The notes beneath the pieces were generated by a model. The model was not told the origin of the DNA, did not search any database, and saw only the letters and a list, made by a program, of their open reading frames with translations. A program made the translations under genes and the position numbers. Positions 1 to 64,000 of a stretch of 64,000 nucleotides of DNA are shown one piece after another. The stretch lies in NCBI RefSeq assembly GCF_032854445.1, contig NC_088295.1:41095385-41159384 (forward strand). The letters are read 5' to 3'. Each line of letters begins with the position of its first letter. The stretch's first letter is position 1. This DNA comes from Liolophura sinensis (Eukaryota; Mollusca; Polyplacophora; Chitonida; Chitonidae).

Positions 1-1239
1 AAGTAGTTTTATGAAGTATTAAATAAAGTCACTGGCTCCACTTAATAACAGTGTGATGACTTCAAGTTTGTGCACAGCAAAAAGATAAACCCTTGCAAAG
101 GCACTGCAGTTTTTCAGAAACTCCACAAAAGTTGGCGGCTGGCTGTTTTGTATGCTTGTTTTTGGTCGTAACATTGGGTGAATTGGGCAATGTTTCAACC
201 GATCTAATAGTATACCTACAAGCAATCTGTTATCCTTATCTTTATTGACAACTCATAATATGACAAATGCTGGTCTTAATTAGTTGGAATTCCAGAAGTA
301 ATACCCACTAGACCTATGTGTGTGTGTTTACACAGATTGCAGCTCCCTTCTGTCATCCACATTACCAGACTGTACAATAATATAATGTTTGCACTGAGTG
401 GCTACACAAGGGTTGACGCACCAATCTGGGAAAACAATACATACTGGCCACGCTTTGCTTCGACTTCCCTTGTTGTTGTAAGCATTTACAGTATGAAGCG
501 AACTTCACGCCAAATTAGTTTGCCAGGTGCTTTTAAAAGAAACTTAAACAGTTAGGCCTGAATTGAATTTTCTGAAGTTATGCTCAAAAGTTGCTTCAGG
601 ATTGAGTTTCTATGAATCCTGTGAGTCATAAACGGAATAAAGTGAAGTAGGGTGTAAAGTCAAGTGTTGTTTACTTACCCCTTTTCCCAAAGACCATGTT
701 TTCTGTGCATGCTGACTGAACCATTATCGGATGTACAAACTACGTAACAATAATGGTTCCCTGGTTTCCAGTGTTACTTATTGCCTAGAATGTAACAAAT
801 TCACTGTACAATGACAGTGATAGATTATTGGTGAATTGCAACAGCAAACAGCTTAAAATGGCAAAGAATGTATTTTAGAGCATTTGGGTAAAATGGTGGC
901 AGAGGCCTGCGGACCCAGACCCCGGCACTTCTGCCAGCACTCGCCTTGCTGCGATCAGCAGGCTCCTGAGAATAACCCATCATACAGGTGTTTCAAAAAG
1001 TGTAGAAAGCCCCATTACCTGTATAGGTGCATTGCAACATGTGCCAGTTCATGGATGACAGCTACTATTCTCATTTTACCAGCCAGTAATAGCTCTAGGA
1101 TGTGCTCAGTTCCTTATTGTAGCTCATGTTTACTCATTATTCAGGTATCAGAGAGAAAAAAAAACATAGGTCAACATGTGTGATGATTTCTTCTGTGTAC
1201 TTTTATGTGCAAGGCATAGTATGTCATTTCTGCTTTCAG
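1..1239 (+). other. Intron sequence upstream of the first resolved GBF1 exon
   Basis: There is no exon here that I can support. A GC-richer open stretch at about 888-990 has no convincing acceptor or match and is noted in findings. The acceptor TGCTTTCAG ends at 1239. The N-terminal exons of GBF1 must lie further left. Confidence 0.6.
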
Positions 1240-4200
1240 AAAAGTTCTAGTGAGACTGAGCTGAACCTGGAGGCTGACCAGGTGAGCTGTCCGTCAGAGA
1301 TCGGGGACGACTCAGAGTCAGTCCACTCGGCTGCAGACCACTCTGACTCCGCCCACGAGGAGTACATCAGCTCACGGGGAGTCAGGTTTACCTCACAACA
1401 ACATGTCAGAGATGGTAAGTCAGCTGTGGGCTGTCCAAGATGTCAACCGTTGGTTAACATTATGTAGTCCTACCTTCAGAAAATTACATATAAAAAATTT
1501 TTTTTTATAGGAAGTCATCAATGTGGTGATGTAGCGTTGTGAGTTTAATAGGTTTACATTAACAATTTATGTTGAAGACCTAATTTTCTCACTATTTTTG
1601 AGTACCATGTCCATTTTACTTATGGGATTGCGGTCTTCCTAATTTGCTGACTGTGTTAGGCCCGTTTCCTTCATCTCTCAAACTGGCTGAAATTAAATAA
1701 TTATCCTGAACTTTTTACTTTAAACAAAAATCAACAAAATAACTTCTTTATTGAAGTTATGTAATTGAGAAACTAACAGTGTAACATCTCAGGCATTTTA
1801 TATGGAAAAAAACTTTGAATTGTTATCTTGCAACGTTTTTGGATGCTGTTCATGAGCAGCTGATAAACCAGGAATTGTAATCCGTATGCAGACTCTGTGA
1901 TGTTAACCAATAAATTAAATGACAGTACACCTGATGTATGTATATACATTTATCCCACATCAGACAGAGTATTCTGCTTTTCATTGGTCAGCAACGGTCA
2001 CATGGGGTACAGATATATTCTCGAATCTGCAGATGTCTGCTGAGTAGGTTATCTCCCTTTGGTGGGGTCCAGCGATGGTCATATCGCTCAAGCAGTTCAC
2101 CTATACATTGGTCTTTTGCACTGAATTGATGGGTCTTTGTAGGATAAATTCGTCACATGTTGACTCCTTGATAGGATACGCACATATGTGGTGTCAGTAA
2201 TCCTCATATTGGGTGAGGCGTCAATATAAGGATTATTGACGCCATATATTTCCGTATCCCATCACTGAGTAACCATGTAACTAATAGTATGCTTGGGGTT
2301 TTATGTTGTCCTGAACAATTTTTCTGTCATATTATGACAATGAGTCAGTACACCTGTCTTGTGTATTTTGTCAGGGTCAGGTCCCCTGATTCCCTATGGC
2401 CTGCCGTGCGTGAGGGAGCTGTTCCGCTTCCTCATCTCCCTAACTAACCCTCTGGACAGACACAACACAGACGTAATGGTCCATATGGGCCTCAGTCTGC
2501 TAACAGTTGCCCTGGAGTCTGGGGCAGACTATGTGAGCAGCTTTAACTCCCTACTCTATCTGGTCAAGGATGAGATGTGCAGGAATCTCTTCATGGTGAG
2601 TGTAAGCACCTCTTGTGAGGAAAAGTTACAGTTACACCTGTAGTACATCAGTTCTAGTGTGAGCTATTTAATAGGATATTCTTGAGTATATACTAAATAA
2701 ATAGAGGATAATGCACAGTGAAGGTTGAAAACCATATACAGTGTAGCCTCATTATAGCGTGCCACTCAACTTCTACATCCCACTATAACGAAATGACCTT
2801 GGGATCCAGTATATAGGATTTTGACATTGAACTAAGTTTTATCGAAGCGAACTGTGTTTTGTCAAAGGTTTTTTCATTTTTAGATTACTATAAATGCGTA
2901 TGAGTTTTGTCACCTGAAGATCCAATTATAGTGTTGTATAGTACACAAGGTTTTGTATACGGAGCACCAGCATCTCGGCAATGTCCTACTCATCTCGTGA
3001 AGCTAGACTGGTATTGCTTAAACATGGGCCTGAGGTGATCTATGGAACTTGGCATATGTTGAACCTTTCCACAACTGAAATCAATTAATGTAGTTTTGTC
3101 CACTGTATTTTTATATGGATGGTGTCTGATCATCCATTTCTGCTCGTGTCAGAAGTAACTCATGGAATTTAAAATGGTGGACATGGCAGACTACTGTCAA
3201 CTTGATTACGTCACTGCACTATACATGTACATGTAGCTACTGAACAAAAAAAAAAAATAATGTTCACGGTTTTAATGTATGTCAAGATAAGTCAATGTAT
3301 TAAATGAAGGAAAGAGCAAAGAAGACATTCTGAATCTTTAGGTGAGTTCATTTCAAACTTTGGTGAGGTCATCTCAACCCCAACATATCAAAATGCTGGT
3401 AAACTAAGGCATCTCGCTCCCCTGTAGTTTCACATCTTGCTTTAGGGCCATTCATTAATCTGATTAAAGTTCTCAGCATTTACTGAAAGTGTACCAACAT
3501 TAATCCCTTTATGAGATATGCCTGTCACAGTGAGCATAACGTGTTAACAAAGCCACACTCATGCGGAAATAATTCTGCAACAACAACAACGCCACGTGCA
3601 TTTGGAATCTAACTCGCTTGCAAGGAAACGTAAACTCTTCCATTATTCATAGGAAAATCCTTTTCTTTTTGCTTATACTGATGTGATATTCAAAATCTTA
3701 AACCTGAAATAACTCATGGATCACAGACCAACAGTAGGAAATGAAGTGAATGATTTACAACTATTTACTTACATTTCTTGGTGAAAATCCTTATATTCAT
3801 TTGCTGTTTTAGCTGTTGTCATTTGAAGTGTAAGCCTTCTCACATAAAAGTACACCACCGATTTTTAGGGGACGACTTTTGGGGGAGAAGATTTGGGTCG
3901 TGTTATATCCTATTTGGCGCGTAGATTATTATTTCCACCTTTAACAAGAGCAGTATTTTTGGGATTTAATCTTCTCTTTGCTTTGTTCTATTTACTATAA
4001 ATATTTTGATCATAGGATGATTTTGTGTATTTCAACGTTTTTATATTGAGTGTTCCAGGTGATGGCCTTCACAAACAAGTTAACTGCTCTTGTATTATGA
4101 AAGCATCTTGTTCAACTCAGGTTGAAATGTCATATAAAACAAAGTGTTTCTTTTTGACGTCATAGCGTCTGGGTATAAAATACCCAAATGTGATAACAAA

Positions 4201-5292
4201 AGTGATATGTAACATGTAAAGTAACACTTTGAGCAGTGAAGAGAATCCAGACATTTCAGTTATATATAAATATTTAATAGCATATTTCCAGTAGACGGAG
4301 ATGCTATATAGGTGGTCAGGAAGCACCATAAAGGACACAAGTATTGAATACAACTCCAGGGTTTTCATGTGTGCTCGAGTATTCAAACTTGTCTGACTGT
4401 CAAGTCAGAAACTTGAGAATGTGTCTTTTCAGTTTTGCCATACTTCTGTGGATCTTCCCGAAGATGGTAAATACGTTACGCATGTACAATTATGTAATAG
4501 TTGACCACGTATTAATGAATAAATCAACTCTCCTATTCTCTGCTCATTTGCAATTAAACCATTTTTGCGTTTGTTACAGTTGATGCAGTCTGAACGACTG
4601 TCACTCTTTGCTGCTGCCATTCGGGTTTGTTTCCTGTTGTTTGAGGCACTTCGAAGCCACTTAAAATTTCAGCTGGAGGTAAGTCATTTAACCTGGATGA
4701 TGTATGTGATGGGCAGTCATTTTGTGATGTTCAAATGTGCGAATAATTTTTTATTTTGAGATTCTCGTCTTTTGGACATTATAAGATCTAGGATAAGTTT
4801 TCAACTTGCGCACATTCAGTATTTTATATCGCTATAGCTGCATCTGATGTGAAAGAAAAAACATAGCTACCTGTTACATTCTCGGGGGCCTCCATGGCCG
4901 AGGGGGTTAGCACGCCAGCGCGGCGCAATGACCCTGGAGCCTCTCACCAATGTGGTCGCTGTGAGTTCAAGTCCATTGTATATGTGAAATATTCTTGAGT
5001 AGGGTGTAAAACTCCAATGAAATAGATAAATAAGTATTGCATCCTCTTTAACAAGAGATTGCGTAATCAATCCATGTGACTATTGTGTTGGTTACAGATG
5101 TACCTGACCAAGCTGAGTGAGATCATTGTGTCAGAAGGCCCTAAGGTTTCGTACGAGATGAGGGAGATAGCCCTGGAGTCTGTGGTTCAACTGTGGAGGA
5201 TCCCTGGTCTTGTCACAGAGCTCTTCATCAACTACGACTGTGATCTTTACTGTTCTAATGTGTTTGAGGATCTCACCAAGCTCTTGTCAAAA
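1240..5292 (+). CDS. GBF1: GBF1 exons 1-4 in window: pre-HUS linker and HUS domain
   Basis: The first exon is acidic and serine-rich and ends in a segment like the vertebrate Y-x-x-x-RGVRFT stretch. The next three encode helical repeats of the HUS (homology upstream of Sec7) domain, containing LPC[11 protein letters not shown] and MGL-x-LLTVALES. The signature HUS box N-Y-D-C-D is at 5230-5244. In large Arf-GEFs the HUS box contacts the DCB domain and supports dimerisation and membrane recruitment (family knowledge). Exons 2375-2595, 4580-4678 and 5098-5292 all end in phase 0. Confidence 0.93.
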
Positions 5293-8200
5293 GTAAGATT
5301 CTTTTTATAATGAGTTTGAAGGTTGATCACACTCAAATTCCTAACTGACCTTGAAGGTGATCTTTAAAGGAAATCATTACCTTTGTTAATTCAGACATCA
5401 GATGAACCATACCTAAAACAGCAACTTCCATTTTATCTGAAGTGTTGAGAAATTAAGTTAAAGACTTATTCTGTGTGAAATTTCCTAATTTTTTAATCTT
5501 GAGATTCTGCATATATTTGACATTGGAAAGAAATGCACTCTGTGTAATACCGGGTGTATAAATTCAAAAAGATAGCGCAGCGCAGTGACCCAGAAGCCTC
5601 TCACCAATGCGGTCGCTGTGAGTTCAAGACCAACTCATGCTGGCTTCCTCTCCGGCCGTACGTGGGAAGGTCTGCCAGCAACCTGCGGATGGTCGTGGGT
5701 TTCCCCCGGGCTCTGCCCCGTTTCCACCCACCATAATGCTGGTTGCTGTTGTATAAGTGAAATATTCATGAGTACGGCGTAAAACACCAATCAAAAAAAA
5801 AAAAAAAAAAAATCAAAAAGAATTTATTTCCTGTCTAAACATGGTTCAAAGACCTGATTTTCACATTTCACTGGCATGTTTTATGTGTTCCAGAATGCCT
5901 TCCCTGTGTCTGGTCTGTTCACCACACACCTACTGTCCCTGGATGCCCTGCTGACAGTGGTGGATAGTATAGAACAGCACTGCCATAGCAGGATCCTCAA
6001 CACGACCAAGCTGGCCAGTGAGGCTGAGGGCAGGGTCAATGACGGCCCACCCATCCGTCCCCAGGGAGAAAGTAAGGCATTAATCACTGGTGTTATTTTC
6101 ACACCTGATGTTACTTACAGGCAAATTTGACCACAGATTTTATGTAAGACCAAATCAGATGCTTCAGATGGAGATGTGCATATTATTAGATGAACAAGTA
6201 TTCACTTATGAAACCAACAGTTTTGGAAAAGATTCACATTGAGAACCAGGATTTGTTATTAATATGAACTGTAGCCCAAAATTTGTGACTTATGCAGGTA
6301 CAATCATAATAACAAATTGGCTTGTACACAGTTTCTACACTCATTTGCAGAGGAGTAATATGTACTTTTGTTTTATTTTCTTGAATTTGAAGTCATTATA
6401 TGTTTTTAAAGTTGTTTATCATCAGTCCAGTTGATCAGTTATGTTTAAAGATGTAATGTAAACATTTTGTGTATTGGTCAGTTTACCTGATCAGGCTCTG
6501 TTTGGACTTTTGTAGACTTGTGAGACTCGCCAATATCTTAGTGAATAAGTTTAATTAGTTTTTTAAGTACCCTAAACACTCCAAAAAATATCTAGAGTTA
6601 TACTGTTTCAAAACCTATTTCTTAAAATTTTGAAGGGTAAAATGTATTATTTGGGTATGGGTACATGTGATCATCACAGAAATAATAGAATAACCTGTCC
6701 AGATCGGATAACATTCTTCCAATGTCTGTGATTGAATTTGTTCAGGAGTTAGATCATTATGATCATTAAATATGCGTTTATGCATCCATTGATGAGCTGT
6801 TGTGTTATGTGTTGTAGCTAAGTGGGACAGCTATATGGGCATGAATGACGCGGACCCAAAGATTGAGAGTGACGGGGTACAGGTGCCCCCGACCACAGGT
6901 TACTGTATGGCACAGAAACTCATCCACAACAGAGATGCTGCAGGTGGGTGTGTACAGATGTGCAGAAGTAGTCTGTCAAGAGAAATTATCCAGATATTAT
7001 AAATACAAGGGCCAGGCCACACAAAGCAATTGTTCATTGAGGTTAAACTGATACTAACTACCTTTGCCACCTATGGCTTAAACATGATAATGCTTGGCTT
7101 GGATTACAAGATACCATATCTCTGCTGACATTGCATTGCATGTTGCATAAAGCTGGCCAAATGTCGTCTAACATATACTTAGTCGACGAAACCTTTATGG
7201 AGCTGAGCCCTGGAGAAAATCCCACCATTCTAGTGTTATAAAGTATGTGTTTTATGTTATTTTATTCCTTGCAATGTCACTACATGTAATTTAATAACCA
7301 TTTTGACATGAATCTTCATTATACAGATGCTATATGTATATACACTTACCTGTACTGGTGGTGAAAATGACTTATTTTTCATTTCAGATTTAAATGGAAA
7401 AGGGGGAAAGCTGAGAGACAGTCGAAGAGGTCCCCAGATAAAACCTAATCGACAAAGAGTCTCAAATAAAATTCCAACCTTGGATGAAATTGCTGCACTC
7501 AAGCATAAGAAAAAGGTAAAGGGTTGGAAGGTACTCCCTGAAACACAGTACATACTATATGTATGATACATGTAGTTGTTGCCCGTATCTTCTCAACTTA
7601 CTGAAAAAAGAATGATAAGAAATGTACTAAAGCTGAGAGATATCTACATGTCCTTAGTTGTTTTGTGGAAACACTTGACTATTGTTTGAATACTGCTAAT
7701 ACTTTTAGAATTATTAGAAATCTGAGAATAGTTAATAAATATTCAAGGTTTGACAAGATAAGGCTTTGAAAATATAGTCTTTACATGATGTCTTGAAAGT
7801 CGTAGTGCCTGCAGTGTGTTATTGTTGCAGTTGTTGCAAGCTGGGGCAGAACAGTTTAACATTAAACCATCAAAGGGCATTGCCTTCCTTCAAGAAAACC
7901 GGCTACTGTCTACCCCACTGGACCCCGTGGAAGTTGCGCACTTCCTCAAGGAAAACCCCAGAATTGACAAGAAAATGATTGGAGAATATATCAGTAACAG
8001 GAAAAATCCTCAGGTCATCGAAGCATTTGTCAAGTAAGTTGTCTCCTATAGTTATCAACTTGGAAATTGGGAAGTATGCTTGTGTGTAATATCTTCTTTC
8101 TAATCTGACACAGTAACCTCATGATGGCCCATACACACAAAATTCCACAGCATTAAACACCCCTAATTACCATTTTTTACACATTTGTAAAAAATGTTGA

Positions 8201-11200
8201 TAGTTAAGGAGATTTTAGCGTATTAAGGAGTATTGTTCCTGTTACCCTTTGTCTGATTATTTCCTGATCAATTGGCGAGGGTGTCTCAGATCTGCCATGC
8301 CATAAATTGATGAAGCTGTGATCAAACTTTGATTCCAAAGATTTTGTTCACAACTTTACACAGTTAATTGAGTTTTTCTGTTTTCCTGGTTTTCATTTCT
8401 TTATATTCTGTAGTTGTCTCCCCTGAGTTTATTCTTTATTTATTTATTTATTTATTTCACAGATCCTTTAACTTTGAGGAGTGTCGTGTTGACGAGGCCC
8501 TCAGGATGTACCTGGAAACCTTTCGTCTTCCCGGAGAGGCACCTGTTATATCCTATCTCATGGAGCATTTCTCAGAACACTGGCATGTAGGTCGTCTTAC
8601 ATTTTTGTAATGTCTATATCAGCTCTAGTGATAACGTGCTTCCATGGTCAAAACATTCTGCAGAAATCAGAATCACACAATTTTTGTCTACGACCTGGTG
8701 TTATATTCTCTTGATAACCAGGGCCCGCACTGGTTTATTTGGTTAAAGCGTTGCTCTTGCAGCTGAGATTCGGCTGATGACCATTGAAATGATCTTAGGT
8801 TCCAGTGGAGCTCTTGCTGATTTGCCAGCTAGGTTAAGAGAGACTTGCCATGTACCTGACAAAGGGAGGTGTTTTACTCCAGGCACGCTCCACACTAACC
8901 TGTCTGTCATCATATAAGTGAATAATTCTTCAGCACATTATTGAACTCACAGTTTTTCCCTTTCACTTATTTAATCGTGACCATGTGTGTGGGCTTCCAC
9001 TAGCTGTTTCCTCTCAGCTAAAAATGACTTGCCTAGGTGCAAGTGAAATCACCTTTTTCGTAACATCTAACTTTCTTCTTGATGAATGGCCCGGATAGTA
9101 CAGTTGGTAGAGCATCCGCTTCGGAGCGATAGATCCAGGATCAATCCTAGGTGGAGTAACACCTAAGACTTTAAAAGAGGAAGTTGTAACTTCCTCACTT
9201 GGTATTCGGCATGAAGGGGATAGTGCAATGACTGGTTGACCGTATCAGTACAATGGATCGGGCGGGGGCGGCTTACTTGCCTTCGGTAAGCATTGAAGCA
9301 GCACTAGATAAAAGAGTGGTGGAAATCCGTCCTGCAACAAGGAGGCACATTACACGTACATGCACCCTAAGGACTCCTTCGTCATCATATGACTGAAAAA
9401 TTGTTGAGCACGATGTTAAAACCCAAGCACTCACTCACTCTTCTTGATGAGTTAACTTTGCCATGAAAGGGATGTGAAATTGTTCATTATATTTACATGT
9501 AGTATTGACTGATTTTGCTTTGGTTTCATTGTTTCAGAAAAGCAATGGTGAACCATTTGTGAATGTGGATGCAGCATTTACCTTAGCATATGCAGTCATC
9601 ATGTTAAATGTTGATCAACATAACCATAATGTCAGGAAACAGAATATACCAATGACTGTTGAGGTATGTACAATAGTTTTTTTAAAATATTGGTTTAGTT
9701 ACTAGAACGGTTGTATTTATAATATGTAAATGCGTCTTCTTATTCTCATGAAGCAGTTTTCTTTTTTATGAACGATTATATTTAATAATTATGCATAATC
9801 TCTTCTTCAGCAATTTAAGAAAAACCTGAAGAATACAAATGGAGGGCTGGATTTTGAAGATGACATGCTGGAAGAGATATATACAGCCATAAAGTAAGTC
9901 TTGATTTAATCTAAAACTTGGAACTTTGTTCGTACCCAGCTGTGGCATTGCTACTGAATACCTTGAGCCTTGGACTACTGTGGTCACGTTGTTGAATTTC
10001 TTTGGCTTTACTCATTGGACAGGATGAGTAAGCTTCTAATTAGAAGGCACGTACGATGTGTGTTCATTGCCGGCTCTTGGAGAATGTGTAGTACTCAAGT
10101 CCTTGGTCCATTGAAGAACACTTGTCTTCCACCAATAAGGTGATAGGGCATGTTCATATATGTATATCACACTTCGGAAGGTTTGCCTGTAACTTGCTAA
10201 AGGAGGTTTCCTCCACCCATAAAAACTGATCGCCATTGTAAAAATGAAATATTCTTGAGTATGGCATTAACAAGAGTCATTAAATTTGAGAAGTGGTCAG
10301 TTATTTTGTGAGTTTGTTGTGATCTGCCTGATTTCCATCACTCATAAAACCTACTCTCATTGGAAGGGCCTTGGTGGCTCAGTTGGTTAGCGCACTAGCG
10401 CAGCGTAATTACACAGGAGCCACTCACCAATGCAGTCACTCTGAGTTCAAGTCCAGCTCATGCTGACTTCCTCTCCGGCTGTTAGTGGGAAGGTCTACCA
10501 GCAGCCTGCGGATGGTCGTGGGTTTCTGCCGGGCTGTGCCAGGTTTTCTCCCACTATAATGCTGGCCGCCATCGTATAAGTGAAATATTCTTGAGTACAG
10601 CATAAAACACCAATCAAATAAATAAATAAACACTCACATTGGTCTATGGAAAAAATTCTTTAGTGCAGCATACGTCGCCTATTAAAATCTGTGAAATCTT
10701 ATTTCTCTAGGCTAGGATAGTCTATCCTGAATATTTAACAGATCCCACTATAGTAAGTGCTATAAGTACAGGCACATTTCAGATCTATTTTGTATGCATG
10801 CAAGAGAATGTCCACATTAAGTTGTACATGTACTTAAGTTTTGTTACCTGTGCACCTTTGAGGTCATGTATGTTTTAATTAAAATCTGGCTGACATTTTG
10901 TGATCACCCTGTAATATTGTGAGTCTTTTTCTGATATACACTGCGGTTCCTACAACTGATAGTGTTACAGTTTGGGATGACTCGCACTACACTGTATTCT
11001 GTACTTTTTGTATTGTTCAGAGGAGATGAGATTGTCATGCCCTCAGAACATGTGGGTCTAGTCAGGGAAAACTATTTATGGAAGGTAAGTACTTTGAGAA
11101 GTTCACACATAAATCAGTGGTTGGGCTCTTGAAACTTATCTGTATATGTGAAATGATTATTGTGAAAAACTTCACTTGTAAAACGAGAAATGATGACGCA

Positions 11201-14200
11201 GGCTAAATGTTGGATTTGATGTAACCATGTGTTAATGCTTTAAATTGAAATTGTAGTCATCAAAAGATTTGTGCTGATTTCTTTCTTTTTTCTTTGTACA
11301 GTATAAAATCTGAGGAAATACCTTTGCATGCACTGGCTATTTGCTTAAAGGCTGAAACTAAAAGCAGTATTGCAAGTAAACCCCTCAAAAGATAATAATA
11401 ACTGTGGAATATTTAAGAGTGTTTTGGTAAAAAAGAACATAGCTAACTTAACTATGTCAAATCTTAATTGTTACATAATTTATGACTAAAAATATGTCAT
11501 CTTTGTATGCAGGCTGTTTTGGCTTGCACTTAGTAAGTTTGAAATTAATCTTTTACTCAGGTGCTTTTGCGGCGAGGAGCGTCAAAAGAAGGCGTCTTTC
11601 TTCATGCACCCACAGGCTCTTTTGATCACGAACTGTTCAGCATCAGCTGGGGTCCCACTGTTGCAGCGCTGTCATTCGTGTTTGACAAGAGTTTAGATGA
11701 GAGTATAATAGGAAAAGCCATATCAGGCTTTAGGTGAGGAACTTGTGTTTCTGGTGGGCAGCTGTGAATTAAAAGTGAACAACAAACAGTGTGTTTGGGC
11801 ACATTTCCAATAAGACTTTAATTCTTAGGTGCCTCTCCAGTCTAATGCTTTTCACCCAAGCAATAAATTCATTTGAAAAGGTGTTTTCGTGAGCTGAATA
11901 TTTAAAAAGGTGGTAATCGTCCAGTTTTACCAAATACCAGTTTTACCAAATAAAGTTGATCACTGACCATTAGATATAAATAACGTGTATAATTGTGTAT
12001 ATATAAATAACATAGGTGTATGTCTAGGGATGAACGTTGTCCACACTTCGTTCACAGTATCATTTCATCTGAAAGGGTAATTTCAGATATAACTAGATGT
12101 ATAACTTACTTGACTCATTAGCTCTGATTAGAAAACAAAGAATAAGTGTTTAATTGTGGGAGACATGACATTATTTTGTAAAATTATTGTTGTTGTTTGT
12201 TGCAGGAAATGTGCAATGATCTCAGCTCACTATGGTGTTAGTGATGTGTTTGATAACCTGGTCATATCTCTGTGTAAATTTACTACACTTCTCAGCTCAG
12301 TGGAGGTATGTGCTAACACTTACATCTTACTGGTAAATTAATAAATTGAAAATTAAGTTTTATATTCACATACTGGTTGAATTTATGTCACAAATCTGTA
12401 CGCAAGGTAACATTATTTAGATGATTGATGAAGATTTGAAAAGCACAATGTGTCTTGTGTTATGTAGTCCCCAGAAAACATTCCAGTGTCATTTGGAAAC
12501 AACCTGAAAGCTCAGCTGGCCTGCAGAACGGTGTTTGGCCTGGCTCATCGTCATGGTGATATACTCCGGGAGGGATGGAAGAACATCCTGGACTGTATGT
12601 TGCAGCTGCTGAGGGCCAAACTCTTACCCAAAATTCTCACAGAGGTATGAACAGGTGGAATTGTGTTAAGTTACATGTACTTGATGGTTTATGGGCATTG
12701 TTTCAGCTTGTGACAGTAGTAGTAGACTGGAGGCTTGTTAGATAACTGATGAGTTTCTGACAGTCGCTGCTCTGTCAGTAGGGGAGATTATCTTGATTTA
12801 CACGCAAAGTGTCAATCAAAAAAAATCATTGCTGAGACATGTAGGTCGAAATTAAATCTATACCATTTATTGCTACACATCTTGAATCCACTGAAAATGA
12901 AATACATGTAAGCATCAGCTACTTAGATATGTTTGACAGTGATAAAATGTGAAAGGAAGGGGTGCGGTAGGCATTTCATTGGACTGGCCCACACTGTATG
13001 ACATTTAGTTATGGTTGCTGTATGTCTGTATTGCAGGTGGAAGACTTTGTTGACCCCACAGTAGAATAAGTATCGTCAGAGAGGAATCGCCATCACAAAG
13101 GTTCGTCTCTTACCTCCTACAAAAACATTCCAGTTTTAGGACACTTCATAAAATGATATTCAGATACCCTAAACTTGTCTTGATCCATTGATTGCTTAAT
13201 ATAGGAGGAAGGCTACTGTCAAAACATTAGTCAGTGACACCATAGATCATTATTTTCAACTCTATATTCATATCATCATGAGAAAGTTTACCACAACAAA
13301 TTCATGATGTGTTATGTAACTTCAATGCAAATTATATATCAAACTCACTGAGATGAGCAAATTCAATAAAATAGATGTACTGTCTGATATATGAGAAATT
13401 TGTTCATGTGTGTGGCCTTTACCTTTACATAATAATATTCTTGCTGAATTTACAGTTTCATATGCAAATATATTGGAGACAATAGTCCAGTTTAATACAG
13501 GTGTATGTTTTGAAATTGTTGCAGGTAAACTGAGCAGTTTACTGAGAAATTATGCATTTTCTTTTTGCATCAGCAGAAATGAGTCTGGTGTTCTCAGCTC
13601 TTTCTACTCCTACTTCACCATGTCTGAGCCAGCCAATCAGAAAGCCCCATCTGCAGAGGAACAAGAAGCCATCAGATTGGCTCATAACTGCATCAAAGAT
13701 TGTCACTTAGAACAACTTGTTCAGGAGAGCAAATTTTTAAGAGAGGAATCCTTGCAAGAACTTGTGAAGGTGTGTGTAAGAAGAAAGAAACTGTAGAACC
13801 CACTGTCGAATACCATGGGTATATGGTTCAAGCCAAATGAATAACCCAGGTTGAATACCCAGATTTTTTGAAAGAGATCATGGCTGTGTAATGTGGCAGT
13901 GTAAAACTTTTGAAATCAAGGCATAAAGTGGGCCTGAATTCAAGTTGCTCAACAATCTTAACTTTTATCAATATCCTCACTTCCTTTGTTTCATAAAATT
14001 TAAACCTCATGACTGTCCTTGGCATTGCTTACATGCACATGTGTAACTTCAGCCAATAAATATGTGACTAACCTGAAAACTTTATTATTGTTGTCGATCT
14101 TCTCCTTATCTGAATTAAGTGTATTACACTGTGTATTATAGGCACTGATATTTGCCTCACAAGGCCCTGAGGGTCACAACAATAACTCCATGGGAACAGC

Positions 14201-17200
14201 CTTTGACGAGGATGCTGCTGTCTTCTACCTGGAGCTTCTCATCAAAGTTGTACTGCAGAACAGGTGAGTGATACTTTATGTGTGCACTGTTTATGCAGCA
14301 TTAAAAACTTAATCGTACAGACGCCTTCAGGGGAGCGCGTTGTGGCCATGTGGTAAAGGTGCTTGCCAGTCTGTAGATCATCCCAAAATGTCCATCAAGA
14401 AAATGCTTTTGACCAATCATATTATAAATATTGTTGTAGATAAGTCAACCAGATGTCACACACATTGGTTCCAAATATTCAGTCTTTGATGTCACAACGC
14501 CATAGTTGCCCACATTAATTGGAAGGAAAAGTCAGCAATTGGTTGGTTATCAGGCATGTGGGATCCATCTATTCCTAGATCACACAAGATGTGGATTCAG
14601 TCCCATTCTCGTACAGGAAATTTTGGAGATTCTCAGGTTGCCATCATTCTTGTAGGCTTGGTGGCGATCAACAGTACTCGTGGTTCTCAGTTGTGGTCTC
14701 AGATGAAGAGCGCAGGCCTCTCCCCAATATGATGTACATGTACAAGTATGTTTCCTGAAGAAAAGTTTTCGAGTAACCTGCTAAAGGTTGATAATTATTC
14801 CAGGCACTCTGGTTTCCTCCCACCCTTGATGCTATCCATCATCATGTATAGAGAGAAAATATTCTTTCAGAGTATGACTTTGAAATCAGTCAAATAAATA
14901 AATGTATACAAACAAGTTCATTCTTCCAAATGATTTGTTGCACAGGGATCGTGTTGGTCCAGTGTGGCAGGGTGTGCGAGATCACCTCTATAGTCTGATT
15001 GTGAATGCCAGTGAACACACATTCCTGGTGGAGAGGGCCATTGTAGGATTACTTAGACTGGCCATACGTCTACTGAGGGAGAGAAGAGATTGCATCAGAG
15101 GTAGGCACATGTTTGTCTCATTATACTTTGGGGTGTTTGAGGAGCATTACACATCAAACGTCTGAGTTTTAACTTGCCAAATCAGCACCACAGTCAAACC
15201 TGTTGTATGCAGCCAGTGAAGGGACACGTAAAAAGTGGGGGCATATGACAGTTGGCTAAATAAGACAGGTTGTGAAGACCAGCCAAATCACAACTGAATT
15301 TAAGTTTCAGGAAATGTACACCTTGTAGGCCGACATAATAAACTTATACATAATTGTTATAGCACTAATCTGTTCTGCTACATAATTTCATAGAAATATA
15401 AGAATTGTAGTAAAAAAATAACTCAATAATTTCAAGTTTTGTGGGGTAGACCTATGGACTTCACACATTTAACAGGCAATTACAGAAAGAGTTTCAGGTG
15501 AGGGCACGCATGACAGGAGAACTTTCTTCCCATCATTGTCAAGCCCTAAAAAGCCATGTGCTAGTTTGGCCTACGTAGGTATAAATGAGTATTCTAACAA
15601 AGTTTTGGACTGTAAATGGCAGACTGCTGAGATGTTCAATCATATTTGGCATAACCAGCGAAACAACAACAACATGTACAAATGAAGGAAGATCAGTTTC
15701 TCGATGTGTCCGGTACAGGCAATATTTTGGCCATGCGAAATTAAAACACAAGGACCATTTGCCAGCAAAGATAATGGCCAAGCAAGCCAGATAATTTGTC
15801 AAAGAAACCATTCATGGGAGGAACCACAGGAGGTCAGATTATATCCGATTATATCGGAGTTTGCCTGCTGTTTATGGCATTCATAGCGGGGACCTCAGCA
15901 CGGAGCTAATCCACTGCCACAGTGCAGGGGTGTCCGGACAATAACCAGCTAGGCCTGATTAAAGAACAATAGAGTTCACTGCTATTGACCAATAATGTTC
16001 ACACTTCACTTGTCATCACAAAGTGGCAGGTTTTAACTTTTAATCACTACAAAAACTATTGAAGTTGGGTGGTCGCCATTTTGAAATTCTTGACTGTCTG
16101 ATGCGGCAGTCATCATTACTGTTGAAAGTCTCGGCCACTCAGGGCAGGCTGATATAGAATTTGGTGGCAAAATATATTGGCCGCTGGACCCGTTGGACAG
16201 GTGCCTGCATATTACAGGTCGTTTAACATGGAAAATTGCTTGGTTGCAGCAGAGAGTGGCCGCTTTCGGCAGATGGACGCTCATTACAGGTGGCCGTAGG
16301 TACAGGTTTGACTGTACTTACATTAGAATTTTTTCTTAGTACATTTATAATGCTATTTTTGTTTAAAACTGACCTCTTAAGATGACTTCAAAAGATTCTA
16401 CATTCTTAAGGATCTTCAGTTCTAAGCCCAAGGCTGTCAAAAATGACACTTTTAATCTTGGTGGGTGACATTTAGATAATTTTATGTCGTAGAAATCAGC
16501 CTTTCTGCAGAAAAAACATATCAGGGTAAGTCTGACTACATTGTTTGTTGATCATGATACCTGGATCAATGACATCTGATATATTATAAAGAATGTCACA
16601 TTTTTTTCGCTGGTTTACACCTTGAATGAAGCTATAGAAGCGGTTTGTTCATTACTATACATGTATGAGAAATATACCTTTCATATAAGGAAACAGAAGG
16701 AAAGTTAACTTGTATATCATAGGTGTTAACATCTCTGAGGATCCTGTTGCTGACAAAGCCTGCTGTGATCCATGCCATGTCAAGACAGGTTTCCTCAGGC
16801 CTTCATGACTTACTGAGGACAAACGCAGCAAACATCCACTCCACCCAGGACTGGTGTTCCCTGTTCATTCTGCTTGAGGTGGTAGGGGCTGGCTGTAACC
16901 CCCCACCTCTCAGACAGGTCTATCCAGGGGTGGATGTCTCGGAAACTATATCAGATGCAGGTGAGATTTTTCAAATGAGTTATTCCAGCCCTCCATAGAA
17001 TCTCACAGTATTGTTACAAAACTGCAGAGGCACTTTGCCATTTTCAGTGAAATGAATGTTCACATGCATATTTTAATACTTATTGATAGGTAAAAAGGTA
17101 ATTAACTTAGGCAATTTAAAAATAAATAAAATTCACTGAAGACTGTATGACTACATTGGCTTTCCTGAAATTATATTTGAGTCATGATTTCTTTCCTCTC

Positions 17201-20200
17201 AGTTTCATTCGTTTTAATTATTTGTTTATTTAGTTAATATTTTAAATTGCAGTAGACTCAGGAAAATTGTTTAGAATATTTAAATATTTTTACTTTCAAG
17301 CTGTTCAAGTACTTCAAACGCAAGTCATTGTCGGGTTTTTATGTTATAGAGACAGTTTTCATCAGGCCACGGATTGAACGTGTCAGTATTATTCGAACTA
17401 TTCTAAAAGACCTGTTTCTGATTGGCTGGTATAGGTGCACAGAGTGACAGTGAAGTGGTGGAGACTGTTCACTCTGGGGAGGGTCAAGAGAGGGGGTACA
17501 CGTCTGACAGTGAGCTGTATGACCGGGAGAGTCACCAGAGACATCATCGTGCCCCCACAGAGCTGGAGGTCAAGCCTGTCCCTGGACATGGCAGCTGGCT
17601 ATTGGTCAGTTAATTTTCTGCTAGTTTGGATACTCTAAAACTTCAGTCTAAAGGATAACTATATTTAAAAAATTTATAACAATCTACATTTAAGTGTATT
17701 CAGACTCTGATACCTAGACCCTAAGGTCCAAAGTATTGATAGAAAAGGTGCTAAGAAAATTCATCACCTTTACCCAAAATTATCTCTTTCAGTTTTCTAT
17801 AATGCCTTTTGTGATAAAATATGGGTACTAGCCCTGCAACTCTAGATTATTATAAATATAACTTCAATATACAGCAGTCTAAAAGTTAAATAAAAATGGA
17901 TTTGTGTTGAATTTTGTCAACTTGAAAGATATGAGGATGATGTTTTTCAGGGACTATTATACATGTAACAGTAAGTTATGACAGACATCTAGTGATTGCA
18001 ATAGTTTTGAAGCACAGTTTTCGGGTATTGTTGCACAGGTCCAACCGAGATGAGATAACCCCTCCCCAGTCTAAGAGGTCTATGCTGGTCAACCAGTACA
18101 GTATAGCCCTGAATGAAGAGCTACAGACCACAGATTCCAAGTCACTCCTCAAGTCTTGTGAGACACTGGCCTTCCTGGTGCGAGACGCTGCCCATGTGAC
18201 TCCTCACAACTTTGAGAGCTGTGTTCACACCATCAGGACATTTGTAGAGGCCAGTCTTAATGGAGGTAGGATCCGGAGGTCATAATCTGTTCTAAAGTTG
18301 TCTAAATAACTGATTTATTTAGAAATATATGTCAACTTAAACCCCTTTGCTGTCATTCTACAGTAACAATAACAACATAACCTTTTTTGCTTTAGTTATG
18401 TTAACATCACAACCTTTGTAGAATATCTTAATTCAGTTTTAGCTATACATATTATATACCATAATGACCACAAAACATCGATCGCCGCAATCTTCAATGG
18501 ATGAAGATTCCTGCCTTTGTCACATACCAGTCACGTCGAGGGCTCCCCTGGCCCGACCTTCAAGTTCTTTGTTAGCCACAGTGGCTGTCATTTCGGTCGA
18601 ATATTTCGGGTCATTACAGTATATGTTTTGTTCTTCTTTGGTGCTTATTGCATGGTATCCCAATAATGAAATCAGGTGCCCACTAGCCCTATGGAATCCT
18701 TTAAAATATTTGAATTTTGTTGAAATGGTTCTCAAAGCTTTGGAAGAGAGTTTGTTCTGGGATAAGTCCTGAGCCGGTGTCACAAAGCCCTTTGAGATTC
18801 AAGTCAAAATTTAAAATGCAATCGTTAAGCTTATTGTTTGGCTTTAGAAAGTCAAATTTTGTATACATTGACACGTTGTACTTCCAATACCAAAAACTGA
18901 GCATTGTGAAGAGGTTTTAAATTTTAACTTAAGTCACAAAGGGCTTTGTGGAATGGACCCTTGGACAGAAGTTGCTTTTCCAGTGTTAATTGTCATATTG
19001 CATTATGGAAGAAATGGCTGTATAAAAAAGACTATCAGTACAGCATTCTTTTAATCTCCTTTAATAAAGGTTTGTGCTTAAACTGTAAACTCTTTAAAAG
19101 TGCTGGAAAATATAGTATATAAGGTCCTCAAAGTCTCTTAAATGGATAGAAACATGAATTGACAATTGGCCAACAACCTACGAACTTAACCTACCTTAAA
19201 TGTTAAAAGGTGTGCACTTCCCAGCTATCTTAACTGTACTAGTGTAAACATTGATTACAGTTCGTGTTGATATGTTTTTTTGTCTGTTAGGGCGAACCAA
19301 ACCTTCAGTAACAAAGAGTTCAAGTATGAGGGAAAAAAGACACAAAAAGAAGAAGGAGAGTAGGATGAAGAAATCGCAGTCGTCTCCGAGTCACCTGTCT
19401 AACCTGTCTGATGACGAGGAAGGGGACAACACCACAGCTGCTCTTCATTCACTCTCTATACAGGTAATTAAAAGAAAGTGTCTATAAGGGCTTCAGTAAA
19501 CAAGATGAAATGGTTTTAATGAATTAAGGTATGTGAGTTTGCAAAAAATACTATGCAGTGGGTAATTTGTACTGTACTGTACTAGGTAGAGTATTTTCTT
19601 TTCATTATGGTACATTTTTTTTGACATGTTCATTTTCATTTGCTTTCAAAGTAAAATGAATAAATACACATACATGTGTGAATTCGTGTACTTGAACCTG
19701 ACTCCTGTGATTTGTTGCAGCTGTTGGACCTGATGCACACTCTCCACACAAGAGCAGCTTCCATATTTAGCTCTTGGGCAGCTGAGGGGAAAAATGGCAC
19801 AGAGGGGATAGATGCGGGGACAAGTACACTGTGGGCAAAGTGCTGGTGTCCTCTCTTACAAGGTAGGTAACTCTCCACATTGTGGCATAAAAAACGGACC
19901 TATGGGATCAGAGGGAGGCGAGCATTATACGGGGTAACAGTGTTAAACTTAAAACCATTGTGTATATGTGGATTGTAGTTCTTTCATTCAAATCTTGTGT
20001 AAGCCTCCATTCTTATTGGTCTGTTTTATGCTTTCTAAAACTCAGCATACATAAGAGCTTAAGACACAGCTCAGCTGATCACACGTGATTGGTATAAGCC
20101 ACTAATGACCATATGATTTTAAGAATTAATTGACATACACATTGACATACAAACAACTAGAATACAAGTACAGTCAAGTCGCATTGTTATTTAGCATACA

Positions 20201-23200
20201 CACAAAAGCACTTACAACCCGTCCTTTGTTGAGTTGAATTTTACTCTCCCTGGTCTGTGATAAGTAGTAGAGATGTGGTAGCTGTCTATGTTTGTTTATT
20301 TTCATTTTAATGTGTTTGCAATGTATTCATTGTGGATATGGTGGTGTAAATAAGGAGACACTGGGAATAGAACAGTAAACTACAGCACTCATTCAAACTG
20401 AATGTGAGCAGTACATGTAATGGGAGACTCAAAGTCGAGCTACACAGATGGACCATCTTGATACAAGCAGGAACGAGTTTTACATGTTCCCCATTGTTTT
20501 GTCTTAATGTGTGCCTCCTCATTGAAACTTCCATCAAGCTATTAAATAGTTCACTAGACATATGAAAAGGGCAAACTCAGTGTCTATATTCCTATACTCA
20601 TCATCCCGGCTGTCACCTGTCACTTTACCTTGCCATTCTGTTGTCCCAGGAATCGCTCGTTTGTGTTGTGATGCTCGTCGTCAGGTGAGAAGTCAGGCCT
20701 TGACTTACCTACAAAGGGCGCTGTTAGTCCACGACCTTCAGACACTGTCAGCCATGGAGTGGGAGTCCTGCTTTAACAAGGTGAGACTTTGGCCACCATT
20801 GATGTCATTGCATCAGGCCAATCCATTATTTTTATGCTACTATATTAAATTCCAAATAAGACATACTTTAGTCTAATTCATGTGATTACAGAATTTGGAT
20901 GATTTTTCCTATATTTGGAGGAACTTGTTTCTCTGGAATATTAATAGAGCATGTATTTGTTACTAGCGCTGTGTTGTAATGATGAATTTGTGACTTAATA
21001 TGTATCTGTCACAGGTGTTGTTATAACAGTTCTATGACTGAATATGTTTCTGTAAAAGTCTGTTACAGAACCTGTTATGAAGGTTTCATGAGTGAATATG
21101 TGTCTTTAAGGTGTTATTAAAATAATTTTATGACTGAGTAGGGACATGTTTGTTATAATGATTCCATAACTTAAAATGTATTTGTCATGGATGTTGGTAT
21201 ACCAATCCCATGACGGAATCACAGATGCTATAATATTTTCATGACTGAGTAGAGGTCTGCCACGTATTGTAGCAGGTATTAGAACAGTTTCATGAATAGG
21301 TATATTTCACAGGCATTGTTAAACCACTTTTATGGCTGAATATGCATCTGCCACAGGTGTAATAACAGTTTCATAACTGAATATGTGTCTGTCACTAGGA
21401 GCATGATAATAAATTTCATGACTGAATATGTGTCTGTCGCTAGGAGCATTATAATAAATTTCATGACTGAATATGTGTCTGTCACTAGGAGCATTATAAT
21501 AAATTTCATGACTGAATATGTGTCTGTCGCTAGGAGCATTATAATAAATTTCATGACTGAATATGTGTCTGTCACTAGGAGCATGATAATAAATTTCATG
21601 ACTGAATATGTGTCTGTCGCTAGGAGCATTATAATAAATTTCATGACTGAATATGTGTCTGTCACTAGTAGCATGATAATAAATTTCATGACTGAATATG
21701 TGTCTGTCGCTAGGAGCATTATAATAAATTTCATGACTGAATATGTGTCTGTCACTAGGAGCATGATAATAAATTTTATGACTGAATATATCCACGTCTG
21801 TGGCAGGTGTTGTTCCCGTTGTTGACACAGCTGTTAGAGAACATTAACCAGGACGACCCAACAGGTATGGAGGAGACCAGGATGAGAGCCTCCACCCTCC
21901 TCTGTAAGGTAAGCTGGTTCAAGCACCTGTATACTACAGGCTGTCTTGCTGCAAAATGGAACGCTTCACTGTGACAAAATTTAAAGGGTCTTGGTTTTAA
22001 AGCCAATACCTGGCCTCTGACAGGAATGTTAGAATTTCAATGACAGAGTGAAATCACAGAATTTCTGGAAGACAGAATACCTGAAACAAGGTAGAATTTC
22101 TAAGATTTTCATTTAGAATTAATTATTTTTTTCTTAGATGCTTTACATCCTTTACCAATCTGATCATTTAACTTGTTATGGAAAGGTTGTAATTTTTTGT
22201 GTCATACATGCACATGCATATTTAATTCTGACTTACCTCAGGTTTACTTTTGCCAATGCAAGGGATCTCAGTATCTTAGTGTTTAGCCACTACTCAGGAG
22301 TTTCTGCGTGGGCTAGTGGTTAGCATATTAGGGCAGCACTATGACCCAGGAGCCTCTCACCAGTGCGATTGCTGTGAGTTTGAGTCCATCTCATGCTGGC
22401 TTCCACACAGGTCATTCGTGGGACTTTTTGTCAGCAACCTGCAGATGTTGATGTATGTATCTGACGGCTAGTCATACAGAATCAGTGTGCTGTGTTCCAT
22501 TTTATTGTTGCCTTAAGTATTATGCCTGGCTTATCTTTAAAATGGTTCTTGACAGTTGTTCGCTTGGTTATCTGACAGTTTGTTCACTTGGTTATCTGAC
22601 AGTTTGTTCACTTGGTTATCTGACAGTTTGTTCAGTTGGTTATCTGACAGTTGTTTACTTGTTTATCATACAGGTATTCCTCCAGCACCTGAGCCCTTTG
22701 CTGTCTCTCAGCACCTTCACAGCTCTATGGTTAACCATCCTAGAGTTCATGGACAAGTACATGCATGCAGACAGAAGTGATCTACTGGTAAGTACATGGG
22801 CCATTTCCACAAATCCAAATTCTTGAACTATGAAAAGTAATGAATTATGATGTTAGTACATGGCATGACCTTTTGTGGCTTTCATATATTGATCAAATAG
22901 AGCAATGCCTTCTGATATCTGATAAAAAGCATCTGATAAATGGCTTCCTCTCTCGTCATACATGGGAAAGTCTGCCAGCAACATGCAGATGGTTGTGGGT
23001 TTCCCCCAGACTCAGCCCATTTTCCTCCCACTATAATGCTGGCCAACACCTTACAAGTGAACTAATCTTGAGTATGATGCCTTACTGATGAAGATCTAGT
23101 AAGTGCTATAAGTTATAGTTCAAAGCATAGCTATGGATGAGTATTTCCCTTGCAAGCTCATGGATTTCTGCTAACTTTGTTGTGCTTGACATTTTTGTTA

Positions 23201-25839
23201 TACGAAAGTTACAACAGCTCTTTCTGTACTATTCTTCTCGCATAAAATCTGTAGTAAATCAGCATTCAGTCAAGCATGCTGCTCCCAGTCTCTGGCATCA
23301 TCTGTCTTGTTTGTGTGTTGTTTCTCTCAGTGTGAGGCCATCCCCGAGTCCCTCAAGAACATGCTGTTAGTGATGGATACTGCAGGGATTTTCCAGACTG
23401 TGGATGGGGTGGAGTCCAAACTGTGGAAATTAACCTGGGACAGGATAGACACATTCCTGCCAAACCTGAAGGGGGAGCTGTTCAAACCCAGGATGACAGG
23501 TGAGGGCTAGGAAGACTCCCAGGTTCAGCTGGGAATACAGTGAATCAAGAACATACTTTGAACAGTCATAATCAGTTTTGTATCCGTTGTTGCACACATA
23601 GGTTACAAATGTTGGGACATAAGGTGGTTTATGATAGATGTAAAATGATAAAGGTGCACAGTGATGGAACGTGTTTCATGGTAAGAGTTGTTAATTATCA
23701 TTCTTCAATCTGTTTGCATGTTTGCAAGTTTGTTTATTCAGGGATATTCTGAAGGTATTATTCTTTGTAGACTGATAAAACTACAGTTTTTATGAAGCCC
23801 TGAAATTGACCATTACAACCAATGTAGATTTGTCTCCAAGATCAACTTCAAAAGGTGCATAATTTGCACTGAAAGTGACTCTTTCATATGCGAAAAGATT
23901 GAGAAATTAGAGTAGACCACGCCCTAAACCCTTTGTTACACTTTAAATGTAGTGAAATTTGCAGGCGGCTGATATTCATATACTTAAAGGTTCATACTTG
24001 ATCTGAAGGGTTTTAGAGTTTGATTCCCCCAATAGATCCATCCGCCCCTTACTGACATGAATTGGTCAGGTTTTGGCTTTAGTCCACTTTCATAGTTGAG
24101 AATCACTGAAAGGAAACTATTAACCAATGGGTTTTATTTCAAGACTTTTTAAAAGGATTTTGTTGGAATGAATGAATGAATATGGATTAATGCCAGTGTG
24201 GCAGGTTTGCAGTCATATAATGGTGGTGTGTTGTGCTGGAACTTAACTTAAACTTTTGTAAGTATTTGTTCTAGTGAATACTTCTGAAAATTAATTTGTA
24301 ATCCTCCTTTTGAAGTTAGAGACATTTTTCGAAGTTCAGGTTATCATTTCGTATGTCGTCATTCTCCATGATTAGGCAAAAACACAGTTTTGGACCATTC
24401 CTGAAACTCACGACAATCAATAGAGAGCACCTTCTAGGTTGTAAATGCACGTGCGGAAGTTTCAAATTTTGTTTGATGACAAAGTATTGCCTGTTAGGAA
24501 TGATATGGCGATGGCTATAATGACACTTGATAAATATTGCCCATCACTATGTTACCATGTGTATAGGTTGAACTCGGTTGAACCATATGTTTTGTGGATT
24601 CACAGAGGACTTGATAACCTCAATTATCAGGTACTGTAGGGTTTGCATCAACACTTTTTTCAGATACACGCAAAACAGCAGCGGTGTCAGAAGTGGGACA
24701 GTCTGCTGTTACACCTGAGGGTGCCCAGCCAGCAGCCACTTCCACTTCACCATCAGCCTCCCCTACCCCTGACATTCAGACTGTCAATGGCTCCACGGGT
24801 AAGTTAGTCTGAGGATTGGTTTTTCAAGAGCATCCTTTTGAGAGTAAATAATTTGTCAAATCTTTCCTTTTTTAGATTATTTATCCATTTTGATCAAATA
24901 AAGAAGAACTTGAAATAAGTGCCTTTTTTGTGGTCTTATAGGTATCTGCAGAAGTGGTATGTAAAATTTGAAAATAGCAACCAACATTCCGATTACTCTG
25001 ACAAGCATTTTTACAAATATGCGAGACAAATTCGGAAGCATAAATTTGTTTATTCTTCAGATTGATTCCTGTATTGTTCAACATGTGTATATTGACATCA
25101 GATTCTCTGTAATGAACTTTTTTGCATTTATAGCTCCAGACAGCCAAGAGGCCGTGAGACCCGGCAGCCCATTAGAAGTGGAGAGCCCACCTACATCAGC
25201 ATACATTCTGCACCCTCCACTCCCCTCAGTGGGCTCAAGAACAACCACCTCTCCCATCCCCTCGGGCTGCACACCCTCTCAGACCGTTCCCATTCTTCTT
25301 AACCCAGACATAATGCAGAGCACAGCCATTCCATTCATCTCACCACAGGTAAGCCAAAGGTCTTTCTTGACAAGTAATGTAACTCCAAACAATGAAAGCT
25401 GCATTTTGATCTAATATTTTTCAGTATTTTGCCTGTAAATTATAGATGAATGCAAAACTTAAGCTCAAGTACTTAAACATTTATACCTTAACATGGATTC
25501 TGATACACACAAACCATGTGAAATCAGGAATTTTCTAGTTTATGGTTATTGAAACACCTGCATTGATGGGACATCCCCATCCAATTATTGTGCCTTACAG
25601 GTACGGTGTATGCAAAACTTAAGCTTAGGACATGCAATACTGTCCTTAACATTACTGTATCTGTTAAATATTCAACACTCTGGGTGACAGAAACTAAAAA
25701 TGATGTATACATTTGCCTTCTAAGGTGAGGTACAATAAGAACTAAAGTTTCATAACTTTAACATTAAAAACTAAGTTTATTTTTTTGTATGTTGCAGAGC
25801 ACTCCAGAACGACCAACGAATATGGTGAATGACAACTAA
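1240..25839 (+). CDS. GBF1: GBF1, large Arf guanine nucleotide exchange factor (5'-partial)
   Basis: GBF1 exchanges GDP for GTP on Arf1 at the cis-Golgi and ERGIC and drives COPI recruitment. I placed 31 exons by homology and GT-AG sites: 1240-1414, 2375-2595, 4580-4678, 5098-5292, 5894-6071, 6818-6943, 7388-7515, 7831-8033, 8463-8586, 9538-9663, 9811-9893, 11021-11084, 11561-11733, 12206-12305, 12468-12644, 13037-13100, 13577-13769, 14142-14263, 14946-15100, 16723-16960, 17435-17609, 18039-18265, 19291-19463, 19721-19862, 20650-20780, 21807-21908, 22674-22787, 23331-23499, 24664-24798, 25134-25348, 25798-25839. About 1522 residues are present; the N-terminal ~330 (DCB region) lie left of the window. 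Known GBF1 is about 1860 residues, so the total fits. Reading is continuous only if one base is added near 13060, one removed at 15077-15079 and probably one added at 17609/17610 (see findings). All other junction phases agree. Confidence 0.95.
2152..2281. mobile_element. Foldback (MITE-like) hairpin element
   Basis: Long inverted arms of about 50-60 bp surround a 10-nt loop (2212-2221). The best-paired 38-nt core is 2174-2211 against 2222-2259, with six differences, three of them G-U compatible in RNA. It is in the first GBF1 intron of the window. Confidence 0.75.
2739..2880. mobile_element. Possible Tigger/pogo-like terminal fragment
   Basis: The sequence CAGTGTAGCCTCATTATAGC and repeated CACTATAACGAA-type words resemble ends of pogo/Tigger elements. 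No partner end was found. Confidence 0.3.
4884..5035 (+). mobile_element. tRNA-derived SINE family 1, internally deleted
   Basis: A head with tRNA-like A and B boxes (B-box-like GTGAGTTCAAGTCC) joins directly to the tail AAATATTCTTGAGTAGGGTG. The middle of the consensus is missing. Confidence 0.85.
5571..5812 (+). mobile_element. SINE family 1, 5'-truncated
   Basis: Starts within the tRNA-like head and ends in the family tail plus poly(A). A short direct repeat TCAAAAAGA flanks it. Confidence 0.88.
5894..7515 (+). CDS. GBF1: GBF1 exons 5-7: end of HUS and HUS-Sec7 linker
   Basis: Exon 5894-6071 begins [20 protein letters not shown], closely matching vertebrate GBF1, and finishes the HUS region. 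Exons 6818-6943 and 7388-7515 encode a poorly conserved basic linker ending in a lysine-rich run (KHKKK) that directly precedes Sec7, as in vertebrates. The linker is shorter than in vertebrate GBF1. Phases run 1, 1, 0 and join cleanly. Confidence 0.9.
7831..11084 (+). CDS. GBF1: GBF1 exons 8-12: Sec7 catalytic domain
   Basis: These five exons encode the Sec7 domain, which inserts a glutamate finger into the Arf nucleotide site. The motif FRLPGEAPV is in exon 8463-8586, with the catalytic glutamate codon at 8536-8538. The second Sec7 motif ([14 protein letters not shown]) is in 9538-9663, and the domain closes with LVRENYLWK at 11084. The GBF1-type spelling of both motifs separates this protein from BIG and cytohesin families. 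Nothing suggests loss of activity. Confidence 0.96.
8437..8459. repeat. (TTTA)n run at the acceptor of a Sec7 exon
   Basis: A short TTTA tandem run forms the pyrimidine-rich stretch directly before the acceptor of exon 8463-8586. Confidence 0.85.
8715..8950 (+). mobile_element. Old diverged SINE-like repeat
   Basis: A tRNA-like head (TGGTTAAAGCGTTGCTCTTG) and a tail resembling ATATAAGTGAATAATTCTTCAGCAC point to a decayed SINE. Confidence 0.5.
9086..9440 (+). mobile_element. tRNA-derived SINE family 2, full length
   Basis: The head GGCCCGGATAGTACAGTTGG is tRNA-like. The body has a conserved core (CAGTACAATGG, TTGCCTTCGGTAAGCATTG, GCAGCACTA), and the tail is GAGCACGATGTTAAAACCCA plus CACTCACTC. 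A perfect target duplication TCTTCTTGATGA flanks it, so the insertion is fairly young. Confidence 0.9.
9935..10282 (+). mobile_element. Old SINE-like repeat family 3
   Basis: Shares words (GAAGA-ACACTTGTCTTCCACCA) with the repeat at 49255-49575 and ends in AAATATTCTTGAGTATGGCA. Confidence 0.45.
10375..10630 (+). mobile_element. SINE family 1, full length
   Basis: Complete head (TTGGTGGCTCAGTTGGTTAG), body and tail with (AAAT)n. Imperfect target duplication ACTC-CATTGG on both sides. Confidence 0.9.
11561..13769 (+). CDS. GBF1: GBF1 exons 13-17: HDS1 region, with one frame break
   Basis: These exons encode the HDS1 domain (homology downstream of Sec7), which binds lipid droplets and Golgi membranes in mammals. 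Recognisable segments are [17 protein letters not shown]-like residues, [20 protein letters not shown] and [16 protein letters not shown]. Exon 13037-13100 reads VEDFVDPT and then hits TAA in the given sequence. Adding one G after position 60 of 13,0xx (at 13060/13061) restores T-G-R-I-S and a phase-2 exit that joins exon 13577-13769 (N-E-S-G-V-L-S-S-F). The lesion is discussed in findings. Confidence 0.9.
14142..16960 (+). CDS. GBF1: GBF1 exons 18-20: HDS2 region, with one frame break
   Basis: Exon 14142-14263 carries an acidic [12 protein letters not shown] segment. Exon 14946-15100 carries [16 protein letters not shown], and 16723-16960 carries [11 protein letters not shown] and [10 protein letters not shown], all strongly GBF1-like. 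The end of exon 14946-15100 drifts out of frame. Dropping one G from the GGG at 15077-15079 gives R-R-E-E-I-A-S-E and phase 0, which joins exon 16723 (V-L-T-S-L) exactly. The 1.6-kb intron after it contains a DNA transposon. Confidence 0.9.
14560..14903 (+). mobile_element. Old SINE-like repeat family 3
   Basis: Has the word ATTCAGTCCCAT shared with 49255-49575 and ends in AATATTCTTTCAGAGTATGA followed by AAATAAATAAAT. Decayed. Confidence 0.4.
15190..16315. mobile_element. Non-autonomous DNA transposon with terminal inverted repeats
   Basis: A 14-bp perfect terminal inverted repeat ACAGTCAAACCTGT opens at 15190-15203, and its reverse complement closes at 16302-16315. Subterminal copies of TGGCCG / ACAGG-type words occur near the right end (16190-16300). 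No transposase frame is present. It sits in the GBF1 intron between exons 14946-15100 and 16723-16960. I cannot name the superfamily and see no clear target duplication. Confidence 0.75.
17435..19463 (+). CDS. GBF1: GBF1 exons 21-23: inter-domain region with basic/serine-rich segment
   Basis: Exon 17435-17609 has the conserved G-A-Q-S-D-S-E and R-G-Y-T-S-D-S-E motifs. Exon 18039-18265 has [14 protein letters not shown] and FVRDAAH-like segments. Exon 19291-19463 is low complexity, lysine/arginine then serine and acidic, matching the position of the disordered basic linker in vertebrate GBF1. The donor of exon 17435-17609 is uncertain. The nearest GT (17605) gives the wrong phase, while a donor after 17609 needs one extra G. 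Confidence 0.85.
18776..18953. mobile_element. Foldback (MITE-like) element with CACAAAGCCCTTTG arms
   Basis: The left arm (18779-18820) starts TCACAAAGCCCTTTG and contains AAGTCAAAATTTAAAA. The right arm (18913-18952) is its inverted copy. The spacer is about 90 bp, in a GBF1 intron. Confidence 0.7.
19721..23499 (+). CDS. GBF1: GBF1 exons 24-28: HDS3 region
   Basis: These are highly conserved exons. They contain [29 protein letters not shown] and [11 protein letters not shown], then [14 protein letters not shown] across the junction 20780/21807, [14 protein letters not shown] and [14 protein letters not shown]. All junction phases agree (0, 1, 0, 0, 0, 1). The introns before exons 21807-21908 and 22674-22787 end in tandem repeats that contain the splice acceptor itself. 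Confidence 0.95.
20041..20215. repeat. Dispersed repeat, copy 1
   Basis: Shares GAGCTTAAGA, TGACCATATGATTTTAAGA, AAACAACT-type words and GCATTNTTATTTAG in the same order with 28674-28835. In a GBF1 intron. Confidence 0.55.
20992..21806. repeat. 45-bp minisatellite including the 3' splice site of GBF1 exon 26
   Basis: Nine near-identical 45-bp units (about 21377-21790, core TGACTGAATATGTGTCTGTC) are preceded by about nine decayed units (20992-21376). The final unit runs into the real acceptor CTGTGGCAG|GTGTTG at 21806/21807. Old units carry CTGTCACAGGTGTTG (about 21009) and CTGCCACAGGTG (about 21351). Clean units alternate GTCAC and GTCGC, a 90-bp higher-order period. Because 45 is divisible by three, both strands are open, which is not evidence of coding. 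Confidence 0.95.
22303..22447 (+). mobile_element. SINE family 1, 5' half only
   Basis: tRNA-like head and half the body before the 24-bp splice-site array. It ends abruptly after CAGCAACCTGCAGATG. Confidence 0.75.
22553..22673. repeat. 24-bp tandem repeat including the 3' splice site of GBF1 exon 27
   Basis: Five copies of a 24-bp unit (TTCACTTGGTTATCTGACAG core) end with the true acceptor TTATCATACAG at 22673. Each unit ends in a potential acceptor CTGACAG. Confidence 0.92.
22938..23072 (+). mobile_element. SINE family 1, 3' half
   Basis: Body and tail without the head, in the intron after exon 22674-22787. It overlaps in consensus with the 22303-22447 piece, so the two are separate insertions. 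Confidence 0.75.
24664..25839 (+). CDS. GBF1: GBF1 exons 29-31: proline/serine-rich C-terminal tail and stop
   Basis: The tail is rich in Pro, Ser and Thr, as in vertebrate GBF1, and keeps a short P-I-L-L-N-P-D-I-M segment like the vertebrate P-I-I-L-N-P-A-L. The last exon is only 42 nt and encodes [13 protein letters not shown] followed by TAA at 25837-25839. The tail is presumably disordered. Confidence 0.9.
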
Positions 25840-26579
25840 TGAAGGACATCTTAATACATGCACTAAATTAATCCAACCAGGACTATTGTTACACGCGTCC
25901 TGAAACAGATCACCAGTTAGAGTACAGAGCCTTGAAATGGTTTAGGATTGTTATTAATATGTGGGTTGACGTGCCCATTGTTATGTATAATTTTTATGTT
26001 GTTTGTATAGTGTGTTAAAATTATTTTCCTAAAAAAATCAAGAACCATACATCAATAACTCAGTAATATCAAGTGGCTATTATACTGATAGGTTTTAAAA
26101 CAGTGTTGGCCTGCATTCATGATTTCTGGTGTCATTCTGTATTTACAAGGGTATAGAGAGTAAGTCTGTTCTCATGTGTGCTGAAATTGAGTGCTCTTGT
26201 GTTTATTGTTCTTCAACCTGTCCAAGGGGCACAAAAGCTGAGTACTTCATTATTTATACAGGATATAATATTACAATGCTTTGAAGAAATTGACTAGAAC
26301 AATTTATTCATCACTTTACATAATGCCTTTATTGGCATCTGTCAGTTTAGAAAATGTCGCGCTGTTGGGGTTTAGTTCCTCATCTAGAATACGTGCACTC
26401 TTGGTTTAATGATGTTTGTCATGGATCGTGTGCCAGTTGTTCAAAAGTGTATTAAGTCAAGCCCTGATTAAATTTTCATACTGGTCATTGCCTGATACAA
26501 AAATACAAATGGTAATTTTAGGGTCAAGTCTGAAGTAAATACCAGGCTTAATGGTTAATGAACTTTGGAACAAACTACC

Positions 26580-26730
26580 TTGGGCCCACTTCGACAAATT
26601 TTTCATATATCAGTTTTTTGTAACTTTTCTTGTAAATAACATTGCCTTATCTCGCTTTTACCCAAATGCCGTTTTCAAAAAATGTTAAGAAAAAATTTGA
26701 TTGATGAAATTTTGGGAAAGTGGGTCCTGT
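26580..26730. mobile_element. Foldback element in the GBF1 3'UTR
   Basis: The left arm GGGCCCACTTCGACAAAT (about 26582) is matched by inverted ATTTTGGGAAAGTGGGTCC near 26710-26728. Pairing is imperfect. Confidence 0.5.
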
Positions 26731-28673
26731 TTTTGAATGTGTCAGTGTGAAGAGGCCAGTGCATGCATTTCAAAAGAGTTGCAGGTAGGTTGTCCTAGTT
26801 ATTTGCATGAGGTAGGTGCAAGTGTGCAGTCGGTGTTGCTAGTGCTATGTTTACTAAGAGCAGTGCCTCTCCGATATGTTATTTTACTTTGTCAATTCAG
26901 GTACATTCCTTTGTGCATCTACATGTATGATGATATATTGATCAGCTGTACACTGAAGGTTGGTTTTTATTAACAGTTTATTCTTCTATAAAATGACCTG
27001 TGTATCTTGACATGCCATTAAAGGGCCTGTTTTGTGAAGCTGTTTTCTTTCGCACATAGCATAACTTCCATGATAACACATAGCGAAGACACACGTCTCT
27101 TTGGTTGACAGGGATGGGGCTCCAGCAGGCTACTAAGAAGCTTTAATACATGTATCTTCAGCTTGCACATGATGCAATGCCCATGGCAACAAATTTTAAA
27201 AAGGCGAAAAAATGTAATAAGCCAAATTAAAATAAGCAGTGGTGGTGATAATCTTTAATACTTGTCCTAGTGTACTTTAGATGTACTTAGTCGCTTATAA
27301 CTTAAGAGTGATATCCTCCACTCTTCCCCACCACCCCCACCTGCATGCCCACTCAGTGAAATCTAGATTCCTGCTTCCTGATAATCAGTTTCCGCATACT
27401 CTTTAGTCAGTTACTAGAGATTTATGGCAAACAGTCTGTCAGCGCAAATCCAATTGAATTGTTGCCATTATTTCAGGTTAGGCCAAGTATTACCTTTCAC
27501 AAAACATCACCTTTGTCGGAACAATTGTTACTGTTCAAAACTGGTAATAAAGTTCCAGAACTTTATTAAGTGGGTCACATCATAATTTTGTGAAACTTTA
27601 GAATAATTTTAACACTATACATACACTGTACTATATATATAGGTAGTAGATATTTACTTAAAGTAAAGTTTGAGCTATTGTAGGTAAATATGCATAATTT
27701 CATTTGATTAGCGAATATGGATTTTTTGGACAGAAATCTACAATTACAATAATCTCTTTGAAGAACTGAACACTAGCATGAATTTGTAGAAACTGAATTT
27801 CTATGATGTATTGGTATGACACTGGTATAACTTCCAATGATCCTGGCTAGATACCTTGTTATGTTGGAGCATTTAGTATATGTAAGTCTGTTCTACATAT
27901 TCCTATTGGTGTTGTACATGTCCATCAGTTGGATAAAAATTTAGTTCTTCAAAAGTGAAAATTACTTACAGAAATTACAAAATATTTTGAAAGAAAAAAA
28001 AAGAGATTTATCTTTCATATTATATATTTCCCTGCAGCAAAGTTGGTGAAATGGAATATTGTAGAGTTTCTTGCATAAATGTTATAACATTCTCTGTTGT
28101 ATTCTAGCTTTATTGAGTCCATTGTATTTTCTGTGAAGGAAAGGTAGAGTCAAGGAAAGTTCTAGGCCTTTGGTTAAATGTTCTCACAATAAAGAAATGT
28201 GATGGATTAAGATTGGTTAGTGTCCGTCATGTAAGTAACCACAAAATAGTTTAGTGAATGAATTATATTAGAGTATCTCTTGATGTCATTGTATTCTAAG
28301 GTCTATAATCTTTAGATATTTAACTGCTGTATGTTTACCAGAGTGTAGCTTATTGGTTGTTCTCTGTGCATGTGTGTCTTTTCTGTGTTACAACTGTAAA
28401 GTTCTTTGGCCCTTTTTGTGAAGCATTCCTCGCAAAAGGTTTCCAGGACTCAGTTTCCAGGACATAACTTCTGATGAACTTACATGTACGGCTTTATATA
28501 ACTAAATCTCCAGCAGCCATTATCATTTAACTTATTATTAATACGTTGTTATCTAATAGTAAAACATTTTAAATATTCAAAGATCAAGAAACTTGGGCAC
28601 AAAGCTCTAGCCCTTCTTAAGTTAAAGAAACTACAGTATATCATTGCACATTGGTTAAGGTAACCCTATAAAG

Positions 28674-28835
28674 CTCGTCGTACACGAGAGCTTAAGATTT
28701 GATGCAACTCAACTGGTCGTACTGAATTGGTCCCAGTCACTCATGGCCATATGATTTTAAGATTTACCGGTATACAGATAAGGATTACATAACAACTTGG
28801 GTTGATTTGCATTCTTATTTAGTACACAAGAGAGC
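28674..28835. repeat. Dispersed repeat, copy 2
   Basis: Same order of shared words as 20041-20215, within the GBF1 3'UTR. Type unknown. Confidence 0.55.
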
Positions 28836-29326
28836 GCTGGGGACCTGTCGCGGTAAGTTGGGTCTTCAGCTTCCGTGTATGCTGAACTTGGGATTTACGG
28901 AAGTTAGGGCCCAGGATTTAAGAAATTAAGTGATTGACTTATGTATGATGCATGCTAATTAAAATATTTGAATCATAAAACTTTACTGCAGTCTCCACAT
29001 TTTTTGTTGGCCGTATGCAAGAAAGGCAGGGCATTGGAGTTGCTCATGTGAGTGTGTTTGCATATTTGAGCCAGGATTGGTGTAATTCATATTGAGGTTT
29101 CATACCTATAAGTGATAGTCATGTCTCCAGTGGAGAATGTACCATGTATTTATTCACTGTGTTGGTTGTTGAAAAAGTTGTTTGTACATACATTTTGAGT
29201 GTAATTAGTTGATAAACTGTGTATATACCCTGTTTGGTTGTTGTCTACAACACACTGTGCATCGTACCACAATCTGTCTACATTTATAGATTATTTAATA
29301 CCCGTGTATATTTCTGTCTATTGTCA

Positions 29327-29332
29327 AATAAA
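29327..29332 (+). terminator. GBF1: Candidate poly(A) signal of GBF1
   Basis: This is an AATAAA hexamer about 3.5 kb after the stop, the last clear one before SINE and intergenic sequence. An alternative AATAAA is at 28188-28193. Confidence 0.45.
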
Positions 29333-29640
29333 CTATGGTGAAATCAAAACGGCATTCTGGTTCACATTTGTTTCATGACTGTGTTAATTTAAGTTTTATT
29401 GCCATAATGATATTATAGTTTAATGGTGTTAAGAAATATATATATGTCTTTAAACTACCCTATTTTTTCTAATTATTGGAACACCTGGTCTACTCTTTTT
29501 ATCTCATGGTTAGTCCATCTAATAAACAACGTACTCATATCTTTACATTTCCAAAAAGCTGAAGAAATATAATATTCTGCATTCACTACTACTAATATCT
29601 GTCCCAAAAATGGGAAGAATTAGGGTACTGAAGAGTTTCT

Positions 29641-29903
29641 GTAGGGCCTCCATGGCCTAGTTATTAGTATGCTAGTGCATCTAATGACTCTAGAGCCTGT
29701 CACCAATCTGGTTGCTCTGAGTTCAGCTCAGGCTGGCTTCCTCTCCAGTAGTGTGTGGGAATTTCTGCCAGCTGTCTGTGGATGGCTGTAGTTTTCCTAA
29801 GGTTCTTATTGGTACCCTCAAACCATAATGCTGACCACCGTCATGTAAGTGACATACTCTACTGTGCGGCACAAACCATCAATGAAATAAATAAATCAAG
29901 ACT
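29641..29903 (+). mobile_element. SINE family 1, full length but diverged
   Basis: Head GGGCCTCCATGGCCTAGTTA, body and (AAAT)n tail are recognisable. It lies just after the likely end of GBF1. Confidence 0.8.
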
Positions 29904-30979
29904 TTCTGCTCTTCTTATGTTTTTTTTTTCTGTATTTTATTTACTACATCCATATTTTTAAGTCGCATAAGAAATTTGACGAAGTATTGCATGAAAGATT
30001 ATGAGATACAAGATAAAGATATAGGCCTGATATGCCGTAGTCCGTCCATTAATTGTTTTAATTCATAAACTTCTTATGACCAATATTTGAACTAATGAGA
30101 TTTGGTTGTGTGTTCTTAGCCAGGACACGCTAGATTATTTCTTATGAATTTTACACGCAGATATGACACTCGCCTATTTACATTTAAATATGGCAAGTAT
30201 ACATGTACAATTGGTACTGTACTAGGAATTTTGTTAGCTGGTATTGGTAATAAAGTTATTCCAGAACAGATTTCATGTGGGCCTCCTCCAATTTTTACAG
30301 TGTAAGAACTTCATAGCCAAAGATATAGCACATTTGTCTCTTGCCTTTGTCATAGTATGAATATGGGACGTGGTTTAACCAAATTTACAGCTGCCATCCA
30401 TTAATGGTACACATACTGAGTTCATGATCTTGAATTTGAAGAAATTTTCCTGACACCATTACTAGGGTGTTTTTATTCCACAGCGAAGTTCTTGTGTGAC
30501 GAGGCCAGCCTGATATCCAGGTATTTAATGTATTGTCACAACTATATTTCTACCTACATGTACACTGTCTGAAGATATTTGTGAGCAACTATACATGCAG
30601 GTCTGCTCCACTGAAATCCATCTGGTTGAGGTGACATACCAGTAGGCCTACATGAAGGTATACACAACGAATATTTATTTGTTTATCTCAATATTGTTAA
30701 ACACGTTACTTAAGATTTTGTTTACCAAGGCAGCCCAGGTACATAGGTAGTGAAAACTGGGGAACCAAGAAAATCCAATACTGGTATCCAATTATTATAC
30801 ATTACTGATGAACTTTCCCACGTGGTGCATGCTGGTATGTGTATGCACACCATATTGGTCAAAGACAAATCATGAAATGGTCTTCAATGAACATTAGAGT
30901 GTGCAAACATGCAGCTAAAAGTGCAGACCAGATTAGATATCTTGACACAGTGTATCAGTACTGTAAATACTAAATTAGT

Positions 30980-31205
30980 CTGTCTGCCCCAATCATTAAT
31001 GCTGGTAGATCCAGGGTTCAATCGAGTCATACCTAAGACGTTAACATAGGAAACTGGATACTACCAGTACATTGTCAGGCTACTGGTTGGCGCAGTGTCA
31101 GTATAATGTGAATGGGGCTTCAGGTCTGGTGTCCTCGGTATGGCATTCTAGTGAGGCAGCACTACAAATCATTAGGTTTGGCCTGTTTCATGCAAAAGTA
31201 GGCCT
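30980..31205 (+). mobile_element. SINE family 2 related, diverged
   Basis: Core words CAGTATAATGTGAATGGGG, GGTGTCCTCGGTATGGCATT and GTGAGGCAGCACTA match, in opposite orientation, the copy at 62281-62550. Confidence 0.7.
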
Positions 31206-31329
31206 ACAAGGAGAATAGGACAAAAGCAGCGTTATTAAGCCATAATCATCCATTCATTCCATTTTCCAAAGCTGAAGACATTGTAGGCCACTAGCGATAC
31301 AAAAACTCATCTGTACCAGTTGACAGTAT

Positions 31330-31481
31330 TAAAACACCTTGAAGGCCTACAGTTAAGCACGTTAGAGTGTGCGTCTGCTAAATGTGGAACTCTTCAGCGC
31401 AGGAGATATGAATGTAGCGATTTCGCCAGTGCCGTGCGAAAGTATGATTCTGTGAGGAAAGGAGCAACATCATTATCTTGG
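31330..31481 (+). other. HDAC6: Probable noncoding first exon / promoter-proximal region of HDAC6
   Basis: The first coding exon of HDAC6 starts after a splice acceptor, so an upstream noncoding exon is required. The best donor nearby is TTGG|GTGAGT at 31481/31482, preceded by a somewhat CpG-richer stretch (31370-31480). The left boundary is a guess. Confidence 0.35.
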
Positions 31482-32253
31482 GTGAGTTTCTCATAAGTTC
31501 TGGTTGACACTTGATGAAAGGCTCAGGGTGATGCCACTGGCTGAAAAATCAGTGGTGTGTATTCATTTTCTTGCAGGTTTACGTACACTATCGAATGTAT
31601 ATTGTAGCCTATCCTTCCGATCATGGACGATCATGTCGCATTGTCGCTGCGATGAACTGTTTAAGCGGCTTACGACTCACTGGTGTTAGGAAGAGGAAGT
31701 ATTTACCGCTATTTCATAGCGAAATTAGAACTAGAAATTAGAAATTAGAAGTTTCTAGAATAACACCTTCACAGAAAATATACACAATATAACAATGCAG
31801 AAAGTCGTTTCTGCCCAAGACATGCAAGATGCTGCAATGATTAAATCTCACAGTCCGGTTTCCCAATCTCTGTAAGTGTTACTAAGGTATCCTGATGCGA
31901 CATTTGTCGGACTCAGAGGCTGAGCAAAATGGTATTAGACTCTTATCTTTACACAGCACAACAACAAACAAAATCACATGAATATATAGAACATACTAAG
32001 AGGATACACTAAGTAATTCCTTTTAAATTGTATCGGCTGTCTTGTAAGACAATGGCATGGACTACGCCCATCTGCAGTTGTGATCTCCAACTTGCAGGCT
32101 GTCTTCCAGGAGGGTTCACTTTGTTCTTGATTTTATTATAGTAGAGAAGCAACAGACATTTCTGCAGCAGCTGCATTTTGTGCTTTAAAGAATCTTTGAA
32201 GCATGATGATGTTGTTTTTTTTTTCTTTTTGATTTGTCACTTTCTGGGTTTAG

Positions 32254-34509
32254 AGGCAATGGATAAACCACCTGATTTCTCACCTGAGGGAAGGGAAGCA
32301 GAGCTGGAGGGGATGACAGATCCTGATGTGTCTCAGTCTTCTGGCAGTGACAGACAGGGAATGGATAGCTCTGATACAAGTCTGAACATACAGGACCTTG
32401 ACCCTGCAGGTACTTACATTCAGAGTAGTATATTAATTTACCTACTTTAAACAAGTGAGGGAGGAGCTGCTAGATTTATCTCAGATTCAAGTAAATTTAC
32501 AAATTTTGTTTTCAGGTGAATATTCATATATGTACTTTAATTTAGCAAAATATGAAAGCACTGTCCATTGTTTTTTTTTTTTTGATTGTCATGATAACTA
32601 ATATTTTTTTGGTATCATTTTATATTTGTGTTCAGTACCGTTCTGCCTTAAGTTTTGTAAGTATGGGAAAACAAAGTAATTATAATTTGATGTAGATATT
32701 TCTTTCCTGTTTTAGCCTTGTGTAATCTGATAACCAGAGTAGGGTCAGTACCTCCTTTATCCCCACTCTGCGACACCCCCTCCTCCCAGCAATACTCCAG
32801 TCCCGAGACGGTCACATCTACCTCAGAGGACTACTCCACTGCAGACACCTCCTGGCAGAGTCCACCCATGAAGAATATGGGTGGGATAGGAGATCAAGGC
32901 CTTCTACGAGATGACCCTTGGCTGTCAAGCATGCCCAGAGGAGTAGGGGAAGGCATGGAGTCAGAGGTGGTTTGAACAGCTTCAATTTCAGAAAAATCCT
33001 TGCGTAAATAATGTAGCATAAAATACCTTACCAACATGTGCATTAGTAATTAAAATCTGTTTTGACGAATTAAAAAACAAAACAAAAAACAAAACAATAA
33101 GAAAACAACTGAAGCACCGTCACTATGCAAAAGAAAAAAAACTGTTTATGAATTTCTTAGCCTGTGGCCAGTAATGTTGCCTGACTCTTTATAGGGCCTT
33201 ATCAACTATAATCATGCTCTTGCTGGTTCGACCGGAGCTTTAAGTTAGGAGGTTTGTCAGATATTTGGCAGAATTTAGTGGTTATATCCAGTAAATACAG
33301 TTTTGGTTAATACCAATCAATTTTAGCATGTTCCTTTCTAGCTTCATGCTGACTTGATTGCCATATTTTTGTGAAAATTATGATAAATTTGTGAAAATAT
33401 CATTTACCTGATGATGTATGGTAGTCTACTTTAGGCTTTTTTCCACATGCATGTAAACCAATGTTTGGAATAGGCAAATGTCTTAATTTGTTAAATATTT
33501 AAAAAAAATAAAAGCTGTCAAATACATAAAAGCTCCGGACTGTCAAAGGTTTGAAATGTCTAGTTTTTGCTTGAATTCTTTCCTACGTATGTAAACTGCA
33601 GCATAAGACAGTCAAAACTTTTGCGCTTGTTGTTCAGGTTCTTTCAAGTGGAGTGTTGTACTTTTGTGTAAAATACATTCACATATGGTACACAATCACT
33701 ACACTACACTTTCATACTTTTATGTAGCCTGCAGCTCCCCATTTAACATATAGTTTAATGATGATTAAATGCGGGTTTGTTCTGTGAACGGTTAGGTCTA
33801 AAGTAAGGAAAGTATTAGCTGGGAAACTGAACACTTTAATGTCTAGAACATCTCCATGTATGTCTGCTCATTCTTATATTCTGAATGTGAGGTTATTCTG
33901 ATTGTCCAGGATGGTGGTAAAGGCAACAGTGGGGCCCGACCAAAAGACAGACAACACATGACCCGTCACAAGCGCAGGGAGCTGCTGGAGAAGCAGTCCA
34001 GTGGAGAGAGTGGGGATGAAGGGATCATCTCACAGCTTAAGCTATTGGTAAGTTCTTTGCTCTTATACATGTTGATGTCTTGAATTGTAGACCAAAAAAA
34101 GTAGCATATGATGTACAGCAGTTAGACTCTGTGTTAGACTCAAAATTAAATAGTACCATAGGATTCCTACTTTTTTTAAATATTAAACATTGAAATTCTA
34201 AATGCCACAGCTGTAAGTTAATAAAAATTACTTAAAAATAGCTGGATTTATCAAAGTTTTTTATTACTGACTTTGAAATTATCACATTATTTAGACCATA
34301 TAGTATATATTTTTAACAATGCCTTTATTGAACATGATTGATTTTTTTGTGATAAGTAACTTGTGAATATGTTTGTTGATTTATTTGATTGGTGTTTTAC
34401 GCTGTGCTCAAGAGTATTTCACTTATACAACAAAAATGCATCTCCTTATTCCCTGTGCTATGTCTTTGTAGGCTTTAGTTGAAAAAAAAGAAGAGACACC
34501 ATCCAGTGG
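32254..34509 (+). CDS. HDAC6: HDAC6 N-terminal disordered region (exons 1-4)
   Basis: The first two exons are acidic and rich in Ser, Pro and Thr. The third carries a basic cluster (R-H-K-R-R) and an S-S-G-E-S-G-D-E segment. The fourth is a 38-nt exon. Basic and leucine-rich motifs in this part of vertebrate HDAC6 act in nuclear import/export and tubulin binding. I do not see a clear equivalent beyond the basic cluster. The donor of exon 2 (GTGGTT at 32967) is weak, but phases fit. Confidence 0.85.
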
Positions 34510-37500
34510 GTAAGTCATAGCTCTCGTTGTAGTAGTAGTTTACTCCATGTACACTGTCATTCATGGCCCAGTTTTTGTAGTCAGTTAATTGATTTCATTA
34601 CTGCTGTATTTAGATGTTTAACAAAAGTGTTTATTATAACTACCCTGTTCTCTCCAGATAACCTTTTATTACACTTGATCAATCAACAGCATTTGATGAC
34701 TTAATTTTGTATGTTTGTTTCTGATCCAGGACAGGGTTTTACTACGATGAAATCTTCACCAAACATAAGAATGAGTGGGATGAAAATTACCCTGAATGCC
34801 CGGAGCGAGTGTCAGAACCATTTGCTAGGTGCTGTGAGCTGGGACTGGTGGACAGGTGTGAGAAAGTACAGGTGAGAAAGATGTACAGCAAGTTGTGTCT
34901 GTGATATGTGTACCATGGGTGTAGGATCTGCGGGTTACACATGGGCAGGATGTCTGTTGTGACTCATACTGAAATAATGGTGAAAGCTATGTTCAGTAGC
35001 ATGTGACCAATGAAATACAAGTCATGAAGTCATAGACAGTTGTTGCAAATTTTGGCTGTGCATGTATATACATATATGTCATCATTTTGGCTTAAATCGG
35101 TGTAGGCCTAAAAATTGCGTTCAAGGACTAAGGCAAGATTAATCCAAGGCAACCTGTTTCCCACCCTAATTTCCTCTCACCATAGTGAAACCCAAAGCAC
35201 TAATAAAAATTTTAAACTCCAAGCACTCACCATAATGGTGGCTGCCACTGTACAAGTGAAATATTCTTCAGTTCAGCGTAAAACACCAAGCAACAAAGTA
35301 AATAAATCAGTGGCTTTTGTGATGTTTTTTTTTTTTCTACAGGGCAAATTTGGCAGAGTTTTGGGTGTAAATATATCTTCCTTTGTTTTAATAATGGAAA
35401 GTTACTTTTGACACTTGTTTATGTTAGACAAGAACTTTTGAACTGTGTCCCATATGGATTGATCTCAGTCATGATGTCACCTGATTTATATCACAGATTA
35501 CCTATGGCACGGAGGATCTCATTAAAACTGTGCACACAGATCACTATTTGGAAAAGATGAAGACTACAGTGAATATGACAGTAGAGGAGCTTAGGGACCT
35601 CTCACAGCAGTATGACTCTGTTTACTTTAATAATGTAAGTATTTAGGGTACACCATACTGTCCAAAAAAAGTAAGAATGGTACAAAGTATAAATAGAATG
35701 ACCCTGGTCAGAATATGAAAAAAAGACATAATGTTATAACAGATTGTTTTGTCTTCTGTGTATTGCTGTAAAAGTATCTGGTGTAAGGTTTTTCTTGTTT
35801 TTTTTTTGTATCCTTAAAACAAAAATTACTCAGTAAATGAAGTGACATTATCCTGTGTTGAAAGCATGCATACCATGAAAGTTTGCAAAATTCTTGTCTG
35901 TGTTTCAGATGACTTACGAATGTTCTTTGGTTGCACTGGGAGGAGTGGTCGAACTAATGACAAGGATTTTACACAATAAGGTAAGGCGGGCATGAAAATA
36001 AAGGCTATCACCATGCTTGTATGGAAATATAGAAGTAAATAGTTACCTTTCCATATAATTTAAAGGATATATAAAACACAAGTGGGAAATGATGGTTGTA
36101 AAGGATTATTATTTATGCTAGTAACAAAGACATGAATAAAAGAGTTCAACACAGCTTTCATTTTGGGGCATTTTTTATGATGCCTGTTCATACTTGTTTT
36201 CAGTCTGTACTCAGGAATATCCAAGAAGTGACCATCACTTGCATGCGGGGACGCACAGGTGCAGTCTATTTGGCTTAAAGTTAGAATGGAGTTGTTCTCC
36301 ATGAAAAAAGACAATTGTGGCTTTACCGTTTGTGATATCAAAACCTTGTAAACTAAGTGCCTGATTTTAGCACAGAATCATTGTATCATCTGCATGTACA
36401 ATGTAAAGTTTTTCTGGCATTATTATAGTTGCTGATTTCTTTTTTTCAGCTGAGGAATGGTTTTGCTCTAATCAGGTAAACACTGTTTCAATACAAGGCT
36501 AATATATTTTTCCAGGTGTCATTTGTAAATTATGTCAAAATCAGCTTTTAATATTATCAGCCATTTCCAATTTACCCAACTTGGTCAGACTGAAAAAAAA
36601 AATGTTAATTTAGATAACTACAGGTTATAATACCAAACTTCTGGTAATACATTTAAGAGTTTTGATCTTGTGAAGAAAACAAATAAGAAATTGGATAAAT
36701 GTGCTGGAGTCTTGTAAAAGTCACTTGCATATGTTTTTATAATTACCGGTGCCCAAAATTTTGTCCACCACTGAATTACTCATTTTGCTTAATTCTGGGA
36801 ATTTTGTTTGTCTTAAAAGATGTTTTGAGGTGTGTTTGGATTATATCACTCGAGAAAAATTAGATTTCTGCGTCAAGAGTAATACTTTATTTATCTGTAG
36901 AATGCACTTTTTGAATGAAAGTTTAGGTCAGAATGCGCTATTAATTTTTCCGCTGCAGACCCCCAGGTCACCATGCTGAGGAAGACATGGCCTGTGGCTA
37001 CTGCATGTTCAACAGTGTGGCTATAGCTGCTAGGCTTGCTGTAGAGAGTATGGGCTTGGAGAGGTAAGCTCAGACACAAACAGCATCTTATCATACCTGA
37101 TCTCAGACTTGTTTACTGCAGGTGCTACGAAATTCTGCCTTCTGTATTTTGAGAGAAGGGATTTAGCTCTTTCAATGTATTCAAACTAGCGCTGTGAGTT
37201 CAAAGTCAGCTCATGCTGACTTCCTCTCCAGCTGTAAGTGGGAAGGTCTACCAGCAATCTGCGGATGGTCGTGGGTTTCCCCCGGGCTGTGCCTGGTCTC
37301 CTCCCACCATAATGCTGGCCGCCGCCGTGAAATACTCTTGAGCACGGCGCAAAACACCAATCAAATAATTAAATAAATAAAGTATTCAAACTGGTAGTAG
37401 GTCTGGTAGAACTAGTTAGCAACCAGCAGGTATTGGAAATGACCTTAGAGGGATTATTATGGACCATTGCAGACATAAAAGTGATCCAGTTCATTACATT

Positions 37501-40500
37501 ACCTTTGCTTCAGATCATGTACCTTGTTTGTTGGGGACTAACCGGACCATATAATGCTATATGGCCAGACCATATAATGCTGTATGGCCAGACCATATAA
37601 TGCTATATGGCCAGACCATATAATGCTGTATGACCAGTAACTTCATGCATTATTTGTTAAATAGTTAATTGTAAATATAGTACAATGATAATAATATAAT
37701 ATACTAATGGTTTAGTCACAGATTTGTTGTCGTACACATCTTATTAGATTAGTGTACATTGACAGCCTGAACAAATGTGACTTTATATTGTCCTTTTTCA
37801 CAATAAATCAGCTGTGGTTCAATCAATTTATTAATGTAACTTGCAGGAACTGATGTTAAAGATTGATAACGTTTGATTCCTTTGGCAGGGTTTTAATCAT
37901 AGATTGGGATGTCCATCATGGTCAGGCTACACAGAAGACATTTTATGATGATCCAAGGTAATATTAAACTCAGCTTGATGAACATAGATAAAACAATATT
38001 CAGACTATATTCTTCTTGTAAGATTTTGCCATGTTGGGTAAACCTATGTATAATACCTTTGCTGGGAAAATGATACTTTTGCATTTGTCAATGTGTGTTT
38101 TCTTATTGCTCTCGGTTCTCTGTTTGATAAGTCTTCAGAAACTTTGTTTCTTCTTTTATGTTTCTGATTCAAAACATGACAATTTCTGAGGCTATTTTTG
38201 ACCTCATTTGCCTTCAACAAAAATAGGATAGGATATAAGGTATAAAAAATGTATTATGATGATATTCTTTTTGCATGCATATATATACTGTGTGTTGGCA
38301 GGGTATTGTACTTTTCCATCCATCGTTATGAATATGGTAATTTCTGGCCGTCATTGAGGGAGTCAGACTATGACTATATAGGGGAGGGTGACGGGAAAGG
38401 CTACAACATCAACGTCCCCTTGAATAAAGTATGTTGTAAAGTTGTTATTCAGACCTTCTTAATCATGGTTTTCATAATCGGCTTGCATTTGTTGGATTTC
38501 TTAAGGAAAGAAAAGATCCATGTAAAAGTAATTTTTTTTTTACTGTAGATGTATGAAATAAAACATAGTCACTTTAATAGTGAGAAATGTCTGCATTTGT
38601 GAGTTGTATGCTTGAATCAAGCTTCTGTTGCTTTGACTGCAGCTTCAGGTCAGGGGGATAGTCAATTAGATAAGCCCTGTTTTTCCTCAGCCCATTAACC
38701 TATCCCCAGTTGTGTAAGTTGTGTAAACTCCAGTCAGTTAAATGAACCAATTTTTTTTTTTATGAGTCAATCACTGTGGTCTGTTATAATGAGAGCATTT
38801 ACTTCAGTCCCTAAATGGGCCAGATTAAATACACTTAATAAGGCCTATCATACCCACAACCCACGTCAGCCGGTAAACTGTAATAATACCAGTCTTCACT
38901 TTTACATGCTCTCAGTCTTTTTTTCTCTAGACAGGGATGACCAACTCAGACTATCTTGCTATTTTCCAACAAGTTCTTCTTCCAGTGGCCTATGAGGTGA
39001 GCGAAAAACATTTTTATGTGAACAACAAATAAGAAAAAAAAAGTAACAAAAGCAACTCCTATGAATGTTTTCAGTTTTGGTCTAGCCTGTGTCAAATCTT
39101 TAGCATTGGCATGATATTTGGTATTGATGAAAGAAATAAATATGGTTAAATCTTACTTCTTAACAGCGGTTTTTGTTAGAAATGTATGAGTTGTTTGTTA
39201 AAACTGTGATGACTCCACCTGTACATACTATCACAGTGACAAATCAGTTAATATTTTGAGAGCTTCTATGTGCACCCATTTCAAGAAAAAGTGATGAGTG
39301 ACAAAAATTAATAAAAGTTCATTCATGTGATTGATTGCTAACATTTCAGTTCAGCCCACAGCTTGTTTTGGTGTCAGCTGGTTACGATGCCGTCTTGGGA
39401 TGTCCAGAGGTAGAGCAATAAGGGGAGGCAACCCTGAGAGCCAGTGTCAAATATTAGCCACATGCAAGATGAGAATCTTTTAAATATGATTTGTTGCAGG
39501 TGTATGTTGAAGTTATACAACATTGAAATGTCATCCCCCGATGGATACATATATGTGTGTATTTAAACATTTGTCGTAGCCTAAAAGTTACCTTTTAACT
39601 CTGATTTAAATTTTTCTACAGTTGTTATCTCAAATTCAGAATTGTGACTGCGTCTATGGTGATAAGCCATTCAAAAATGACTTAAAACCCAATTTTTAGG
39701 ACATTCCATTTTGATGGACTGTATTAATTGTCACTCAAAAATGTTAAGGTCACCATCTCAACAATAAAAAGGCTTTAGGCTCAGCCTTTATTCAAGGATG
39801 GTTTAATGACGTGTAGAGAATAGTCTTCTGTGGTGTGGTTTAATGGCTGGCATTGGCTCTCTCAGGTATACCTGAATGTACTCTCATTGTGACGTGTATT
39901 TGTAGTCAGGCTATTTATGGCATGTTTTGTTTTGTTAGTTCTCACCAGAGCTAGTTCTTGTTTCTTGTGGAATGGACTGTGCAATGGGAGACCAAAAGGT
40001 ACTGGTTTATTCTCTGGTGTATACCCGTTGCATGCCTGTTATTTAATGAATGTCTGTATACATTTGCCCCTAATCTTAGTCCATATGGTGACCAGAGTCT
40101 GGGGATTGGAGTTGAGAAATTCAGCAATTTTTGGTAACTTTTGATATGGGAAGAGAGTATATAAACATACATGTACATGCATGTGACAGCCTTTATATCA
40201 CTGTTGCAAAGCAAAATTGTGTATTGCAGTAATGACGGAAAGTTCTGATGTTTAGTTGGTATTGCATATCATGTCGTTTTAGGCTTTGGATGCACCGCCT
40301 CCCCTGAATGCAATTAGGTCATCTTGATCTTATTAGTGTGCACTTGCTTACCACTGTTGCTGTTGTGATCTGATTAATTTATGTTCCCTCCTTGTACAGA
40401 TTTTGTAAGTGTGCATGTCAAGGGATATGGTGAAGGTCACTCTCAAATTTAGTTTGTTGTATTCAAGGTCTGAGGCCTGGGTTACCTTTTTTGTGTGTTA

Positions 40501-43500
40501 ATGTTTTTAAACTGGTTGGTAACACTTTATTGTGTGACTTTTTATCCCAACATCCCAATGTATGTTTATTGTTTAAGGACAGTAGATTTTTAGAAACAAA
40601 TATGTTTTTGTGGTGTAAATATATTGGTAACATCAGTTAGCCTTGAAGATCTCAAATCTATAAGAAAATGTTACAAATGATAAGGAAAAATGTAAACATG
40701 TCCAAATCTTATGGAGCAGTAGAGCAGTTTCTAGAGGATTTTTTCCAATTTGCACGTTAACCTGTACACTAACAAACCTTTGAACGTGCTCATTTCAGGG
40801 TGAGATGGAAGTTACACCTGCCTGCTTTCCCCATTTGCTTCACATGGTATCTTCCTTGGCTGAAGGTCGGGTGTGTGTTGTTTTAGAGGTGAGCATCTAT
40901 AGAATTTTTTAGTGGACAAAACTACTCCGATAAATCAAGCATTCTACAACTTAAAATGAAGTGTTTAGATACAAATGTTATATTTACTCAGGTATATGTT
41001 GGTGGTGAGGACTTGTCTCAAGGATATGTGAATGACTTGGCCTGAAGTTGACAGGTCATTGAGCATTGTTGTTTCACAACACAAAAATGAATTGCAGTGG
41101 AATCCATAAAATTACAGAATGGTAGAAATCCTGTAAAAATTAACTGGTTCAATGTTTTTTTGATTTTGCTTTTTGCATTTATTCTTTTGAAACCCATTGT
41201 CAGATCACTGACTTGTACAGTTGAAATCAGGGTCTCTGTGGCCAAGTAGTTGTCGTGCTAGAATGAGGCAAGGATCCTCTCACCAGTGTGGTCATTGTGA
41301 GTTCAAGTGCAGCTCATGCTGACTCCCTCCCCAGTGTACATGTATGTGGGATGGTGTGTTAGCAACCTGCGTATGGTTGTGGGTTCCCCTGGGCTCTGTT
41401 CGGTTTCCTCTCATAGTAATGCTTGTTGACAGTGTGTAAGTGAAATATTCACTGCATTAAACACCAATGATATCAATAAATAGAGTAGAAGTCATAAATC
41501 CTGTATTCCTCCTGTGAAATATGTGTGTGTGGCATAAATAGGAAACACAGTTTTGTCTGCTTTCAGGGAGGATATTGTCTCAAATCTCTCTCAGAGAGTG
41601 TGGCTTTAACTGTCCGTGGGTTGCTAGGCGACCCGTGTCCTGTGATAGGTAAACAGGAGGAACCTAGTCAGAGGTAAGTAATGTGAGAGTTGTCAGCAAT
41701 AAGACTGATGGCCCAGACAGTTTATTTATGTCTTTATAGATGTAAAATCAAACTCACTGTTCATGTATTTCAGTATTAGTAAGTTTCATGATCTAGGAAA
41801 TGGCAGTTGTGCAGTGTGATTTTTATTAACCAAGAAAAGGCCCAATTCACTTAGATTTCATACAGAACAAGTGCCAGTGTATCAATGATTCCACCCAAAA
41901 AGCTCTGATGCACTATGAATTTCATTTAAATGTAAAGGGTCACTGCACTGTGGATTTTATCCAAGAAGTTCTGGCGCACCCTGATTTCATGGTTAACTGA
42001 AGGTCTATCCCATTGTTTTCAGTATAACAGAATCAATCCTGAATGTGATCAAGGGGGTACAGCCGTACTGGAAGTGTTTTCAGTATCAGCAGGGTGACAG
42101 CTTCTCAGACACCTGCCCCTACCCAGAGGTCAATACCTGGCCACCTAAGTGAGTACACCTCTCTTTACTTAGTGGCTACCAAAATGAGTAGACCTGTCCT
42201 TACCCAGAGGTCAACACTTGACTGCCTGAGTGAGTACACCTGTCCTTACCCAGAGGTCAACACTTGGCTACCTGAGTGAGTGCACCTGCCCTTACCCAGA
42301 GGTCAACACTTGGCTACCTAAGTGAGTACACCTGTCCTTACCCAGAGGTCAACACTTGGTTACCTAAGTGAGTACACCTGTCCTTACCCAGAGGTCAACA
42401 CTTGGTTACCTAACTGAGTACACCAGTTCTTACCCAGTGGTCAACACCTGGCCACCTAAGTGAGTACATTTGTGAACTTGTGTGAAATAGCCAACATCCC
42501 ATTACACTTGGGTATTGCATTGCTTGAATTTACCATAATCTTTTTGATGAAGGATTTTCTTTATCAGCTCAGAACATTTGTTAATCTAGTCAGCGCCCCC
42601 AGTGGCATGGCTGATGAGTTGTTTGGTTGCCTAAGCGCTGGGCCAGCACCTCTAGGATGTGTATCAGGTGATTTTCATTTCTATAAAGACATGAGACAAA
42701 ATCTGCTGGACATTACAGTACTTTTCCTTTAGCAACTATCTGACTATCCAAACGTCATTTGATTAAGATGGAAGCAAATTTCCAGATTCACATCTAGGAT
42801 ATCCGTATAAAGTGATCTGAGCTTAAAACCATCTTATCTTCCCTGTATTCTTGTACCTGTTTATACTTCATAACATTTTTTTGCATTAAACACCTTTAAG
42901 ATAAGAGGAGAGGGTTGCTGGGAATTAATGTGTTGTTTTGTATTCCCTAAGGCAGGGTATCATCTTTTCCACCCCAGAGAACAGACCTGAGAAATATGAT
43001 CTTACTGATTATGCCAGGCATGATGTATCTGTGATAAAGGCCATGTCTGAGAGAATAGACCAACTGATAGAGTTTACCTCGCTCCAAGTTGCTCCTTTCA
43101 GGTAAGACCAATCAAGATGGTATTGCATTGGAAAAATCTGAAAATCTGATAGCAGCTAAAGCCACATTCACACTTTAGACTCGACACATCAAATGCGTCT
43201 GGTAGAAACACAAATATGACTTGCGCTATTTCATGTGTTTGTAGCATTCAGCAGATCATCACCTGCACATGGCTTATTAAATAGATTTGTCCTATTTTCA
43301 TTTCATGTATGGAGTTGGACGAGTGGATTCGGTTGTGGCTTAAGTATTATTTCAGACCTCAAGCAGTCAGGAAAAGTAGAAATGTTGTTTCAATAGCAAA
43401 TGATAATAGATTGTCAGTTAATTTTTGCAAGGGTCAAACCAATATAACATGGAATATTGAAAATTGGTTTTGAAAATTTCAGGTGTGTTGGTTTATGTAA

Positions 43501-46500
43501 AACTTGTCATTTTTCTTGTCTGATACTATTTATTACAGAACCTGTTTGGTCTTTGATCCAGACATGAGAGCACATAAAAACCATGTTGATTCGTGAGTAT
43601 ATATATTGATTATTCCCATAAACGTTGAGATTGAGACATACCGAAGGCTAGTAATTTATGGTGTATTGTTTGTTGCACCATGTGCGTTAAAGTTTAATTT
43701 CATTGGTGATGACCTGCGTGTGTGTTAATATTATCAAATTCATGACCTTCACATCTCTTTTCTGTATTAGAATCTATGTTACGGTAAATATCAAAGTCCT
43801 CAATGTGTTTGAATATTTGTGTCTGCAACAGGCAGGCGTTGTTATACTACCAAGTCTAAGTTAGGTCAACCTAATCAAACAGTCAACTTTTAAGAATGAA
43901 ATAATGTAATCCTCCCACACACAAGTCAGCTCTGTGAAATATTTATTACAGCATTTAGAGTGTCCTGCTGATAATTCGTCATGATATGAGGAAATAATAT
44001 TAAGTTAAGTTTATAAGTTACGTTACACCCAAAGCAAAGAAATTAATCTTTTGGAATATGAATCATTTACTGCTTTATTTTTGTTTTTTTTTTAGTTTCT
44101 TTTTTACTTTTTTATTATTTCTTATCTCTGCCTAATACAGCCAGTCATGTATAGTAGTATGATTTAAGGTTTTGGATTTAAATATTTATTATAACAGTTA
44201 ACTTGCATTTACAGAGGTCATCCTGAACGACCTGACCGGATCTCTCGAATCTTTGACCGACATGTGGAGTTAGGCCTCTTCCAGAAGTGTCTCAGAGTGA
44301 AGGTAGAGCTTTTGGGTTGAAGGGTTTATTTGGTAATGGTAAACAAAACCACATTCAACATGTGGTTTGGTTGGAAATTAATATGAATGTAACCAAAGCT
44401 TCATTATTATAATTTGGCCTTTCTTCCAACACTTGTTCACTATATGTTTTGGGTGGAATGTTTTGGTTGTGTCTTTAAAACAACTGCTAAAACAAATGGT
44501 CAGAAGAACTTGTATATACTTCTTTATCATAGCCTTTGGCAACAGATGTTGCAGAAGATAATAAAGCTGTGCTGTAATTCGCAGAATGTCTGCGGAAACT
44601 GACATACCGTGTATTGTCATATGATGAAGCTTCTGCCTATTTATCTGATGTACTTTCATTTACCCTAATTCATCAACCTTTTCACACAGGAAAGAGCAGC
44701 TTTTAGTGCAATATATGCACATTGTTAATTTGATTTTGGAGACAAAACTATACTGATTGTGTGGGCCAATTTCAGGACTTCACAAAAAGTACAATTGTGT
44801 CAGTCAACACAGAATAATACCTTCAGAATATGCTTGAATAAAGACCTTGCAACATACGAAAAGGTTTAAGAATTACAGTACATTCCATGTTCTTTGATGG
44901 GTAAAATGTGATATTATTTACCACACTACTACATGTATGTATATTAAAAACACATAAGTTGACAATACAACATGTATTACTGCTTTAATTGATATCATAC
45001 CAGTGTTTTTGCCCATGTTTCTACAAGTGTTCATTTTATGTAAATAGATGTATCCTACAATAACACATCTTATGATTACGTTTCTTTGATAGGCAAGGGA
45101 AGCAACTGAAGAGGAACTTGGTTTTGTTCACAGGTACTTGTTATTTTCATTTTCACTTTCTGTGACAAGCCAGTATTTATCTACAATTTTGTTAATATCT
45201 GATTCTCAACATTGTCCTGCCTCGAGGTATAAAAGTGCATATTTTAACAGAAGGAACAAAACAGTACATGTATGTAGGAGGCATCCAAATTGTGTATCAT
45301 CCAAATTCAAAGTTTCATAAATGTATGATAAGTTTTTGTACTATTTAAATTCTTCAGAAAAGCAACGAGGGCCTATTCGTACTTAGAATGAAACTGATAT
45401 GTAGTATATTTTCAACAGTGAAAATTGTCTGCTTGAGTCCCCTATTATATATTGTACATCAATTCTATTGTATTCTGAACCAGTATACCTTGAATGTTAA
45501 GGCCTTTAAACATGAAATAGTTCAAGATAACTTTTCTAAAGCTTTCTTGCCGTGATACCAAGGCTTTTACTCTGATCATAAGAGTTACTGTAGATGATCT
45601 ACATTGCAGCCAGTGTAAGTACATTTATTTGTTACATCATCAGGTCCCACTATATTGATGAAATGCAGGGGCTGGCAAGCATGTCTCCCAGAGAACTGTA
45701 CAAGCTTCAGGATGATTACAATTCTGTCTACATTTGCCAGGTAAGTACTCACCAGTTAATTAACCACCAGTTAAACCTGTAAATTGCAGTATTTCATATG
45801 TACATGTATTGTTGATTTTCCTCCTTTCCTTTATGGAAATGATGTGTACAGCTGAGCTTTGTGCAGTACCCCATACCCCCGCGTCCTCCTACCCCCCTAC
45901 CACCACCACCACCACCACCACCACCACCACCACCACACACATCTTCCTCCTCCACATACATAACAGTTCTGATGTATTCTTCCAATCTTCAGGAAAGTTA
46001 TCACTGTGCTGCTCTGGCAACTGGAGGAACCCTCAATGTGGTTGATGCTGTCCTGACAGGAAAGGTTGGTTCTGAACATTTCCTGCTTAATATATGCTAA
46101 TGCATGATTTATTGTATTTTTGATTGTTGATTAAATAGGCTTGAATTGAAGATTTCAGAGAAAAAAAATCGATATTCTTTGATCATATTATATTTCCTGT
46201 ATTTAACAAGAATGGCTCAAATTATTGGCAGTTCATGACTTCTTTTCCTTTCCCTTTTTCACTAGGCTCAAAATGGTGTGGCAATTGTCAGGTAAGTAGT
46301 TTGTAAAATGTATGATGTATTTGATAAATTGATACTTTGTAAATATAATTCTTCATGTATACATATACTCTAAATCTTATGTGAATAAAATTCTTCATGT
46401 ATACATATACTCTAAATCTTATGTGAATATAACTCTTCATACATATACTCTAAATCTTATGTGAATAAAATTCTTCATGTATACATATACTCTAAATCTT

Positions 46501-49500
46501 ATGTGAATAAAATTCTTCATGTATACATATACTCTAAATCTTATGTGAATATAACTCTTCATGTATACATATACTCTAAATCTTATGTGAATATAATTCT
46601 TCATGTATACATATACTCTAAATCTTATGTGAATATAACTCTTCATGTATACATATACTCCAAATCTTATGTGAATAAAATTCTTCATGTATACATATAC
46701 TCTAAATCTTATGTGAATAAAATTCTTCATGTATACATATACTCTAAATCTTACGTGAATAAAATTCTTCATGTATACATATACTCTAAATCTCTATTTT
46801 ACCTGAACAGCATCCTCATCAAAGACTTATTTGCTTGTATATGTATTTATTAACTAGTGTGATTGGTGTTTAACGCTCAACTGAAGGGTATTTCACCTTA
46901 ATATACAACTATCATTATGGTGGGAGTAATCCTGGAAGATCCTGGAGGAAAGTTTATGTGCAGAAATACCTAAATCTACTTGTTGTTGTTGTTGCTGTTG
47001 TTTACAGACCCCCTGGTCACCATGCTGAACCTCACACTGCGATGGGTTTCTGTTTCTTTAACACTGTCGCTGTAGCAGCAAAGTACGCACAGAAGAAATA
47101 TGCATTGAAACGGTATGTTGGTGGAACATTTATTAGACAAATTCTGAAATCTTTTTTGTACATGTATGGTGTATAAGGAACTTGAGGTGCAATTTTTCTT
47201 TTGCAGATATCATCAATGTACATAGAACTGAAACTATGTTTTCTGATGTCAGTAATGTTTGTAAATATTACAACTGTTCCGAGGCACAACACATTATACT
47301 CCAGGAAACAGCTGACAGACTTCGTTGCACAGTAAACGAAATGGGTACTTATGGTATGGGTTAAATCTGTCCATACTTTTGTGTACTACAATGAAAGTTA
47401 GCAGGTTGGAACAGTCTGATAACATAGATTAGGCCCAGCTTAATTTGATCATAAAGCGGCACAGCTTAGGGGCCACTTTGAACACTGACTGTGTTATACA
47501 GGTCAGCCCTCCTCTTGTTTCATCATTAAAAGATGAAAATAAAGTGAGTATGACTTCATATATCCCCATCTGTTTCCTCCAGATTATTGTAATTGACATC
47601 CCCGTCTTTCCACAGCGTCTTAATTCTGGACTGGGATGTTCACCATGGTAACGGAACACAACACATGCTTGACGATGATCCAAGGTTAGATGTTCTGATT
47701 TCTGTTCTGTCTAACAATATTTTTTGTGCATTTAATCACGAATCTAGATTTTCATTCATGATATAACATCTGATGAAAGCCATATCTGCTTCCCGGCTAC
47801 ACATGATCTCACCACAAATTACTGAAAAACTGCTGATGTGATCTTAACACCTCAATTATTCATTCTTTCATTTATTCATAAAATATCATATTTAAATGTT
47901 GCTTTTACACATTATACATGTTTGACCCAACTTGTTAAATTCTTGCAAAGCAAACTACATGTGGTTTAAAAATAATAATACATATTTGATCTTGTTTGTT
48001 AAAATCTGTCTGAATTTGTTTTCAGTGTCCTCTTCATATCTCTTCACCGGTTTGACCATGGGTATTTCTACCCTGGTTCAGAAGATGGTGACTATGGAGT
48101 TGTGGGCGTGAAAGAGGGGAAGGGTTTTAATGTCAACATTCCTTGGAACACAGAAAGATTCTCTGGCAAAGTATGTGATATCATTGTTATAACCTGCACA
48201 ATTTTGATATCTTAATTACAAATTGATATTCTACAGTTTGCTGTTACAAAGTAAAGGGGGTATATCTTGAGGGTTAGGGAACCTGTTTACTTAAGCTTGA
48301 GTTTCTTATCAAGAACAAGTGCCTACCTCTAAGGATAATTGTGATTTATTTATTAATCCCTTGTTAAGCATTGAAGTGATGAGGTGATTGCCTCTTGTTT
48401 AATTAAGTACCCATTTAAAGGCTTATTAAGTAAGAAATGAGTAGACGGTGTGATTAAGCCTCTGTGTACAAGTTAAATGAGCAAAGAAATGCCCATTAGA
48501 GCAATTTGTCAGGTTTCTCATAACCCTTCTGTATAACAACTCTTACAATTAACAAAGATACGTGGCCACGTTTGCTTGACAATTAACCTAATACATGCAC
48601 ACACTCACACACACACACACACACATGTATATATATGTATGTAGAACAAGGCATTACTGAACTGAAATTAAGGAAGCTTTCTGCTCTGTTTCAGCACGGC
48701 ATGGGGGATTCTGAATACATCACAGCTTTCCAACAAGTGGTGATGCCTATAGCATATGAGGTATGTGACCAGGTGTTAGCGGGTAGATTTATCAACTAGA
48801 TAATGCTATGCATGTAACATTAAACATCATAAAAGTCATAGCTGATTTGTTTTCAGATATCCTGTTCATTATTTATGTTGACAGATGTGTGTGTTAGGTT
48901 AATATACACTGTGACACGTGCAAATACAAATGTGACGCTTTACGACTACGAGGGAGGAGACAGGTATTTGGTGATGTAAATCTGCTGCATTTAAAAATTC
49001 TGAATTACTGTATTTTGCTCAGGTTCAAAGTGTAGAAAGGATGAAGTAATTTAGGAATGACAGTGTAATATATTTCCCTTTCACTTAGTTTATTAGTAAT
49101 GTATAAGTAAATGATTGTGTATATGTTTTCTGCACAGTTCTGCCCAGAGTTGGTGCTGGTGTCAGCTGGATTTGATGCAGCACGAGGGGATCCTTTGGTA
49201 GGTACTCTCAGCCGTCATGGCTCATGCCATCTATTCTGCAGTGACAAGATTTGGACTATAAGCACAAGGCATGCATGAGTTCAGTCCCATCATTGCACAA
49301 GGAAATTGCATGGAGTTTTCCCCTCTATCAGTTTTCATAGCCCCAGAAACCATAACTTGATGGCGCTTATGGAGCTGTTAGCACTCTTACAGAACCTTAC
49401 ATTGAAGACAACTTGTCTTTCACCAGTATGATATCCAAGTTATGACATGTGGGAAATTTTCTTCATAACATTGACAAAGGTGTGTAGTTTTACACTGGGC

Positions 49501-52500
49501 AATCCAGTTTCCTCCAGTTGTAAAACTGAAAGAAGTTTTTGAGCATGGCGTTAAACAGCTGTCAGATAAATAAACATTTTTCTTTTACAACACATGACTC
49601 AACTTTTCATGGAGAAACTGTGATATAAAGTTTATACATTGTAATTTTGACTTTTTAACGTAAGACCCTTCACTCTACAGAGATCGATTCTACAAAACCA
49701 TTTCTAACTTGAGTCAAAATTTGAAATATGATTTTGGAGCTTATTTTTGGGCAGTAGAAATTAAAATTTGGACCACCCCATCTGTGCTACATCCAGGCAA
49801 TTCTGTGTTTAAATTTTAACTTCAAGTGGGAAAAAGTAACTGTGGTGATGAAATTTTAAATTTTGACTTACCAAAAGTCGGAAGTAGCTTTGTTGTATAG
49901 GCCATACTTCCTGGCGAGTGAGGAGCCAGCCAGTTATGTGGAGAGTTTTATTTTATGTATTGTGAATTGTTTGAAGGTTGTGTATCAAGATTTGTTGTAT
50001 TCTGTACATATACATGTGTATGACATACTCACAGGGTGGATATGACATCTCACCAGAGGGCTATAGTCACATGACCCACATGCTGATGTCACTGGCCAAT
50101 GGGAATGTCATTCTGGTGCTGGAGGTAAGGATTGTGTGTCAGCATTTTCAAAAAGTTTGTGTGTTATTTGTGAAAACAAAAGCTATGAAAATTGGCGTAT
50201 TTTACATTTCATGAGTTACATTGAAAATTTATGATTTATTATGAGAGAAACCTTAACTGTATCATGACTTGTGCTTGGTACTTGTGGTTTCGATAATTCA
50301 TTTGATAGCATTAACTTCAATGTGGTGCCCTAATGCTAGGATTAGTCTCTGGTTGTGAATGACTAAATAAATGCTTGGAACCTTCTGTCATGCGGGAGAA
50401 TGAATATTGATGTGTTTTTCTATCGTCTCATGTACATGGAAACAAACATTGTTGTATCCTTGTGTCATTGTCTTGTGTTAATACATGTAAATGAATGAAG
50501 TTTTAGTGTCTTCTCCCAAAATCTCATATAAATGAATTTATAAATGATTTATAATGATTTGGGCCTCCTGCCATTGCCATGTTTAAATGAGTGAATGAGA
50601 CAGCACTGAATGCACTGACCAATAATGTCGGCACACATCCATTTCCTGTGCCAGTGAAGGAAAGGAACAAAATTAGCAACAATCCTGTATCAACAAATCA
50701 TATATATTTTTTTTTTTTATTTTCAATGTGTCCAAGTTTTGATTCTTAATGATTATATATATGATGGAAGAGATGAGAAATCCAGAAACAGTGCAAACCT
50801 GACAGGCTGTCTTTTATTTTGTAGGGTGGTTATAACCTGACTTCTATCTCTAACTCAATGGCTGCCTGCACAAGTATTCTCCAGGGTGGACCCTGCCCAC
50901 AGTTAGAGCCCTTAGAGCCATGTGATAGGTAGGATTCCTTGTGTATTACAATGTCCTTGTATGTAAATCTTGTCTTTTGATGACCCTCTAGGTGACATAT
51001 TTCATTACACTTTCTGAACATAATGTTTGAATCTTCAGGCTACATGCATGAAGATGTTAATACAAAGAGAAAAAAACAGTAAACCTTTATATCCATTCTC
51101 AAGTTTTCCGAATGTTACATGTATTTGTGAAGGACCAAATGGCTTCTGCTGGAAGCTGTTCATGAGGGACTTCTCAAATCCAGCTTTGGTTTTGCTGGAG
51201 GGTTTTTCAGACACATGTTAATTGATATGGTTTTCGTCCTCTCTTCTTTGTGCTGTCTTTCATCCACCCATAAAATAGAGCTCCATGACATATAGCGGAA
51301 AACCCCAACAAAATATGTAAGTAAGTAAATATCTATGTTGACCTGTGGCTTAGATGATGGTTAATTTGCGAGTATTAAAAATGTGTGATAGATATCCTGT
51401 TTCATTAGCCTGTTTAGATGTCAATTCTGGATCAAAATTCAATGTAGGAAAAATTTTCCAGGTATATTTTGTTTATTTACAGTGCTGTCAGAACAATAAG
51501 AAATGTATTGAATACACAGAAGAAATACTGGAAGTGTCTGAAGTTCAGAGGTAAGGTGTGATAAAGTCAATCAGTGTTCAAAGCTTTGTCTTATACATAT
51601 TTATATCAGTGGACAAGACCATTCTGTATTGTTCCTTGTTCTTAATAGTGTGAAAAACATGGTAACATAACAACAATCTTGCTCCTCTCTTTTTTATAAT
51701 TTTTTATGTCATTATGATATATCAGAACTATTTATTTATTTGATTGTTGCTTATAAACACAACACTCTTTTAGCTCTTGCATTAATTGTTACAACAGGTA
51801 TTGAAAGCTTTATGTAGATTTTCTTCATTCAAATAAATGCTGTTGCTCTAGGATGTGTTTTATTTTTAACCAGTGTGCATTCCACTGGTGCAAACAGAGC
51901 AGCAGGAACAAGAGGATGTGTCAGAGGTAACAGATGCTATGAAGGATATGTCAGTTGACAGGTAAGTGATAGTGTTAAAATGGGTATCTCTGGGAAGAGT
52001 TTAACTATTGAGCTATGTAAGCATTTCACAAACAAGGATTGATGACATCATATATTACTCCATTACGACAGCAAAAGGAATTTCTTTCCTACCTGCACGT
52101 TCAGGTAAGACATGGTCTGCCTACAATATTTGCACTGTCGTTTTGGCCAACAGTCTATGAGTGTATATTGCAAAAAGGCTCCCTCTCTCCCATGCAGATC
52201 GGGTAGTGTTCCTATGATTGCAGTAGAAAAATCAGGTGCAATTAACTTTGGCACACCTGCCCATGGTTTAAAGTTCATGGCACAGGTCAGAAAAGTTTCA
52301 CTTGGTGTTATAATGAAGTACAATTTCAAGTGATATTACCTAGATGTATCTCTCTGGTATGCTAATATAAGGTTGGTACAGTGATGATTTATATTTCAAA
52401 ATTATATATATCTACTAAAAAAATATATTTCCCGTCATCTTTCTTTGCGCTGTGACAAACTCTCAGAGTTAACCAGTCAATCATTTGTCAGTAGTGCTTG

Positions 52501-54991
52501 ACAGTAAACCAGATTGAAATGTGTTTTCAAAATACACTTGTATAATTATGCAGTATTTTGTGATCTTCCACTAGTACATACTTCAAAATGCATGCGCAAA
52601 GAAGTGAAACATGTTATAACAAAAGTTACTTGTCTGACTGTGTGATGTGTTTAGCTGCCGAAGTAATGATTGTTGGACTGTTGTAATATATAAATATATG
52701 GAATTTAGGAGTAAATGCCAGACCTATTCATCGGTTACAGCACAAACACAGATGGTGAGAACTCTGGTGACAGGAAGGAAGAAGATCCACTGGGAGCTGA
52801 CATTACTACAGGTAAGGCTCCTGAATTTTCCCATCAGAGAGTATTCAGTTTCATGCTTTTCATATAAAATGCTACAGCGTGGAGTTTAAAACCAGACCAA
52901 AGATGACTGTTGTTCATTCCTGACGTTACAGCAGGTTAAACTCAAAACCTTTAACCCATGAGGGTATTTTGTCCCATTCTCTGAAGACTGTTGTTCTGTT
53001 GTTCTTGTTTTGCAAGTCAATCATGACTAGGTTGTCATATATTAAAGTATGAGATTATATCTTATGTAATTGAATTACCCAGTTGCTGCTTACATGGCTG
53101 ACAACTGTCATAAACACAGCTATTTTGAAGCCTGACTTGTATATAATGTTTCCAGAGGCAGCAGATGGAGCCTGTGGTGGGTCAGTCTCAGCAGGTGTCT
53201 TCCTGGACCTACTATCTCAGCAGGTTAGTTTTGTCTTATGTCCATGAGGCCAGATCAGAACTTTCTTCTGACTAGTTTCAAACCAAGGAGTAAGAATGTA
53301 AATCCAAGAAAAGATAAGGTCTTCATTTCAACATTAACTTTATGCCATTTACAAAATTATTAAACAAATTATTTTGTACATAATGGACACTCATTGAAGT
53401 GGATAGTCATGCACTTGTCTAAATTATATTTTCAAATTTGCCAGCTACATTGACTTAGCAAAGTGCATTGATTTCCTCTGGCCTGTTCCTTATTTTCTGT
53501 CTTTTTTTAAACATCTGTCCACTATTGACTATGTTGTGTGTAGAATAAAATACCTAGATTCAACTGAGTAAGGCACCATTCAATCGATCAGCCATTCAGT
53601 GTAATTATTAAAGAACTAAGATTATATCTTATGTGTTGAGGTAAATATTTGTGTTATGTGGACAGGGTTATGATGCTATGTATGCCGTCCAGCCAGTTCC
53701 GTGGTGTCCACATCTGGACACTGTCCAGCCTCTCCCTGCTCAAGGCCTCAACACTGCAGACCCTTGTGAAAATTGTGGCAATGTGGGAGAAAATTGGGTC
53801 TGCCTGGTCTGTTATAAGGTACATATAGGTGGCTGTGAATAGTAGTAATCAGAGTAATGAAGTAGTTCAATGGAACATGTGCTTATGTGGATATACCCTT
53901 ATGGGCTGCCTTGGTAATGAATACAGTTCTGGCTCACTTGGTGAATACAACTGTAACAGCAGTAGTAATAAATTGCCTACATTACTGGCTACATGTAGTT
54001 ATAGTTCAAGCAAGGAACCTGCTGATGTGACATGTTGGACAGAGTGCCAGCCTCATAAGGAGAAGATTCAGGGCTCATTCCCATGTTGAGTCAAATTTAA
54101 AGACATAAAAATCATTAACCTTTTGCTGCACATTGTCATAGAGAATCACCTGGTCGTGATGTGTTACATCACCTCTCTGTTTTACGTTGACAGGTGTACT
54201 GCAGTAGGTTTGTGAACGAGCACATGGTGTTACACGGTGTCACAGCGAACCACCTGGTCGTCCTTAGTTACGCTGACCTGTCAGTATGGTGTTACGGATG
54301 TGACACCTATGTGGATAACCAGGTGTGTCTTTTATTCTTGTATAATTTTTATTGCTTCGTTGCCGTTTGACATAATTATTATGAGGACAGTTATTTGTGG
54401 TGCTAATGATGTCTCTCAGTTTATCTGTTGGATCTACATATAAGTACTCAAATGTTGATAAAATATCAAGAAAGTTTTTTGCTAAGAAACATCTTTGGAA
54501 GGATCTGTAGGCCTGATTCAGTTTTGTACCTGTACAAGTCATGTCTTTGTATATGTATGTCTCCTCCGAAGCATGTCTTCACAACCGCTCACTAATCCTT
54601 GCCAGACACACGGAATTGTGCTCAAGGAAGATTTTTACATTCCATAGATGGATTTGTCTGTCTTTTGATTGTTTGTTTGATCCTCTTGCCCTTTTAAAAA
54701 AAAAAAAATTGTTAGCTTTCTCTCCTCTTAACTAGTATAGTTAAGAGGAGTAGTATCTATTTTTCATTGTTTTAATATCTTTCCTTTTAATGAAAGAATT
54801 TGAGTGATATTTTTGGTAACAAATGAGACTATCTGATATACTTACAAGTAATCATAGTTTGAATGTGTGATTTGATTCCTCTCTTACTAATACATTTCCT
54901 TATCCTTATATTACAGATTATCCATGCTGCTAAAAGTATGGCACATTTGTCTAAATTTGGATCAGCCTTGCCAGGATCTTCCTCAAGATGA
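32259..54991 (+). CDS. HDAC6: HDAC6, tandem-domain cytoplasmic deacetylase with ZnF-UBP
   Basis: HDAC6 removes acetyl groups from tubulin, cortactin and other cytoplasmic proteins, and binds free ubiquitin C-termini for aggresome transport. The exons are 32254-32409 (ATG 32259), 32716-32966, 33910-34047, 34472-34509, 34730-34871, 35497-35634, 35909-35980, 36450-36475, 36959-37063, 37889-37957, 38302-38428, 38931-38996, 39350-39409 (or 39939-39998), 40799-40888, 41567-41673, 42023-42148, 42952-43101, 43539-43592, 44215-44302, 45093-45133, 45644-45740, 45993-46064, 46266-46291, 47008-47112, 47616-47684, 48026-48170, 48695-48760, 49138-49197, 50035-50124, 50825-50928, 51483-51550, 51874-51961, 52741-52811, 53156-53223, 53666-53818, 54194-54322, 54917-54991. 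The coding sum is 3525 nt, an exact multiple of three, giving 1174 residues (human HDAC6 is about 1215). The ATG has G at -3 and +4. No frame break was found. Confidence 0.96.
34378..34432 (-). mobile_element. SINE family 1 tail fragment
   Basis: Reverse complement of the family tail (ATTGGTGTTTTACGCTGTGC) in an HDAC6 intron. Confidence 0.8.
34730..41673 (+). CDS. HDAC6: HDAC6 catalytic domain 1 (CD1)
   Basis: This is the first class IIb deacetylase domain. The catalytic pair PPGHHAE is in exon 36959-37063 (His codons 36969 and 36972). Zinc ligands Asp and His of DWDVHHG are at 37908 and 37914. The third zinc ligand Asp is in the alternative exon pair (39386 or 39975). The catalytic Tyr of GGY is at 41573-41575. 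All core residues are present, so the domain is predicted active. In vertebrates CD1 has narrower substrate use than CD2, linked to a Lys gatekeeper. Here that position depends on which 60-nt exon is used. Confidence 0.95.
35215..35310 (+). mobile_element. SINE family 1 3' fragment
   Basis: Contains ATAATGGTGGCTGCCACTGT and GAAATATTCTTCAGTTCAGC with an A-rich tail. Confidence 0.75.
37188..37381 (+). mobile_element. SINE family 1, 5'-truncated
   Basis: Begins at the B box (GCTGTGAGTTCAAAGTC) and runs to the (AAAT)n tail. A stretch near the tail (TATAAG) is missing. Confidence 0.88.
37543..37636. repeat. 23-bp palindromic tandem repeat in an HDAC6 intron
   Basis: Four copies of ACCATATAATGCTATATGGC-type units. 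Each contains the inverted repeat CCATATA-ATGC-TATATGG. Confidence 0.9.
39350..39409 (+). CDS. HDAC6: HDAC6 CD1 alternative exon a (Glu gatekeeper)
   Basis: A 60-nt, phase 0-0 exon bounded by ACATTTCAG and GTAGAG. It encodes [20 protein letters not shown]. The zinc-ligand Asp codon is 39386-39388. The last residue, which aligns with the gatekeeper of the family (Leu in CD2, Lys in vertebrate CD1, Met274 in HDAC8), is Glu. The GDP triplet normally before it reads GCP here. Confidence 0.9.
39399..39938 (+). promoter_or_regulatory. HDAC6: Intron between the two alternative CD1 exons
   Basis: This 529-bp spacer separates the alternative exons and should hold the elements that select between them. 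Exon a's donor is GTAGAG (weak), and its read-through would stop four codons later. The spacer is long enough for splicing, so exclusivity, if real, would need competing RNA structure or repressor binding rather than steric clash. Confidence 0.3.
39939..39998 (+). CDS. HDAC6: HDAC6 CD1 alternative exon b (Lys gatekeeper)
   Basis: A second 60-nt, phase 0-0 exon lies 529 bp after exon a, bounded by TTTGTTAG and GTACTG. It encodes [20 protein letters not shown], the same structural segment as exon a. The zinc-ligand Asp codon is 39975-39977, and the gatekeeper position is Lys, as in vertebrate CD1. It is open, in phase and spliceable at both ends. Use of one exon at a time is inferred, because inclusion of both would duplicate a core strand. 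Confidence 0.85.
41226..41484 (+). mobile_element. SINE family 1, full length, diverged
   Basis: Head, B box (GTGAGTTCAAGTGCAG), body and shortened tail in an HDAC6 intron. Confidence 0.82.
42023..43592 (+). CDS. HDAC6: HDAC6 inter-catalytic linker (exons 42023-42148, 42952-43101, 43539-43592)
   Basis: This follows CD1 with a helix containing [12 protein letters not shown], typical of the end of class II domains, then a linker with a helical segment (about [11 protein letters not shown]) before CD2 opens with T-C-L-V-F-D. In vertebrates the linker packs CD1 against CD2 and binds dynein. The 42023-42148 exon ends at a donor that has been tandemly amplified (42149-42465). Confidence 0.9.
42100..42465. 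repeat. 46-bp tandem repeat including the 5' splice site of an HDAC6 exon
   Basis: The last ~30 bp of exon 42023-42148 plus its donor are repeated. GTGAGT motifs occur at 42149 (real), 42230, 42276, 42322, 42368 and 42460, with decayed ones at about 42184 and 42414. Spacing is 46 bp except for a first truncated unit. Each unit keeps T-A-C-C-C-A-G-A-G-G-T-C-A-A exon sequence. Confidence 0.95.
43539..50928 (+). CDS. HDAC6: HDAC6 catalytic domain 2 (CD2)
   Basis: This is the second deacetylase domain, the main tubulin deacetylase in vertebrates. Catalytic His-His of PPGHHAE is in exon 47008-47112 (codons 47018 and 47021). Zinc ligands of DWDVHHG are Asp 47635 and His 47641. The third ligand Asp of SAGFD is at 49174-49176, the catalytic Tyr of GGY at 50831-50833. 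The gatekeeper is Leu (49195-49197), as in other CD2 domains, consistent with broad activity. Exon lengths mirror CD1. Confidence 0.96.
45897..45936. repeat. (CCA)n microsatellite
   Basis: About 12 CCA/CAC triplets lie 56 bp before the acceptor of HDAC6 exon 45993-46064. They produce poly-Pro/poly-Thr/poly-Gly open frames that are not genes. Confidence 0.95.
46340..46795. repeat. 42-bp minisatellite in an HDAC6 CD2 intron
   Basis: About 10 copies of a 42-bp unit (core TTCATGTATACATATACTCT) lie in the intron after the 26-nt microexon 46266-46291. The unit is a multiple of three, which explains spurious open frames on both strands. Confidence 0.95.
46857..46945 (-). mobile_element. SINE family 1 3' fragment
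   Basis: Reverse complement of tail and end of body, beside the 42-bp minisatellite. Confidence 0.75.
48600..48627. repeat. (AC)n microsatellite
   Basis: A run of CA dinucleotides in the HDAC6 intron before exon 48695-48760. Confidence 0.95.
49255..49575 (+). mobile_element. Old SINE-like repeat family 3
   Basis: Contains TTCAGTCCCATCATTGCACA and ACTTGTCTTTCACCAGTATG and ends GAGCATGGCGTTAAACAGCT with AAATAAAC. Related to 9935-10282 and 14560-14903. Confidence 0.55.
51483..53223 (+). CDS. HDAC6: HDAC6 CD2-ZnF linker (exons 51483-51550, 51874-51961, 52741-52811, 53156-53223)
   Basis: A short acidic/Gln-rich disordered linker follows the last CD2 helix (Q-K-K-Y-W-K). The long SE14 repeat of human HDAC6, a cytoplasmic retention signal, is absent. 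Phases 1, 2, 1, 0 join correctly. A possible additional cassette exon sits at 52198-52329. Confidence 0.85.
52198..52329 (+). CDS. HDAC6: Possible cassette exon of the HDAC6 linker
   Basis: A strong acceptor (CCCTCTCTCCCATGCAG ending at 52197) precedes 132 nt that are open in the frame demanded by the upstream exon (phase 2 in) and end at AA|GTGATA in phase 2 out. The segment could therefore be included or skipped without frame change. It would add 44 residues containing [11 protein letters not shown]. The donor is mediocre and I recognise no homolog. Confidence 0.3.
53666..54991 (+). CDS. HDAC6: HDAC6 C-terminal ZnF-UBP (BUZ) domain and stop
   Basis: This domain binds the free C-terminal Gly-Gly of ubiquitin. 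Exon 53666-53818 encodes W-C-P-H-L, C-E-N-C-G and N-W-V-C-L-V-C-Y. Exon 54194-54322 encodes [19 protein letters not shown] and V-W-C-Y-G-C. The Cys/His set for three zinc ions appears complete. The Arg after the V-Y-C motif and the Trp and Tyr of the W-C-Y motif, which contact the ubiquitin tail in human HDAC6, are kept. The last exon ends S-S-S-R then TGA at 54989-54991. Confidence 0.95.
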
Positions 54992-57100
54992 TATTTTGTC
55001 TCGTACCCTCTGAGATTTGTGTCAGCTGACTGGAGTGAAATGATACTTTCTGAAATAAATTAGGAGGACAGTGGCAAGAAATTGGAAAGAAGCATGAAAA
55101 CTGTTTAACAGTGCTGAAGTTATTTCAGACAAAATGATATGCTCAGGAAATATTTTCAGTATCTGTTCCAAAAGTATAAGTAGACTAACTTGCCTAAATT
55201 TAGTTTTAACAATTTATCCAACTTGAAAAAATGGAATTTTATTTTCATCCTGTGAAATCATTCCCAAATGTTTAACTAGCTAGTGTGTTCCCTGCGTTGA
55301 AGAATTTTTGAAGCAAGGCAAACACTGAATTTCCGGTCGCAGTGTTTTTTTTTTCTGAATTAAGGCGACACCAATTTTAGTTTGTGTTTTACGGGCAAGC
55401 TGACACTAAAACTTCTACAAAAGTTTAGGAATGAAATCCTCCTGTTTGCTACATTTTTATACCCTCTGCCAATGGTTGGAGAAAGATTTATTCCACTTAA
55501 ACAGATAAACAGTTTAAATTGGTCTGGCCTGTTAATCAACTTCAGGATACATACAATATCTGTATCAGTTCCCCATGTTACCTACACTTTAAAAGCCCCT
55601 TTTTCCTTTTTACATCATCTTTGCATGTAATAAGTTTATTACATTGTTAGGTATTGTCATTTTCCATGGTAAAATTCTGCAATAGGCTTTTTTTTTTGTG
55701 TCTCAAGTACCATTACAGTACCATTAATGTCGAGTAAAACCTTTCGCCTATATACATACATGTATTAGTGACTAAATATTCACAGACTCGTTGTGGGTTT
55801 CCCTTGGGTTCTGTGCGGTTTCCTCCCACCTTTTTGCTGGCCGCCGTCATATAAGTGAAATATTCTTGAGCACAGCGTAAAACAACAATCAAATAAATAA
55901 ATAAAGACACATTATTCATACAGCTGATTATTTCAGGAGCAGTATCTCTGTTTTGATCAATATGGTTTCAACTTTAGAGTTCCAAGTAAATGAGCAATGA
56001 TGGCAACACTGTAATCAGTGCATGAAGGTGTTCCACCCCATGTGTATACTCCGAAGCATTTATGTAAATTTTGTACATAATCAGAAAATATAATTTCTGA
56101 TGGAGTATAAAATATTGGAGGACAAGAGTGGAGTAGGAGTATTTGCAGAAAGAAAGCTACATCTAGTCTGTAGACCAGGGAGGCAGGGTGACAGGGCCCA
56201 AAATTTCTTGTATCTGGTATCAAAATCAGTGTAACTGGTATATAAATATTCTTAAGTCTATTCTTAAACTGTTTGTTCTAAAGATATAAAACATCTGGAA
56301 AACTCAGTTAAACATCCTTCTTATAGTGCATATATGATAAATTTTGTCCGAAAACATGAATTGGTTCTGGAAGCTGATGGATGGTGGAGGAATGAAACAC
56401 AATACATGGTCTCTTGAAAAACATAGCAGAACTGTCTGTATTCGGGTAGCAACTGTTGGTTTATAGAAATTCTAAACAAAATGAAACAAAAATATTGCTT
56501 CTAGTTCTCTTAACATTCAACTTTTGTGTATTTTCAGTTTTAGTGTCATGAAAGTCAGCACGAGTCAATATTATAGTGGAATATTTCAACTGTTGTCAAT
56601 CTGTCGCCGTCCATTTACAAAAGCTGCTTAGTCAAAAGACAAGTTTTGTGTTGGAAATTGGACATGGATTCAACCAAACAGAGGGGAACCTCACATCTGA
56701 ATTCTTTAATGTTTTATAATACTGGAAAGCAAAGTTCTCAGTATGTTTCAAAAGGTTGAATAATTTGGGTAAATGTAATAAGTGCATCCACTTGGTTTGA
56801 TTTTTATCCTAAATTATAATTTATCGTATATATGTACTAGCTTTAATTATATAAAGCCTTATTAAGCAGCACCAGAACATTGCATTATAGTGTAAATTTG
56901 ATTGTTGTATATGGATATTTCAGCTAGTCTGCGACAAATTTAGTAACTTCTCCATCATAACTGGATTGGATAAAAGTATCTCGCTATTAAAACATATTAC
57001 ATATCATATGATACAAAGCTATATTTTTTTTTTATAAAATTCTTAAATTTTTTTTTCTGATTTCTTGTCCTAGTTGAGTGTAGAAGATGAACTTTTATTA
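54992..57100 (+). other. HDAC6: HDAC6 3'UTR (extent uncertain)
   Basis: AT-rich noncoding sequence follows the stop. The first AATAAA is at 55054-55059. A SINE fragment lies at 55783-55906. I cannot decide which poly(A) site is used. Confidence 0.4.
55783..55906 (+). mobile_element. SINE family 1, 3' part
   Basis: 5'-truncated copy with intact tail and (AAAT)n, in or near the HDAC6 3'UTR. Confidence 0.85.
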
Positions 57101-58639
57101 GTAATATAAATATGTTTGTGTAAGGTATATATGTGTACCCTGTTGATGGGTATCTTTTTGTTAACCTGTTCTATTTGGTTAGAAAGTACATACACAGTAG
57201 CCTACAGAATTACTTCATGGTGCCCTATTCTACATAGCAGTTGTAAACTGCACCTGGCACAATTTCCATGACAACATACAGTGAAGAGATATGTCACCTT
57301 GAAAAATGCGCTCGACGAAGTATTGCAACAGCTTCGTAGAACTGTTGGGTTCAGGTATGTTGATAAAATTAAGACCTCAAGTAAGTGATTGTTAACATTT
57401 TATTTTAGTATGTTGACTGGAAAAAATAGGAATAAAGAGAAAAGGACCAGTTTTATATGGAGTTTTTGGACCTGATTTGTTCACCAGTAGGCCTATTATA
57501 TGAGCAATATCTCTCATTTAAAACAAATTCAAATTGGTCTAAGCAATGTGCACTTTTGTTCTTGTCTGTAATATGCGACTGTTTCTGTGTAGTTGTGTAT
57601 GTAAAACTAAGAGGTAGTTCACAAGCACTGCAGCATAACAGTACAGAGAATGGTATGTTTTTATGTAGCTTAGAACTGGCTTGTGTAAATGAGAAATGTT
57701 GAGTGATCACAGGCATTGAATGTTTCATTCCTAAACTATATATACATCTGTTGCTACACTTAATTTTTTGTCAGAGGGAGTATGGTACTCCTGACTTTGA
57801 AACACAGTGAGTATGTAACCTCCAACTTTCCAAGTAGACTGTATGGCAGAAGACATTTTTTTTTCATTTACTCAACACGTCACTATTTTGGGTCACCAGT
57901 AATACACCGGGAAAGTGTGAAGTTGATCAAGTGAAAGGGGGTGAAGAAAAGACATAGGCCGACATGTACAGAGATCCTTTATAGGAGTACCTGGTATACA
58001 AGTAGATGTAGGCCTACCCTTTTCTGCCACTAAAATCCACTTCTAAAGTTAACTTTTAGAGCAGTTACAATGAGTTAAGTTAGAAGAAATTCAAGCGATC
58101 ACCATAAAGTAAAGTGTTACCAAAAACATTTTTTGTCCATCCACTTAACCAATCGTACATTGTAAGAAATGTATTGTTCTTGTGCGCTTGGCTACAAAAA
58201 TGTACTCCGGTAGAGATCCAGATAAAGATAAAATAAATAAACTCTGAGGTCAATCGGCCGGTAGGAATAAAGTTCTTTTTTTTTTTTTTGGAAAGATTCA
58301 AACTTACATTACACCCAGGCGTAATTGTACTGTATAGCTTGCGAATGGATGTCTAAATGACGTTTGTGCGTAACGCAGTCTTACTTACCCCAGTGATGGG
58401 TCTTTCCCGCGGGTTAGCACATTTTGTCATTTACTTTTTGATTGGTGTTATAGCGCCTTACACATTTACATATACGCGTCAGCAGGAGTCTTACATATGA
58501 CATGCCGGCCTGGGATAGCAATCGATGGTAGACAAAGCAAATGTACCTTTAACATGATAATAACGACCAGTGCTAAGATGATTTTTAGATGTATTTGTCG
58601 CGTTTTACTGATTCATTTACAGACACAAAAATGGCCGTT

Positions 58640-58860
58640 TTAACGATTAGCGACATTTCACGGTTGAAGCATGCAGCGCGCAAAATTTCATGATGTCATC
58701 AAACTATGCGTCTGAGTGTGATGCTGACCTGCCCGAGGGTATAATTTCTTACGCGGTAATTTGTTCGCGTGTACACATAACATAGCGGGCAAAACATGAA
58801 TCCTGCTGACTTGCTGTCGAGGGATTGACAGAACTGGGTCACCTGCTCTAAATTCAGGTA
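58640..58860 (+). promoter_or_regulatory. CpG-richer patch, possible promoter or first exon
   Basis: Local rise in CG dinucleotides (GCAGCGCGC, TTACGCGG, TTCGCGTG) ending in a donor-like TTCAG|GTACAA at 58857. Could be the transcription start of a gene to the right. Confidence 0.25.
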
Positions 58861-59579
58861 CAACACATATCAGGGAATCAGAGGTTAAACTTCCTTCTTT
58901 AATTGTATATCAGTGCTTTCTCCTGGTGTTAAAAAGGCGAACATGTCTTTAGAGTTATCTACCCTGTGTTGTTGCTCAAATCACGACGTCAGTCCAGACT
59001 TCCCACAAGCACTATACACACGTGCAAGCAACAACTCTCAAAATAAGCAACACTGACAGATATTTTCATATTTAACGCGTCCACGTGTTAAAGTTGCATG
59101 AGGAAAGCAGTAATTGAAATTTGTGTTTGTAATTGACATTTTGTTTCCCCATGTCAGATAGGCTCTCTACAAATTTGTTTTCGACCGTATTTTGTTGTAT
59201 ATCATAGCACAACAATAAAACGGCTCAAAATAATCTTTACATGTATAAAACCATCAGTAATTAAGATTAATCAAACTATATCCTAAGACAGTGTCGTGAA
59301 CTAAAACATGCTTATCTCTTTATATTTTTCTTACGTGTGAATACATTACCATGTATGGTTCATTCAGTCCTCGTGTCCATATATGGCACCCAGGCAACGT
59401 CGGGTGCCTTTTGAAAATATCCTCTTTATACCATTAAATAGCTAAACACATGAAAATAAATGTAAACAGTATACCATGAATGATGACTTTGACACAAGTA
59501 TTGTCAGGAAGTTTTAAATATGTAGGTGGGGATGCCACCTATAAAGGCTTATAAATACACAAGGCTTGACTTGTTTTGT

Positions 59580-59752
59580 GGCTTATTTATTTATTTTATT
59601 TTATTTTATTTTGTTGGTGTTTTACGCGGTATTCAAGAATATTTCACTTATATGACGACAGCCAACATTATGGTGGGAGGAAACCGAGCAAAGCCCGGGG
59701 GAAACCCACGACCTTCTGCAGGTTGCTGGCAGACCTTCCCATGTATGGTTAT
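59580..59752 (-). mobile_element. SINE family 1, 5'-truncated
   Basis: Minus-strand copy. The (TTTTA)n run is its A-rich tail. It explains the open frames seen here. Confidence 0.87.
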
Positions 59753-59997
59753 GTGGCATAGTCTGGGTCATTAGGTCAAAAATTATAAAAGACTTGCATG
59801 TTCTAGTCCATGTCATTGTCTTACAATATAATACCACATAGTTACAAAGGGATTACTTTGACTGTATAGCTAGTCTGGGTGTGGTCTGTGAATGCCATCT
59901 GTACTGAGGACTACTTTGATGCAGACATTAGTGCCATTTGACAAAGTAATGCTTCTGTGCACCTCTCCTTTCCTTTTTGTGTTGTCAAATTGTCATG

Positions 59998-60265
59998 GGG
60001 GCCTCCGTGGCTCAGTCGGTTAGCGCGCTAGCGCAGCGTAATGACCCAGGAGCCTCTCACCAATGCGGTCGCTGTGAGTTCAAGTCCAGCTCATGATGGC
60101 TTCCTCTCCAGCCGTAAGTGCGAAGGTCTTTTAGCAACCTGCGGATGGTCGTGGGTTTCCCCTGGGCTCTGCCCGGTTTCCACCCACCATAATGCTGGCT
60201 GCCGCCGTATAAGTGAAATATTCTTGAGTACGGCGTAAAACACCAATCATAAAAAAAAAAAAAAT
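59998..60265 (+). mobile_element. SINE family 1, full length, best-preserved copy
   Basis: Complete element from GGCCTCCGTGGCTCAGTCGG to GTACGGCGTAAAACACCAAT and poly(A). Near-perfect target duplication CAAATTGTCATG / CAAACTGTCATG flanks it. This copy can serve as the local consensus. Confidence 0.93.
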
Positions 60266-61375
60266 CAAACTGTCATGTAACCTGTAATGGTAAAGCAGAA
60301 GTCAGTTAGCTCAAAGTAAAAACTATATCCTATAATCTCGTCTTCTGTACTTGGCATGTAAAAAAAGGGTATTAGATACTTCAGCGATGTGAGCTATGTT
60401 ATGTGTTTGAAATTATACATGGTGTTGAAGAAATATTATAATCTTGGTTCAAACATTTAAATTATACAAATTAAAACTATGAGTTGAGTGCTAATAGTGT
60501 AAGATTATTAAATGATGCAATTCCTCAAGTAGAAACCTGACGAAAACATCTCGATTTAGGGCTGTAGCCAAACCAGCGAACATGTGGACAATTTGATCAC
60601 TGGGTCAAACAGGGCAGTTTTGAGTTTTATAATCAAAGGTGAAAAACAACCCTATATTATCATGTGACTTAAGGAAAATGTTAGGCAACCTCTGTTGACT
60701 TTAAATACCCATCACCTCACCTCTCTCATCCTGTTTCAGAGTTATAAATGGCACTTATTTCCTTTAGGAACTTCCAAAGTTCACAAACGTTCAGCTTCTC
60801 CATTTCCTCCATCATTCGTCTGCTCTTAAGTTACTTTTTATGAAACTTTTGTCAGATGCCCATGTTAGAGTAAATATGATTTAAAATACTTGCCTTACAT
60901 TTTGACAGGTCACGTGGTCTTTTTCTACCTTTTTAGATAAAAGAGTTTGTACTAGAAACTCCACTCTTGGGTGTAGCAACCATAACGCTTAATACATTAA
61001 GACAGTGTAGGAACTATATTTCCTCAAGTCAGTCCCAAACCTTAGAAAAGATGTAATTGTTTAAATGCAAATGTAAAGGCATTTGTAAACAGACAAGTTA
61101 GAATAACATGCAAATGGGACAAATAGGCTAGAAATTTGGGAAACAAATTCTATTCAGTTTTATCCATAGCCAGTATCTGCGTGATTAAATGCGTCTGTAA
61201 TGCTTACTATTTACATCCCACTTTATGATATTATAGTTCACACAGCAAGAATAGGTTCTTAACTGGATGGGTATGCTTGGCATGGGAAAAAAGTATGTCA
61301 AATTGGAACATCTGTTCTTTCTTTCATGGAGGAGATATGGCCTCTACACACAGATGACAATGATCAAGGGGCAAA

Positions 61376-62206
61376 ATGAAGGACGTGATGCCACATAGAG
61401 GACAGAATATTGTTGCATATACACGGTAAGCTATGTAGACTGTGTTTGTTTGCTTGTACTTATATTCTGAGATTTTTAGCAATTAAATTGATAAGGTAGA
61501 TATGCCATTTGTGCTGTATCATGTGTGCCTGTGCTTACGTTCCAAGGGTTTTAGTACATAAATTGTTTTCCTAGAAAATCGCATATTTCCACCATCGTGT
61601 GTGTGCGTATACTTACGCTCTGTGGTGTTTAGTGCCTAAATGGCTTATATAGGTAAGCCACTTAAATTGCTGTGGGTCACGTGGGTGCTTATACTTATAC
61701 ATGTATATAGAAGTGCATCACACTTTAAATTGCCATGTAATATTGTAGGCACTACTTGGCAATTTCTAGCGTGGGAAAATGTGTTTATGAGAAAATGTGT
61801 ATTTGCATGATACAGCTGAATTCATTGCCACAACATATTACCATGATAATTAATCTGCCATATTCCAAACTAAATACAATATCTTGCTTCAGAGTTTTCA
61901 AGCTATATGACTGGATAACTTTCAAGTCTGTTTTAACAGGGACAAGTGGGAAAAATAATTTGGATTAAAGCGTTCTGTAAAATAATATGACTGTAAATTT
62001 ATTCACCTGCTAGCTGGTGTGCCCTGATACAGGTTTATATGTTAAAGACTTATGAAGGATGGAAGTCTGTTCAGCATTTTTCTGTGAAATCATATGTATT
62101 GTGACCAATGTGAAATTCCCTTTCATACAGTGATAAAAGTGCAGACTACAGTCCCAATGATTGTAGCTCAAACTCGGTCAACCGGTCAAATTGGGATCTG
62201 TATGCT
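61376..62206 (+). CDS. Weak candidate for the start of a further gene (two exons)
   Basis: An ATG at 61376 opens 50 nt ending CG|GTAAGC (61425). An acceptor TTTCATACAG ends at 62130, and the next 69-76 nt continue in the same phase with a polar sequence (D-K-S-A-D-Y-S-P-N-D-C-S-S-N). It ends either at donor CT|GTATGC (62199) or at TGA 62207. I recognise no family. It could be the N-terminus of a gene running off the right edge, or chance. Confidence 0.2.
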
Positions 62207-62280
62207 TGATTGTTTGTTTAGGGTTTATCACTGGATTCAGCTCTGTTTTGGTCTTACCATTTTAACATCTTCTTGTAGCA

Positions 62281-62550
62281 GCTGGACCCAGTGTGGAAAG
62301 ATTTTGTAGTGCTGCCTCACTGGAACGCCATGCCGAAGACACCAGACATGATGCTTTACTCAGTCACATTATACTGATAACTGGGCCGACCAGTATGAGA
62401 TCTGTTTGTCTCGTGCCGGAAACACAGGGATTTAGTGCCAAGATTATAGATGTTAATATGTTGAGTATAACCTTACGCGGGATTAAACTCGGGGCCTATC
62501 CATCGGAAGGGCAGACACTCTTTCCACTATGTACATCCTTTCATGTTTTG
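62281..62550 (-). mobile_element. SINE family 2 related, minus strand
   Basis: On the plus strand it reads GCCTCACTGGAACGCCATGC and ATTATACTGATAACTGGGCC. The tRNA-like head is at its right end (about 62480-62545). It shares its core with 30980-31205. Confidence 0.75.
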
Positions 62551-62639
62551 GAGGTTCCCACTGGTTGGTTCACTGTCATGATAGGTTTAAAGAGGGAGTC
62601 ACTATAACAGGGCAGAATGAACTGATGATCTACAAACAG

Positions 62640-62765
62640 ACCTAGTCTACTCCACTGGTAGACATAACACAGGCTGCCTTCCCAAAGGTTGCTGGTTCAA
62701 ACCTCAACAGGGTCATCCCGCCTCAACTCGCAAGTTCTGTAGGTGACACTTCCAGTACGTGTGCA
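62640..62765 (+). mobile_element. tRNA-like SINE head
   Basis: A tRNA-like A-box region followed by GGTTGCTGGTTCAAACCTC (B box). No recognisable tail. Confidence 0.35.
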
Positions 62766-64000
62766 GCACTGTCAATTTGCTTAATAGTTACTAAGGTATT
62801 TCTCTGTGCAATTTTCAATTTATTTGCATGTTACCTTCACATTGGGGCTATTTGCTGTGTAAAGTAATCATCTGGTACCTATGGCATATAATCACCGACT
62901 CTTTCATTTGATCTACCCCTCTCCCTCTGAATCCCCCAGCCATCCTTGCAGCAAAGTACTAGAAATCATGACCAGGATTCTGTTTGTGTCTTTGCACTGG
63001 CCCAGCCCCATTGTCAGAAAACCTGTTAGATTTGAGACAGGAATAAATTTGTAAGGCCAGAGACATTAGATGTCTTGTTTCTCGTCAGAATATTTGAACA
63101 AAATTGGCGCTGGAAGTGGAATAATTTTAATGTTTTATTATCATTATTTCAGCTATATTTTATGATAATTCCACCTTTTGTGACAAAAAAAATTCCTGGC
63201 AAAAAAAAAAAAAAAAAAAAAAAGAAGTAATGAATTTCAGTGTTGGGGGTAAAATGGCATGTGGGCAGTGGCCTGAAATTACAGAAATCTGGTGTGATTG
63301 GCCTAATCTAAATAATGCATTACATTGCATTTTTTTTTTATAAAGTACATTTATACCAGGTGAATAATTGTTGCTTAAATAATAGATAAACTTTGTACTT
63401 TGTTCATGATGTTGTAAGCTTCTGATTTTATGTGGATGTATTGAATTGAAATCAGTACATGTATGAACAGGATATCTACCAAAGTCTCATTGGCCTTAAT
63501 CCTCTACCCCCTACCTTATCATCAAAATATGCCTAGCCTTGTTTTAAGCTGTCCTTTCTCCCCCTCCCCTCACCCACACCCTCACTCAACCCTTCTCCGC
63601 ACACTCATTTTGATAGACAGCTTGTTCCAGCTCTGTAAGATTGTATGGTCAGATTTAACGCACATTGAAACACAGCACAGCTAGGTAAGCAAATGTATTC
63701 TCTGTCATGAATTTCAGAATTTGATTGTTGGTACATATAAATTTTCATACCTGGCCATTTTCACATATCTGTTGTCTGGCTTTAAGAAACTAGACAGCCT
63801 GATCATACAGTATAAACTAGAATTGACTACACTTGCTTGCAATGCGCCTTCATGTAGTTGTGTATCTGCTGTTTGCATGCATTTATTCAGCTATGGATGT
63901 TTTGTGATTTTAAAGTGATTTATCCAGTTACACCATTCAGCATTCAGAGGGCGTAATTCCCACAATAATGCCATGCCCTGATACCCCTCCATTGTTTTAC

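Follow-up and report, generated by a model that had tools for sequence, protein, structure and literature searches.

Splicing is known to retune enzymes through mutually exclusive exons. In ketohexokinase, tandem homologous exons of this type exchange one segment of the enzyme to give KHK-A or KHK-C. The enzyme considered here is HDAC6, a deacetylase with two catalytic domains, and the cellular role of its first domain (CD1) is still debated. The portions of PMC5454378 on which we draw describe the gatekeeper residue as a hot spot for substrate specificity in the HDAC family. According to those portions, K330 determines the specificity of zebrafish HDAC6 CD1 for C-terminal acetyl-lysine, E274 gives HDAC10 its preference for polyamines, and the remaining human HDACs have Leu or Met at this position. 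Changing E274 of zebrafish HDAC10 to Leu reverses its specificity, with polyamine activity down 20-fold and acetyl-lysine activity up about 100-fold (PMC5454378). The same authors regard the gatekeeper as necessary but not sufficient, and describe added bulk opposite it, provided by F105 and Y225 in human CD1 and by the PACE helix in HDAC10 (PMC5454378). The PEG and PKG motifs are read in the same way in the available part of PMC11532494.

We analyzed a 64,000-nt stretch of DNA (the window) on contig C1 of a 609-Mb mollusc genome. Contig C8 of this genome has a tandem series of eight matches to PF14830, a molluscan hemocyanin family, which points to a mollusc. The gene in the window is mollusc HDAC6. 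It has two class II deacetylase domains in tandem and a C-terminal zf-UBP domain, the latter assigned to the gene by its location. The closest solved relatives of the window CD1, as found with phmmer, are HDAC6 proteins; among single-domain solved entries, zebrafish HDAC6 CD1 (5eef) scored 392.8 bits, ahead of HDAC10 at 379.7 bits. A scan against NCBIfam gave no match. The CD1 model has 334 amino acids and consists of ten common exons plus one of two alternative exons, designated a and b. With either exon the catalytic set is complete: PPGHHA, DWDVHHG, the zinc Asp, and GGY with the catalytic Tyr. The exons of the second domain (CD2) lie between about 44,200 and 50,930 and were read singly, without assembly into one model. 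The common exons of CD1 and the zf-UBP match are as follows.

34730-41673, + strand: CD1 of HDAC6 as a whole (splice model)
34730..34871, + strand: CD1 exon 1 of the model (TGFYYDEI...CEKVQ), with Tyr at the human F105 position (splice model, alignment)
35497..35634, + strand: CD1 exon 2 (splice model, alignment)
35909..35980, + strand: CD1 exon 3 (splice model, alignment)
36450..36475, + strand: CD1 exon 4, 26 nt, LRNGFALI (splice model, alignment)
36959..37063, + strand: CD1 exon 5, PPGHHA catalytic His pair, with Tyr at the human Y225 position (splice model, alignment)
37889..37957, + strand: CD1 exon 6, DWDVHHG zinc ligands (splice model, alignment)
38302..38428, + strand: CD1 exon 7 (splice model, alignment)
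38931..38996, + strand: CD1 exon 8, the common upstream exon, 22 residues (splice model)
40799..40888, + strand: CD1 exon 10, the common downstream exon, GEMEVTPAC...VVLE (splice model)
41567..41673, + strand: CD1 exon 11, GGY with the catalytic Tyr (sequence)
54191..54322, + strand: zf-UBP match (PF02148, 40.3 bits; G000:C1:41149575-41149706), which marks the gene as HDAC6

Introns of the gene contain two minisatellites. One, at 46338-46793, has 11 copies of a 42-nt unit with 94% matches; it is open on both strands, with ORFs of 145 and 118 amino acids, and would mislead a gene finder. The other, at 42173-42468, has 6.4 copies of a 46-nt unit, and because 46 is not a multiple of 3, it gives the same peptide in all three frames.

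Between the common upstream and downstream exons are two candidate alternatives for the segment that contains the zinc Asp and the gatekeeper. An earlier note on this DNA had described them as two 60-nt exons, both phase 0-0 with GT-AG sites, and we found the coordinates, lengths, frames and splice dinucleotides to be correct. The zinc Asp, said there to be kept in both, is codon 13 of each (39386 in a, 39975 in b). The exon that corresponds to them in CD2 is indeed also 60 nt and single, and is the only such exon found in the window besides a and b.

39350..39409, + strand: alternative exon a, Glu gatekeeper, 20 residues, AG before and GT after (splice model)
39939..39998, + strand: alternative exon b, Lys gatekeeper, 20 residues, AG before and GT after (splice model)
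49138..49197, + strand: CD2 counterpart exon, Leu gatekeeper, single copy, 60 nt (sequence comparison)

Exons a and b are identical at 33 of 60 nucleotides and 11 of 20 residues, and are 529 nt apart. They have the layout of mutually exclusive exons, being adjacent and homologous, equal in length and phase, and each with its own splice sites. The nine residues that differ are the gatekeeper and eight others, so charge is not the sole change between the exons. From a to b, the changes near the zinc Asp are A to C, Y to M and A to C, and P becomes Q just before the Lys. The sequence SCGMDC in exon b (39963-39980) places one Cys three residues before the zinc Asp and another one residue after it, as in the class I CG.D arrangement, with possible redox sensitivity. 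The 2,051-nt region matched only itself in the assembly, in a search that skips simple repeats and very common words, which argues against a second genomic copy or a haplotig.

To judge whether exon b could be a chance open reading frame, we collected all 60-nt segments preceded by AG and followed by GT from 126,706 bases of sequence (the window plus nine genome loci, both strands). There were 862 such segments, 271 of them open, and for five the score against exon a or against the CD2 exon exceeded 9. These were exon b, with a score of 61, and four other HDAC gatekeeper exons (exon a, its counterpart in a paralog on contig C7, and the two CD2 exons), with scores of 86-105. The next best segment scored 9, and this gap rules out a chance origin for exon b.

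We also asked whether exon b behaves as a sequence under constraint. In a neutral simulation with a transition bias of 2, the other exon as ancestor, and the observed number of nucleotide differences (27 between b and a, 30 between b and the paralog exon), at least 11 of 20 residues were kept without a stop codon in 7 of 20,000 runs starting from exon a and in none of 20,000 starting from the C7 paralog exon. The values of pS/pN were 0.70/0.37 between a and b and 0.97/0.35 between b and the paralog exon, so that the synonymous differences of b are near saturation in both comparisons. The pattern of changes in exon b points to constraint at the protein level. The protein sequence of b has nonetheless diverged faster, with a pN of 0.35-0.37 compared to 0.11 between a and the paralog exon, and this could mean that constraint on b is weaker than on a.

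The faster protein change is one reason to consider that exon b may be a duplicate that has fallen silent or is decaying and is rarely or never included in mRNA, and its weak acceptor and modest donor (see below) fit with such a fate. A decaying exon, however, would not be expected to combine near-saturated synonymous sites with 11 of 20 residues retained, no stop codon, and intact phase and splice sites. The neutral simulation reached this degree of retention in only 7 of 20,000 runs, and the fit of b to the Pfam deacetylase domain is no worse than that of a. We regard decay as quite improbable, and exon b is very probably spliced into real mRNA.

CD1 scored 285.0 bits against the Pfam deacetylase domain with exon a, 290.9 with exon b and 239.1 with neither. 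Including both exons gave 300.0 bits, the highest of the four forms, in two stretches. Either exon joins 38931-38996 to 40799-40888 in frame, and the frame also stays open when both are included or both are skipped; the reading frame therefore enforces no choice between them. The open frame and the top Pfam score would be compatible with a and b normally occurring in the same mRNA, which would insert 20 residues into CD1. Such a protein would contain a core strand and the zinc-Asp loop twice, whereas CD2, the C7 paralog and the solved HDACs that we aligned all have one copy, and the extra Pfam bits probably come from one stretch being matched twice. Joint inclusion is very unlikely to be the normal state, and we consider that exon b is probably used in place of a.

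Duplication does not appear to be a general habit of this gene. We compared the eleven CD1 exons with the region 32000-55000, looking for intronic twins of the same phase and similar length; ten were judged, the exon at 41567 being left out, and only for the gatekeeper exon did an intron yield another copy. The same search recovered the CD2 counterparts of eight of the ten exons but not of the other two, so its sensitivity is incomplete.

To put the splice sites of the two exons in context, 16 of 20 further acceptor positions and 16 of 19 donor positions entered for the HDAC6 gene, those with AG or GT at the stated place, were scored. Weak acceptors are common for regulated exons, and the acceptors of a and b scored 1.5 and 2.4, below all 16 others (3.3-11.8). 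A second scoring, with three fewer donors, gave acceptor and donor scores of 0.6 and 5.3 for a and 2.0 and 4.4 for b. The acceptor score of b was reached or exceeded by 21 of 100 AGs in the region and its donor score by 11 of 149 GTs, b's own sites included. Because scores at this level are frequent in the region, the weak sites are not distinctive. Donor strength by itself also proves nothing: the single exon of the C7 paralog has a donor of 12.6, compared to 5.3 for a and 4.4 for b, and that of the single CD2 exon (-0.2) is weaker than either.

The 529-nt spacing argues against simple steric exclusion, and the donors, which are GT and by eye without a U12-like consensus, argue against exclusion by incompatible U2 and U12 introns. 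A coarse whole-intron duplex test among the three introns, with 60 shuffles per pair, gave no signal of intron-intron RNA pairing (z of -0.23, 0.42 and 1.92). Neither the spacing, the reading frame nor the intron class forces a choice, so splicing regulators would be expected to set it. The intron after exon b contains three copies of an RBFOX-type motif, each identified by motif scan and with a role in splicing that is conjectural.

40029..40034, + strand: TGCATG, RBFOX-type motif, first base 31 nt past exon b
40178..40183, + strand: TGCATG, first base 180 nt past exon b
40412..40417, + strand: TGCATG, third copy in the intron after b

The first two copies lie within 185 nt past exon b, and in shuffled sequence this had a P value of 0.0066 at 200 nt, 0.015 at 250 nt and 0.047 at 300 nt. 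TGCATG was one of ten motifs scanned, and the enrichment fades as the interval is lengthened. The full motif is absent from the two introns before b, each of which has one copy of the core GCATG (at 39109 and 39920). The genome contains an RBFOX-like exon, with a match of 86% over 36 residues of the query. A comparable arrangement is known in Caenorhabditis elegans. In unc-32, exons 7a and 7b are mutually exclusive, UGCAUG in the intron after 7b is used by RBFOX, and this motif is needed to choose 7a in neurons, according to the part of PMC3585155 available. The position of the motif, in the intron after the second exon, is the same here; the protein is different, and the direction of choice is established for unc-32 alone. 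Control of the exon choice by RBFOX is a lead that these motifs make suggestive only.

The last residue of each exon had been placed on the family gatekeeper, Glu in a and Lys in b, and phmmer alignments to solved HDAC6 and HDAC10 proteins bear this out. In these alignments, HDAC6 has Lys at this position in CD1 and Leu in CD2, in zebrafish and human alike, and zebrafish HDAC10 has Glu. The human Lys lies 248 and 128 residues past a Phe and a Tyr, which is the spacing expected for F105 and Y225 if the Lys is K353. The window CD1 has Tyr at both of these constricting positions, and within it Lys is the gatekeeper in exon b only, exon a having Glu. Because Glu is the polyamine gatekeeper of HDAC10 in the published passages cited above, the pair carries both of the charged gatekeepers known in the family.

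Vertebrate HDAC6 CD1 (K330 in zebrafish, K353 in human) is thus the best solved match and resembles the exon b form in its Lys and, with Tyr at the F105 and Y225 positions, in its bulk. It differs in that the aligned zebrafish and human domains have only Lys and the window gene also has a Glu form, and in that exon b has Q for P and C, M and C around the zinc Asp. HDAC10 (E274 in zebrafish, E272 in human) resembles the exon a form in having Glu followed by GEM, and the upstream GMTNSDYLA is common to both. Unlike HDAC10, however, the window gene includes zf-UBP and a second domain (CD2) that carries deacetylase motifs. The two-residue L1 insertion (the PACE helix) of HDAC10 is also absent from the window CD1 (phmmer alignment of window residues 4-325 with HDAC10 residues 8-331). 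The window CD1 does not group with HDAC10, scoring lower with it than with HDAC6 CD1 in phmmer and pairing with the mollusc C7 paralog in a tree of seven rows.

With its Lys and the Tyr/Tyr bulk, the exon b form would therefore share the specificity features of human CD1; the exon a form would have the charge of HDAC10 without its helix. On this basis, the case for the Lys form as a C-terminal-lysine type is stronger than that for the Glu form as a complete polyamine specialist.

The nine differences between a and b can also be read in another way, in which exon b is genuinely used as an alternative but yields a CD1 of low catalytic activity or altered regulation, with the charge of the gatekeeper being incidental. 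That nine of 20 residues differ, and not one, fits with this interpretation. The A to C, Y to M and A to C changes near the zinc Asp would affect activity, stability or redox sensitivity, and together with the P to Q change beside the Lys they could lower activity. In addition, the Cys of SCGMD in exon b sits where the class I enzymes at two loci of this genome (L004 and L007) have QCGAD; this Cys may correspond to the S-nitrosylated Cys262 of HDAC2. Studies of HDAC2 S-nitrosylation reportedly concern Cys262 and Cys274. CD1 with exon b nevertheless has a higher Pfam score than CD1 with exon a, it retains the zinc-ligand motifs and the catalytic Tyr, and its Lys is the same as the vertebrate CD1 gatekeeper. 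An incidental charge seems unlikely to us, though distinctly less so than decay of exon b. Judging from the published gatekeeper chemistry, the chances that the specificities of the two CD1 forms differ as proposed are about even.

Contig C7 carries another HDAC6-like gene with two domains, at about 58.344-58.367 Mb of G000 on the minus strand (loci L010, L002 and L009). The intron positions of its CD1 match those of the window CD1. It has a single 60-nt gatekeeper exon of 20 residues with Glu, and its second domain has Leu. The possibility that this paralog has a paired exon as well was rejected, as no twin was found in the 425-nt intron after its gatekeeper exon. There was no zf-UBP on C7 among the matches listed. 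The paralog CD1 scored 403.4 bits with HDAC10, compared to at most 381.2 with single-domain HDAC6 CD1 constructs, and in the alignment it, too, is without the two extra L1 residues of HDAC10. In the seven-row tree it groups with the window CD1, with support of 100/98. The first modelled CD1 intron of the paralog appears to be GC-AG.

The 24 Pfam deacetylase matches in the genome correspond to about eight loci. We read the gatekeeper by eye at six of these (all but L003 and L006), with one gene for the cluster on contig C13. Among the six, exon b alone was seen to have Lys, Glu was confined to exon a and to domain 1 of the C7 paralog, and every other gatekeeper read was Leu or Met. Glu is the simplest ancestral state given its presence in exon a, the paralog and HDAC10, and these few sequences suggest that the Lys of exon b and of vertebrate CD1 arose later. 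The C13 cluster includes a further class II-like deacetylase (G000:C13:14258983-14259862), in which Pfam positions 99-298 fall within 880 bases, with far fewer introns than in HDAC6, and similar, partial matches lie about 8 kb beyond it.

The earlier note had proposed an alternative exon pair that swaps the gatekeeper, and this is upheld by the homology, phase and splice sites of the exons, the constraint on b, and the intact CD1 around them. We consider it a credible alternative exon pair; the substrate switch is an inference from it. We propose that a tandem duplication copied the CD1 exon encoding the zinc-Asp strand and the gatekeeper loop, and that the copies are used alternatively, most likely one at a time in each mRNA. 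Exon a would give CD1 an HDAC10-like Glu gatekeeper and exon b the Lys of vertebrate HDAC6 CD1, with the choice set by splicing regulators, possibly RBFOX acting through TGCATG after b. The change of charge at the rim would then move CD1 from cationic substrates, such as acetylated polyamines or similar molecules, to substrates with a free carboxylate, such as C-terminal acetyl-lysine. We lean towards this account as a whole. A switch between substrate classes by exon choice is plausible. The most specific version, in which splicing reverses the charge of the CD1 gatekeeper and toggles the domain between an HDAC10-like enzyme for cationic substrates (e.g., acetylated polyamines) and a C-terminal acetyl-lysine deacetylase, with CD2 unchanged, is offered more tentatively, as somewhat less likely than not.

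The exchange differs from that in KHK-A and KHK-C in its target, a deacetylase, and in that a single specificity residue would change the sign of its charge. A literature search with partial coverage, by titles and the starts of abstracts among the matches listed, found no published exon pair like a and b in HDAC6 or another deacetylase, which is weak evidence of novelty. That Glu is the recognised polyamine gatekeeper of HDAC10 makes the proposed switch more specific. If the account is correct, a natural Glu/Lys swap in an otherwise identical domain would be a ready-made experiment on gatekeeper function, and the splicing patterns would show where the animal wants each form of CD1. Such a gene would further hint at a route by which a single ancestral domain could have given rise to the vertebrate enzymes specialised for polyamines and for C-terminal lysine.
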